Assembly: GCA_026415715.1 (NCBI GenBank)
Contig: JAOAGO010000024.1
Span: 1 to 46,934, forward strand
From: Chitinophagaceae bacterium
Lineage (GTDB): Bacteria; Bacteroidota; Bacteroidia; Chitinophagales; Chitinophagaceae
DNA: 46,934 bases
Direction of reading: 5' to 3'
In this document: positions 1 to 46,934 of the stretch, in pieces
How positions within the stretch are numbered: the stretch's first letter is position 1
Layout of the letters: the number at the start of each line of letters is the position of its first letter
Notes under the pieces: model-generated
Databases searched by the model: none
What the model saw: only the letters and a program-made list of their open reading frames with translations
Told to the model about the DNA's origin: nothing
Translations under genes and position numbers: made by a program

Positions 1-140
1 CCCGTAAGAAAATTTAATTACTTAACTCCTAATCAAGTGCTACTTAAAAAAATTGCACTTATGACTTGAACTTACTAATCATTTTATGATAAATGATTCA
101 AATGAATTATTTTCATTTTTTTAAAACCAAATGAATTTTC

Positions 141-1673
141 ATGACAACTGCAGTCCGTAAATCAACGGTGGATCGTTTCCTGAATCTCATTGAAAAAATC
201 GGGAACAAACTTCCCGACCCGGCTACTTTATTTTTTATTTTCTGTATTCTTATTGTTTTTTTATCATGGCTGATCAGCCTTTCAGGCGTTTCGGTTTTAC
301 ATCCGGGCACTAAAGAAAACATTGCGGTAAAAAGCCTTCTTTCCAAAGAAGGACTTGATTTTATACTTACCGGTATGGTAAAAAATTTTACTGGATTTGC
401 CCCGCTGGGCACCGTTTTGGTTGCCCTGCTTGGCATTGGCGTAGCTGAGGGTACCGGACTGATTTCGGCAGCTATGAAGTGGCTGATTACCCGTTCGCCT
501 AAAAAATTACTCACCGGCGTAATTGTCTTTGCCGGCGTCATGTCGAACATGGCCAGCGAAATAGGTTATGTATTACTGGTTCCGCTTTCGGCTGTTATTT
601 TTCTGGCTGCAGGTCGTCACCCTCTGGCCGGACTGGCGGCTGCTTTTGCCGGAGTTTCCGGCGGTTATTCGGCAAATCTTTTTTTAGGCACCATTGACCC
701 GCTACTTTCAGGGCTTTCGCAGGAAGCGGCAAGGATCGTGGATAAAAATTACGTGGTCAGCCCGCTTTGCAATTATTATTTTATGGCCGTATCTACATTT
801 CTGATTACTTTTTTAGGAACCTTTTTAACTGAAAAATTTATTATACCCCGACTGGGGCTCTATACCGGCGAGGAAAAAGCCGAAGAAATCACGGGACTTT
901 CTCCTCAGGAAAAAAAAGGTTTGCGTTATGCTTTGACAGCTGCGTTGATTCTTACGGGCATCTTTCTGTGGGGGTTAATTCCTTCAAATGGTTTTTTACG
1001 GGAAGCCAAAACCGGCGATATTCTTCATTCTCCATTTATTACGGGTATAGTGGCTGTAATTTTCATAACGGCTGCGCTTACCGGTATTGCATATGGTATA
1101 GGAGCCGGAACCATAATAAACGACAGGGATGTTATCCGCGGCATGTCAAAATCCATGCAAACGCTTGGACATTACATCGTGCTGGTATTTTTTGCCGCGC
1201 AGTTTGTAGCGTTTTTCAACTGGAGTAATCTGGGACTGGTGACGGCGGTGAAAGGCGCTTATTTTCTTACTCAGCTTAAGTTGGGCGTACTGCCTTTAAT
1301 GCTGTTGTTTATTTTCATTACCTCATTAATTAATCTGATTATGGGAAGCGCTTCGGCCAAATGGGCAATTATGGCACCGGTTTTTATTCCGATGTTTATG
1401 ATGCTGCCCAAACCGCTTTCGCCCGAATTTGTTCAGCTTGCCTATCGCATCGGCGACAGCTGCACGAATATCATTTCGCCGATGATGTCCTACTTTGCGC
1501 TTATCATTGCATTTGTACAGCGTTATGACAAAAACAGCGGCCTCGGCACTGTGGTAGCCCTCATGCTTCCTTACAGTATAGTATTTCTGCTGGGCTGGTC
1601 GGTAATGTTTATCATCTGGTATCTGCTGGGCTTACCCATCGGGCCGGGTTCTTCCATTTTTTATCACCCGTAA
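141..1673 (+). CDS. AbgT-family transporter (p-aminobenzoyl-glutamate type)
   Basis: This is a 510-residue polytopic inner-membrane protein. It reads as an AbgT family member: an N-terminal stretch with the motif LPDPATLFF near residue 28, roughly a dozen hydrophobic segments, and the conserved loop [16 protein letters not shown] near residue 400, followed by [16 protein letters not shown]. AbgT proteins import p-aminobenzoyl-glutamate or export sulfonamide-type antimetabolites, driven by the proton or sodium gradient; substrate cannot be told from sequence. Length matches the family (about 500-520). The start is the first ATG of the frame and lies 140 bp into the window after an AT-rich stretch with no visible gene. 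The gene converges on a POT-family transporter with a 36-bp gap that shows no clear terminator hairpin. Family assignment is firm; the precise substrate is inference. Confidence 0.9.
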
Positions 1674-1709
1674 AATACATACAAACTGATATTCTAACGG
1701 ACTTCATCT

Positions 1710-3266
1710 TTAATTCACGCCGTGCATCCATTTTTTTAACATGGGTGAGAGTATGAAAAGTAAAGCGGCGGCGCCCAGTACAATCCATACCCCCCAGGTC
1801 ATGTAGATATTGGCAAAGCCGTAAAGCGCTTGTTCCCGGCTGGCATTTTCTTTGGGCGCAGCAATCAATTGTCCCAAATAACCTGCTATTTTATGAGCAA
1901 AGGCGATACTGAGAAACCAGCACCCCATTACAAAACCAACCACTTTTGCCGGCGACAATTTGGTAACTACAGACAATCCCACCGGTGACAGACTCAGCTC
2001 GCCGGTGGTATGAAACAGATACATTAAAATTAAAAACACAAGAGATATCATTTGCCCGCTGGATGCCGCATTTCGGGTGGCAACCACAATGATAAAATAT
2101 CCCAACGCAATCTGCAACAGCGCCAACGTAAATTTTATCGGGGTGCGGGGCTCTTTGTTTCTCCTGGAAAGGGTTGTCCATATCCAGGTAAATACCGGAG
2201 CCAGCAAAATGATAAAGAGAGGATTCACGGCCTGAAACTGGCTGGTTTCAATGCCAAGTTTATTCACGTAACGATCGGTCAGAATATTTATGGAGCCTCC
2301 TGCCTGTTCAAACAACACCCAGAATAACATATGGAAGAAAAACAGAAAGATAAAAACAAGTAAACGTTGACCCTCAATTTTATCTTCCGATTGAAATGAG
2401 GTATATAAAAGGTACCCGATACAAATAATTCCTGCAATAATCATGATGTAATTTGTTATCCCTTCATTATTAATCAGCAAACTGAATAGCGGGATACAGA
2501 GAAGCGAGCCCAACAATATCAACCAGTTTGGCGAAAGCCCCATAAATTTCGGTTGATGTAAATAATGCGGGTCGGGTGCATTGCCTTTCTGACCAAAAAT
2601 GGAGCGGTTACCGTAAAATACTATTAATCCGGCTAACATACCCACACCGGCCAGAAAGAATCCCAATGACCAGTCCACCTTTCGCGCCAGATATCCGCAG
2701 GTAAGCGGCGCCAGCAAAGCGCCAATATTGATACCCATGTAAAATATGGTGAAAGCGCTGTCTTTGCGTTTGTCATTCCTGTCATAAAATGTACCCAGAA
2801 AGCTGGAAATATTCGGTTTGAAAAATCCGTTACCTATAGCCAGTAAACCCAGCGCCAGAAAGAATAAGGTTTCGTTTTTAATCTTCCAGGCATTCAGCGC
2901 CAGTAAAAACTGTGCGGATGCCATCATGATTCCGCCGGTGAGAATAGCTCTTTTGAAACCAAAAATCCGGTCTGCAATCATTCCCCCCACGATGGGCGCT
3001 GCGTACAGCAAGGCATTGAAAGCGCCATAAACGCCGTAGGCACGGGCATCGGCTTCGCCCTGACTCATTTTATTGAATAATTCGGATGTCATGTACAACA
3101 CCAAAAAAGCCCGCATACCATAAAAACTGAATCGCTCCCACAATTCGGCAAAAAACAAAGTAAACAAAGGGCGGGGATGAATTTTGTGTTGAGACAAAAC
3201 AACTAAAGGAACCCAAAGAATAACAAAAACCCACCCGCCAATAAGTAATATTAATCCAAGATCCAT
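1710..3266 (-). CDS. POT/PTR2-family proton-coupled oligopeptide transporter
   Basis: A 518-residue major-facilitator protein of the proton-dependent oligopeptide transporter (POT/PTR2) family. The family signature ELWERFSFYGMRA is at about residues 41-53 and the second PTR2 signature FYMGINIGALLAP is near residue 175. Twelve or more hydrophobic segments are visible. The member class is the bacterial di/tripeptide symporter (DtpT-like). The start ATG gives an N-terminal hydrophobic helix directly before the first signature. It is convergent with the AbgT-like gene and divergent from mqnB across 115 bp. Together with AbgT it makes a small peptide-uptake neighbourhood, but the two are not co-transcribed. 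Confidence 0.92.
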   Translation of the reverse strand: MDLGLILLIGGWVFVILWVPLVVLSQHKIHPRPLFTLFFAELWERFSFYGMRAFLVLYMTSELFNKMSQGEADARAYGVYGAFNALLYAAPIVGGMIADRIFGFKRAILTGGIMMASAQFLLALNAWKIKNETLFFLALGLLAIGNGFFKPNISSFLGTFYDRNDKRKDSAFTIFYMGINIGALLAPLTCGYLARKVDWSLGFFLAGVGMLAGLIVFYGNRSIFGQKGNAPDPHYLHQPKFMGLSPNWLILLGSLLCIPLFSLLINNEGITNYIMIIAGIICIGYLLYTSFQSEDKIEGQRLLVFIFLFFFHMLFWVLFEQAGGSINILTDRYVNKLGIETSQFQAVNPLFIILLAPVFTWIWTTLSRRNKEPRTPIKFTLALLQIALGYFIIVVATRNAASSGQMISLVFLILMYLFHTTGELSLSPVGLSVVTKLSPAKVVGFVMGCWFLSIAFAHKIAGYLGQLIAAPKENASREQALYGFANIYMTWGVWIVLGAAALLFILSPMLKKWMHGVN

Positions 3267-3381
3267 AGTAGCATAATTTAAAAAAAGGATAAAGAAACCA
3301 AAATAAGTGATTTTTTTTTGAAATGACCAAAATTATGGTACCGTTTCAACTAACGGCGTATGCGGTTTTGTAAATTGCAGT

Positions 3382-4035
3382 ATGAAAATTCTGATTACTG
3401 CGGCCACGGCAAAAGAAATCAAACCCTTTTTGCAACTGTACCGGAAAAATCCCGAAATACTTCATCCGCATAAAGCCGATGTGCTTATCAGCGGCGTAGG
3501 GCTGACGTCAACCACTTATCATCTGATGCGTTATCTTTTCATGTCTCGCCCAGGGCTCATCATTCAGGCCGGTGTAGCCGGATGCTTTGACAGAAAAATA
3601 CCGCTGGCTTCCGTTTTTGCTATAGAAAGAGATACGATTGCGGATGAAAGCGTATTGGAAGTGGAAAATCTCAAAACCCTTTTTGACCTTAAATTAACGC
3701 CGCACAATAAATTTCCTTTTAAAAAAGGTTGGTTAATAAATCCGGATAAAACCTTACTAAAAGGTTGCGGGTTACAGGTTGTGCCTGGTGTCAGCGTAAA
3801 TCAGATTACCACAAACCGAAAAATCATACAATTTTACAGAGAAAGGTTTTCTCCCGTTACCGAATCCATGGAAGGAGCAGCTTTGCATTATGTTGGAATG
3901 ATGGAACACATTCCTTTTTTGCAGCTTCGCAGCCTTTCCAACTATATCGGCGAAAGAAATAAAGAAAAGTGGAACATGAAAGAAGCCATTACGAACCTGA
4001 ATGCGCAGCTCATTCGCATTATACGACAGTTATGA
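3382..4035 (+). CDS. mqnB: Futalosine hydrolase MqnB
   Basis: A 217-residue nucleoside-phosphorylase-fold hydrolase. It releases hypoxanthine from futalosine to give dehypoxanthine futalosine in the futalosine (alternative menaquinone) pathway. Visible family features are the N-terminal strand MKILITAATAKEI, the glycine motif SGVGLTSTTYHL near residue 37, the QAGVAG motif near residue 62, and the catalytic ESMEGAAL segment near residue 161, as in MTA/SAH nucleosidases. The identification as MqnB rather than a generic MTA/SAH nucleosidase rests on length and above all on the directly overlapping mqnD. The stop codon overlaps the mqnD start (ATGA), so the two are translationally coupled. The gene is intact. 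Confidence 0.9.
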   Translation: MKILITAATAKEIKPFLQLYRKNPEILHPHKADVLISGVGLTSTTYHLMRYLFMSRPGLIIQAGVAGCFDRKIPLASVFAIERDTIADESVLEVENLKTLFDLKLTPHNKFPFKKGWLINPDKTLLKGCGLQVVPGVSVNQITTNRKIIQFYRERFSPVTESMEGAALHYVGMMEHIPFLQLRSLSNYIGERNKEKWNMKEAITNLNAQLIRIIRQL

Positions 4036-4874
4036 AACTTACGTTGGGATTTTCGCCTTGCCCGAATGACACTTTTATTTTTGACGCCCTGGTGAGCGGC
4101 AAAATAGACACGTCTCCGTTTTCTTTTGAAGTGTACATGGAAGATGTGGAAACACTGAATCAGTGGGCCATCAGCCGGAAGCTGGACATTACCAAAATCA
4201 GCTTTCCGGCATTTTTTCGCTCTTTACCCGCTTATATTTTGCTTGGCTCAGGCGGCGCGATCGGATACGGAACCGGCCCGTTTCTGATCAGCGCTCATCA
4301 GAAAAAACTATCCGCCGAAGAAGTTTGTGCACACACCATTGTGCTGCCGGGCCGCCATACCACGGCCGATTTTCTTTTTCATTTTGCATATCCTGCCGCA
4401 AATCAAAAAATATTTCTTCGATTTGATCAAATTGAAGATTACTTAATCGAAAACGGAAAATCTGAAAATCTGTTGGGCGTAATTATTCATGAAAGCCGTT
4501 TTACCTATCAGCAAAAAGGATTATATCCGGTTGCGGATTTAGGAAAATACTGGGAAGAAAAAACCGGCAGTCCTGTACCCCTCGGTGGTATTGCCATACG
4601 AAGAGATATTGAAGAAAGGGTATGCCGGCGCATCAATCATTTGATTTACGAAAGTGTTTGCTATGCTCTGGACAGGCTTCCTCTGTTGCCTGATTTCGTG
4701 AAAAAACATGCACAGGCTTTGGACGAAGACGTGATGCGAAAGCATATAGATTTATATGTTAATGATTTTACGGTTCGGATGGGTTCGGAGGGGGAAAAAG
4801 CGGTTCAAAAATTATATGAAATATTCTGTGGTACCGAGGGGCAACCGCGAAGAGAAATATCATTATTTCTTTAA
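4032..4874 (+). CDS. mqnD: 1,4-dihydroxy-6-naphthoate synthase MqnD
   Basis: A 280-residue periplasmic-binding-fold enzyme (VitK2 biosynthesis family) that converts cyclic dehypoxanthine futalosine to 1,4-dihydroxy-6-naphthoate. The N terminus LGFSPCPNDTFIFDAL is diagnostic, followed by DITKISFPAF and the GSGGAIGYGTGP motif near residue 80. The frame is open further upstream, inside mqnB, but the ATG at 4032 fits both the family N terminus and the 4-bp ATGA overlap with mqnB. The 3' end overlaps the convergent photolyase gene by 12 bp, so the two genes share terminal bases. No other mqn genes (mqnA, mqnC) are in the window. Confidence 0.93.
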   Translation: MKLTLGFSPCPNDTFIFDALVSGKIDTSPFSFEVYMEDVETLNQWAISRKLDITKISFPAFFRSLPAYILLGSGGAIGYGTGPFLISAHQKKLSAEEVCAHTIVLPGRHTTADFLFHFAYPAANQKIFLRFDQIEDYLIENGKSENLLGVIIHESRFTYQQKGLYPVADLGKYWEEKTGSPVPLGGIAIRRDIEERVCRRINHLIYESVCYALDRLPLLPDFVKKHAQALDEDVMRKHIDLYVNDFTVRMGSEGEKAVQKLYEIFCGTEGQPRREISLFL

Positions 4875-6167
4875 AGCTTCTCCGTACACTTTCAGACAGC
4901 GTTGTCGAGCAAATACATGATCCACGATAGGTTTTGGGTAATGTAATTCATCGAGTTCGGGCACCCATTTCCGGATGTATTTCATTTCGGGATCAAATTT
5001 TTTTGCTTGCAAGGTCGGATTAAAAATCCGGAAATACGGCGCTGCATCACATCCGCTGCCGGCTGCCCACTGCCAGCCGCCGTTGTTGGCGGCAAGGTCA
5101 AAGTCAAGGAGTTTTTCGGCAAAGTATGCTTCACCCCATCGCCAGTCAATCAAAAGATGTTTGGTTAAAAAAGAGGCCACAATCATACGCACCCGGTTGT
5201 GCATATATCCGGTAGCGTTGAGCTCTCTCATGCCGGCATCCACAATCGGATAACCGGTTTGTCCCTTACACCATGCTTCAAATTCTTTTTCGTCATTCCG
5301 CCATTTAATCCGGTCGTATTCGGGTTTAAATGCTTTTGACACCACATGAGGAAAATGCCATAGGATCATGTGATAAAAATCCCGCCAGATCAGTTCGTTG
5401 AGAAAGGATTCGCTGACCGGGCCGGTTGCCGCGGCCAGCTCTCTGACACTGATGGTGCCGAAGCGAAGATGAACGCTCAGCCGGCTGGTGCCGGGTATGG
5501 CGGGGAAATCGCGTTGTTGTTTATAGTTTTTAATTATTTCATATTTCCATTCTTTGTCCGGAAAAGGGAGCCCGGCAGGCTGAAATCCCATCTGCTCAAG
5601 TGAAATAATCGGTTTAGGTGGTTGCTTATAGAAATGACGGAAATATTTTTCAGTAGGATAAGGCTTCAGATAAAAAGGGGTAAGCGTTGATTTCCATTTC
5701 AGCGAGTAGGGGGTAAATACGGTATAGGGCCTACCGTCTTCTTTAACCACTTCGTTTTTTTCAAAGATCACCTGGTCTTTACAGGTAAAGAAAGGAATGC
5801 CCCGGGCTTTGAGTTTTTCGTGAATCAGGGCGTCTCTTTTTCTGGCATAAGGTTCATAGTCGTGATTGGTAAATGCCTGAACAACGTCATAATCGCGAAG
5901 AAGTTCATCCCACACCTGTTCCGGCGTTCCGTAGCGAACGTCCAAAGTAGATCCCATACCCATTAGCTGTTGTTGCATTTCCTGAAGCGCCTGGTGGATG
6001 AATTCTACCCTTCGGTCTTTTTTTTCTTTCAGATCATTCAGGATGTGGGTATCAAATATAAAAACGGGAACAACCGGATTTCCGCTTTTCAGCGCATGAA
6101 ACAGGCCGGCATTATCATGCAGGCGCAGGTCGCGGCGAAACCAAAATACAGAAACTTTGGGACGCAT
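4863..6167 (-). CDS. phrB: Deoxyribodipyrimidine photolyase (CPD photolyase/cryptochrome family)
   Basis: A 434-residue blue-light enzyme that splits cyclobutane pyrimidine dimers. The N-terminal alpha/beta antenna domain opens with VFWFRRDLRLHDNAGL, typical of class I photolyases. The C-terminal FAD domain shows WRDFYHMILW, TGYPIVDAGMREL, MHNRVRMIVASFL and the block containing NNGGWQWAAGSG, which line the flavin and DNA-lesion pocket. The three tryptophans of the electron-transfer chain cannot be verified without an alignment. Length is slightly short of the E. coli enzyme (472) but normal for Bacteroidota. Its last codons overlap those of convergent mqnD by 12 bp. A possible -7 box lies about 20 bp upstream of the ATG. 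Confidence 0.93.
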   Translation of the reverse strand: MRPKVSVFWFRRDLRLHDNAGLFHALKSGNPVVPVFIFDTHILNDLKEKKDRRVEFIHQALQEMQQQLMGMGSTLDVRYGTPEQVWDELLRDYDVVQAFTNHDYEPYARKRDALIHEKLKARGIPFFTCKDQVIFEKNEVVKEDGRPYTVFTPYSLKWKSTLTPFYLKPYPTEKYFRHFYKQPPKPIISLEQMGFQPAGLPFPDKEWKYEIIKNYKQQRDFPAIPGTSRLSVHLRFGTISVRELAAATGPVSESFLNELIWRDFYHMILWHFPHVVSKAFKPEYDRIKWRNDEKEFEAWCKGQTGYPIVDAGMRELNATGYMHNRVRMIVASFLTKHLLIDWRWGEAYFAEKLLDFDLAANNGGWQWAAGSGCDAAPYFRIFNPTLQAKKFDPEMKYIRKWVPELDELHYPKPIVDHVFARQRCLKVYGEALKK

Positions 6168-6186
6168 ACATGATAAACAAGTTTGC

Positions 6187-6194
6187 CAAAATTA
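6187..6194 (-). promoter_or_regulatory. Candidate Bacteroidota -7 promoter box for the photolyase gene
   Basis: The minus strand reads TAATTTTG, an exact match to the Bacteroidota -7 consensus TAnnTTTG, with its last base 19 nt upstream of the photolyase ATG. No convincing TTG -33 element sits about 20 bp further upstream, so the call rests on the -7 box and its position only. Confidence 0.4.
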
Positions 6195-6317
6195 GGTTTT
6201 GCCGTTTTAAGGATATTTATCCGCAGATAAATTGTAAAACATGAAGTTTAGGATAATGAGAAAAAATAAAAAAATTCCCAAAGCGGGGATTTGTTTCTAC
6301 TTTATGAAGAATAAAAA

Positions 6318-6991
6318 TTACGCATGTTGTACAATGCCGGCTCTTACGGCATACATCACCAACCCGGCCATGGATTTTGTTCCGGTTTTGGTTTTGAGTT
6401 TAACGCGTATAGCTTCAATGGTACGGGGGCTGAGATCCACAATAACGGCAATTTCTTTTGTACTTTTTTCTTCGCACATCTGGCGCAAGATGGTAATTTC
6501 TTTCCCGGTAAGCTGTACATCCTAAGGTTTGTAGGCTTCATCCGTTCGTTTGGTTTTCAATCCGTTGAGTAAAGCTTTATTGGTAATGTCGTTGAAAAAG
6601 TAATCGTTGGCGTACACGGTTTTTATGGCTTCATAAATCATATCCGAGCCGGATTCTTTCGTAAGATATGAGTTGGCGCCGAGTTCCATCATTTTGGTAA
6701 TCATGGTATGATCGTTATACATGGAAAGCATGATGACTTTAATGTCCGGATACAGTTTTTAATTTCCGGAAGTGTAGTCAGGCCATCCATTACCGGCATG
6801 GATATGTCTAACAGTACAAAATCGGGACGAATGTGTTTCAGGAGATTCAGAAGTTGCATTCCGTTTTCGGCTTCGGCCACCATTTGAATGTCTTTACGTG
6901 ACTGAAGGGAAATTTTTACGCCTGTTCTGAACAGGGTATGATCGTCGGCGATTGCTACTTTGATGACAGTGTTAGATTCAAGATTTTTCAT
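6318..6991 (-). pseudogene. NarL/FixJ-type response regulator, disrupted (frameshift plus in-frame TAG)
   Basis: Reading around two lesions gives a complete, about 224-codon two-component response regulator. The receiver domain starts with VAIADDHTLFRTGV (acidic DD pair) and has the phospho-acceptor Asp in LLDISMPVMDG; it continues with VIMLSMYNDH and the conserved Lys of SYLTKES. The C terminus is a LuxR-type helix-turn-helix (LTGKEITIL, STKEIAVIVDLSPRTIEAI). The frame changes at a run of five A on the coding strand (6756-6760): six A would restore VLLDISMP...EIKKLYPDIKV. A TAG at 6522-6524 then separates the linker from the HTH, where CAG would give Gln. No histidine kinase is nearby. It is a paralogue of the broken regulator at 8178-8831. 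It may be a true pseudogene or partly a sequencing artefact; the in-frame TAG argues for true decay. Confidence 0.8.
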
Positions 6992-7216
6992 AGAATAAGG
7001 TTTTTTGGAACGTTAAAACTAATTACTCATGACGTAATTGTTTGTGCAAGATGTACAATTCTTTCAAAAAATGCTATAGCAAAATCACCTGATTTTTGCA
7101 TCGTGGAAAACACTATGGAAAAACGTGTTTTTTCGTAAAATTTACAAATTTTCACCTGCGAAGTTTTACGTCACACACAGTAAAAAATGCAGCCTAAAAA
7201 TCGGGTAGTAATGCTA

Positions 7217-7247
7217 TTGTATGGTTAGAACACGGCATTTACATTTG
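7217..7247 (+). promoter_or_regulatory. Complete Bacteroidota-type promoter for the ncRNA candidate
   Basis: The plus strand has a -33 TTG at 7217-7219, a 20-bp spacer, and an exact -7 box TACATTTG at 7240-7247. The base five positions after the box is the A at 7252 that begins a 15-bp perfect inverted repeat. This is the best-formed promoter in the window and no ORF follows it in the sense direction. Confidence 0.65.
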
Positions 7248-7251
7248 TTAC

Positions 7252-7373
7252 AGAAAGTTGATTGACAAAGAGGATTTTTAATCTTACCCATCCAATGTCC
7301 ATAACCGTCCACAAAGTTATTTCCAAATCCTATGAAAATGAGAATCCCGGAAGTCAATCAACTTTCTTTTTTT
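7252..7373 (+). ncRNA. Candidate small RNA gene: rod-shaped ~120-nt RNA with terminal stem and U tract
   Basis: Bases 7252-7266 and 7353-7367 are a perfect 15-bp inverted repeat (AGAAAGTTGATTGAC and its complement). A second nested stem pairs AGGATTT (7271-7277) with AAATCCT (7325-7331), and an apical stem pairs ATAAC (7301-7305) with GTTAT (7316-7320). Thus the RNA would be a rod with an asymmetric internal bulge: 4 nt on the 5' side and about 21 purine-rich nt on the 3' side. A run of seven T (7367-7373) directly follows the closing stem, as in a Rho-independent end. The promoter just upstream places the start at or next to 7252. No ORF of note is inside. The shape recalls 6S-type RNAs but is shorter, and I recognise no named family. 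The 3' tail meets the stop codon of the convergent broken methyltransferase gene. The rest of the 380-bp spacer (6992-7216) shows nothing I can name. Confidence 0.55.
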
Positions 7374-8127
7374 ATTTGTCTTTCCTTTTATTCCGTACAA
7401 TTATATAGGCCCTGGGATCTTCAAGAGTAAATTCTTTTTTGCCGGGAATACTATATACTTTTTCAAGAATTAATCCTGAATGATTCAGCATCCGTTCCAG
7501 TTCGTTCAGCGAATAAATATAATCAATTCCCGTTTTATATTCTTTTGTTCCGTCGGGAAGCGTCATGGTGCATTCTACCCGGTAGCGGGCGGGATGGAGT
7601 TGGAAAAAAATTTCATTGGAAAATAAAATGTCGCCGATTTTTGATTCGCTGTATTTTTCAAAAGTACGGTAGGCGATTTCAGCAATTGTCCAGCTGTTAA
7701 TCAGAAAGCTTCCGTTTTCTTTCAGCGCCTGTGCCACCTTTGAAAAAAGAAGTTGCAGGTCATCGGGCGGGAAAAAATTAATGCTGTTGCCCATACAGAT
7801 CGCCAGATCATATTCCATGCCCGGCGTGAATTCCAGAACGGGTAAACAATGAGCGGTTACCGGAAGATTTTCTTTTTGTGCCGTATCGGAAATTTCACGG
7901 ATCTAATCAGGCAGATTGTCCACTCCGGTTACTTCCATGCCTTTCCGGGCCAGGGCTATGGCATGGCGGCCATAGCCACACATCAGATCCAGCACCCGAC
8001 TTCCGGGCCGTAATCCGAAGTAAGAAATCATGAATTCGGTTTCCCGTTCGGTGAGGATACCGGGAATAATGTTTTTCCAGATGTATTTATAGGAGCCGTC
8101 GAAAAAAGTGTCGTTTACATTGGTCAC
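7372..8127 (-). pseudogene. Class I SAM-dependent methyltransferase interrupted by an in-frame TAG
   Basis: The two halves, 7903-8127 and 7372-7902, lie in the same frame and form one about 251-codon methyltransferase. SAM-binding motif I is VLDLMCGYGRHAIALA, and the motif II acidic residue is in VTGVDNLP. The second half carries YDLAICMGNSINFFP and a typical small-molecule methyltransferase C-terminal domain. A single TAG at 7903-7905 follows LPD, just after the motif II strand; a CAG would encode Gln. No frameshift is present and the rest of the coding sequence is undamaged, so the lesion looks recent. If translation ended there the product would be 74 residues and lack most of the fold. 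It sits between two broken response regulators on the same strand. Readthrough is possible but nothing in the sequence supports it. Confidence 0.8.
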
Positions 8128-8177
8128 GTTGGGACAGATTCAGTTACTAATAAAATTTGTATCAGTTGAATCAGTCA

Positions 8178-8831
8178 TCATTCAATCAGTTTATTTCTCA
8201 TGCCGTACATAATCAAACCGGCAATGGTTTTTACGCCGGCTTTTTGTTTCATTTGCTGGCGAATGGTTTCAATGGTTCGCGGGCTCAGGAAGATTTCTTT
8301 TGAAATTTCTTCGGTGGTTTTGTCTTCGGCAATCAGTTTCAGAATTTTCAGTTCTTTTTCCGAAAATTTTACCGGATTGGGATAGAATTGCCGGATTTTT
8401 TTTGTGTTGAAGTTTCAGCAGTACGGCATGATTCACCAGATCGTTAAAATAAAAATCATCATTCATACAGGTAAGGATGGCCTGTTAAATTTCTTCCGCG
8501 TCGGTGGTTTTGGTGAGATAGGCATTAGCTCCCATTTCCATCATTTTTGTAATCATTTCCTGGTCGTCGTACATGGTGAGGATGATGATTTTAATATCTT
8601 CAAACTCCTGACGGATTAACCTGATGGCATTGATGCTGTCTATCTCGGGCATGCGGATATCCATGAGGATGACGTCGGGCAGTTTCAGCTTCAGTATGTG
8701 CATCAGATCTTTTCCGTCATCAGCCTCCCAGATGATTTTCAGATTTTCTTTATCTTTCAAAACGCCATGCGAATGCCGTCGCGGAATATTTGATGATCAT
8801 CGGCAATAGCCAGTTTTATTTGCTGCCGCAT
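8178..8831 (-). pseudogene. NarL/FixJ-type response regulator, disrupted (two compensating indels and an in-frame TAA)
   Basis: A second receiver-HTH regulator, about 218 codons when read through its lesions. The N terminus IKLAIADDHQIFRDGIRMAF is in one frame. It shifts by -1 at a run of four T on the coding strand (8759-8762), where five would give AFLKDKENLKII. The receiver goes on with VILMDIRMPEID, ILTMYDDQEM and NAYLTKTTDAEEI. A TAA at 8485-8487 follows, then an extra A in an eight-A run (8396-8403) shifts the frame back to the HTH, KFSEKELKILKLI through LSPRTIETIRQQM. So the two indels cancel in frame but the TAA remains. The usual Gly after the phospho-acceptor loop (MDG) is Ser here. 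It is paralogous to the regulator at 6318-6991, with the methyltransferase between them. No partner kinase is present. Confidence 0.8.
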
Positions 8832-9090
8832 CGTATTTGGCTCTGATTTTTATTTTATCTGTAAAACTTATTTTAATATTTTGAATAATCAAATTTTACA
8901 ATCACAGGCAAATAAAAATTATTCAATCCACAGGTGTGAATTACTTCTGTTACCGTATTTGGGATTTTTCCGTCTATCAATGTCAATTTCATACATCTGT
9001 AATAAATAAATACGTATGAAAAAATCAATATCCAGTGATGCATTTACATGTAAGGCAAGAACGTTACTTCTATTGTAAGGTGTGGGCGGG

Positions 9091-9222
9091 CAGAGATTCT
9101 GCAGCAGATGGGCTGCCCTGCCGGTAAGGCCGCACGTAGTGCGGGTGCGCAGCACCGAAACACGAGTGAAGCCTGAACGGCAGGGGACGACAGATGCCAT
9201 ATGCACAACAGCCGACAGCCCT
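9091..9222 (+). repeat. GC-rich hairpin repeat, copy A (132 nt)
   Basis: A sharply GC-rich block in an AT-rich 407-bp spacer (8832-9238). It opens with CAGAGATTCTGC, reaches GGCTGC about 18 nt later, and ends with GACAGCCC. Copies B and C share these ends and the length (131-133 nt). The centre holds a perfect hairpin, CCGCAC-GTA-GTGCGG (9130-9144). The 3' end lies 17 nt from the stop codon of convergent paaZ. The AT-rich remainder of the spacer (8832-9090) shows no gene I can support. Short ORFs crossing the block on both strands have no recognisable protein character. Confidence 0.65.
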
Positions 9223-9238
9223 AAACCAAACCTGAAAC

Positions 9239-11317
9239 TCATAAACCTTTTCGGGCAACCATGGTAAGGATGGTGCCGACGCCGATGAGCGGCTCGTTGC
9301 TTTCGTCTAAAATTTCCACCAGCCATTTTACGATGCCTTTGGGTATATCGTCGCCTCGCTTTGGTGTTTCGCCGGGCTGCAGGGTGCGGATATCGGAAGG
9401 CAGTTTTTCCTTGCAGGTGAAGCGTACAAAAATTTCGGTGCCGGGATATACGGGTTTGGTAAAGCGAAACTCGTCTATGCCGTAGTTGAGCAAAACGGCA
9501 TTTTTTTCGTAGCTGTCCACAAACAGTCCGGCAGCCAGGCTGATAAGCAGATAACCATGCGCTACCTGCCGCTCAAACATAGTGTTGCTGAAATCGGTTT
9601 CGGCAATATGCGCATAAAAATGGTCGCCGCTCAGGTCGGCAAAACGGTTTATTTCGTCAGAGGTGACAAGTCGTTTGGCAGTGATGATCTGGTCGCCGAT
9701 TTGCAGTTCTTCAAAATATTTTCTGAAGGGATGGATGCCGGGGTCTTTTCCTTTGGCATGCATCTGATACACGTTGGTTATTTCGGTAATCATATCGGGC
9801 GAGCCCTGCAGAGCCGTTCGCTGCATGTAATGTTTTACGCCCCGCACTCCGCCCATTTCTTCACCGCCGCCTGCACGGCCCGGGCCACCGTGCACCAGTA
9901 AAGGCAAGGGGCTGCCGTGTCCGGTATTTTCTCTGGCACAGGTATTGTTCAGCACCAGAATTCTTCCGTGATAGCAGGCGGTACCGATAACATATTTACG
10001 GGCTTCTTTTTCATCATCGGTTACGATGGTTGTCACCAGGCTTCCTTTTCCTTTTTTGCTCAGTTCAATGACATCGTCAATATTTTTATAAGGCATTAAC
10101 GTACTTACGGGTCCGAAGGCTTCCACTTCGTGAGGTTCGGCGCAATGATGCGGTTTTTCGTTGAGCAAGAGAATAGGTGAAAGAAAAGCGCCTTTGTGCG
10201 CATCGGCATCTACCACTTCTACACTGTCCAGCGAGCCGTAGATGATTTGTGACGAAGCGAGCAGTTTCTGCACCTGGGCTTTAACTTCGGCAACCTGAGC
10301 TTTTCCGGCAAGGGCGCCCATACGTACTTTTTCATTCAAGGGGTTGCCGATGATTGTTTGCGCCAATGAGGCAATAAGCGAACGGCGCACTTCATCCAGT
10401 TTGTCTTCCGGCACAAATATGCGGCGCACTCCCGTACAGCGTTGTCCGGCTTTGAGCGTCATTTCCTTTCTGATTTCTTTTATGAAAATATCCCATTCGG
10501 GTTTTTGGGGTGTAATGTGTTGTCCCAGCACAATGCAGTTCAGGCTGTCGGCCTCCATGTTGAACGGCACATTGTTTTGTACAATGGCGGGGGATTGCTT
10601 CAGCTTTAGTCCGGTAGAGGCGCTGCCGGTAAACGTAACCACATCCTGACTGTCCACAAAGTCCAGCAGGTTGCCGGCGCTGCCGCAAATCAGTTGCAAA
10701 GCTCCGTCGGGCAAAATGCCTGAGGAAATGATTTCCCTGGCCACGGCTTCGGCCAGGTACGACGTGATGGTGGCGGGCTTCACGATGGCTGGCATTCCGG
10801 CCAGCAGATTCACCGCTATTTTTTCCAGCATGCCCCATACGGGAAAGTTGAACGCATTGATGTGGATAGCTACACCTTCTTTGGGTGTAAGAATATGCAA
10901 ACCCATAAAGGTATTTTGCCTGCCGAGCATATGGCTTTCGCCGTCAATGCACAATACATCGTCGGGAAATTTGCGACGCAGGGAAGCGTATGAAAATAAG
11001 TTGCCGATACCTCCTTCTATATCCAGCCAGCTGTCGGCTTTGGTAGCCCCGGTTTGATAGCTGACGGCGTAAAATTTGTCCAGATGCTTTCGCAGGTGCA
11101 GCGCCAGTTCACGCAGCATGCGCCCCCGCTCATGAAAGGTCATTTTTCGCAAAGCCGGGTTGCCTTTTTTTCTGGCGTAGTCAATCATAGCCTTAAAGTC
11201 GATGCCACGGGTGCCGGTTACGGCCACCGGTTCGCCGGTGACGGCATTGTATAACGTTTGTTCTTCGCCTTCGCCGCTTACCCATTGTCCGGCCACAAAA
11301 TGTTGCAGTTTGTACAT
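9239..11317 (-). CDS. paaZ: PaaZ: oxepin-CoA hydrolase / 3-oxo-5,6-dehydrosuberyl-CoA semialdehyde dehydrogenase
   Basis: A 692-residue bifunctional enzyme of the aerobic phenylacetyl-CoA pathway. Residues 1 to about 515 are an aldehyde dehydrogenase with the family opening LQHFVAGQWVSGEG, the NAD-binding FTGSASTG near residue 228, and the catalytic Cys in KAGQRCTGVRR near residue 293. Residues from about 530 to the end are an R-specific enoyl-CoA hydratase (MaoC-like) domain with the catalytic DLSGDHFYAHIAETDF near residue 560. Order and total length match E. coli PaaZ (681). No other paa genes are in the window, so this copy is isolated; in such a setting it may serve phenylacetate breakdown with paa genes elsewhere. 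The gene is intact. The start ATG is the first and only plausible one. Confidence 0.93.
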   Translation of the reverse strand: MYKLQHFVAGQWVSGEGEEQTLYNAVTGEPVAVTGTRGIDFKAMIDYARKKGNPALRKMTFHERGRMLRELALHLRKHLDKFYAVSYQTGATKADSWLDIEGGIGNLFSYASLRRKFPDDVLCIDGESHMLGRQNTFMGLHILTPKEGVAIHINAFNFPVWGMLEKIAVNLLAGMPAIVKPATITSYLAEAVAREIISSGILPDGALQLICGSAGNLLDFVDSQDVVTFTGSASTGLKLKQSPAIVQNNVPFNMEADSLNCIVLGQHITPQKPEWDIFIKEIRKEMTLKAGQRCTGVRRIFVPEDKLDEVRRSLIASLAQTIIGNPLNEKVRMGALAGKAQVAEVKAQVQKLLASSQIIYGSLDSVEVVDADAHKGAFLSPILLLNEKPHHCAEPHEVEAFGPVSTLMPYKNIDDVIELSKKGKGSLVTTIVTDDEKEARKYVIGTACYHGRILVLNNTCARENTGHGSPLPLLVHGGPGRAGGGEEMGGVRGVKHYMQRTALQGSPDMITEITNVYQMHAKGKDPGIHPFRKYFEELQIGDQIITAKRLVTSDEINRFADLSGDHFYAHIAETDFSNTMFERQVAHGYLLISLAAGLFVDSYEKNAVLLNYGIDEFRFTKPVYPGTEIFVRFTCKEKLPSDIRTLQPGETPKRGDDIPKGIVKWLVEILDESNEPLIGVGTILTMVARKGL

Positions 11318-11371
11318 ATGAAAAACGTTTATAGTGCTACTAATTGGAGGTGGCCCCGATATGGTTTGCTA

Positions 11372-11466
11372 GGGGGAGTGTCGGGCATCACTTCGGCAAC
11401 CCCTTCATTTGGCCATACTCATTCAGGGCAGTGGCCTCTCGGGAGGCGAGGCCCTCCACAACCCCC
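11372..11466. other. GC-rich structured intergenic element
   Basis: Within the 415-bp divergent spacer between paaZ and asnB (11318-11732) lies a GC-rich block closed by GGGGG (11372-11376) and CCCCC (11462-11466). Inside it, AGGGC (11425-11429) pairs with GCCCT (11451-11455), enclosing the hairpin GCCTC-TCGG-GAGGC (11434-11447). The block does not share the ends of the 132-nt repeat family. It could be a structured leader of either gene or another class of repeat. The rest of the spacer is AT-rich without a clear promoter box. Confidence 0.4.
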
Positions 11467-11732
11467 GCCTGATATTGACGCAAGAACGCTGAATGGCAAA
11501 TTTTATATTTCATCTCGTCATCCTCAACGTTTTCATTCAAAGTTTATTTCAGTAAGCACCTGCGATTTCCGTTGCCGAAATTATGGCAAATTATGATTTT
11601 CCGGTTTTTTTGTGATTCATCGTTTGTACACTGAAGTTCTTCTTCAAAGTGCATCAACCGTAGGGGTGCTTATTTCTTACCTGCTTTAATTGTTATGTTT
11701 TTTGTTTCTTTACTTTTTTAATTTTTTCTTTT

Positions 11733-13601
11733 ATGTGTGGCATAGCGGGAATTTTACAGTCAGCGCCGCGATGGAATCTTACCGATCTGCAAAAAATGAC
11801 ACAAGCGCTGGCGCATCGCGGGCCTGACGGCGAGGGGCACTGGCAGGATGAAAGCGGTTGTGTATTGCTGGGGCATCGCCGGCTGTCCATTATTGATCTG
11901 ACACCGGCAGGACAACAACCCATGCCATACCTGAACCGCTACCATATTATCCATAATGGTGAAATTTACAACTATGCCGAACTGAAGCAGGAATTGCAGC
12001 AAAAGGGATATGTTTTCCGTTCCGCCACCGATACCGAAGTGATAGCCGCAGCGTACGACTGCTGGAAAGAAGATTGCCTGAAACGGTTTGACGGCATGTT
12101 TGCCTTTGCCATTTGGGACAGCCGGGAAAATGAGTTGTTTGCTGCCAGAGACCGCTTTGGGGAAAAACCTTTTTTTTACAGCTTCGACGAGGGAATTTTT
12201 TTGTTTGCCTCCGAAATCAAAGCCTTTCGGGCTTTGGGGCTTTCCCTGAAGCCAAATCTGAAAATGCTTTTTAATTTTATTACCATCGGCTACACCTCAA
12301 ATCCCGAAAAGCCGGATGAAACGTTTTTTGAAAATATTCACCGACTACCAGCTGCAAGCTTTATGCGGTTTTCGTTTGTGTATTTTCTGCCTGTTGTAAA
12401 AAAATACTGGGAACTGTTGCCGCATCACACACAGCAAAACCCGGATGATGAAGAAGCTACCGAACAATTTCTTCACCTGTTCCGCCTGTCTGTAAAACGC
12501 AGACTTCGCAGCGATGTGGAAGTGAGCGTTTCGCTGAGCGGAGGGATTGACAGCTCTTCCCTTACCGCAATGGTAAAATCTGTTTCGGATTCTGACAACA
12601 TCATGCGCTGTTTGACGGTTTCTTTTCCGGAATTTGAAAAAGACGAAACGGAAATAGCCGGAAAAGTGGCAAAGCGGTTCGGCTTTGAGCATCTCATCAC
12701 ACAACCCGACGGACGAAAGCTGGCAGAAGAATGGGAAACCTTGTGCCGATATCAGGAAGAGCCTTTTGGTTCGGCCAGCATTTATGCACAGTTCAAACTG
12801 TATGAGCTGGCAGCTCAATGCGGAGTGAAAGTTATGCTGGACGGACAGGGCGCCGATGAAGGGCTTGCCGGTTATCACAAGTATTACAAATGGTATTGGC
12901 AGGAATTGTTCAGAAAATATAAATTATCCAGATCGGGCGAATTGGAAGCGGCGCGCCGGCTTGGCGTAAAGGAACCTTTTAACTGGAAAAATAAAATAGC
13001 GGCACGCATTCCGGCCTTTGCTACTATTGTATTGGAAAAAAGGTATTTGTTTCATATGCTGAATCATCCCGACCTGACAAGGGATTTTGTACGGCATCAG
13101 AGCAGAGAAGCATACTACTCACCGCCGGACTATGCTACGCTGAACGATGCCTTGTACTTTAACCTGTGTGTGTACGGACTAGAAGAGTTGCTTCGTTATG
13201 CCGACCGGAACAGCATGGCCCACGGACGGGAAGTGCGGTTGCCTTTTCTGCAACATGAACTGGTTGAGTTTTTGTTTTCTTTGCCGGGTCACTTCAAAAT
13301 CAGAAAGGGCTGGACCAAATGGCTGCTCCGGCACAGTATGCAATCGCTGCTGCCCGAAGAGATTGTATGGCGAAAGGAAAAAGTGGGTTTTGAGCCGCCG
13401 CAGAAAGTATGGATGCAGGATAAAGCCGTGCAGGAAGCGATACAGGAAGCCAAAAAAATTCTGGTGAAGGAAAAAATACTCAAACCTGAGGTACTGAATA
13501 AAGACATCAAGCCCCTCAGCGCCCATGAAGCTGCCAATTACGACTGGAGGTACTGGTCTGCTTCGTTTTTGTTTGTAAGTAATAAATTTATTTCGGATTG
13601 A
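11733..13601 (+). CDS. asnB: Asparagine synthase (glutamine-hydrolysing)
   Basis: A 622-residue class II glutamine amidotransferase fused to an asparagine synthetase domain. The start gives MCGIAGIL, so Cys2 becomes the N-terminal nucleophile after Met removal. The glutaminase domain covers about residues 1-200, with ALAHRGPDG, NGEIYNY and ATDTEV. The synthetase domain has the ATP PP-loop SLSGGIDSSSLT near residue 268 and the later EELLRYADRNSMAHGREVRLPFL segment typical of AsnB. It makes asparagine from aspartate, glutamine and ATP; some paralogues in this family act in polysaccharide or peptide modification, which cannot be excluded, but nothing nearby suggests it. It stands alone between a long AT-rich leader and a 487-bp downstream spacer. 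Confidence 0.92.
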   Translation: MCGIAGILQSAPRWNLTDLQKMTQALAHRGPDGEGHWQDESGCVLLGHRRLSIIDLTPAGQQPMPYLNRYHIIHNGEIYNYAELKQELQQKGYVFRSATDTEVIAAAYDCWKEDCLKRFDGMFAFAIWDSRENELFAARDRFGEKPFFYSFDEGIFLFASEIKAFRALGLSLKPNLKMLFNFITIGYTSNPEKPDETFFENIHRLPAASFMRFSFVYFLPVVKKYWELLPHHTQQNPDDEEATEQFLHLFRLSVKRRLRSDVEVSVSLSGGIDSSSLTAMVKSVSDSDNIMRCLTVSFPEFEKDETEIAGKVAKRFGFEHLITQPDGRKLAEEWETLCRYQEEPFGSASIYAQFKLYELAAQCGVKVMLDGQGADEGLAGYHKYYKWYWQELFRKYKLSRSGELEAARRLGVKEPFNWKNKIAARIPAFATIVLEKRYLFHMLNHPDLTRDFVRHQSREAYYSPPDYATLNDALYFNLCVYGLEELLRYADRNSMAHGREVRLPFLQHELVEFLFSLPGHFKIRKGWTKWLLRHSMQSLLPEEIVWRKEKVGFEPPQKVWMQDKAVQEAIQEAKKILVKEKILKPEVLNKDIKPLSAHEAANYDWRYWSASFLFVSNKFISD

Positions 13602-13849
13602 ATTATTTTTTTCGTTTTTTCAATGAATTACCTGGCAAATGATGAATATTTTCTTTTGTTAAGTTCGAAAGCCCAAAAAACTTCATAAGATAGTTAACGT
13701 AACATTTTCACTTGTTTTTTTCCTTGTAAATAATTCCCGGTGTTAAGTTTGTGTGACTAAAAAATTTTGTTTCGCTTATTATTCTGCGAAATTTCATCAA
13801 TTTTCTGTACGATTGATACATTGGCAAATGCAGAGTTACGCATCGTAAG

Positions 13850-13857
13850 TATATTTG
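13850..13857 (+). promoter_or_regulatory. Candidate -7 promoter box upstream of the metB-like operon
   Basis: TATATTTG matches TAnnTTTG exactly. A TTG lies 16 bp upstream (13831), shorter than the usual 19-21 bp. If used, the transcript would start near 13862 and carry a leader of about 225 nt that includes the whole of repeat copy B. The rest of the spacer from 13602 is AT-rich with nothing I recognise; I looked for a SAM riboswitch and saw none. Confidence 0.35.
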
Positions 13858-13944
13858 CCGGGGATTGATACAGGATTTTTTTGTAACAAGCCGGCGATTT
13901 TTGCACCAGCCGTATGTCAGTGATTTTTTATTCATTGCGTTGAA

Positions 13945-14075
13945 GAGAGATACTGCAGAGGAAGGGCTGCGCCGCCTGAAGGGCCCGGCCCTCCGCCTGT
14001 GGCGGAGGGCGGAGTGAAACGAACCCCGAAAGGCGGCGAACTGCAAAAGAGCGGAGTTCTGAAGCACACAGCCCC
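13945..14075 (+). repeat. GC-rich hairpin repeat, copy B (131 nt), in the leader of the metB-like gene
   Basis: Opens with GAGAGATACTGC, has GGGCTGC 16 nt further on, and ends with CACACAGCCCC, matching the ends and length of copies A and C. The centre is a very stable perfect hairpin: GCCCTCCGCC (13988-13997), loop TGT, GGCGGAGGGC (14001-14010). The element ends 13 nt before the start codon of the downstream gene, so it occupies the place of a 5' leader. The open frame running through it into the gene is not considered coding. Confidence 0.65.
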
Positions 14076-14088
14076 AAACACAAAAAAT

Positions 14089-15228
14089 ATGAAATCAGCA
14101 ACGAAATACGTTCATGCCGGCGCACATCCCGACCCGGCAACCGGTGCCATAATGACTCCCGTATATCAGACAAGCACCTATGTGCAGGAAGCGCCGGGTG
14201 TGAACAAAGGGTTTGAATATGCCCGAAGCCAGAACCCTACCCGTAAAGCGCTGGAAGAAGCGCTGGCCGTAATTGAAAACGGACGTTTCGGACTGGCTTT
14301 CAGCAGCGGGGTAGCTGCTACTGATGCTGTTATAAAACTGCTGAACAGCGGTGATGAAGTGATTTGCGGAAAGGATATGTATGGCGGAACATACCGTTTG
14401 TTTACGCAGGTATTTGCCCGCCTCGGCATCGGGTTTCGGTTTACCGACACAACGAATCCGCAAGCGGTACGTGCGGCCATTACGGAAAAAACAAAACTGA
14501 TATGGATTGAAACGCCAACCAATCCGTTGATGAGTATTACCGATATTTCGGCCATGGCAGATATTGCGAAAGAAAAAAAATTATGGCTGGCGGTGGACAA
14601 TACGTTTGCTTCGCCTGCACTGCAAAATCCGCTTGACCTGGGTGCCGATATAGTGATGCATTCTTCCACAAAATATCTGGGCGGGCACAGCGATGTGATT
14701 CAGGGGGCGTTGGTGATGAACGACGAAGCGCTGAGGGATAAACTGTACTTTATTCAGAAAAGCTGCGGCGCCGTGCCGGGACCCATGGATTGTTTTCTGG
14801 TGCTGAGAGGAATCAAAACTCTGGGACTTCGCATGAAGGCGCATTGCGAAAACGGTAAAGCGATAGCCGAATGGCTGCGCCGTCATCCAAAGGTAGCCAA
14901 AGTGTATTGGCCCGGTTTTGAAGACCACCCCGGGCATGCAGTGGCCAAAAAGCAAATGAAAGATTTTGGCGGCATGCTTTCGTTTGAACTGAAAAACGAC
15001 AGTGTGGAAGAAGCGCGGCGGGTGCTGTGCGCTACCAAACTGTTTGCGCTGGCCGAAAGCCTGGGCGGTGTAGAGTCGCTCATCAATCATCCGGCCAGTA
15101 TGACGCATGCCTCCATACCCCGCGAAGAAAGACTGAAAAACGGACTGAGCGACTCGCTGATACGTCTCAGCATAGGGATTGAAGACGCGGAAGATTTGAT
15201 TGAAGACTTACGTCAGGCCATCGGCTAA
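14089..15228 (+). CDS. Trans-sulfuration PLP enzyme (cystathionine gamma-synthase/lyase type)
   Basis: A 379-residue Cys/Met metabolism PLP-dependent enzyme. It shows the substrate/PLP segment PVYQTSTYVQ, the FEYARSQNPTR motif with the phosphate-binding Tyr and Arg, SSGVAAT, ETPTNPLM, the PLP-stacking region AVDNTFASP, and the Schiff-base Lys195 in HSSTKYLGGHSDV. The C terminus has SLGGVESLINHPASMTHAS. The family covers cystathionine gamma-synthase, cystathionine gamma- and beta-lyases and homocysteine synthase; the SLGGVESL signature favours gamma-synthase or gamma-lyase (metB/mccB) but does not decide. The frame is open for 30 codons upstream within repeat B; the ATG at 14089 is chosen because it fits the family N terminus (KSATKYVHAG). 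It leads a three-gene operon, with 10 bp to the serine hydrolase. Confidence 0.9.
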   Translation: MKSATKYVHAGAHPDPATGAIMTPVYQTSTYVQEAPGVNKGFEYARSQNPTRKALEEALAVIENGRFGLAFSSGVAATDAVIKLLNSGDEVICGKDMYGGTYRLFTQVFARLGIGFRFTDTTNPQAVRAAITEKTKLIWIETPTNPLMSITDISAMADIAKEKKLWLAVDNTFASPALQNPLDLGADIVMHSSTKYLGGHSDVIQGALVMNDEALRDKLYFIQKSCGAVPGPMDCFLVLRGIKTLGLRMKAHCENGKAIAEWLRRHPKVAKVYWPGFEDHPGHAVAKKQMKDFGGMLSFELKNDSVEEARRVLCATKLFALAESLGGVESLINHPASMTHASIPREERLKNGLSDSLIRLSIGIEDAEDLIEDLRQAIG

Positions 15229-15238
15229 CCACATCATA

Positions 15239-16360
15239 ATGATACGCAACAAACTGAAATACTTTTTCAAAATTCTGGCATCGCAAATCAGCGTGATGCT
15301 GCAAGCACAATCGTTTGACAAAATTTCTTTTCAAAATCCGCTGCACACCCGAACCGATACGCTGGTACATGAAGCCGCGAAAGTCTTTTTTGAAAAAAGC
15401 CATGCGCCCGGATTGATCATCGGCATCAGCCGGGAAGGGAAAAGAACGTACTACAGTTACGGCGTTGCGGACAAACAGGCCAACATACCTTTTGATGAAC
15501 ATACGGTATTTGAGGCCGGTTCCATCACCAAAACTTTTGTGAGTCATTTGCTGATTAGGCTGCAGGAACGCAAGCTTTTAAGCGCCACCATGCCGGTAAC
15601 CGAATTTTTACCCGACTCATTAAAGCAGCTGCCGGCATTTCAACAGGTTCAGCTTCTTCATCTGGCATCTCATACTTCGGGATTGCCCCGGTTGCCTTCC
15701 AATACGGAACGAGCCAAAGGGTTTGAGCTGATGCAGCCGTATGCGCATTACGGAAAATCGTTGTTGTATGAATATCTGACAGGTCTGAAAAAACTGGAAA
15801 CCGGAAAATACAATTACTCCAATACCGGATACGGGTTGCTGGGCACTGTACTGGAAAATGCCACGGGTTATGCGCTGGAGTCGTTGCTGAATCAGTATAT
15901 TCTTCAGCCGCTGAAGATGGACAACAGCTACATAGAGCACGAAAAAAAAAGAGTACGAAAAGCAAAAGGGTATTTCGGAACGGGTGAGGCGGCTTACTGG
16001 ACATTTGATTGCATGGCCGGCGCCGGTGCATTAAAATCCACGGCGGCCGATATGCTGGCATATCTGGAAGCTCATTACATGCAAAAGGAAAATGATTTTC
16101 TATCGCTGACACCGGATTTGTTGCAGCCGCTGGCCAATATCAACTCAAAAATGCAGATTGCCTACGGATGGCATATACTGAATGAACCTGACTATAAAAT
16201 TTACTGGCATAATGGTGGTACGTTCGGGTTTTCCACTTTTGCCGCCTTTGTGCCGGATAAAAAAATTTCAGTGGTGTTGGCTGCCAATTTATTTAATGTA
16301 AATGCCGAAGCGGATGCGCTGGCGCTAAAGCTGATTTCGATTTTTATTCGTCAGAAATGA
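15239..16360 (+). CDS. Serine hydrolase, class C beta-lactamase / D-peptidase fold
   Basis: A 373-residue member of the beta-lactamase-like serine hydrolases. The SxxK motif is SITK (nucleophile near residue 95), the YxN motif is YSN near residue 192, and the HxG motif HNGG is near residue 324 (taking the place of KTG). The order and spacing match class C enzymes and DD-peptidase or esterase relatives such as EstB and AmpH. The N terminus is hydrophobic and basic and may be a signal peptide, though it is weak; export to the periplasm is inference. An upstream in-frame ATG at 15200 lies inside the preceding gene, so 15239 is preferred. The stop overlaps the next start (ATGA). True activity, whether beta-lactamase, peptidase or esterase, cannot be told. 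Confidence 0.85.
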   Translation: MIRNKLKYFFKILASQISVMLQAQSFDKISFQNPLHTRTDTLVHEAAKVFFEKSHAPGLIIGISREGKRTYYSYGVADKQANIPFDEHTVFEAGSITKTFVSHLLIRLQERKLLSATMPVTEFLPDSLKQLPAFQQVQLLHLASHTSGLPRLPSNTERAKGFELMQPYAHYGKSLLYEYLTGLKKLETGKYNYSNTGYGLLGTVLENATGYALESLLNQYILQPLKMDNSYIEHEKKRVRKAKGYFGTGEAAYWTFDCMAGAGALKSTAADMLAYLEAHYMQKENDFLSLTPDLLQPLANINSKMQIAYGWHILNEPDYKIYWHNGGTFGFSTFAAFVPDKKISVVLAANLFNVNAEADALALKLISIFIRQK

Positions 16361-17142
16361 AATTTTCTTCCCTCAGAAAATTGCTGGATGAGAAGGCTGC
16401 CTTTTTCAACCGGCCCGAATTTATAGAAAATGACCCGATTGCTACTCCGCATCGCTTTACGAAAAAACAGGATTTAGAAATTGCCGGTTTTTTTTCGGCT
16501 GTTATGGCCTGGGGCCGGCGAACTACAATCATCCGAAAGGCAGAAGAGCTGATGCAACTGATGGATGATGCGCCTTATGCCTTTGTGACCGGTCATCAGG
16601 AAAAAGACAGGAAACGTTTTTTTCATTTCAGGCATCGTACCTTTCAGCCCGCCGATGTGATTTATTTTCTTGAATTTCTTCAATATCATTACAGGCTTCA
16701 TGACAGTTTGGAAACTGCATTTACCCGTTGGATGAATAAAGATGACCGCACGGTAGAAAATGCACTGAACGGGTTCAAGGCATATTTCTTTTCCTTGCCG
16801 CATGAAAAAAGAACGGAAAAACATATCTCTTCGCCTGCGGAAGGTTCGGCTTGCAAAAGGCTGAATATGTTTTTGCGGTGGATGGTTCGAAAAGATGAGT
16901 GCGGGGTGGATTTCGGGATATGGAAAAATATTAAACCCGCCCAACTGGTTTGTCCTTTGGATATTCATGTTTCGCGAACAGCCCGATTACTGGGAATTAT
17001 TCGTCGCAAGCAAACAGATTGGCAGGCGGCGCTTGAACTCACTGAATTTTTGCGGAAGCTGGATTGCAGGGACCCTGTGAAGTATGATTTTGCTTTGTTT
17101 GGATTAGGTATAGAAAACAAAGTCAATAAATTATTCACGTAA
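16357..17142 (+). CDS. TIGR02757 / DUF2400 family protein of unknown function
   Basis: A 261-residue protein that matches my recollection of the conserved Bacteroidota TIGR02757 (DUF2400) family: IATPHRFTKKQDLEIAGFFSAVMAWG at residues about 28-53 (catalogued by its DPI and WG blocks), RLNMFLRWMVRKDE and PLDIHVSRTARLLGII near residue 200, ending in the DPVKYDFALFGLG block. No signal peptide or membrane segment is visible. Its fold resembles helix-hairpin-helix DNA glycosylase-like proteins in its last third (the PLDIHV/DPVKYDFALFGLG part), which is inference. It overlaps the serine hydrolase stop by 4 bp, so it is the last gene of the three-gene operon. Its function is not known to me. Confidence 0.85.
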   Translation: MKFSSLRKLLDEKAAFFNRPEFIENDPIATPHRFTKKQDLEIAGFFSAVMAWGRRTTIIRKAEELMQLMDDAPYAFVTGHQEKDRKRFFHFRHRTFQPADVIYFLEFLQYHYRLHDSLETAFTRWMNKDDRTVENALNGFKAYFFSLPHEKRTEKHISSPAEGSACKRLNMFLRWMVRKDECGVDFGIWKNIKPAQLVCPLDIHVSRTARLLGIIRRKQTDWQAALELTEFLRKLDCRDPVKYDFALFGLGIENKVNKLFT

Positions 17143-17216
17143 TATTTTCGTTATTTGCAAAAAAAAATTATTTTAGCACGACTAGTTATCATCTTAACCA
17201 TAAAAACTTTTAACAG

Positions 17217-17927
17217 ATGAAACTAAAAAATGCCTTTTTAGCCATTTTATTTTTACTTGTTTTGGCTTTTGTTTCTTGTACTAAAGAGGGGCCGCAAGGG
17301 CCTCCTGGACCGCAAGGGCCGGTAGGACCGCAAGGACCACAGGGACCGCAAGGACCGCAAGGACCACAGGGACCACAAGGACCACAAGGACCGCAAGGAC
17401 CACAGGGACCACAGGGACCACAAGGACCGCAAGGACCTCCGGGCACGGCAAATGTAATCTACTCTTCCTGGTTCTCATTCGCCGCATCCGATTGGACAGA
17501 CACGACAGTTTATGGTTTACTTGCCGCCAGGGCCATACGAAGCGCACCGGGATTAACTTCTGCCATATTTAATCAAGGCGTGGTTTTAAACTATTGGAAA
17601 ACAAGTAACCCTACAACAAATATTCATTTGTTACCTGTTACGATAAATTTCAGCAATATAAACAGCTGGGAAGAAGTAATTCCCTATCTTTCAACGGGAA
17701 AAATTACCTACATCTTTAGAAGGGTAAGTTCAGGAACTGTAGCTACCGGGGCATCATTAACCTCGCCCAACGAATTTCGTTATGTATTAATTCCGGGCGG
17801 AGTGGCCGGTGGCCGCGGTACCCATCCAGAGAAATACTGTGAAATTAACGGCAGGGTTTATACAGAATCTGAGTTAAAGGCGATGAGTTATTCTCAGGTA
17901 TGCCGGTTATTGAACATACCTGAATAA
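17217..17927 (+). CDS. Collagen-like lipoprotein
   Basis: A 236-residue predicted outer-surface lipoprotein. The signal peptide ends in a lipobox with Cys21 (AFVSC). After four residues a collagen-like tract of 17 uninterrupted Gly-X-Y triplets follows (residues about 25-75), nearly all Gly-Pro-Gln, with Gly-Pro-Pro near each end. The remaining about 160 residues form a globular domain with no family I recognise; it has a Cys pair (YCEI and VCRLL) near the C terminus. Bacterial collagen tracts of this kind form triple helices, so the protein may be trimeric and project from the cell surface. It stands alone, 74 bp after the preceding operon, and ends at a hairpin shared with convergent guaB. 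Confidence 0.85.
17289..17441 (+). repeat. 9-bp tandem repeat encoding 17 Gly-Pro-X triplets
   Basis: Seventeen consecutive 9-bp units of the type GGACCGCAA or GGACCACAG, with one unit each of GPV, and GPP twice. Third-position variation (CCG/CCA, CAA/CAG) is scattered, so the tract is not perfectly homogenised. A multiple-of-three unit means that gain or loss of copies would change protein length without breaking the frame. Confidence 0.9.
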
Positions 17928-17947
17928 TTCGTATCAAAAAATCGTTG

Positions 17948-17984
17948 GTAAAAGGGTGCGCATATAACATCGCCGCCCTTTTAC
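17948..17984 (-). terminator. Hairpin between the collagen-like gene and guaB
   Basis: GTAAAAGGG (17948-17956) pairs perfectly with CCCTTTTAC (17976-17984) around a 19-nt loop. The 3' arm overlaps the guaB stop codon. On the minus strand a run of six T follows about 6 nt after the stem, consistent with termination of guaB; no T run follows on the plus strand. Confidence 0.5.
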
Positions 17985-19474
17985 ATTCTGCTGTAATTAG
18001 GCGCTTCTTTGGTGATTTCCACATCGTGGGCATGGCTTTCCCGCATGCCTGCCTGTGTGATACGGATGAATCTGGCTTTTTGCAATTCCCTGATGGTTGC
18101 GGCCCCGCAGTAGCCCATTCCGGCCCGAAGTCCCCCGATAAACTGATAGACCACCTCGTGCACAAAGCCTTTATAGGCTACTCTTCCTTCAATTCCTTCG
18201 GGTACATATTTTTTGGAGTCGTCTTCCTGATGTTGAAAATAACGGTCGCTGCTGCCACTGGCCATAGCGCCGAGCGAACCCATGCCGCGGTATTCCTTAA
18301 ATTTTCTGCCTTCGTAGATGATGGTTTCACCCGGACTTTCTTCAGTGCCTGCAAAAATGCTGCCCATCATGACGCAATCGGCGCCGGCGGCCAGGGCTTT
18401 CACCATATCGCCGGTATATCGGATGCCTCCGTCGGCAATGAGCGGAATATTTTTTTTCTGCAAGGCCTTTTTAACATTCATTATGGCTGTCAGCTGGGGC
18501 ACCCCGGCTCCTGCCACAATCCGGGTAGTACAAATAGACCCCGGACCGATACCTACTTTAATGGCATCGGCGCCGGCTTCGGCCAGCGCCAAAGCGCCTT
18601 CGGCAGTGGCTACATTCCCGGCCATTAACCGAAGGTTGCGAAAATTTCTTTTGATTTTTTTCAACGCCGAAAGAACGCCTTCGCTGTGTCCGTGTGCTGA
18701 GTCCAGCGCAATGATATCGGCGCCTACCTGTTGCAGTGCATACACTCTGTCCAGATAATCAGACGTAATACCAACGGCTGCGCCTACCAGCAGCCGTCCG
18801 AAGTTGTCTTTAACGGCATGGGGATAACTGCGCAACTTTAAAATATCACTGTACGTAAACAGGCCTTTTAACTTTCCTTCTTTATCTACTATCGGCAGTT
18901 TTTCTACTTTGGTTTTTTTGAATAATTCTTCCGCCTTTTTCAGATCGGTTCCTTCGGGTGCGGTAAAAAGATTTTCTTTGGTCATCACTTCGCTCACCTT
19001 GCGTTGCATATCTTCTTCAAAGCGGAGATCGCGGTTGGTCAGGATGCCAACCAGTTTGCCCTGGCGATTCACAATGGGGATTCCGCCGATTTTATTTTCC
19101 CGCATCAGCCGCATGGCTTCGCCGATGGTGGCATCGGGATAAAGCGTAATGGGATCTATAATTAATCCGCTTTCGCTCCGTTTTACTTTTCTTACCTGTT
19201 CGGCCTGCTTTTCAATGGTCATGTTTTTATGCAAAATGCCGATTCCGCCCTCTCTGGCTAAGGCAATGGCGAGGGCCGCTTCCGTAACCGTATCCATGGC
19301 GGCCGACAGCATAGGGATATTTAGCGTAATATCCTTTGTTAATCTGGTGCGTATATCAACCTGACGAGGATGTACCTTGCTGTAGCCCGGCAAAAGAAGC
19401 ACGTCGTCGAAGGTTAATCCTTCTTCAAAGGAACCGGACGGTGATGAATTTCGGAAAATCTTTTTTGATGCCAT
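17981..19474 (-). CDS. guaB: Inosine-5'-monophosphate dehydrogenase
   Basis: A 497-residue IMPDH that oxidises IMP to XMP, the committed step of GTP synthesis. The N terminus [14 protein letters not shown] is typical; two CBS domains occupy about residues 95-220 ([16 protein letters not shown] is in the second). The TIM barrel has the NAD/IMP site [10 protein letters not shown], the catalytic Cys near residue 315 in [15 protein letters not shown], and the flap region with [17 protein letters not shown]. The start at 19474 is the ATG two codons after a TTG; it is preferred because the -7 promoter box lies 3 nt upstream, which would exclude the TTG. The gene is intact and the length is normal for bacteria. 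Confidence 0.95.
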
Positions 19475-19477
19475 GTG

Positions 19478-19485
19478 CAAAGATA
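19478..19485 (-). promoter_or_regulatory. -7 promoter box almost touching the guaB start (leaderless candidate)
   Basis: The minus strand reads TATCTTTG, an exact TAnnTTTG match, then CAC and the ATG of guaB. Transcription from this box would begin at or within a base or two of the A of the ATG. No clear TTG -33 element is present. Confidence 0.5.
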
Positions 19486-19557
19486 GGGGTTGGAACGAAT
19501 TAATTGGGTTGAAGATTCAGATAGTATTAACTCTGATTTACTACGCGGGGCGAAACG

Positions 19558-19575
19558 CAGCTTCAGAGAAAGCTG
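19558..19575 (-). terminator. Possible hairpin downstream of tRNA-Ser
   Basis: On the minus strand, directly after the tRNA, CAGCTT pairs with AAGCTG around a 6-nt loop. Flanking AAAC and GTTT can extend the stem with one bulged base. There is no long T run, so termination is only possible. Confidence 0.3.
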
Positions 19576-19579
19576 TTTG

Positions 19580-19668
19580 CGGAGAGTCAGGGATTCGAAC
19601 CCTGGATCCGCCTTACGGCAGATAACGGTTTTCGAGACCGCCCCGTTCGACCACTCCGGCAACTCTCC
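19580..19668 (-). tRNA. tRNA-Ser (anticodon CGA)
   Basis: Read on the minus strand this is a class II tRNA of 88 nt plus discriminator. Acceptor arms GGAGAGT and ACTCTCC pair over 7 bp. The anticodon stem GCGGT/ACCGT encloses the loop CTCGAAA, giving anticodon CGA (codon UCG, Ser). A long variable arm with CTGCCGTAAGGCGG is typical for Ser. The T arm has CAGGGTTCGAATCCCTG. The discriminator is G, as expected for Ser, and the 3' CCA is not encoded. No integrase or repeat indicating an attachment site is adjacent. Confidence 0.95.
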
Positions 19669-19684
19669 TTGGTTTGCAAAAATA

Positions 19685-19724
19685 AAAAACGTTCGTCACA
19701 GGCTTTTCTGTTTCGAACGTTTTT
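19685..19724 (-). terminator. Rho-independent type terminator after the alpha-2-macroglobulin gene
   Basis: AAAAACGTTCG (19685-19695) pairs perfectly with CGAACGTTTTT (19714-19724) over 11 bp with an 18-nt loop. The stem carries A and T runs on both sides, so it can act in either direction. It lies 18 bp after the stop of the large minus-strand gene and before tRNA-Ser. Confidence 0.7.
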
Positions 19725-19742
19725 CTTACCGGAGAAAAAAAA

Positions 19743-22700
19743 TTACTGAACGATGCGAATCAGTCCCGCGCCGTGATAGGAATGATATTCGCCGTTGTAC
19801 ATGGCATCGGCGCTTACCGGCCCCATTTTATACACACCGGGTGATACGGCCCTTACGGCATAGTAATACGTTTGCCGCGGTGTATAGGCATTTACAAAGA
19901 AATGAATTCTGTCATCCCTCACATCCAATGCTTCGGGAGTATGGGCATCTTTGATCCATTCCATGCCCGGAATTTCTTTGGTTCTGGGATTTTCAATTTC
20001 AAATCCGGCGGGCAACAAATCCGTGATTACAATATTTTCTACCGGTGTATTAAAACTTTTTTCCAGTGTGATACCGACGATGATAAGTTCGTTTTGTTTA
20101 AATGTATACCCCTGAATTGCCTTTCCGTAGCGGTCAAAAAACATTTTTCGCACTTTCAGATAACTGTCTTCTTCTTTGTAAGCGCCGGAAGAACTGATGC
20201 CCTCCGCATTCCAGAAGTAGTAGATTTTTCCCTTTCCTTTGGTGAGAATTTCCACTTCTGTACTGCCTAAACTATTCTTATCTCCTTTCCAACTTTTTTC
20301 ATCGGCTTTACCAATCGTTTTTCCGTTCACCCGAATTTCTGCCGTAACATCGGATTGTGATACGGCGCGGGCATGTTTTCCCAAAGCCAGAAAGGCAAAG
20401 GAACGCTCCTGTGTACTCAGCCAGGTCCTTGACTTCAGTTTCTGAGCCACATGTTTCACCATTACGGGAATTTGCGGGTTGGAGGGGTCGGTATCGAGCA
20501 ATACATTCAGCGCCAGCGCTTCGTCTCTCACGTCTGAATAAAAGCTGCCTCCGGTTTGGGGTACCGACTTTTCGCCGCTGAACGATGCAGGCAGCATGGC
20601 CTGAAACGATCGCCGGTCGCCGGCCAAAGCATAAGTAGCAGCCAGCAGATACCGGCTGTCCAAAGCCAAAAGGGAATTATTGGCCTTGTAATAATTCATG
20701 GCGGGAATGTTTGAGCGATTGGCAAGCGCCAGCACGTACAGGCTATAGGCTACTTCTTTTGGCGCAATTTTTTTATTCTGATTTCTGTTGTAATAATAAG
20801 TTACGGTTTCCCGGTTTCTTAGTCGTTGATTCAGATAATTCAGCATGGAAGATAAAAGGCTTTGCTCCACGTCAAAGCCGGCCTTCTGCGCTTCAAGTAA
20901 AAAATGAGCGGCATAGGCGGTAGTCCACCAGTCTTCTGTTCCGGTGCCGTCCCAAAGTGTAACGGCGCCATTGTACAATTGCCGCATTTTAATGATGCGG
21001 ATGGCTTCCACTACGTTCTGATTGGCAATGGCAGCATTCTGAATATTTTTTTTCCGGATTAATTCAGAAATATCACTGTAATACAGTTGCGGGAAGGCCG
21101 AGGAAATCACCTGCTCGGTACAACCGTAGGGATATTCCATCAGGTATTTCATTTGTTCGCCAAGTTCTACAATCGGCGAACGGCTTACCACCAGGGTGTA
21201 GTTTACGCTTGAGGGAATAAAATCCATCAGGTTTATTTTTATTTTTTGTGATGATCCGCCCTCGATTGACCCGCTGCCGCTTAGTTGTTGTAATGTGGAA
21301 GGGGGGCGTACCGCGATTTCCGTTATTTCAGAAAACTTCTCGCCTAGCCCGTTCACCGTGACGGTAATTTTTCCGGTATTGATTTCGGGACTGGCAGCCA
21401 TACGAAAAACAACACGTCCTTCCTTTTTTGCGGCCAGTTGCAAGGAAGAATGTTGGGAACCGATAATCTTTACCGGACCTTCTGCAGAAACAGTGGTAGA
21501 AACAGAAGCCGTATTTGCGGTGGTGTTGGTTAAGGTAACCGGTACAGTGACGGTATCGCCCGGGCTCAGGAAGCGCGGCAAGGCAGTGCTGATAACAATC
21601 GGATCGGCTACCGTGATGGTAGCATCTGAAGCGCCAAACCGGTTGCCTTTGTACGATACAGCCATCAGGCGCAACTCGCCGTTGAATGCAGGAATATCCA
21701 GATCAAACTCTGCCATACCGCTGCTGTTTGCTTTGCGGATGCCGCTCCAGTAGCTCACTAATTTTACCCTTTTGGCCGGCATGGGGTTTACCCTTTTTTC
21801 CATATCGGCGTAACCGTCGCCGCCCGTACTGCTGAGCCGGCTACGTACTTCTTCAAACAACAGAGGATAGATATCGTAAGGCGTAACCTGCAAAGCTTTT
21901 TTGCTATAGAAATAATTATACGGATCAGGTGTTTTAAAATCTGAAATCTGCAGGATTCCGTTATCCACGGCAGCCAGGGTTATCAGACTGCCCGGCGCCC
22001 CCTGCACTGTTACCTTTTGCCTGGTTTTGGAACGCGAAATCTTAGGCGCCGAAATTTGTACGGGAATACGCCTGTTTTTTTCTTCCACTTTTACATTTAT
22101 AAACCCATGGGCTACGGTCAGCGGCATATCCGAAAGTTCATGCGGCTTTATGAGCGTAGCGGTGATATAGACATTAGGTACATGTTCGCCGGAAAGTTTA
22201 AACTCCGTTTTGGCAGTGCGATTCACTACTTCCAGATATTTATAAGTAATAACATTTTCCCGCTCCAGCGTTACGAGCAGTTTGCCATTGAAGGGTGTTT
22301 TAAATAAGGCTTCCACGGTTTCGCCGGTATAATATGCTTCTTTGTTCAGTGAAATTTCTATATTTCCTTCCCGGTTCACTTCAAAAGCATTATTATTGCT
22401 CCAGCCCCCGTAGCTGTAAAATGTTTTTCTGACATAGGGATTGGCATCCGGCAAAGACACCTGTAATTCATAATCGCCCGGCGAACGGGGCGTGAAACTG
22501 TAAACCGTATTTGCTCCTACAATGATTTGTTGCTCATCGGCTACCCGGGTTTCGCGTTGTGATTCATATCGGTAATAGCTGCCGCTTTTAGCCAGTACGG
22601 TTCGGTATTCCGTTTTCAGAATTTTAATTTTAGCCGGTGACGAGACAGGATTTCCGTCTTTATCCAAAGCCATCAGCTGAAACCGGATTGGGCGGTTGAG

Positions 22701-25157
22701 CGCATAATAATAATTCCCGTCTTTTTTAATTCCCAGAAATACATCCTGAGTGTAAATATTTTTCCGGATGATGCGGTTTACCGGACGGCCCGTTTCATCA
22801 AAAACTGTAGTATAGAAGCCGGCCTGCAAAAGACCGTTGTTTTTATATACAGGGGGAACTTCAAAAAGAAATGATGCATTTCCCGATTCATCGGTCATTC
22901 CTTCCTTAATTTGCTTTTCAAAAGCCATATTCTGATCGGAAAGTGAAAAATCATAATCTTTATATTTTTCGGGTTTAAATTCCAGTGGCCTGATGACAAT
23001 TTCGGTTTCATATTTTCTTCCTGAGGCCGGAGGGCCGAAGAAGTTTACGGCGTTGATTTTTAATTCTGCCTTATCGCCGGGGCGCAAAAAGGCTTTATCC
23101 ATTTCAGCATTTACCCGGATGCGATCGGGCATAAATTCTTCTACGGAAAAATTACGGGAAGCGAGCAGTACATCGTTTGAAGTGAATACTTCCAGTGTAT
23201 AGGTGCCTGTAATGGCCGACAGGGAAAGAGGCATAGCGGCTTCCAGAGAACCTTCCTCATTCAGCGTTTTGCGAAGCGTTTTCAGTTCTTTCCCGTTGGG
23301 CAACAGAAATCGAAGTTTTAGTGGCAGTTCTCCCGGCGACTGAAAGGCGGCGTCACGAAGAATTACGGAAAACAAAATGGTTTCGCCCGGCCTGTACACG
23401 TCTCTTTCGGCATATACAAAAGCATCTAATCCGGCCGCATTGCGGCGTTTTCCACCCACATCAAATCGTGAGGTATTTACGCGACTGTTGTTAAATATCA
23501 TGAAATTAAAGTCATCTGTCGTTTTGGCTACAATCATCGCCGGCTTGAAACCGCTCGGTAAATTCGGATTAAGGTTTAATACGGCTACCCCGTCATTATT
23601 GCTTTTGCCAACGGCTAAAAGCTGATTGTTTGCGCCATAAACGGCAAGGTTTACCCCGGCTACGGGCCCGGTATTTTTTAAGGAGTTTACAAACACATGG
23701 ATGTTTTCTTTTCCCTGGCGGGCAATAAGTCCCAGATCGGAAACGGAAATAAAACGACTGTCTCTTAACCAGTAATCTTCGGTGGAACGAACCATAATGT
23801 GATAGATCCCTTTAAATTCGGGAAGCTGATCTTCTATCTGTGAGAGATTCAGCAACCGTCCGGCGCCGCTTTTGGGAAGCGATCGGGTATTCAGTTTTTT
23901 CTCGTAAATCACATCCCCCGGCGTTGTATAGACATAATCAGAGTAACCTTCTCCCTCTTCAATGTAAGGGGTTTCATAGGTTTCTTCCTGGTCAGTTTCC
24001 TTTTCCTGCGGATAATATCCGCTTTGTAGGGCATTCAGCAGATTATTTTCATAAATTTTAGAAATGACCACTTTCACTTCAGGAACGTTTATCACCTTCA
24101 CTTCCAGATTTTGGCCTCCTTTGCGGGAGAGATACATGGCATTTTTGCTGGTAAACCGGATGGAGGGTTCCAGTTCGCCAAAAGCAATTTGATGATGATA
24201 CTCTTCTCGCAGTTGTCCGCCCAGTTTTCCCCGAAGTCCCTTTAAAAGGGTGAGGTTGAAAGATCGTTCCGTGTCGAATTTATCGCTGCGGATCACAAAA
24301 CCGTAATCGGTAATCTCGGCCTGAAAAGGAATTTCAGGTTCTATTTTGATATAAGGTTTCGGATTTTCACCACTGAGTTGTTGGCTGGTATAAACTTTTA
24401 TCATACCTTCCGTGCCGTCATGCTCCGAAGCCAGCGATTGAACGGTTAAAGTGTAAGGTGAAGGAAGCGTGATGGTTTGCCGAATGTCTTCTTTCGTTTC
24501 TGTATTTCCTTTTTCGGGTTTTAATCCTTTATTCAGTATCAATTTCAAGTCATATTCCTTATCTTCCGTTTTTATATTCTGCAGGCGCAGTGAGATTATA
24601 TTATCGGCTTCCGCCGTAATAATGTTGAAAGCCGGTCGTACGTTTTCTGTTTCAACAGTTAATTTGTTTTTTAATTTTCCGGGGTCAACCCGATAGTTGA
24701 ACAGCAAATCCAGTTGCGGTACGGCAGTGGCGCTGCTTTCACCTACCCAAATCACACGGGAGTCATTCAGCTGCAGAAGTGGGGTATGAAAACTGATGTT
24801 TCCGGCGCCTTTGATGTTATTAAATCCGCTGTAACGCAATACAGCGCTTCTGATTTTAGCTCTGTAAGTGGTTGCCGGGCTGAGCGGCTCGGCAGGAGAA
24901 AAAACCAACTCATCGGGCGCCTGCCAGCGAAATTTTCCTTTGATAGCCGGTTCAAAAGAAATATACTCCGTAGAATCCCAGGCCTGTAATAGCGAATCGC
25001 TGACCAACGAATGGCTGAACCGAAACACCAGATTGCCCAGCAACGGCACTTCTCCCCGGGCATTGGTTTTTACTAATGATACCTGTTTTCTTTTACAGGA
25101 GGAGAATAAAAAAAATCCTGCCATCAGCAGGAGGAAGTATTTATGTATATGTTTCAT
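19743..25157 (-). CDS. Bacterial alpha-2-macroglobulin family lipoprotein (thioester type)
   Basis: A 1804-residue predicted lipoprotein with signal peptide and lipobox at Cys21 (FLFSSC). Internal organisation matches large bacterial alpha-2-macroglobulins: N-terminal macroglobulin-like beta domains; an MG2-type domain with AERDVYRPGETILFSVILRD near residue 585; the A2M central region with SYWSGIRKANSSGMAEFDLDIP near residue 1135; and a thioester domain with YPYGCTEQ, Cys near residue 1346. CxEQ is the thioester signature, so it should trap proteases covalently. The last 200 residues resemble the receptor-like end with TDLLPAGFEIENP. Such proteins guard the periplasm and are commonly paired with penicillin-binding protein 1C; pbpC is divergent next door here. 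No frameshift is seen. It ends at a strong hairpin before tRNA-Ser. Confidence 0.93.
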   Translation of the reverse strand: MKHIHKYFLLLMAGFFLFSSCKRKQVSLVKTNARGEVPLLGNLVFRFSHSLVSDSLLQAWDSTEYISFEPAIKGKFRWQAPDELVFSPAEPLSPATTYRAKIRSAVLRYSGFNNIKGAGNISFHTPLLQLNDSRVIWVGESSATAVPQLDLLFNYRVDPGKLKNKLTVETENVRPAFNIITAEADNIISLRLQNIKTEDKEYDLKLILNKGLKPEKGNTETKEDIRQTITLPSPYTLTVQSLASEHDGTEGMIKVYTSQQLSGENPKPYIKIEPEIPFQAEITDYGFVIRSDKFDTERSFNLTLLKGLRGKLGGQLREEYHHQIAFGELEPSIRFTSKNAMYLSRKGGQNLEVKVINVPEVKVVISKIYENNLLNALQSGYYPQEKETDQEETYETPYIEEGEGYSDYVYTTPGDVIYEKKLNTRSLPKSGAGRLLNLSQIEDQLPEFKGIYHIMVRSTEDYWLRDSRFISVSDLGLIARQGKENIHVFVNSLKNTGPVAGVNLAVYGANNQLLAVGKSNNDGVAVLNLNPNLPSGFKPAMIVAKTTDDFNFMIFNNSRVNTSRFDVGGKRRNAAGLDAFVYAERDVYRPGETILFSVILRDAAFQSPGELPLKLRFLLPNGKELKTLRKTLNEEGSLEAAMPLSLSAITGTYTLEVFTSNDVLLASRNFSVEEFMPDRIRVNAEMDKAFLRPGDKAELKINAVNFFGPPASGRKYETEIVIRPLEFKPEKYKDYDFSLSDQNMAFEKQIKEGMTDESGNASFLFEVPPVYKNNGLLQAGFYTTVFDETGRPVNRIIRKNIYTQDVFLGIKKDGNYYYALNRPIRFQLMALDKDGNPVSSPAKIKILKTEYRTVLAKSGSYYRYESQRETRVADEQQIIVGANTVYSFTPRSPGDYELQVSLPDANPYVRKTFYSYGGWSNNNAFEVNREGNIEISLNKEAYYTGETVEALFKTPFNGKLLVTLERENVITYKYLEVVNRTAKTEFKLSGEHVPNVYITATLIKPHELSDMPLTVAHGFINVKVEEKNRRIPVQISAPKISRSKTRQKVTVQGAPGSLITLAAVDNGILQISDFKTPDPYNYFYSKKALQVTPYDIYPLLFEEVRSRLSSTGGDGYADMEKRVNPMPAKRVKLVSYWSGIRKANSSGMAEFDLDIPAFNGELRLMAVSYKGNRFGASDATITVADPIVISTALPRFLSPGDTVTVPVTLTNTTANTASVSTTVSAEGPVKIIGSQHSSLQLAAKKEGRVVFRMAASPEINTGKITVTVNGLGEKFSEITEIAVRPPSTLQQLSGSGSIEGGSSQKIKINLMDFIPSSVNYTLVVSRSPIVELGEQMKYLMEYPYGCTEQVISSAFPQLYYSDISELIRKKNIQNAAIANQNVVEAIRIIKMRQLYNGAVTLWDGTGTEDWWTTAYAAHFLLEAQKAGFDVEQSLLSSMLNYLNQRLRNRETVTYYYNRNQNKKIAPKEVAYSLYVLALANRSNIPAMNYYKANNSLLALDSRYLLAATYALAGDRRSFQAMLPASFSGEKSVPQTGGSFYSDVRDEALALNVLLDTDPSNPQIPVMVKHVAQKLKSRTWLSTQERSFAFLALGKHARAVSQSDVTAEIRVNGKTIGKADEKSWKGDKNSLGSTEVEILTKGKGKIYYFWNAEGISSSGAYKEEDSYLKVRKMFFDRYGKAIQGYTFKQNELIIVGITLEKSFNTPVENIVITDLLPAGFEIENPRTKEIPGMEWIKDAHTPEALDVRDDRIHFFVNAYTPRQTYYYAVRAVSPGVYKMGPVSADAMYNGEYHSYHGAGLIRIVQ

Positions 25158-25473
25158 ACCTGTTTTTTTGAATAATGGTTAAGGTAAATATTTTATTTGG
25201 ATAAAACTTTTTTTTAAAAAATAAAACTTCACATTCAGGGGGGCATACGTTATAATTGTTACGGAACGAGGGAAAATTTTTAAATCCATTCTAAGTTATA
25301 AGGCTTTCTCAAGTATCGGTTTGCGGTTAATGATAAATATTTGTTAAGTTTAAACCACAGGATTTTTGCCAATGCAAGAAGAGTATCAAATTCGGAATTT
25401 TCTGTTTATATTGGAACCAGGCTTTTTTATAACGGTTTGTATTCAGCGAATAACAGAACCGTATTAATGTCAA
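25158..25473. other. AT-rich divergent spacer between the A2M and pbpC genes
   Basis: This 316-bp spacer must carry promoters for both genes. I see long A/T runs, but no exact TAnnTTTG box at a suitable place on either strand and no hairpin worth naming. Short ORFs here have no protein character. Confidence 0.5.
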
Positions 25474-27819
25474 ATGTTTCGGATTTGGAAATTTATCGGT
25501 GTTGTTTACCGGCAATTCCCCCGTCACCGGTTTTTCTTAAAACGAATTGTTGTGGTTTTTGCCGGTGGTACTGGTTTTCTTTTATTGCTGATGTTGTTGT
25601 TTCCGTTGCCAAAGCTTCCTGATTTTTCAACTGTCGTCACAAATCAAAAGGGCGAGATTCTTCATGCTTTTTTAACGCAAGACCAGAAATGGCGATTAAA
25701 GACCGAATTGCACGAAATTTCACCATTGCTCCAGAATGTGATTGTCAATAAAGAAGACCGGTATTTTTTTCGTCACCCGGGCATCAATTCTTTTTCTCTT
25801 TTCAGGGCTTTGGTAACAAACCTTTCTTACGGAAGAAGGATGTCGGGCGGAAGCACCATTACCATGCAGGTAGCCAAGATGCTCTCTCCGGCTAAGCGGA
25901 ATGTGTTTAACAAGGTCAGAGAAATTTTCCGTGCACTGCAGTTGGAATTCAGATACAGCAAACGGCAGATTCTGCAACTGTATCTGAACCTCTTGCCTTA
26001 CGGCGGAAACATTGAAGGCGTAAAAGCGGCTTCATTGTTATATCTGAATAAAAATCCCGACCATCTTTCACTGGCCGAACTCACGGCGCTGAGCCTGATT
26101 CCCAACAAACCTTCACGGATGATTCCGGGAAGACATAATGATTTTATCATAAAAGAGCGCAACCGATGGCTGAGGCGGTTTGCGGAACGAAGGGTGTTTA
26201 GTCCAAAAGAAATTGAAGATGCCCTGGCAGAACCTTTTCATGCCAAAAGACAAAGCTTTGCGAAGCATATTCCGCATCTGGCCTATGCGCTAAAAAAAAC
26301 CGGTAAGCCGTTCATTCAAACAACAATTGACATAAATGTTCAGCTAAAAATTGAAAAAATCGTTCACGACTACGTTCGCTCACAGAAACTGAAAAACATT
26401 CATAATGCCGCGGTACTGATTATTGACAACAGAACGCATTCGGTAATCACATACATCGGATCGGCCGATTTTCAGGATACCGCAGACGGCGGCCAGGTGG
26501 ATGGAATAAAGGCCATTCGCCAGCCCGGAAGCACATTAAAACCGTTGCTCTATGCCTTGTGTTTTGATGAAGGATTGCTGACGCCCAAGCGGGTATTGAC
26601 GGATGTACAGGTTAATTATGAAGGATTTATACCTGAAAATTATGACGGAACCTTTAACGGGCACGTAAGCACCGAATATGCGCTGGCGCAATCGCTGAAT
26701 ATCCCGGCCGTAAAAGCGCTTCGCATGCTGGGGCACGAAAAAATGATTCAGAAGCTGATCGAGTGTCGCTTTCGCCAGATTGAAAAAGACCGGAAAAAAC
26801 TGGGTCTTTCCATGGTACTCGGCGGCTGCGGCGCTTCGCTGGAAGAGCTCACTGCTTTGTTTTCGGTGTTTGCCAACAACGGATATTTTATAAAACCACG
26901 ACTGGAAATTACACATGAACAATTTCCAAAACGAAGAATTATCAGCCCGGCCTCCGCATTTATGATAACGGAAATTCTTTCCAGAATTGATCGCCCTGAT
27001 TTTCCTATAAACTGGTCGGCAACGGAGCGTATGCCCAAAATAGCCTGGAAAACGGGCACCAGTTACGGACGCAGAGATGCCTGGAGCATCGGGTACAATA
27101 AACACTATACCGTGGGTGTTTGGGTTGGCAATTTTTCAGGCATGGGAGTGGCCGACCTTAGCGGCGCCCAAACGGCTACCCCTTTATTATTTCGCATTTT
27201 CAATACCATTGATTACGACTCGGATGAATTCTGGTATGCCATGCCCGACGATTGCGATATACGAAAAGTGTGCACTGAAACCGGCCTGGTACCTTCTTCG
27301 CATTGCAGCGAAACCACAACGGATTATTTTATTCCGCTGATTTCATCAACACAAACCTGCAACAATCGCCAGGAGATTACGGTGAGCGAAGACGAATCGA
27401 TTTCGTATTGCAAAGAATGTACTCCGGCAGCCGGCACACGAAGGAAGTGGTACAGCATCATAGAGCCTGAAATGCAGAGCTGGTACGAAACACATCATAT
27501 AGCGTTTGAAAAAATACCCCCTCATAATCCGGAGTGTGTAAAAATTTTTCAGGGACAGGCGCCGGTCATCACCTCACCTGCTCATCATACGGAATACCTT
27601 ATTGAACGAAAGCAACCTGAGCCATTACAGCTCAGCTGCCAAACTGCCAATGATGTAAGCCGTGTATATTGGTATGTAAACAACAGCTTTTACAAAAGCG
27701 CCCATCCCCGCGAGAAAGTATTTTTTGTTCCGCCGGAAGGACCGGTAAAAATTTCCTGTACTGATGATAAAGGGCGCAACCGGAATATCAGCATTATGGT
27801 GAAATTCGTAAACCTGTAA
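25474..27819 (+). CDS. pbpC: Penicillin-binding protein 1C (bifunctional transglycosylase/transpeptidase)
   Basis: A 781-residue class A PBP anchored by one N-terminal membrane helix (about residues 24-45). The glycosyltransferase domain has KEDRYFFRHPG near residue 93 with the catalytic Glu, and GGSTITMQVAKML near residue 127. The transpeptidase domain has the active-site Ser in RQPGSTLKP near residue 353, an SLN motif in AQSLNIPAVKAL, and KTGTS near residue 525. The C-terminal stretch, residues about 690-780, matches the BiPBP_C domain that defines PBP1C. The neighbour is a thioester alpha-2-macroglobulin, the known partner of this PBP class in many bacteria; here the two genes are divergent rather than in one operon. 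The pair is thought to link cell-wall repair with periplasmic protease defence. Confidence 0.95.
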   Translation: MFRIWKFIGVVYRQFPRHRFFLKRIVVVFAGGTGFLLLLMLLFPLPKLPDFSTVVTNQKGEILHAFLTQDQKWRLKTELHEISPLLQNVIVNKEDRYFFRHPGINSFSLFRALVTNLSYGRRMSGGSTITMQVAKMLSPAKRNVFNKVREIFRALQLEFRYSKRQILQLYLNLLPYGGNIEGVKAASLLYLNKNPDHLSLAELTALSLIPNKPSRMIPGRHNDFIIKERNRWLRRFAERRVFSPKEIEDALAEPFHAKRQSFAKHIPHLAYALKKTGKPFIQTTIDINVQLKIEKIVHDYVRSQKLKNIHNAAVLIIDNRTHSVITYIGSADFQDTADGGQVDGIKAIRQPGSTLKPLLYALCFDEGLLTPKRVLTDVQVNYEGFIPENYDGTFNGHVSTEYALAQSLNIPAVKALRMLGHEKMIQKLIECRFRQIEKDRKKLGLSMVLGGCGASLEELTALFSVFANNGYFIKPRLEITHEQFPKRRIISPASAFMITEILSRIDRPDFPINWSATERMPKIAWKTGTSYGRRDAWSIGYNKHYTVGVWVGNFSGMGVADLSGAQTATPLLFRIFNTIDYDSDEFWYAMPDDCDIRKVCTETGLVPSSHCSETTTDYFIPLISSTQTCNNRQEITVSEDESISYCKECTPAAGTRRKWYSIIEPEMQSWYETHHIAFEKIPPHNPECVKIFQGQAPVITSPAHHTEYLIERKQPEPLQLSCQTANDVSRVYWYVNNSFYKSAHPREKVFFVPPEGPVKISCTDDKGRNRNISIMVKFVNL

Positions 27820-27855
27820 GCTCCGGTGGTGAAGCCTGTGCCATGCTTCTACTGT

Positions 27856-28116
27856 TCAGGTTTTGGTATTGGAAGAAAGTTCAACCTCATAATATTCCAT
27901 AACCGGATTGGCTAACAAGCGGGCTGTCGCCTGCTCAGCCAGGGCTTTGGCTTCCTGCTCTGAAGCCGCCTCAAGAGTTAACGCAATATTTTTCCCTACC
28001 CTCACATCCTGTATGGAATGAAAACCCAACTGGCGCAAACCGCCCAAAACGGCTTTACCCTGCGGGTCGAGTAGTTCTTTTAACGGCATAACTTTAATGT
28101 GAATGGTGTATGTCAT
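27856..28116 (-). CDS. purS: Phosphoribosylformylglycinamidine synthase subunit PurS
   Basis: An 86-residue protein that matches PurS: the opening strand TIHIKVMPLKELLDPQGKAV, the motif GLRQLGFHSIQDVRVGK and the ending of alternating strands with NPVMEYYEVEL. PurS dimers bridge PurL and PurQ in the three-subunit FGAM synthase of purine synthesis. Neither purL nor purQ is in the window, so it is unlinked from its partners here. Its start lies inside the 3' end of pssA, with a 23-bp overlap, so the two are probably co-transcribed and translationally coupled. The 3' end faces pbpC across 36 bp. Confidence 0.9.
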   Translation of the reverse strand: MTYTIHIKVMPLKELLDPQGKAVLGGLRQLGFHSIQDVRVGKNIALTLEAASEQEAKALAEQATARLLANPVMEYYEVELSSNTKT

Positions 28117-28879
28117 TTTTTTCAGTGAATTTATGTTGTAATGCTAATGATGCAATGAAGTATAAAAGAAAAATAAAAAGTGGCGAATGCCATCGAAATA
28201 AAACTATGAATACAACGGAAATGAACAGAAAAGCAAGGGGTATCATATTTTTTGAGAGGGAAGTTCCTGAAAATTTAAATGATAAAAACGGAATACGGCT
28301 CACCATCAGCCACGACAATAAAAAAATAAATCCGTAAAGAAACCATTCGTTCAGTATCAGCGATACGATTTGTGAAGAACCCGAGTGGCGATACACCAGC
28401 GGTAAGGAAGCAACCAGTAAGCCGGCCGCCGGTGAAGGCAAGCCTTGAAAATACTTTTTTGTTTCGGATATATTAAATCTTGCCAGTCGCCAGGCTGCAG
28501 CACATGAAAAAACAAAAGCCGGCAGGGTAAATGCAAAACGGGTATCTAACGCCGTTTCACCTTCGGCCAACGACAACCGCAGAAACTGATACAAAATAGC
28601 GCCCGGCGCTACGCCGAAACTAACCACATCGGCCAATGAGTCTAACTGCCTGCCCATGTCGGAAGTTTGATTGAGCCATCGGGCAATCCTTCCGTCAAGA
28701 AAATCGGCCACGGCAGCCAGGGCTATACACAAAGACCCGAGCCAGATTTTTTCCGGAATATCAAAGTATCCCGTTTCGGTAAGTATAATGCCCGACTGCA
28801 GCACAAATACCGTGGCAAGACAGCCCAGAAATAAATTCAGTAAAGTAAAAAAGTCGGGGATCCGGCGAAAGGAAATCAT
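28094..28879 (-). CDS. pssA: CDP-diacylglycerol-serine O-phosphatidyltransferase
   Basis: A 261-residue integral-membrane CDP-alcohol phosphatidyltransferase. The family active site D-G-x2-A-R-x8-G-x3-D-x3-D is read as FLDGRIARWL...GRQLDSLADVVSFG at about residues 60-87. The N terminus has IPDFFTLLNLFLGCLA, typical of PssA. About six to eight membrane helices follow. It makes phosphatidylserine, the precursor of phosphatidylethanolamine, at the inner membrane. It is the first gene of a two-gene unit with purS, an unrelated pathway, joined by overlap. The start is the first ATG after an A-rich tract. Confidence 0.92.
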   Translation of the reverse strand: MISFRRIPDFFTLLNLFLGCLATVFVLQSGIILTETGYFDIPEKIWLGSLCIALAAVADFLDGRIARWLNQTSDMGRQLDSLADVVSFGVAPGAILYQFLRLSLAEGETALDTRFAFTLPAFVFSCAAAWRLARFNISETKKYFQGLPSPAAGLLVASLPLVYRHSGSSQIVSLILNEWFLYGFIFLLSWLMVSRIPFLSFKFSGTSLSKNMIPLAFLFISVVFIVLFRWHSPLFIFLLYFIASLALQHKFTEKNDIHHSH

Positions 28880-28935
28880 TGCACAAAAAAAAGACTTTTT
28901 TTAATCCGTACCTTTTACATTTCCGGCAAACGGCT

Positions 28936-30225
28936 TTATTTTTTCATGCACCGTTCAATTTCTTCGGTGGTGATGGGAATGTTCTTCATCAGGTCTATGT
29001 TGCCGTTTCGGGTTATCCATACATTGTTTTCTATACGGATACCCACCTGCTCCTCTTCTACATAAATGCCGGGTTCTACGGTAAACAGCATTCCCGGGCG
29101 GATGGGATCGGTTCGGGTACCCACATCGTGCACATCTATACCCAGATGATGTGAAATACCGTGATAAAGATATTTTCGGTAGGCCCGGTTTTCGGGGTCT
29201 TCGTTTTTAACGTCTGACTTTGTAATCAATCCCAGTTTCAGAAACTGACGGGTGGCTTCTTCCCCTACCTTTTCGGTGTAATCTACAATGGTAATACCGG
29301 GCTTGAGCAGACTTTTGGCATAATTGTGCAGGTGGAGGCAGGCATCATAAAGTTGTTTTTGTCTTTTGGAAAATTTTCCGTTTACCGGCACGGTGCGGGT
29401 CAGGTCGGCACAGTAGCCGCCGTATTCGGCGCCGAAATCCATAAGCACCAGTTCGCCGTCTTTACACTCCTGATTGTTAAAAACATAGTGCAGCGTACGG
29501 GCTCTGTCACCGCTGGCAATAATGCTGTGATAGGCTTCGCCGGTAGCCCGCTGTGTCAGAAAACTGTGAATGATTTCGGCTTCAATTTCATATTCCATCA
29601 CGCCGGGACGGATGAATTTCAGCAATCGTAAAAAGGTCTGATGCGTTATCTCAATGGCTTTTTTTACAACCTCTATTTCATATTCCGTTTTTATGGCCCT
29701 CAGCTCTTTCATGATTTTGGCGGCTCTGAGATACTGATGCAGCGGATAGCGGTGTTGCATCTCATCAATAAAACGGTATTCTCTAGTACGGATTAAACTG
29801 GCTTTTCTGTCGTTTTCGTTACTGTCTAAATAAATGGAGTCGGCCAGATGAATCCACTGCTGCAGCAAAGGGTCAAGATTGTCCAGCCAAACAATGGTTT
29901 GGATGCCGCTGATGGCTGTGGCTTCTTCTTTTCTGAGCCTTTTTCCGTCCCATTTTTCCTTCAGTTCGTTGGGCCGGGTAAGCACCAGCACTTCGCGGTA
30001 TTTCGGATCCGGATTATCCGGAAAAAGAATAACCATGCTGTCTTCCTGTGTAATACCGCTCAGCCAGAATAAATCGCTGTTTTGCTTAAACCGATGCAGA
30101 GCGTCACCGTTTGCGGGAAATTCATCATTGCTTACAAAAACAGCAATTGAATTTTTCACCATACGTTCCATAAACCGCTTGCGGTTTCGAATGAATATCT
30201 CCGGATTTAAAGGATGGTATTTCAT
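28936..30225 (-). CDS. pepP: Xaa-Pro aminopeptidase (M24B)
   Basis: A 429-residue metallopeptidase with the creatinase N-terminal domain (residues 1 to about 165) and a pita-bread catalytic domain. The five metal ligands appear in order: MDFGAEYGGYCADLTRT (two Asp), HHLGIDVHDVG (His), TVEPGIYVE (Glu) and GIRIENN (Glu). It cleaves the N-terminal residue from peptides with proline in second position; it would be cytoplasmic, as no signal peptide is visible. Length matches E. coli PepP (441). It is divergent from pckA across 234 bp. Confidence 0.92.
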   Translation of the reverse strand: MKYHPLNPEIFIRNRKRFMERMVKNSIAVFVSNDEFPANGDALHRFKQNSDLFWLSGITQEDSMVILFPDNPDPKYREVLVLTRPNELKEKWDGKRLRKEEATAISGIQTIVWLDNLDPLLQQWIHLADSIYLDSNENDRKASLIRTREYRFIDEMQHRYPLHQYLRAAKIMKELRAIKTEYEIEVVKKAIEITHQTFLRLLKFIRPGVMEYEIEAEIIHSFLTQRATGEAYHSIIASGDRARTLHYVFNNQECKDGELVLMDFGAEYGGYCADLTRTVPVNGKFSKRQKQLYDACLHLHNYAKSLLKPGITIVDYTEKVGEEATRQFLKLGLITKSDVKNEDPENRAYRKYLYHGISHHLGIDVHDVGTRTDPIRPGMLFTVEPGIYVEEEQVGIRIENNVWITRNGNIDLMKNIPITTEEIERCMKK

Positions 30226-30405
30226 AAAGCTGTATCAAATTTTAAATGTAAAGTTTAAATGCCAGCGTTTTAACAGTTTATCACAAAAAATTTCAAATCT
30301 ATAATTTTATTTGTAATTTATTGCGATCCAATATAATAGAATTGCTTAAAATTTTTATTTTGAATGTAATTTTTCAGTACCTGAGTGTGTAAAACTAACA
30401 CATGT

Positions 30406-30437
30406 TTGTTTATAATTCATTTTGTCTTTTACCTTTG
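30406..30437 (+). promoter_or_regulatory. Promoter of pckA
   Basis: A TTG at 30406-30408 is followed after 21 bp by TACCTTTG at 30430-30437, an exact -7 box. The transcript would start about 5 bases later and give a leader of about 18 nt to the ATG at 30460. This also supports that start over the upstream in-frame ATG at 30385, which lies before the promoter. Confidence 0.6.
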
Positions 30438-30459
30438 TGCTTCACCATTTTATAACATT

Positions 30460-32067
30460 ATGTCTTCATCCGTTATCTTTATTCCGGAAAAGGCTCTCAA
30501 ACATTTAGGCTTACAACACATTTATAGAATACATTACCAACTCCCTCCTCGCGAACTTGTACGGCATGCCATTCGCAGAGGCGAAGGGGTGCTCAGCGAC
30601 AGTGGTGCACTGGTGATTCGTACGGGTGAATTTACGGGGCGTTCGCCTAAAGACAAGTTTACGGTTAGAGATGCTCTGACGAAGGACACTGTACATTGGA
30701 ATGAATTCAATATTCCGATTGAACCCGAATATTTCGACATCATATACAATCGAATCATTGAATATTATAATTCCCTTCCGGAGCTTTGGGTACGGGATTG
30801 TTATGCCTGTGCCGACCCGCGATACAGAATCAACATCAGGGTAGTGAATGAAAAGCCCTGGAATAATCTTTTTGCCTATAATATGTTTCTCAGGCCAAAA
30901 GAAGATGAACTGGAACATTTTGAGCCCGAATGGCATGTATTGTCAGCGCCGGGCTTAAAACTGAACCCTGCCGAGTGTGGCACCCGCCAACATAATGCGG
31001 CTGTAGTTTCTTTTACGCATAAAAAAATACTGATTGCCGGCACCGGTTATACCGGCGAAACCAAAAAAGGAATATTTACGATATTAAATTACCTTTTGCC
31101 ACAGGAAAAAAATGTGCTCAGCATGCATTGTAGTGCAAATCTGGGCGAAAAAGGAGATACGGCAATTTTTTTCGGCCTCAGCGGCACCGGCAAAACCACA
31201 CTGAGCGCCGATCCGAACCGTAAGCTGATTGGCGATGACGAACACGGATGGACAGAAGACAATATTTTTAATTTTGAAGGCGGATGTTATGCCAAAACCA
31301 TTAACTTGTCTGAAGAAAAAGAGCCTGAAATTTTTCACGCCATCCGTGAAGGGGCGCTGGTGGAAAACATGAACTTTTATCCGGGCACTCATAAACTGAA
31401 CTTTGAAGATGCTTCCATAACGGAAAACACCCGTGTATCATATCCCTTGCATTACATCAGCAATGCGCTGGAGCCTTCCATAGCTCCGCCGCCGAAAAAT
31501 ATTTTCTTTCTGACCTGCGATGCATTTGGGGTATTTCCGCCTGTTTCAAAGCTCACACCGGCTCAGGCCATGTATCAGTTCATTTCGGGATATACGGCCA
31601 AAGTAGCCGGAACAGAAACCGGTGTAACCGAACCCAAACCTACATTCAGCGCCTGTTTCGGCGCTCCGTTTCTCCCTCTGCATCCCGGAAAATATGCTGC
31701 CATGCTGGGCGAAAAATTAAAAAAGCACAATGTGAATGTATGGATGATTAATACAGGCTGGACAGGCGGGCCTTACGGCACAGGCCGTCGCATTCAACTG
31801 GAGTACACCCGGGCCATGATTACGGCTGCACTGGAAGGACAACTGGATCATGTGCCTTATGAAATACATCCTGTGTTTGGGATGGCATTTCCTACTGCCT
31901 GTCTGGGTGTGCCGGATGAATTACTGAACCCCCGGAATACATGGAGCGACAAACAGGCTTACGACGAAAAAGCAAAATACCTTGCCGGTTTATTTGTCAG
32001 AAATTTTGAGAAATACGCTTCCGGAGTGTCGGAAGAAATTCTGTCGGCCGCACCGAAAACGCAATAA
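30460..32067 (+). CDS. pckA: Phosphoenolpyruvate carboxykinase (ATP)
   Basis: A 535-residue ATP-type PEP carboxykinase that converts oxaloacetate and ATP to PEP and CO2, opening gluconeogenesis. The N-terminal half has TGEFTGRSPKDKF (phosphoryl site). The Walker A-like P-loop is GLSGTGKTTLSADP near residue 239, followed by the kinase-2 IGDDEHGW near residue 255 and NFEGGCYAKTINL. The C-terminal part has NTGWTGGPYGTGRRI. The frame starts 25 codons earlier, but the family N terminus and the promoter position favour ATG 30460. Length and motifs are complete. The stop faces the dNK stop across 9 bp. Confidence 0.95.
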   Translation: MSSSVIFIPEKALKHLGLQHIYRIHYQLPPRELVRHAIRRGEGVLSDSGALVIRTGEFTGRSPKDKFTVRDALTKDTVHWNEFNIPIEPEYFDIIYNRIIEYYNSLPELWVRDCYACADPRYRINIRVVNEKPWNNLFAYNMFLRPKEDELEHFEPEWHVLSAPGLKLNPAECGTRQHNAAVVSFTHKKILIAGTGYTGETKKGIFTILNYLLPQEKNVLSMHCSANLGEKGDTAIFFGLSGTGKTTLSADPNRKLIGDDEHGWTEDNIFNFEGGCYAKTINLSEEKEPEIFHAIREGALVENMNFYPGTHKLNFEDASITENTRVSYPLHYISNALEPSIAPPPKNIFFLTCDAFGVFPPVSKLTPAQAMYQFISGYTAKVAGTETGVTEPKPTFSACFGAPFLPLHPGKYAAMLGEKLKKHNVNVWMINTGWTGGPYGTGRRIQLEYTRAMITAALEGQLDHVPYEIHPVFGMAFPTACLGVPDELLNPRNTWSDKQAYDEKAKYLAGLFVRNFEKYASGVSEEILSAAPKTQ

Positions 32068-32076
32068 ATTCAAGAA

Positions 32077-32736
32077 TCAGAATAACCCATAGAGTTCGGC
32101 ATCTATTTTTCTGACAATTTCACCGAAATCTTCGGGGTTTACGGCAAATTTGTTTTTGTCAACATTAATAACAAGCAGCTTGCCCTCTTTGTACTCGCTG
32201 ATCCATTTGTTGTAATATTCATTCAGCCGTTTTAAATAATCCAGCCGAATGTTTTCTTCATATTCTCTGCCCCGTTTCTGGATTTGTTCTACCAGTGTAG
32301 GTACGCCGGCCTGAAGGTAAATCAGCAAATCCGGCGGTTTGATGAGAGCTTTCAGTGTTTGAAAAAACTGAAAATAATTATCAAAATCTCTTTTACTCAT
32401 CAGCCCCATTTCGTGCAGGTTGGGAGCAAAAATGTAGGCGTCTTCGTAGATGGTACGGTCCTGAATGACGGTTTCGGTGCCTTGCTGTATTTCTACCAGT
32501 TGTTTTAACCGGCTGTTCAGAAAATAAATCTGCAGGTTAAAACTCCAGCGGGGCATATCCTCATAAAAATCCATAAGGTATGGATTGTGATCTACATCTT
32601 CAAAATAGGGAATCCAGCGATAATGCTTGCTGAGCATTTCGGTGAGTGTGGTTTTGCCGGCTCCGATATTTCCGGCTACGGCTATATGTTTGGGTTTCGG
32701 TTTCGGTTCGGGTTTTGCTTTGGCCATATTGTGCAT
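32077..32736 (-). CDS. Deoxynucleoside kinase (dNK/dGK-dAK family)
   Basis: A 219-residue salvage kinase that phosphorylates deoxynucleosides using ATP. The P-loop is GNIGAGKTTL, the substrate-binding Glu lies in YFEDVDHNPYLMDFY, and the D-R-S-like motif is QDRTIYEDAY. The lid region has KRGREYEENI. The N terminus has a short Lys/Pro repeat (KPEPKPKPKH). Which nucleosides it accepts (dA/dG or broad) is not decidable. Two starts are possible, 32736 and 32727; a TTG 11 codons upstream is rejected because it overlaps the -7 promoter box. Convergent with pckA. Confidence 0.88.
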   Translation of the reverse strand: MHNMAKAKPEPKPKPKHIAVAGNIGAGKTTLTEMLSKHYRWIPYFEDVDHNPYLMDFYEDMPRWSFNLQIYFLNSRLKQLVEIQQGTETVIQDRTIYEDAYIFAPNLHEMGLMSKRDFDNYFQFFQTLKALIKPPDLLIYLQAGVPTLVEQIQKRGREYEENIRLDYLKRLNEYYNKWISEYKEGKLLVINVDKNKFAVNPEDFGEIVRKIDAELYGLF

Positions 32737-32766
32737 CTTTACAGTAATCGTTATGCCAACGGCTGC

Positions 32767-32774
32767 CAAACTTA
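32767..32774 (-). promoter_or_regulatory. Candidate -7 box for the deoxynucleoside kinase
   Basis: The minus strand reads TAAGTTTG, an exact TAnnTTTG match, giving a leader of about 27 nt to the ATG at 32736. No TTG of suitable spacing was found. Confidence 0.4.
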
Positions 32775-32814
32775 GTTTTGTTTTTTTATTTAACGGTTTT
32801 CTCTGCTCATATTT

Positions 32815-33822
32815 TTAAAAATAGTTTAGCCCCATGGCTTGTCTTACCAGTTCCATAGTGGCCCGGGCGCTGGCTCTGGCTTTTTCGGCGCCCTGTTCCA
32901 TCACCTGCTTCAGATAACGAATATCATTTCTGATTTCTTCGGCGCGCCGGCGTATGGGCTGAAGAAAACGAACCATATCTTCGGCCAGTTGTTTTTTCAT
33001 ATCACCGTATCGGATGGTGCACTGATTATAGTCTTGTTCATACTTGGTAACCATAGCTTCATCGCATACCAGCTTCATCAGCAAAAAAAGATTTTCTATA
33101 TACGCCGGTTTGGGTGAGTTGGGCTCTTTGGGTCCGCTGTCGGTTTGGGCTTTCATGATTTTTTTTCGGATGGTATCGTCGTCGTCCGACAGATAAATGG
33201 TAGCGTTCTGATTTTCGCTTTTGCTCATTTTTCCCGAACCGTCCAGCGCCGGCACTTTCACCAGTTCTTCCCCGAAATTAAAAGCGATGGGTTCGGGAAA
33301 AATTTCTCCGTACCGGTGATTGAAGCGTTTTACAAAATTTCTTGCCATTTCCAGGTGTTGTTCCTGATCTTTTCCAACGGGCACGTAGCGGGCACGATGC
33401 AATATGATGTCGGCTGTTTGCAGTACCGGATAGGTAAGCAGTCCGGCATTGACGTTGTCGGGTTGCAGACGGGCTTTTTCCTTAAAGGTGGTTGTTTTCT
33501 CCAGCTCGCCTTTATAGGCCAGCATATTCAGGTACAAATAAAGCTCGCTGGTTTCCGGCACATGGCTCTGGCAATATAATGCTGCCTTGTCAGGATCCAG
33601 GCCGCAGGCCAGATTTTCCGCAAGTACGCGGTGCACATGATCTCGCAGTTCACGGGTGTCGGGATGTGTGGTGAGCGAATGCAGGTCGGCAATCATAAAA
33701 TAGCATTCATAGGTATCCTGCATTTTTACGTAATTGCGAATAGCGCCGAAATAATTTCCCAGGTGAAGGTATCCGGTAGGACGAATACCGCTCATCACAA
33801 TCTCTTTTTTAGCCACCGTCAT
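32815..33822 (-). CDS. trpS: Tryptophanyl-tRNA synthetase
   Basis: A 335-residue class I aminoacyl-tRNA synthetase. The N terminus IVMSGIRPTGYLHLGNYFGAI carries the HIGH motif as HLGN, and SGKMSKSENQN carries KMSKS. The length (about 330) is normal for bacterial TrpRS. The frame is open for 26 codons upstream, but the ATG at 33822 matches the family start and gives the canonical spacing to HLGN. It is divergent from gatC over 112 bp. A TATCTTCG on the minus strand just upstream resembles the -7 box with one mismatch. Confidence 0.94.
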   Translation of the reverse strand: MTVAKKEIVMSGIRPTGYLHLGNYFGAIRNYVKMQDTYECYFMIADLHSLTTHPDTRELRDHVHRVLAENLACGLDPDKAALYCQSHVPETSELYLYLNMLAYKGELEKTTTFKEKARLQPDNVNAGLLTYPVLQTADIILHRARYVPVGKDQEQHLEMARNFVKRFNHRYGEIFPEPIAFNFGEELVKVPALDGSGKMSKSENQNATIYLSDDDDTIRKKIMKAQTDSGPKEPNSPKPAYIENLFLLMKLVCDEAMVTKYEQDYNQCTIRYGDMKKQLAEDMVRFLQPIRRRAEEIRNDIRYLKQVMEQGAEKARASARATMELVRQAMGLNYF

Positions 33823-33934
33823 AGCGCGGCGAAGATAAGAAAAGGAAAGGCTGAGCAGCACAATTCCTTCAGGCTTTCCGGATGCAGGAAATAATAACAT
33901 CTCGGCATCACTGCATTTGGCGTATCTTTACGCT

Positions 33935-34246
33935 ATGGAAGTTACCCATGAACTGATAGATAAGCTGGCGCATCTGGCCCGGCTTGAGTTTAACGAAACC
34001 GAAAAACAGGAAATCCGCAGAGACCTTGAGCGCATGATTGGTTTTGTGGAAAAAATCAACGAACTGCCGTTGGATGAGATTGAACCGTTACTTCACCTTT
34101 GTGAAGAAGTGAATGTACTACGCGAGGATGTGCCGCAAAACGAAATGACGAGAGAAGAAGCGCTGGCCAACGCCCCTGCGCATAACGGCGTATTTTTCCT
34201 TGCGCCCTGCAGTTTTAAAAACAATTCACGAAACGAGAACCCATGA
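33935..34246 (+). CDS. gatC: Aspartyl/glutamyl-tRNA amidotransferase subunit C
   Basis: A 103-residue GatC, the small linker subunit of the GatCAB amidotransferase that converts misacylated Asp-tRNA(Asn) or Glu-tRNA(Gln). Family features are the opening LIDKLAHLARLEFNETEK, the central helix and the conserved LREDVPQN...ALANAP end. The start at 33935 fits the family; an upstream TTG (33917) lies before the likely -7 box TATCTTTA (33923-33930, one mismatch to TAnnTTTG), only 4 nt from the ATG. gatA is 11 kb away in the same direction and gatB is not in the window. Its stop overlaps the ATG of a 20-codon mini-ORF (ATGA). Confidence 0.9.
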   Translation: MEVTHELIDKLAHLARLEFNETEKQEIRRDLERMIGFVEKINELPLDEIEPLLHLCEEVNVLREDVPQNEMTREEALANAPAHNGVFFLAPCSFKNNSRNENP

Positions 34247-34305
34247 TTTTTCACGGCATGAACCGAAACGGCTTTTACTTCTATGACTTTAACTTGCTCC
34301 GATGA
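34243..34305 (+). CDS. 20-codon mini-ORF joining gatC to the ABC ATPase gene
   Basis: The ATG overlaps the gatC stop as ATGA (34243-34246), and the TGA stop overlaps the ATPase start, again as ATGA (34302-34305). The peptide begins [10 protein letters not shown] and is rich in Phe and Tyr. It has no recognisable family. The exact tiling would let ribosomes pass from gatC to the ATPase gene by termination-reinitiation. It may be chance in a 56-bp gap; I cannot prove it is translated. Confidence 0.35.
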
Positions 34306-35018
34306 ATCCTCTCATTCAGCTTGAAGCAATTCACAAAAGTTATTTTCTGGGCCGGCAGGAAATACCGGTGCTGAAAGGCATTTCGCTTTCCATTCATAAA
34401 AATGAGTATGTAGCGCTGATGGGCCCCTCAGGATCGGGAAAAAGTACGCTGATGAATATTCTGGGTTGCCTGGATACGCCGACTTCGGGAAAATATATTT
34501 TAAACGGCAGAGATGTAAGTGAAATGGACGACAGCCAGCTGGCTGAAGTTCGCAACAAAGAAATTGGTTTTGTTTTTCAGCAATTTAATTTGCTGCCCCG
34601 CCTTACGGCGCTTGAAAACGTGGCGCTGCCTCTGGTGTATGCCGGCATACCGCGCAAAAAAAGAACAGAGCAGGCCATGAAGATGCTTGAGCTGGTGCAT
34701 TTGTCTGAACGAAGCCATCATAAGCCCAACGAATTATCGGGCGGGCAAAGCCAGCGGGTTGCCATAGCCCGTGCGCTGGTGAATAACCCTTCCATTATCC
34801 TGGCCGATGAGCCCACGGGGAATCTGGACTCCAAAACCTCGGAAGAAATTATGCGCCTGTTTGAGGAAATTTATGAAAAAGGAAACACCATTGTACTGGT
34901 TACGCACGAAGAAGATATTGCCCGCCATGCCCGAAGAATAATACGACTGAAAGACGGAGTAATAGAAAGCGATGAACGAATCGCAACCCATACCATTCTC
35001 TCCGGACAACAGCCTTAG
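34302..35018 (+). CDS. ABC transporter ATP-binding protein, LolD/MacB type
   Basis: A 238-residue nucleotide-binding subunit. Walker A is [10 protein letters not shown] near residue 41, the signature is [16 protein letters not shown] near residue 145, Walker B is IILADEPTG, and the switch His is in VLVTHEED. The family-specific [22 protein letters not shown] places it in the LolD/MacB/FtsE group that drives lipoprotein release or membrane-substrate extrusion. No permease gene lies next to it: upstream is gatC and downstream a convergent decayed gene. Its partner must be encoded elsewhere. The start is the ATG overlapping the mini-ORF stop. Confidence 0.9.
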
Positions 35019-35095
35019 TGAAGAAAAATAAATAGCTTAACATTCTCCCATAAGGAACACAATGACTGTTATTCTGAAAACAGAATGTGATAAAA

Positions 35096-37339
35096 TTAAT
35101 TTACAACTATAAATTTAGTCTTTAATGACTCGCGGGATGTATTGACAGTTAGTAAATATGTTCCTCTAGGTAGCTTAAGATTTATTTCTTTTCCATAACC
35201 GTTAGATAAGGAAACATTATTTTCTTTTGAAAAATACACCCTGCGACCCGTTACATCCGTTATGACAATATGACTAATGAAAGCATTTTTTCTCAATTTC
35301 AGAACAAAACTGCCTGAATTGGGATTTGGAATAATTCGTATTTCATCTTTGTTTAATGAATCCATATCGGATGGATTATCTGGATCGGACCTTTGTAAAA
35401 TTCTACCGGGCTGATAATAAATATTACTCATACAAAAACTGTTAACTTCAGCGGGAGAAGGCGGTTGGGTTAATGTGGTATCCAGAGGAACACCATACCG
35501 GTAACTGATGTCATTCTTCCAATACTGCATATAACCACCGGGTTTCAATTTTACAGGATATGTCAAAACATAAAGAATGTTTTGTGTGTTAGGAGCAGCA
35601 TTATTTCTCTTAAGATTTAAAATAACCTTCAAATAGGCAGTGGTATCGTTTGGAACAATTCCTTTAGGACGCCACACTCCCCATAACCCGTAATAAGAAC
35701 TTGAATTAGGGATGAATGGCGACAAATTTGAAATGACTTTCCATGTTCTTTTAGCAAAATTTTTTATCGGCAATAATTCACCTGTTCCAAATTTATAATC
35801 ACCGCTTACTCCATCTCTCCCGTTAAATACAAAATCTTCAGGCATTTTCCTTGTCAATAAAGGGTTTTCATTTGCAGGAATGTTATAATTGGGATGATAT
35901 TCGCCCTCAACGATTAATTCCAGATGCATATTTTGTATAGTAACTCCCGCAGCCGGATTTAAAACCCATTTAAAGGTTGAAGTATCCAGCTTGAAACGAT
36001 CTACGTTAACTTGTAATGCATAACATTGACCGTAAACCGGCTGATGGGGTGTAGGGCAATTAAGCCATGGATAATTCCAGGGATCGTTCAGGTTTTCTAC
36101 TCGTCTTTCCCACCACACTTCAGGTGTTATTAAAAAATTAAAAACGCCTAACACTTCATTATAGTACGGATAATTATCAGGATCTAAATGTGCATTTAAG
36201 CTTCCCGGATTCGTTAGCACGATATTATGATAAATGTTTTGTGCCGAAATGGTTCCTTGCAAATTAGCTGTCATATTAATAGCCATCGGCATCACCTGAA
36301 CGGTTTGCTGAGCCGGTGTTTCACTTTTTTTTCCTCCGCTAATCATAACATCAAAAAATGCCAATGCTCCCTTAAGCCAAGGGATACGGCTTAACCCTTC
36401 TTTTAAAAAAGAAATTTTATTAATATTTGATACAAATTGATGGGTGGCTGAAATAAAGTTTGAATTATTATTTTGCGTATTGTGTAAATATTGCAATATT
36501 TCAGCTAAAAAAGCGGCTGTGTCGCTCCTGAATGATTGGGCAAATTTACTTGCGGCTAATAAAAAATTAGTTTTAGGGAAACTGTACGAGCCAGGCTTTT
36601 CCACATTTGCCTTTCCATTTACATTTTTTGTGTATAAATCACCTGTTATTTTTCCATTAATTTGAATTTGCGAATTAGTTATTAATTCCGTAATAATGTT
36701 GAGCTTCGAATTAAATAAAGGCGTGCAGGGATCATAAATTAAAGGAAAGTCTGCATAAAACCATTTTGTATTATAGAATATCTGAATGCAGAAGAAAAGG
36801 CGGTAGGAGTAAATAATTTGTCTAAAGCCGTAATATTTCCTCTGGATAATTCCAGCAGATCAGTACTTAATGAACCTGATGAATGAAAACTTAAAGTAAT
36901 CTTTGCTGCATTGTAATCTGCTCCTCTGCAGGTTTTTAATATAACTCTAAGAACTCCGGTATATTTATTATAGTATAACCGCTATATCTGGATCGTTATC
37001 GGGTATTTGTTGATTTTGATCTGTGAGACCTACCCGTCGGGCAACCAACTCCCATCCGTCTTCCCATTTCATATCCTTACTTATGCGAAGTTCTTCTAAA
37101 TTATCTAACCTAAAAAAAGGTGAAGTAAGACTGTCAGGTCTGGAGCAATTGCCCTGATTATTCAAAGGCTTTACCTGCCATTTTTCAAGTTGCCAGTTGA
37201 AAAAAGTGTTTTTCTTAGAGGGTAACTGATTGTTGACCGGGTTAGCCGGATTTGTACTAATGCCATGAAATTGAGGAAACTGTGCTCATAAATACCCTCT
37301 GAAAAACAAAACGAAACATATAATTAATTTTCCTTTCAT
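35096..37339 (-). pseudogene. Type IX secretion system exported protein, disrupted
   Basis: Reading through lesions gives a protein of about 750 residues. The start ATG at 37339 opens a signal peptide (GKLIICFVLFF) that is cut by TGA at 37286-37288, where TGG would give Trp before AQFPQF. A long region then reads FNWQLEKWQVKPLNNQG and KDMKWEDGWELVARRVG, a common N-terminal block of Bacteroidota surface proteins. A frame break lies near 36968-36977 and another near 36775-36786. The last intact 502 codons end in a typical type A sorting domain: IRIIPNPNSGSFVLKL, ITDVTGRRVYF and LPRGTYLLTV. The product would have been exported through the T9SS and anchored or released at the surface; its role is unknown. 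It follows the intact lipoprotein gene on the same strand by 14 bp. Confidence 0.8.
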
Positions 37340-37353
37340 ATAATTGAGAAATT

Positions 37354-38142
37354 TTATAAAATTCTTTTGCCTACAAATTTTCTGAGTGGAATTTGATAAC
37401 CGCTGTTTAAAATTATTAATGTATCGTGATTTTGAAGCCAACCCCGACTATAACCATAATATTGATAGTACTTACCAAAATGGAAACATTTGTATCCCAT
37501 TTCAGGCCAGCGGCCCTGCCTCAACTCCGGAAAAGCCACGGTTATGGATTCTGTAGATACATAACCTTTGGGAAAATTACTAATCCAGTAAAAATTTTTA
37601 TATCCGGGAAAGCTGACGCTATATTTTGCACTGTCAAAAAATTCGAAACGCACGATGAAGCTATCCGTAGGATCATGCGTATAACAACCTTTATATTGGC
37701 CTACTAAAGGGCTTTTTGTAAGTATACCGCTGGTTGACTGTTCTACCAGCGTAATGTTTTGATATGCGTTATATTCTTTTGGCGCATTCGGAAAACAAAC
37801 TGAATCCGGTTTCAGATAACCGGTAAACCGCACCGGCACAGTGCCGAGAAAGTCAAAAAAAATAAGACCGAATTGTTTTGATGTAAAATCCCGGGGATCA
37901 TCTCCCACTTTCCACAACACACTGTCATACTCTCCTATTGCCTTAAATATTACCGGATTGTCTCTGAAAATGGTATCCGATTCAAAAGCTGTATCCGTTA
38001 ATCTTTCCAGAACGACAAATTTAGCTTGTGGCAATTTTTTATCTACACAGGGATTTTGATGAATTGACCGTTTGCAGCTTTGACTTAGCGCAAACAAAAA
38101 AATAATTAATATGGAAAAAAATAAATTTTTTACTTTATACAT
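37354..38142 (-). CDS. Hypothetical lipoprotein
   Basis: A 262-residue predicted lipoprotein. The signal peptide has a hydrophobic core (FFSILIIFLFAL) and lipobox Cys23 (LSQSC). The mature part is probably beta-rich, with repeated aromatic clusters such as YWISNFPKGYV and YKCFHFGKYYQYYGYSRG. I recognise no domain family. The start at 38142 is preferred over the first ATG (38172) because it gives a standard signal peptide. It precedes the decayed T9SS gene by 14 bp on the same strand, so the two were probably one operon coding for surface proteins. Intact. Confidence 0.7.
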   Translation of the reverse strand: MYKVKNLFFSILIIFLFALSQSCKRSIHQNPCVDKKLPQAKFVVLERLTDTAFESDTIFRDNPVIFKAIGEYDSVLWKVGDDPRDFTSKQFGLIFFDFLGTVPVRFTGYLKPDSVCFPNAPKEYNAYQNITLVEQSTSGILTKSPLVGQYKGCYTHDPTDSFIVRFEFFDSAKYSVSFPGYKNFYWISNFPKGYVSTESITVAFPELRQGRWPEMGYKCFHFGKYYQYYGYSRGWLQNHDTLIILNSGYQIPLRKFVGKRIL

Positions 38143-38257
38143 AGATTGTTTAACATTGAATGAAACAATCATTTAATATAAAAAAAATTCATTTTTCCAA
38201 ATTTTTTTGATTGTTTTAATAATTTAAGCCCGTCTTTTTTTTCTTCCTTTTGGCTTT

Positions 38258-38276
38258 TTGTATTTATCAAATACAA
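38258..38276. other. Perfect 8-bp palindrome in an AT-rich spacer
   Basis: TTGTATTT, loop ATC, AAATACAA. It lies in the 459-bp spacer 38143-38601, upstream of the lipoprotein gene on the minus strand. No T run follows, so it is not an obvious terminator; it could be an operator. The rest of the spacer before repeat copy C is AT-rich with no gene I can support. Confidence 0.3.
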
Positions 38277-38418
38277 GTGAAATTCCTGGTATCTGACTGT
38301 ATCAACAAATCATGTGCACTTTCCTTACTTTGGAAATTATGATTTAATAAAAGTTTATTAAAATAGTAATTCTTAAAGAACCAGGTTTGGTGTCTTGTTA
38401 ATGAGTGCACGTGCCGGA

Positions 38419-38551
38419 CAGAGATACTGCCGCCGAAAGGCTGCCGGACGCGGAAGGCCGGGCGCAAGCGAGGGTGCAACGCACGGAAGCAACAGCGTAC
38501 CCTGCAGCGGCCGGAACCAAAGCCGAAGGATGCACTGCAGCCCACAGCCCC
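38419..38551 (+). repeat. GC-rich hairpin repeat, copy C (133 nt)
   Basis: Opens with CAGAGATACTGC, has GGCTGC 17 nt later, and ends with CCCACAGCCCC, matching copies A and B in ends and length. The interior is GC-rich with a GGAAGGCC block and paired CTGCAG palindromes near the 3' third, but differs from the other copies in base order. Flanks are strongly AT-rich. The 3' end points at the stop of the convergent small membrane protein gene, 51 nt away. Confidence 0.65.
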
Positions 38552-38601
38552 TGAAAAAAATTTTTCATCTTACCCTTGCTGATTCTTTTTCCGTTTGTTA
38601 C

Positions 38602-38819
38602 TCAGTTTTTATGAATGGCCTGTTCAATGAAAATTTTAATGACCCATGTAGCGGCATACGAAAATACAAACACCAGCGCCAGTGTTATGAAAACCCAAAG
38701 CGCAAAACGAAGGCCGGATTGCCCGGGGTTCACGATTTTTTTTATTCGCTCAAACAACGAGTAAAAAAAACCAGCACACCGGCAAGCGCCAGAAACATCA
38801 TCCATTCCGCTGATTTCAT
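38602..38819 (-). pseudogene. Small two-helix membrane protein with a homopolymer frameshift
   Basis: The ATG at 38819 opens MKSAEWMMFLALAGVLVFF, a hydrophobic helix, then runs into a run of eight T (coding strand, 38763-38770). With nine T the frame would continue as YSLFERIKKIVNPGQSG and a second helix FALWVFITLALVFVFSYAATW, to a stop at 38602: 72 residues in all. As given, the first frame ends soon after the run. An alternative longer start in the second frame (38892) would avoid the shift but gives an unconvincing N terminus. The gene is divergent from pheT. Function unknown. The lesion may be slippage, a sequencing error or real decay. Confidence 0.55.
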
Positions 38820-38912
38820 GTCCGGAAACCGGAGTATAAAAATAAAGCATCTTGCTTTTGTGAAGTAATGGCTTCCTTTTCCCCGACGGCACATCCGTTT
38901 ATGGACGAAACG

Positions 38913-38920
38913 TATATTTG
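38913..38920 (+). promoter_or_regulatory. -7 promoter box 4 nt from the pheT start (leaderless candidate)
   Basis: TATATTTG matches TAnnTTTG exactly and is followed by CCCA and the ATG of pheT at 38925. Transcription would begin at or within a base of the ATG. No clear TTG -33 element. It also rules out the upstream in-frame ATG at 38868 as the start. Confidence 0.5.
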
Positions 38921-38924
38921 CCCA

Positions 38925-41351
38925 ATGAGAATTTCTTATCAATGGCTTTGTGAATACCTGCCTGTAACTGTTGAGCCGGAAAAAATAAGCCGCATATTGA
39001 CTGCCGTGGGACTGGAAGTGGAAAACATGTATGCCTATGAAGAATACCCCGGCGGGCTGAAAGGGCTTGTTATTGGCGAAGTGCTGCGGGTGGAAAAGCA
39101 TCCGAATGCCGACAAACTGTACATTACTAATGTAAATACAGGCGAAGAAACGCCACGACAGATTGTTTGCGGTGCGCCCAATGTGGCGGCCGGACAAAAA
39201 GTGATTGTGGCGCTGCCGGGAACCACCATCTACCCCGTAAAAGGCGAACCGCTGACCATAAAGAACGCCAAAATCAGAGGGGTGGAAAGTTTCGGCATGA
39301 TTTGCGCCGAAGACGAAATCGGCATGGGAACCTCTCATGACGGGATTATGGTGTTGCCCGACGAGGCCCCGGCCGGTATGCCGGCGTCCGAATATTTTAA
39401 ACCGTACAGCGATATCATTTTTGAAGTGGCTGTTACGCCAAACCGCATGGAAGCCATGAGCCATCTGGGTATAGCCAGGGAAATCTGCGCCTACCTGAGT
39501 CATCACGAAAAAGAATCACTGGGCCCGAAAAACCCGCTGCATGCCCCTTTTCATGCCGACGGGAACGATACTTCTTTTTCCGTACACATTGAAAACACCA
39601 AAGCCTGCCTGCGCTACTGCGGCATACTGATTACCGGCGTCACCATACAGGATTCGCCCGACTGGCTGCAGAAAAAACTGAAAGCCGTTGGATTGCGGCC
39701 GATTAATAACGTGGTGGACATTACCAATTATATCCTTTACGAAACCGGACAGCCGCTGCATGCGTTTGACGCAGGAAAAATTTCAGGGAAAAAAATTATT
39801 GTAAAAAATCTTCCCGCCGGCACGGTGTTCACCACGCTGGATGATAAACCCAGAACACTGCACGAAGATGACCTGATGATTTGCGACGAAAAAGAAGGAT
39901 TATGTATGGCCGGCGTATTTGGCGGAAAAGACAGCGGGGTGACATTTTCTACCACGCAGGTTTTTCTGGAAAGCGCCTGCTTCGATGCCGTCACCATCCG
40001 GAAAACCTCTTTTCGTCATGGCCTGCGCACCGACTCGGCCATGCGCTTTGAAAAAGGCGCTGATGTATCGGCTACGCTGCCCGTGCTGAAAAGAGCCGCC
40101 ATTATGATTAAAGAAATCTGCGGCGGCCGTATTGCCTCACAGCCTATTGATGTCTATCCGCATCCCGTGCCGAAAAAAGAAGTGTATCTGAAATGGCATT
40201 TCCTCAAAAAACTGAGCGGGAAAAACTATCATCCCGACGCGGTAAAAAATATTCTTGAACGTCTGGAATACGACATCATAAAAGAAACCGTAGATGACCT
40301 CGTCGTTGCCGTACCATTTCATAAGCCCGATGTAACCCTTCCGGCCGATATTGTGGAAGAAATTGTACGAATTGACGGACTGGATCATATTGAAATTCCC
40401 GAAACCGTAACGATGACGCCGGCTGTTTCCGAAGAAACCGACAGCGATGCCTATCGGGAAAAAACGGCAAACTGGCTTTCGGCGCAGGGATTTTTTGAAA
40501 TCATCACCAACTCCATTGTGCAGTCGGCCTGGTACGATGAAGAAGAGCAGCAAAACATGGTAAAAATGCTCAACAGCCTGAACGCCGAGCTGAACATATT
40601 GCGAAACCGTTTACTGGAAAGCATTCTGCAGGTAGTCGTGCACAACCTGAATCATAAAAACAACCATTTGCGGCTGTATGAGTTTGGCAAAGCTTATTAT
40701 AAAACCGCTCAGGGGCAATACGCCGAAGAAGAACAACTGGGGCTGGCCGTTACGGGACTCATCCGCCAGCAGCAATGGAAGCATAAAAGCGAACCCGCTG
40801 ACATCTATTATCTGAAAGGAATTCTTGAGTCGTTGTTTGCCATTAACGGCGTGAAAGCCGAAGAGGCTTCCGTAACCGAACATTCCCGCCTGGCTTCCTG
40901 CATCTGTTATCAACTGCAAGGGCAGGTATTGGCCGGAGCGGGCGAAGTGAAAAAAACCGTGCTGGAAAAATTCGACATCAAACAACCCGTTTATTATGCG
41001 TGGGTGCGCTGGCCTTTGCTGATGCAACAGGCCGTTCGTCAGCACATTAAAGCAGCCGAACTGCCGCGCTTCCCGTCGGTGCAGCGAGACCTTTCGTTTT
41101 TGGTTCCCAAAGAAATTGCCTGGAAAAAAATAGATGAAGTAATTCGCCGGCAGGCGCTGCAAAAACTGACGCACTGGCATTTGTTTGATTTATTTGAAGG
41201 GGAAAAAATCGGAGCGGGAAAAAAATCCGTAGCCGTTAACTTTACGTTTCGTGACGAACAAAAAACACTCACCGATAAAGAAATTGACGGGTGGATGGAA
41301 ACCCTGATGAAGGCACTGCAAACCGAACTGAATGCGGAAATCAGAAAATGA
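38925..41351 (+). CDS. pheT: Phenylalanyl-tRNA synthetase beta subunit
   Basis: An 808-residue PheRS beta chain. The start MRISYQWLCEYLPV is canonical. The N-terminal tRNA-binding (OB) domain covers about residues 40-150 with VIGEVLRVEKHPNADKL and IVCGAPNVAAGQKV. B3/B4 editing domain follows (VEVAVTPNRMEAMSHLGIAREICA, NVVDITNYILYETGQPLHAFD), then the B5 domain, the catalytic-like core (DADIVEEIVRIDG-type segment read as LPADIVEEIVRIDG) and a C-terminal ferredoxin-fold anticodon-binding domain (LPRFPSVQRDLSFLV). pheS is not adjacent. The next gene overlaps by 4 bp. Intact. Confidence 0.95.
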   Translation: MRISYQWLCEYLPVTVEPEKISRILTAVGLEVENMYAYEEYPGGLKGLVIGEVLRVEKHPNADKLYITNVNTGEETPRQIVCGAPNVAAGQKVIVALPGTTIYPVKGEPLTIKNAKIRGVESFGMICAEDEIGMGTSHDGIMVLPDEAPAGMPASEYFKPYSDIIFEVAVTPNRMEAMSHLGIAREICAYLSHHEKESLGPKNPLHAPFHADGNDTSFSVHIENTKACLRYCGILITGVTIQDSPDWLQKKLKAVGLRPINNVVDITNYILYETGQPLHAFDAGKISGKKIIVKNLPAGTVFTTLDDKPRTLHEDDLMICDEKEGLCMAGVFGGKDSGVTFSTTQVFLESACFDAVTIRKTSFRHGLRTDSAMRFEKGADVSATLPVLKRAAIMIKEICGGRIASQPIDVYPHPVPKKEVYLKWHFLKKLSGKNYHPDAVKNILERLEYDIIKETVDDLVVAVPFHKPDVTLPADIVEEIVRIDGLDHIEIPETVTMTPAVSEETDSDAYREKTANWLSAQGFFEIITNSIVQSAWYDEEEQQNMVKMLNSLNAELNILRNRLLESILQVVVHNLNHKNNHLRLYEFGKAYYKTAQGQYAEEEQLGLAVTGLIRQQQWKHKSEPADIYYLKGILESLFAINGVKAEEASVTEHSRLASCICYQLQGQVLAGAGEVKKTVLEKFDIKQPVYYAWVRWPLLMQQAVRQHIKAAELPRFPSVQRDLSFLVPKEIAWKKIDEVIRRQALQKLTHWHLFDLFEGEKIGAGKKSVAVNFTFRDEQKTLTDKEIDGWMETLMKALQTELNAEIRK

Positions 41352-41635
41352 ATCCGGCCGAAGAACATATAAAACGACTGCGGGAAAAAACCCGAAAGCT
41401 CATTCAGGCCTTTGAAGAGCTGAAAAAGGAAAATGCCAGATTGAAACAAGCGCTGGCCGGGGCCGAGGAAAAAATGCAAGACTGGCGCCGGCGTACCGAA
41501 GAGTTGCAGTTGCAGGCTGATGTGCTCAGACTGCAGTCGCTGAACCTGAGCGAAAAAGACAAAAAAGAAATCGAAAAACGAATCAACCGCTACATCAGAG
41601 AAATCGAAAAATGCATTGCGCTGCTCAGCGAGTAA
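41348..41635 (+). CDS. Small coiled-coil protein between pheT and zapA
   Basis: A 95-residue, highly charged, almost fully helical protein. Heptad-like runs cover residues 5-60 (LREKTRKLIQAFEELKKENARLKQ). A second helical part has LNLSEKDKKEIEKRINRYIREI. It is encoded in a 4-bp ATGA overlap with pheT and lies 43 bp before zapA. Coiled-coil proteins at this place in Bacteroidota are candidates for ZapB-like partners of ZapA in Z-ring organisation; that is inference from position and shape. No signal peptide or membrane helix. Confidence 0.8.
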   Translation: MNPAEEHIKRLREKTRKLIQAFEELKKENARLKQALAGAEEKMQDWRRRTEELQLQADVLRLQSLNLSEKDKKEIEKRINRYIREIEKCIALLSE

Positions 41636-41678
41636 GCGTTGTGGCCTCATTTAAATCAAAATCCGAAATTTGCCGCAC

Positions 41679-41984
41679 ATGAACGAACCGCTCCTTACCA
41701 TAACCGCACAAATAGCGCATCGTTCGTACCGCATCAAAATTAAGCCCGAAGATGAGGAAGCGGTGCGCTCAACGCTCAGGCTCATTCAGGAAAAAATTTC
41801 AGAATTTCAGAAACAATTTGCCGGCAAAGACATGCAGGATTTTCTGGCTATGGCATTGCTATGGTTTGCTGCCGGCCGCAATACGGAAAACCTTCAGCCG
41901 CAGCACAACGATTGGCTCGTGCCGGAGTTGCAAAAAATAGAAAACATGATAGACGAATGCCTGCATAACCAGGTAGAAAAATAG
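41679..41984 (+). CDS. zapA: Cell division protein ZapA
   Basis: A 101-residue ZapA-family protein. The N-terminal ITAQIAHRSYRIKIKPEDEEAVRSTLRLIQEKI has the family's beta-hairpin plus helix start. The middle part, KDMQDFLAMALLWFAA, is the dimer helix. ZapA bundles FtsZ filaments at midcell. The ATG at 41679 is used; a TTG three codons upstream is unlikely. It ends in TAG, showing that TAG works as a normal stop in this genome. A 699-bp spacer to rny follows. Confidence 0.85.
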   Translation: MNEPLLTITAQIAHRSYRIKIKPEDEEAVRSTLRLIQEKISEFQKQFAGKDMQDFLAMALLWFAAGRNTENLQPQHNDWLVPELQKIENMIDECLHNQVEK

Positions 41985-42030
41985 GCTAAGAGGTGGTGAT
42001 GAACGGTAAGAGTTTTTGCTTTTATGATTT

Positions 42031-42300
42031 GGGGCTGTCATCGTCCCGCCTGCGGCGGGCAGGTACTCTGTTCGACGCCGGTCCGGTGTCCTTCGGGCTG
42101 TCGGTGCTCACGCCTCCGCGCAAGGCTGAACAGCGTTCGCACCCTGCCTCTTCGGGCAGGCCCTTCGGCCACCGCAGCCCTTCACCTTTCGGTTCGCTGC
42201 TCATCCGGGGTTCCGGTCTTGTGCATTCACCCCGCTGCAAGGCCATCCCATTTAACCTTTTTTCCGCCGGTGGCAAACCAGCCCGGCAGTTTTTCATGTA
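42031..42300 (-). repeat. GC-rich repeat, copy D: longer, divergent relative
   Basis: On the minus strand this block ends in GACAGCCCC (42031-42039), the same 3' end as copies A-C, and has AGGGCTGC at 42174-42181. From GGCTGC to the end is about 150 nt instead of about 115, and a GC-rich extension runs on to 42300. It lacks the GAGATACTGC opening. The hairpin CCCGCC-TGC-GGCGGG (42045-42059) is nearly the same as the core of the copy B hairpin. The 3' end points at the zapA stop 47 nt away, like A and C. ORFs crossing this block on both strands are judged spurious. Confidence 0.55.
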
Positions 42301-42487
42301 ATGGAATTCTTATCGGCTTTTCCTACGCTCACTTTTCTGCTCTTCTCAAATTTCGGCTTACCGGCCTATGAACTTTATGAAACGATGGAACAGTGACGGA
42401 GACAAAAAACTTAAACACCTCCATCACCCATCAAAAAAGAATTCAAATTAGATTTGGGAAACATCAATTAAAAATATCCTAAAACAA

Positions 42488-42604
42488 CGTTACAGGTTCG
42501 CAACTACCTGAAAAGCAGCCGTTTTGACTGCATGGCCCGCGGTATTTTTTATGTCAAAACCAAAGCGTTTTGTAATTTTGCAAAATAACCTTTTACCTGT
42601 AACG
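42488..42604 (+). other. Inverted-repeat element upstream of rny (possible structured RNA)
   Basis: CGTTACAGGT (42488-42497) pairs perfectly with ACCTGTAACG (42595-42604). Inside, GTTTTGAC (42521-42528) pairs with GTCAAAAC (42553-42560). An exclusive alternative is the local hairpin CAGGT/ACCTG (42493-42510). A possible -7 box TAGATTTG (42449-42456) lies upstream, and TAATTTTG (42573-42580) lies inside the element, so the RNA could be a leader of rny, a separate transcript, or neither. No T run follows the stem. The remaining spacer between 42301 and 42487 shows nothing else I can name. Confidence 0.4.
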
Positions 42605-42683
42605 AAAACCATTAACTGAAAAATCTAACCCAACGTTCATTTTTGCGTAATGATAAATTTAAAAACAACTAAAACTTACATGA

Positions 42684-44249
42684 ATGGATGCCAACATACT
42701 CATCATAATTTCCGGAGTTATTGCATTACTTATCGGAATTTTTCTGGGAAAGCTGATATTTTCCAAAAACACCCGTAAAAAAATAGAAGAAGCCGAAGCA
42801 CAGGCACAAACACTTCTTCGCGAAGCCGAACTGAAAGCCGAAACCATAAAAAAGGAAAAAGAACTGGAGGCTAAGGAAAAGTTCATGCAAATGAAGGCGG
42901 CGCATGAGAAAGAAGTGCTGGAAAAAAATAAAAAAATCAGCGAGGTAGAAAACCGGCTGAAGCAAAAAGAAATTTCCCTGAACCAGAAGGAAGCCAATCT
43001 GGAAAAACAAATCAAGGAAAATGACGCTATCAAAGAAAACCTGAAGCGTCAGATTGAACTGGTTAATCTCAAACGCACCGAACTGGAAAAACATCAGGAA
43101 GAGCACATCAGGCGGTTGGAAAAAATTGCCAACCTCACGGCCGAAGAAGCCAAAGCTCAGCTGGTGGAAAGCCTGAAAAACGAAGCGCAAACCAAAGCGC
43201 TGGCATTACAACAGGAAATCATTGAAGAAGCCAAGCAAAAAGCCGGAAAAGAAGCCCGGAAAATCATCATACAAACCATTCAACGGGTAGCCGCCGAACA
43301 AGCCATTGAAAACACCGTGACGGTATTTAACCTGGAAAGCGACGAAGTGAAAGGCCAGATTATCGGCCGGGAAGGAAGAAATATCAGAGCCATAGAAGCG
43401 GCTACCGGAGTAGATTTGATTATAGACGATACGCCGGAAGCCATCGTCCTTTCTTCTTTTGACCCCTTGCGCAGGGAAATTGCCCGCCTCAGTCTGCAGC
43501 GCCTCGTGGCCGACGGACGCATTCATCCGGCCCGTATAGAAGAAGTGGTGGAAAAAACCCGCCGGCAGATTGAAGAACAGGTTATGGAAATCGGCGAGCG
43601 AACGGTAATAGAGCTGGGCATCCACGGCATGCACAAGGAATTAATTCGCATGGTAGGCCGCATGCGTTTCCGTTCGTCGTACGGCCAGAACCTGCTGATG
43701 CACAGCCGTGAAACGGCAAACCTGTGCGCCATCATGGCGGCCGAACTGGGACTGAATCCCAAACTGGCCAAACGGGCCGGACTTTTACACGATATCGGTA
43801 AAGTGCCCGACGAAGAAAGCGAACTCAGCCATGCCCTGCTGGGCGCCAAGCTGGCTGAAAAGTATGGCGAGAATCCCGCCGTAGTGAATGCCATTGCCGC
43901 CCATCACGACGAAGTGGAGATGCAGTATGTTATTGCCCCCATAGTGCAGGCCTGCGATGCCATTAGCGGAGCCCGCCCTGGAGCCCGAAGGGAAATCATG
44001 CAGCAATATCTGCAGCGCATCAAAGACCTGGAAACACTGGCCATGAGCTATACCGGAGTGGAAAAAGCCTACGCCATGCAGGCCGGCCGCGAACTTCGGG
44101 TAATTGTAGAAGCCGAAAAGGTTACCGATCAGGAAGCCGACAGGCTTTCATTTGAAATAGCACAGAAAATTCAAAATGAAATGACGTTTCCCGGACAAAT
44201 AAAAGTAACCGTTATCCGCGAAAAACGAGCCGTGAACATTGCCCGATAA
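42684..44249 (+). CDS. rny: Ribonuclease Y
   Basis: A 521-residue membrane-anchored endoribonuclease that starts mRNA decay. An N-terminal membrane helix (residues about 5-27, [20 protein letters not shown]) is followed by a long charged coiled coil to about residue 200. The KH domain has [19 protein letters not shown] near residue 220, and the HD domain has the metal motif [11 protein letters not shown] near residue 368, with AAHHDEVE later. Length is normal (about 520). The spacer in front is long and carries repeat D and an inverted-repeat element. Intact. Confidence 0.95.
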
Positions 44250-44343
44250 TGCATCCCGGCCGCAGGAAATGATTCATTTCAATGATTTTATTCATTTTTT
44301 TGTTTAAAAGGAAGAATATTTTACTTTTTTTGCGGATTTCTTT

Positions 44344-44351
44344 TACCTTTG
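44344..44351 (+). promoter_or_regulatory. Candidate -7 box for rplS
   Basis: TACCTTTG, an exact TAnnTTTG match, 20 nt before the rplS ATG at 44372. No TTG of standard spacing is seen. Its position shows that the longer open frame from 44282 is not the coding start. Confidence 0.45.
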
Positions 44352-44371
44352 CCGTCCCAAAATTTGAGACC

Positions 44372-44755
44372 ATGGATGCTGTAAACTTTGTACATGAGCA
44401 GATAACCGGAAAAAAACAATTTCCCGCCTTCCGGCCGGGTGATAATATTACGGTTAATTATAAAATCATAGAAGGAAACAAAGAGCGCATCCAGTCTTTC
44501 AAAGGGGATGTCATTAAAATTCAGGGAAAGGGGTTTACGGCCACGTTTACCGTTCGGAAAATCTCTGACGGCATAGGAGTAGAAAGAACTTTCCCCTTTT
44601 ATTCTCCCAATATAGACTCGATTGAAGTGAACAAATCCGGCGATGTACGTAGAGCCAAATTGTATTACCTCAGAAAAAGAAGCGGAAAGAGCGCCAGAAT
44701 CAAAGAAAAGCGATTGCAAACGGAAAACGCCGCCGCCGAATTATTTCAGAAGTAA
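44372..44755 (+). CDS. rplS: 50S ribosomal protein L19
   Basis: A 127-residue L19 with the family pattern [29 protein letters not shown], followed by [21 protein letters not shown] and the basic end [19 protein letters not shown]. It sits at the 30S-50S interface. The open frame extends 30 codons upstream into hydrophobic nonsense; the ATG at 44372 is chosen from family length and promoter position. It stands alone rather than in the proteobacterial rpsP-rimM-trmD-rplS operon. Confidence 0.95.
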
Positions 44756-44797
44756 TATTATAATGCCTGAAATTAATCCTCCTGCTGCCTAATTTCT

Positions 44798-44805
44798 TAT
44801 ATTTG
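44798..44805 (+). promoter_or_regulatory. Candidate -7 box for tatA
   Basis: TATATTTG, an exact TAnnTTTG match, 17 nt before the tatA ATG. No clear TTG -33 element. Confidence 0.45.
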
Positions 44806-44822
44806 CAGTATAATATTCTATT

Positions 44823-45026
44823 ATGCAACCCAATTTTTTAGCTTTTGGCACCAACGAACTGATTATTATCATCGTGGTGGTGCTTCTGTTGTTCGGGGGG
44901 CGGAAAATTCCCGAGCTGATGCGGGGTTTGGGAAGAGGCATCCGTGAATTCAATGATGCCAAAAACAATGTAAGACGAGAAATTGAAGAAAGCGCCAACG
45001 ATATCCGGAATTCTGCCGGAAAATAA
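44823..45026 (+). CDS. tatA: Twin-arginine translocase subunit TatA/E
   Basis: A 67-residue TatA-type protein: one membrane helix (about residues 8-24, [13 protein letters not shown]), the hinge FGGRKIPEL, and an amphipathic helix ([17 protein letters not shown]), then a short charged tail. It forms the pore-like oligomer that passes folded proteins through the Tat pathway. No tatC is in the window. TatA and TatE cannot be told apart here. It precedes gatA by 42 bp and may share a transcript with it. Confidence 0.9.
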
Positions 45027-45068
45027 TATCGGGTAATGGCCGCACAACCGTAACCGTCATACTTGTCA

Positions 45069-46505
45069 ATGGATTTGTCCGGTATCCCTGTTTCACGCTA
45101 CCACGAAGCATTGCATCGCGGCGAAATTACCTGTGCAGCGACGGTAGAATATTTTTTACACCGTATTGAACAAGCCCGCCACCTGAACGCCTACCTTGAA
45201 GTGTTCGGAAGTGAAGCGCTTGAACAGGCCCGAAAACTGGATGAGCAAAGAAAAAAAGGAACCGCTACCGGAAAACTTCACGGTGTGGTTTTTTCACTCA
45301 AAGATGTAATCTGTTATAAAAACCATCGGGCAACTGCCGGTTCCCGTATTTTAAGTGGTTTTACCTCTCCCTACTCTGCCACAGCCGTAGAACGCCTATT
45401 GAAGGAAGAAGCCATCATCATCGGCAGGGTAAATTGCGATGAATTCGGGATGGGGTCCAGTAATGAAAACTCAGCTTACGGAAAAGTACTCCACCCGATA
45501 GATGAGACCAGAGTGCCCGGAGGCTCGTCGGGCGGAAGTGCAGCGGCCGTAAAAGCAGGGTTATGTATGATATCGCTGGGTAGCGATACCGGCGGTTCGG
45601 TACGCCAGCCGGCTGATTTCTGCGGTATCATCGGGCTAAAACCTACCTATGGCCGCATTTCCCGTTACGGACTGATTGCTTACGCTTCCTCGTTCGATCA
45701 GATAGGCATTCTGGCCAACCATATTGAAGATGTGGCATTAACCCTGGAAGTGATGGCCGGCGCAGACCCGAATGACAGTACTTCTTCGCATAATCAAGTG
45801 CCGGAATATTCACGTCTTTTACAAGGTTCCGGAAAATTCAACATAGCATGTTTTCATGAAGCTATCCGTCATCCCGGACTGGACAGGGAAATGGCAGAAA
45901 AGATTTCACATTTCATCCGGCAACTGAAAGAACAGGGACACCGGGTGGATATATTGCCTTTTGAGCTGATGGATTATGTGGCACCGGCTTATTATATCCT
46001 GACTACCGCGGAAGCCTCTTCCAATCTTTCCCGATATGATGCCATCAAATACGGAAACCGCAGGCATGTTGGAGAAGATGACATTACAACATTTTATAAA
46101 ATAAACCGTACAACCGGGTTTGGGAAAGAAGTAAAGCGAAGGATTATGCTGGGAACCTTTGTGCTCAGTGCGGGATATTACGATGCGTATTTCACGAAAG
46201 CTCAAAAAGTAAGGAAACTGGTAACGGATAAAATTCTTTCCGTTTTTAAAAATTATGATTTTATTATAATGCCCAATTCACCGGTTCCCGCATTCAAATC
46301 CGGCGAAAAAACGGAAGACCCGATAACTATGTATCTTGCTGATATATATACAGTTATGGCTAATATGACAGGCTGTCCGGCTATTTCACTGCCATTGTTT
46401 CAGCATAGTGAAGGTATACCTTTTGGTCTTCAGGTAATGGCAAATCGGTTTAATGAACTATCTTTGCTCCGGTTTTCAAAACAGTTATTGGAAAACAATT
46501 ACTAA
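45069..46505 (+). CDS. gatA: Aspartyl/glutamyl-tRNA amidotransferase subunit A
   Basis: A 478-residue amidase-signature enzyme that supplies ammonia from glutamine for tRNA amidation with GatB and GatC. The catalytic triad is visible: Lys in FSLKDVICYK near residue 79, cis-Ser in DTGGSVRQPA, and the nucleophile Ser just after it in the GGSSGGSAAAVKAG region with SLGSDTGGS. The C terminus with MTGCPAISLP matches GatA. ATG 45069 is preferred over a TTG two codons upstream. gatC is at 33935-34246, same strand but unlinked. It is followed after 16 bp by a lytic transglycosylase gene. Confidence 0.94.
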   Translation: MDLSGIPVSRYHEALHRGEITCAATVEYFLHRIEQARHLNAYLEVFGSEALEQARKLDEQRKKGTATGKLHGVVFSLKDVICYKNHRATAGSRILSGFTSPYSATAVERLLKEEAIIIGRVNCDEFGMGSSNENSAYGKVLHPIDETRVPGGSSGGSAAAVKAGLCMISLGSDTGGSVRQPADFCGIIGLKPTYGRISRYGLIAYASSFDQIGILANHIEDVALTLEVMAGADPNDSTSSHNQVPEYSRLLQGSGKFNIACFHEAIRHPGLDREMAEKISHFIRQLKEQGHRVDILPFELMDYVAPAYYILTTAEASSNLSRYDAIKYGNRRHVGEDDITTFYKINRTTGFGKEVKRRIMLGTFVLSAGYYDAYFTKAQKVRKLVTDKILSVFKNYDFIIMPNSPVPAFKSGEKTEDPITMYLADIYTVMANMTGCPAISLPLFQHSEGIPFGLQVMANRFNELSLLRFSKQLLENNY

Positions 46506-46521
46506 TTATTAATAATTTATT

Positions 46522-46934
46522 TTGAAAAATATATTTAACATATTGTATTTCATTAATTTTTTCGCTTTTCTGAGTTTTTCAAAAGGTGCAACTCATGAAA
46601 AACCCGATTATTACGGATTAAAAATTAATGATACAACCATTAATTTAAATCATAATAAAAAAGACAGCAATCTCATTCAGCTTTCCGCACACACAACAGA
46701 TGACCCGAAAGAAGCGCTGAAAAAGTTTTTAAATGTAGCCTTAAAGGGAGATGAGGTTTCGGGTGTAAGGTTAAACCCTGGCGCCGTAAGCTATGTAGAA
46801 AAATACATTTCTCAGCATAAAAAAAGTTATCTGGAGTTAAAACAAAAGAAGAGTCATCATTTGCAACTGATGGAGCAGATTCTGGAACAACATGGTGTGC
46901 CCGGTGAGATGAAGTATTTAGCCGTCATAGAGTC
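46522..46934 (+). CDS. Lytic transglycosylase (MltD-like), N-terminal part, cut by window end
   Basis: An open frame from TTG 46522 to the window end, 137 codons. It opens with a signal-peptide-like sequence (NIFNILYFINFFAFLSF) and goes on with PGAVSYVEKYISQHKKSY and MEQILEQHGVPGEMKYLAVIES. The last part is the typical beginning of the catalytic SLT domain of Bacteroidota MltD-like enzymes, where the Glu of the IES motif is the acid catalyst. The enzyme cleaves peptidoglycan with formation of anhydro-muramic ends. The TTG start is used because no ATG lies before the signal peptide. Cell-wall LysM repeats, if any, would lie outside the window. Confidence 0.75.
   Translation, partial: MKNIFNILYFINFFAFLSFSKGATHEKPDYYGLKINDTTINLNHNKKDSNLIQLSAHTTDDPKEALKKFLNVALKGDEVSGVRLNPGAVSYVEKYISQHKKSYLELKQKKSHHLQLMEQILEQHGVPGEMKYLAVIE

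Follow-up and report, generated by a model that had tools for sequence, protein, structure and literature searches.

Post-transcriptional control is less well known in Bacteroidota than in proteobacteria. Most known bacterial RNAs of about 120 nt pair with mRNAs, and 6S RNA (RF00013) binds RNA polymerase and templates pRNA. In the Gac/Rsm system of gammaproteobacteria, GacA is a regulator of the NarL/FixJ class. The RsmX/Y/Z RNAs sequester proteins of the RsmA family, contain several unpaired GGA motifs and are preceded by a palindromic activating sequence, according to an excerpt of the source (PMC2375449). LhrC of Listeria requires a two-component system and offers three C-rich sites that are redundant (PMC4132741, in excerpt). 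FopS of Bacteroides, a 14-member paralogous family, acts at the 5′ regions of susC-like mRNAs (PMC11697453, in excerpt).

The window analysed here is a stretch of 46,934 nucleotides, contig JAOAGO010000024.1 of a Chitinophagaceae bacterium. Part of its plus strand has, judged by sequence, the look of a true small-RNA gene, equipped with a promoter and a terminator-like end of its own. A first-pass annotation had placed a promoter, a perfect 15-bp inverted repeat and a run of seven T there, and all three were found at those positions when the window was re-read, except that four bases, not five, separate TTTG from the 5′ arm. The features are the following.

7133-7146, plus strand: distal upstream box TCGTAAAATTTACA, at -115 relative to the TTTG end; tentative.
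7164-7171, plus strand: upstream box TTTTACGT, with TAC(G) from -81 of the TTTG end, the commonest position in dispersed copies.
7180-7186, plus strand: upstream box GTAAAAA at the -68 GTAWWT position, its last base off-pattern.
7203-7219, plus strand: GGGTA-N4-TGCTATTG, an upstream element that continues into the TTG at -33.
7217-7219, plus strand: TTG (-33), with a 20 bp spacer to TACATTTG.
7240-7247, plus strand: -7 promoter element TACATTTG; TAnnTTTG occurs in 116 of 120 family copies, TTTG being a collection criterion.
7252-7266, plus strand: 5′ arm of the closing stem, AGAAAGTTGATTGAC, presumed 5′ end of the RNA, from the repeat and the fold.
7267-7352, plus strand: inner helix plus large loop; UCC occurs six times (7291, 7298, 7308, 7322, 7328, 7345).
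7289-7330, plus strand: sequence-conserved core CATCCAATGTCC..ACCGTCCA..TTTCCAAATCC, from the alignment of relatives.
7353-7373, plus strand: 3′ arm of the closing stem, GTCAATCAACTTTCT (7353-7367), and T run (7367-7373), presumed terminator.
6321-6991, minus strand: RR1, a NarL/LuxR-type response regulator, divergent from the RNA and broken (residues 77-223 at 74%, internal stops).
7372-8127, minus strand: methyltransferase gene, convergent, its frame interrupted.
8180-8832 (approximate, by eye), minus strand: RR2, a second response regulator, interrupted; receiver domain, LuxR-type in relatives.

The two arms of the repeat lie 86 nt apart, and no other inverted repeat in the window has arms of at least 14 nt and a gap of 60-110 nt. 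Among 200 first-order Markov resamplings of the window, which are not exact shuffles, such a repeat appeared in 5, and one followed by at least 7 T in 10 nt in none. The fold of the plus strand has an energy of -27.2 kcal/mol (z -4.0), equalled by 0 of 200 dinucleotide shuffles. Given these two controls, chance does not explain the repeat and the fold. The antisense strand was rejected as the RNA, as the promoter faces the other way and the fold there has a z of -2.5. The spacer had been described as free of any sense reading frame, and indeed no plus-strand ORF of at least 60 aa crosses the RNA; a 37-codon frame begins inside the loop and is not preserved in relatives. The methyltransferase frame stops at 7372, which confirms that the tail of the RNA meets the 3′ end of that gene. 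The earlier failure to recognise a family was also borne out: with Rfam 15 at the gathering threshold, neither the window nor eight relatives gave a match. A permissive Rfam search of the window returned a lone miRNA match, on the other strand and with an E of 9.3, which is chance.

The locus belongs to a family, which, like its siting beside response regulators and its shared upstream boxes, is not visible from the window alone. A BLAST search with a 211-base query detected the element in 24 of the 42 genomes of the genus, and a covariance model added a 25th (G029); the remaining genomes gave just short weak BLAST matches, including six loci without a model match. Among 244 sampled Chitinophagaceae genomes, the RNA was found in 78 with covariance model R1 (E up to 0.1) and in 87 with model R2 (E up to 0.01). 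A core-pattern scan of titled genomes gave 100 stretches, and the genera among the matches listed (80 of the 100) include Flavihumibacter, Terrimonas, Niastella, Puia, Paraflavitalea, Pseudoflavitalea and Flavisolibacter, of which Flavihumibacter and Puia belong to the Chitinophagaceae. A pattern made of TTTG and the 5′ arm matched in 136 of 234 family genomes and at 11 places in G086, a count that overstates the family, some matches falling in other sequence. Beyond the family, covariance-model searches with strict filters in samples of 395 genomes of the class and 198 of the order, family members included, left only three matches of 30-34 bits, in G588, G709 and G813. Those in G588 and G709 lie within long reading frames and that in G813 has no promoter, so that these are probably chance. 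No description of such Chitinophagaceae RNAs appeared among the open-licence titles and abstract openings listed.

Many genomes have several copies, with 9 in G086 and 7 in G145 by model search, and three carry tandem triplets with copies about 460-520 nt apart (G213:C4, G264:C81, G141:C26). Dispersed copies are alike in promoter and closing stem and differ in their loops. For statistics, 139 distinct copies were dereplicated to 122, of which 56 are divergent from RR1, 18 divergent from RR2 and 48 other, this last class meaning that no RR1 or RR2 homologue was found divergently within the stretch examined. Enough upstream sequence was available for 120 of them (56, 18 and 46). A copy had to show TTTG and 8 or more closing pairs to be among the 122, and neither of these features therefore counts as evidence; 36 of them derive from the core-pattern scan, and the conservation and co-occurrence counts given below include related genomes. 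A third recurrent site was noticed, at which the copy lies 3′ of a gene that we take to be cysteine-synthase-like (L191, L198, L206, L207, L208), followed at L198, L207 and L208 by a presumably periplasmic-binding-like gene. One RR2-linked copy stands in a genome titled Gammaproteobacteria bacterium (L126), probably a mislabelled bin.

The control region was compared between the three classes, with positions counted from the end of TTTG. A TTG stands 20 nt ahead of the TA element in 107 of 120 copies. GTAWWT at -69 to -66 was present in 38/56 RR1-linked, 17/18 RR2-linked and 30/46 other copies (shuffle means 0.64, 0.14 and 0.46), and TACGA inside 120 nt in 45/56, 12/18 and 28/46 (shuffle means 7.9, 2.1 and 3.5). 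The strongest sign of a common activator is that the -68 box keeps its distance in copies beside which no regulator gene was found, and the sequence suggests one for all copy classes. RR1 or RR2 would be that activator, as we infer from adjacency and protein class. In the other class, the preferred position of TACGA is -81 and those of TCGTA are -90 and -113, with TCGTA-N4-TACGA sites about two helical turns apart, a palindrome seen only in dispersed copies. No excess of TCGTA was detected in RR1-linked copies (6/56, 5.7 expected) or in RR2-linked ones (1/18, 1.5 expected). This difference points to some divergence, and the classes need not share one activator. It is also why the TCGTAAAATTTACA box of the window is only tentative, TCGTA at -113 being typical of dispersed copies and not in excess in RR1-linked ones. 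At the other end of the gene, at least 6 T occur within 10 nt past the stem in 99 of 120 copies, compared to 7% of random 10-mers.

In the genus, 28 of the 41 genomes besides that of the window have an RR1 that is near full length and free of stops. In a relative, RR1 and RR2 each have a receiver and a LuxR/GerE domain, and the solved structures nearest RR1 by sequence are VraR and NarL. The distance from the RNA 5′ end to the RR1 start has an approximate median of 266 nt (range 245-291), and at several loci a histidine kinase gene follows the RR2-linked copy. When loci were retrieved by the RR1 protein alone (28 from the genus and the 30 best of the family), the model found the RNA in 53 of 58, the five without it being L282-L285 and L316. 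Over the 244 family genomes, a regulator match was present in 86 of the 87 with the RNA versus 13 of the 157 without (Fisher p 1.6e-50, ignoring relatedness), an association partly due to shared ancestry. The regulator set comprises 99 genomes at E up to 1e-60, of which at least one (G122, sole match 46%) is probably RR2. Within the genus, RR1 at 74% identity or more is found in 29 of 42 genomes, counting the broken one of the window, and 25 of these have the RNA. Four (G006, G008, G038, G040) keep RR1 with no RNA beside it, and the 13 genomes without such an RR1 gave at most short weak BLAST matches to the RNA. The regulator thus occurs without the RNA in these four and in 13 family genomes, which indicates that the pairing is not obligatory.

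In the window itself, RR1, the methyltransferase gene and RR2 are all interrupted, and the genes on either side of them (4863-6167 and 9239-11317) are open. The window RNA misses a small hairpin of the inner rod, with promoter, stem and core kept, and the RNA that is linked to RR2 in relatives was not found in this genome. It looks as if the regulator-RNA module is decaying in this genome, or as if there were local sequence errors. Three further observations were made on neighbouring sequences. At genus loci L002-L025, within 420 nt downstream of the RNA, an element CATAACAGTAAC is present in 23 of 24 and a GC hairpin in 21 of 24; this is possibly another RNA or a two-way terminator. At L032, L034, L036 and L037, the sequence 3′ of the RR2-linked RNA holds TTATCCACAGCTG, then a TTAATA- or TTGATAA-like half, then TTACTA-type repeats, of which the first two presumably resemble inverted DnaA boxes. 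Elsewhere in the window, the ORF at 17217-17927 has a lipoprotein-like start and then a long collagen-like GPQGPQ repeat.

An alignment of 24 genus sequences contains a long conserved stretch, CATCCAATGTCC..AACCGTCCAGAAAG..TTTCCAAATCC..TTGAAAAACC, and an almost invariant closing stem, GAAAGTTGATTG/CAATCAACTTTC, in which 9 of 12 pairs are invariant and none is altered on both sides. RNAalifold alone, applied to this alignment, recovered the closing stem only, with no pair changed on both sides. Inner helices, which vary in sequence and covary, were derived by summing pair probabilities over the individual sequences, and covariation was then counted on the same alignment: 7 of 25 pairs are altered on both sides (shuffle mean 2.9), and 93.7% of cells are paired versus 90.3% in shuffles. 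In the inner rod, helix 2 is paired in just 76.8% of cells. Family-wide, inner pair 12 of the closing stem, which lay outside the collection rule, is U-A in 65 and C-G in 31 copies, and standard in 104 of 122. The expectation that relatives would keep promoter and stem was therefore upheld; compensatory change in the stem is absent within the genus and seen only family-wide. Relatives that lose the promoter together with the stem pairing, the loss named beforehand as counting against an RNA gene, were not encountered at the level of sequence. In 35 of 48 dispersed copies, an ATCAA close by is complementary to TTGAT of the 5′ arm, which allows an alternative 5′ hairpin that is found in 0/56 RR1-linked and 1/18 RR2-linked copies. 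On its sequence, this hairpin is a possible structural switch.

The loop had been called purine-rich, which does not fit the composition of the pooled family loops (A 38%, C 26%, T 24%, G 12.5%). Their most enriched trinucleotide is UCC, with 659 observed versus 398 expected in the 122 copies. RR1-linked, RR2-linked and other loops hold on average 5.54, 5.39 and 5.25 UCC and never fewer than 3, 4 and 3, respectively, compared to 3.52, 3.37 and 3.04 in exact dinucleotide shuffles, an enrichment of merely about 1.6- to 1.7-fold. The predicted unpaired fraction of UCC is 0.70, 0.67 and 0.75 versus loop means of 0.57, 0.57 and 0.70. The Csr motif GGA is scarce, at 0.79 per loop versus 5.4 UCC. UCCC is found in 15/56, 5/18 and 5/48 loops (0.32, 0.28 and 0.10 per loop). 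Longer strings are distributed differently: among copies from outside the core-pattern scan, CCAATGTCC occurs in 33 of 40 RR1-linked and 1 of 43 other-class copies, and ACCGTCC in 40 of 40 and 10 of 43. That scan supplied 15 of the 18 RR2-linked copies, whose strings are therefore selected; it did not supply 43 of the 48 other-class copies. Over the whole other class, merely 6 of 48 copies have CCAATGTCC, yet the number of UCC is about equal.

How far the RNA resembles the described systems can now be stated. With Gac/Rsm and Csr, as presented in the excerpt of PMC2375449, it shares a suspected regulator of the NarL/FixJ class, an upstream element common to several RNAs, and one short motif present many times in each RNA. 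A regulator with receiver and GerE domains adjoins the RNA here, and its link to the promoter is a presumptive one, drawn from sequence. The phylum is different, however, the closing stem encloses one big loop, and the motif is UCC instead of GGA. CsrA (PF02599) was detected in none of the 42 genus genomes, and in 3 of 14 control genomes. Because the motif differs and CsrA was not detected, the Chitinophagaceae RNA is not a member of Csr/Rsm. The LisRK-dependent LhrC1-5 of Listeria are likewise multicopy, linked to a two-component system and endowed with redundant C-rich sites (PMC4132741, in excerpt). UCCC sites are rare here, UCC being redundant instead; the upstream regions of 537 genes near RNA loci have no Shine-Dalgarno signal, and an Hfq model matched 0 of 42 genus genomes. 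FopS and GibS of Bacteroides belong to the same phylum and share a paralogous family and a conserved single-stranded segment (PMC11697453, in excerpt). FopS, which is bound by the RRM protein RbpB, has an open 5′ stretch and then a terminator hairpin, whereas the predicted 5′ end here lies inside the closing stem; there is no Rfam match here, in an Rfam copy that may or may not contain the deposited FopS family. Not all of the testable defining features of LhrC or FopS are thus found in the Chitinophagaceae RNA. With 6S RNA, it has in common a rod-like outline and one large loop. RF00013, however, matched none of the 42 genus genomes (5 of 14 control genomes were positive), and the present RNA is multicopy with a UCC-rich loop.

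We tentatively propose that the locus encodes a free-standing small RNA with a predicted length of about 116-122 nt, a member of the multicopy family of Chitinophagaceae, activated by the regulator and acting in trans by its UCC loop; this conjunction is quite possible, though we would not call it probable. Phosphorylated RR1 and/or RR2 would bind the upstream boxes, turning on the copies together. The closing stem would shield the RNA ends, and a partner in trans would find five to six UCC displayed in the loop. This partner could be an RNA-binding protein that is titrated, as RsmX/Y/Z titrate RsmA. A trans-acting antisense RNA, somewhat less probable in our judgement and still a serious candidate, would use the core UCCAAUGUCC..ACCGUCCAG as a seed for the translation-initiation regions of several mRNAs, the copies giving dosage and slightly different targets. 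The exact strings of RR1-linked copies, retained even in those that the core-pattern scan did not fetch, exceed what bare UCC sites need and favour such a seed, as does the prevalence of mRNA pairing among bacterial RNAs of this size. FopS in Bacteroides (PMC11697453, in excerpt) and LhrC in Listeria (PMC4132741, in excerpt) are precedents. Dispersed copies, on the other hand, mostly lack the exact strings and retain the number of UCC, which gives a slight lean to a multivalent protein sponge over an antisense seed. The lack of a Shine-Dalgarno signal in the 537 upstream regions near RNA loci speaks against blocking of such sequences by UCC. We consider a protein sponge slightly more likely than mRNA pairing, and each could apply to a different class of copies.

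The other explanations are much less probable. The spacer could be mainly the control region of RR1 or RR2, with the RNA a by-product or a local device; the almost constant RNA-to-RR1 spacing and the conserved spacer sequence fit this view, which is improbable all the same given that 48 of 122 copies have no RR1 or RR2 found alongside, most of them keeping promoter, -68 box, stem and UCC loop, and that RR1 persists without the RNA in four genomes. The first-pass annotation had compared the RNA to 6S RNA and guessed at either a regulator of RNA polymerase or a base-pairing RNA. The second role is the serious candidate weighed above, and the first is very unlikely: the predicted rod, with its closing stem and large asymmetric loop, and a role that might be vacant in a genus where RF00013 has no match, speak for it, but the absence of RF00013 matches is itself contrary evidence, conservation sits in the UCC-rich loop, and many genomes have several copies with conserved upstream boxes. 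A transcribed mobile repeat, spread by copying and not retained for function, would account for the multiple copies per genome and the tandem triplets; we give it even less credit, since RR-linked copies hold their position across genera, pairs covary, and most copies retain the -68 box and the number of UCC while their loops diverge. Least likely of all is a short peptide translated from a conserved start codon within the loop (MSITV..). An ATG precedes the core in 21 and a GTG in 2 of the 24 genus rows (the L025 row being another site), with similar initial residues in many of them; the frames, however, run for 6 to 61 codons and differ from one another inside the core, and RR2-linked copies use a different frame there, as judged by eye.

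We therefore retain, still tentatively and from sequence comparison, regulator-controlled multicopy RNAs that would act in trans via repeated UCC sites. The family spans many genera and has no match in Rfam 15. With a conserved RNA family, a regulator that may be dedicated to it and one simple motif that recurs, the question lends itself to direct testing. A more specific version, doubtful but worth stating, is an Rsm-like layer in Bacteroidota, in which a NarL-type two-component system would drive UCC sponge RNAs that titrate a putative, possibly global UCC-binding protein. If this is true, an Rsm-like sponge layer operates in a genus where neither CsrA nor Hfq was detected in 42 genomes.
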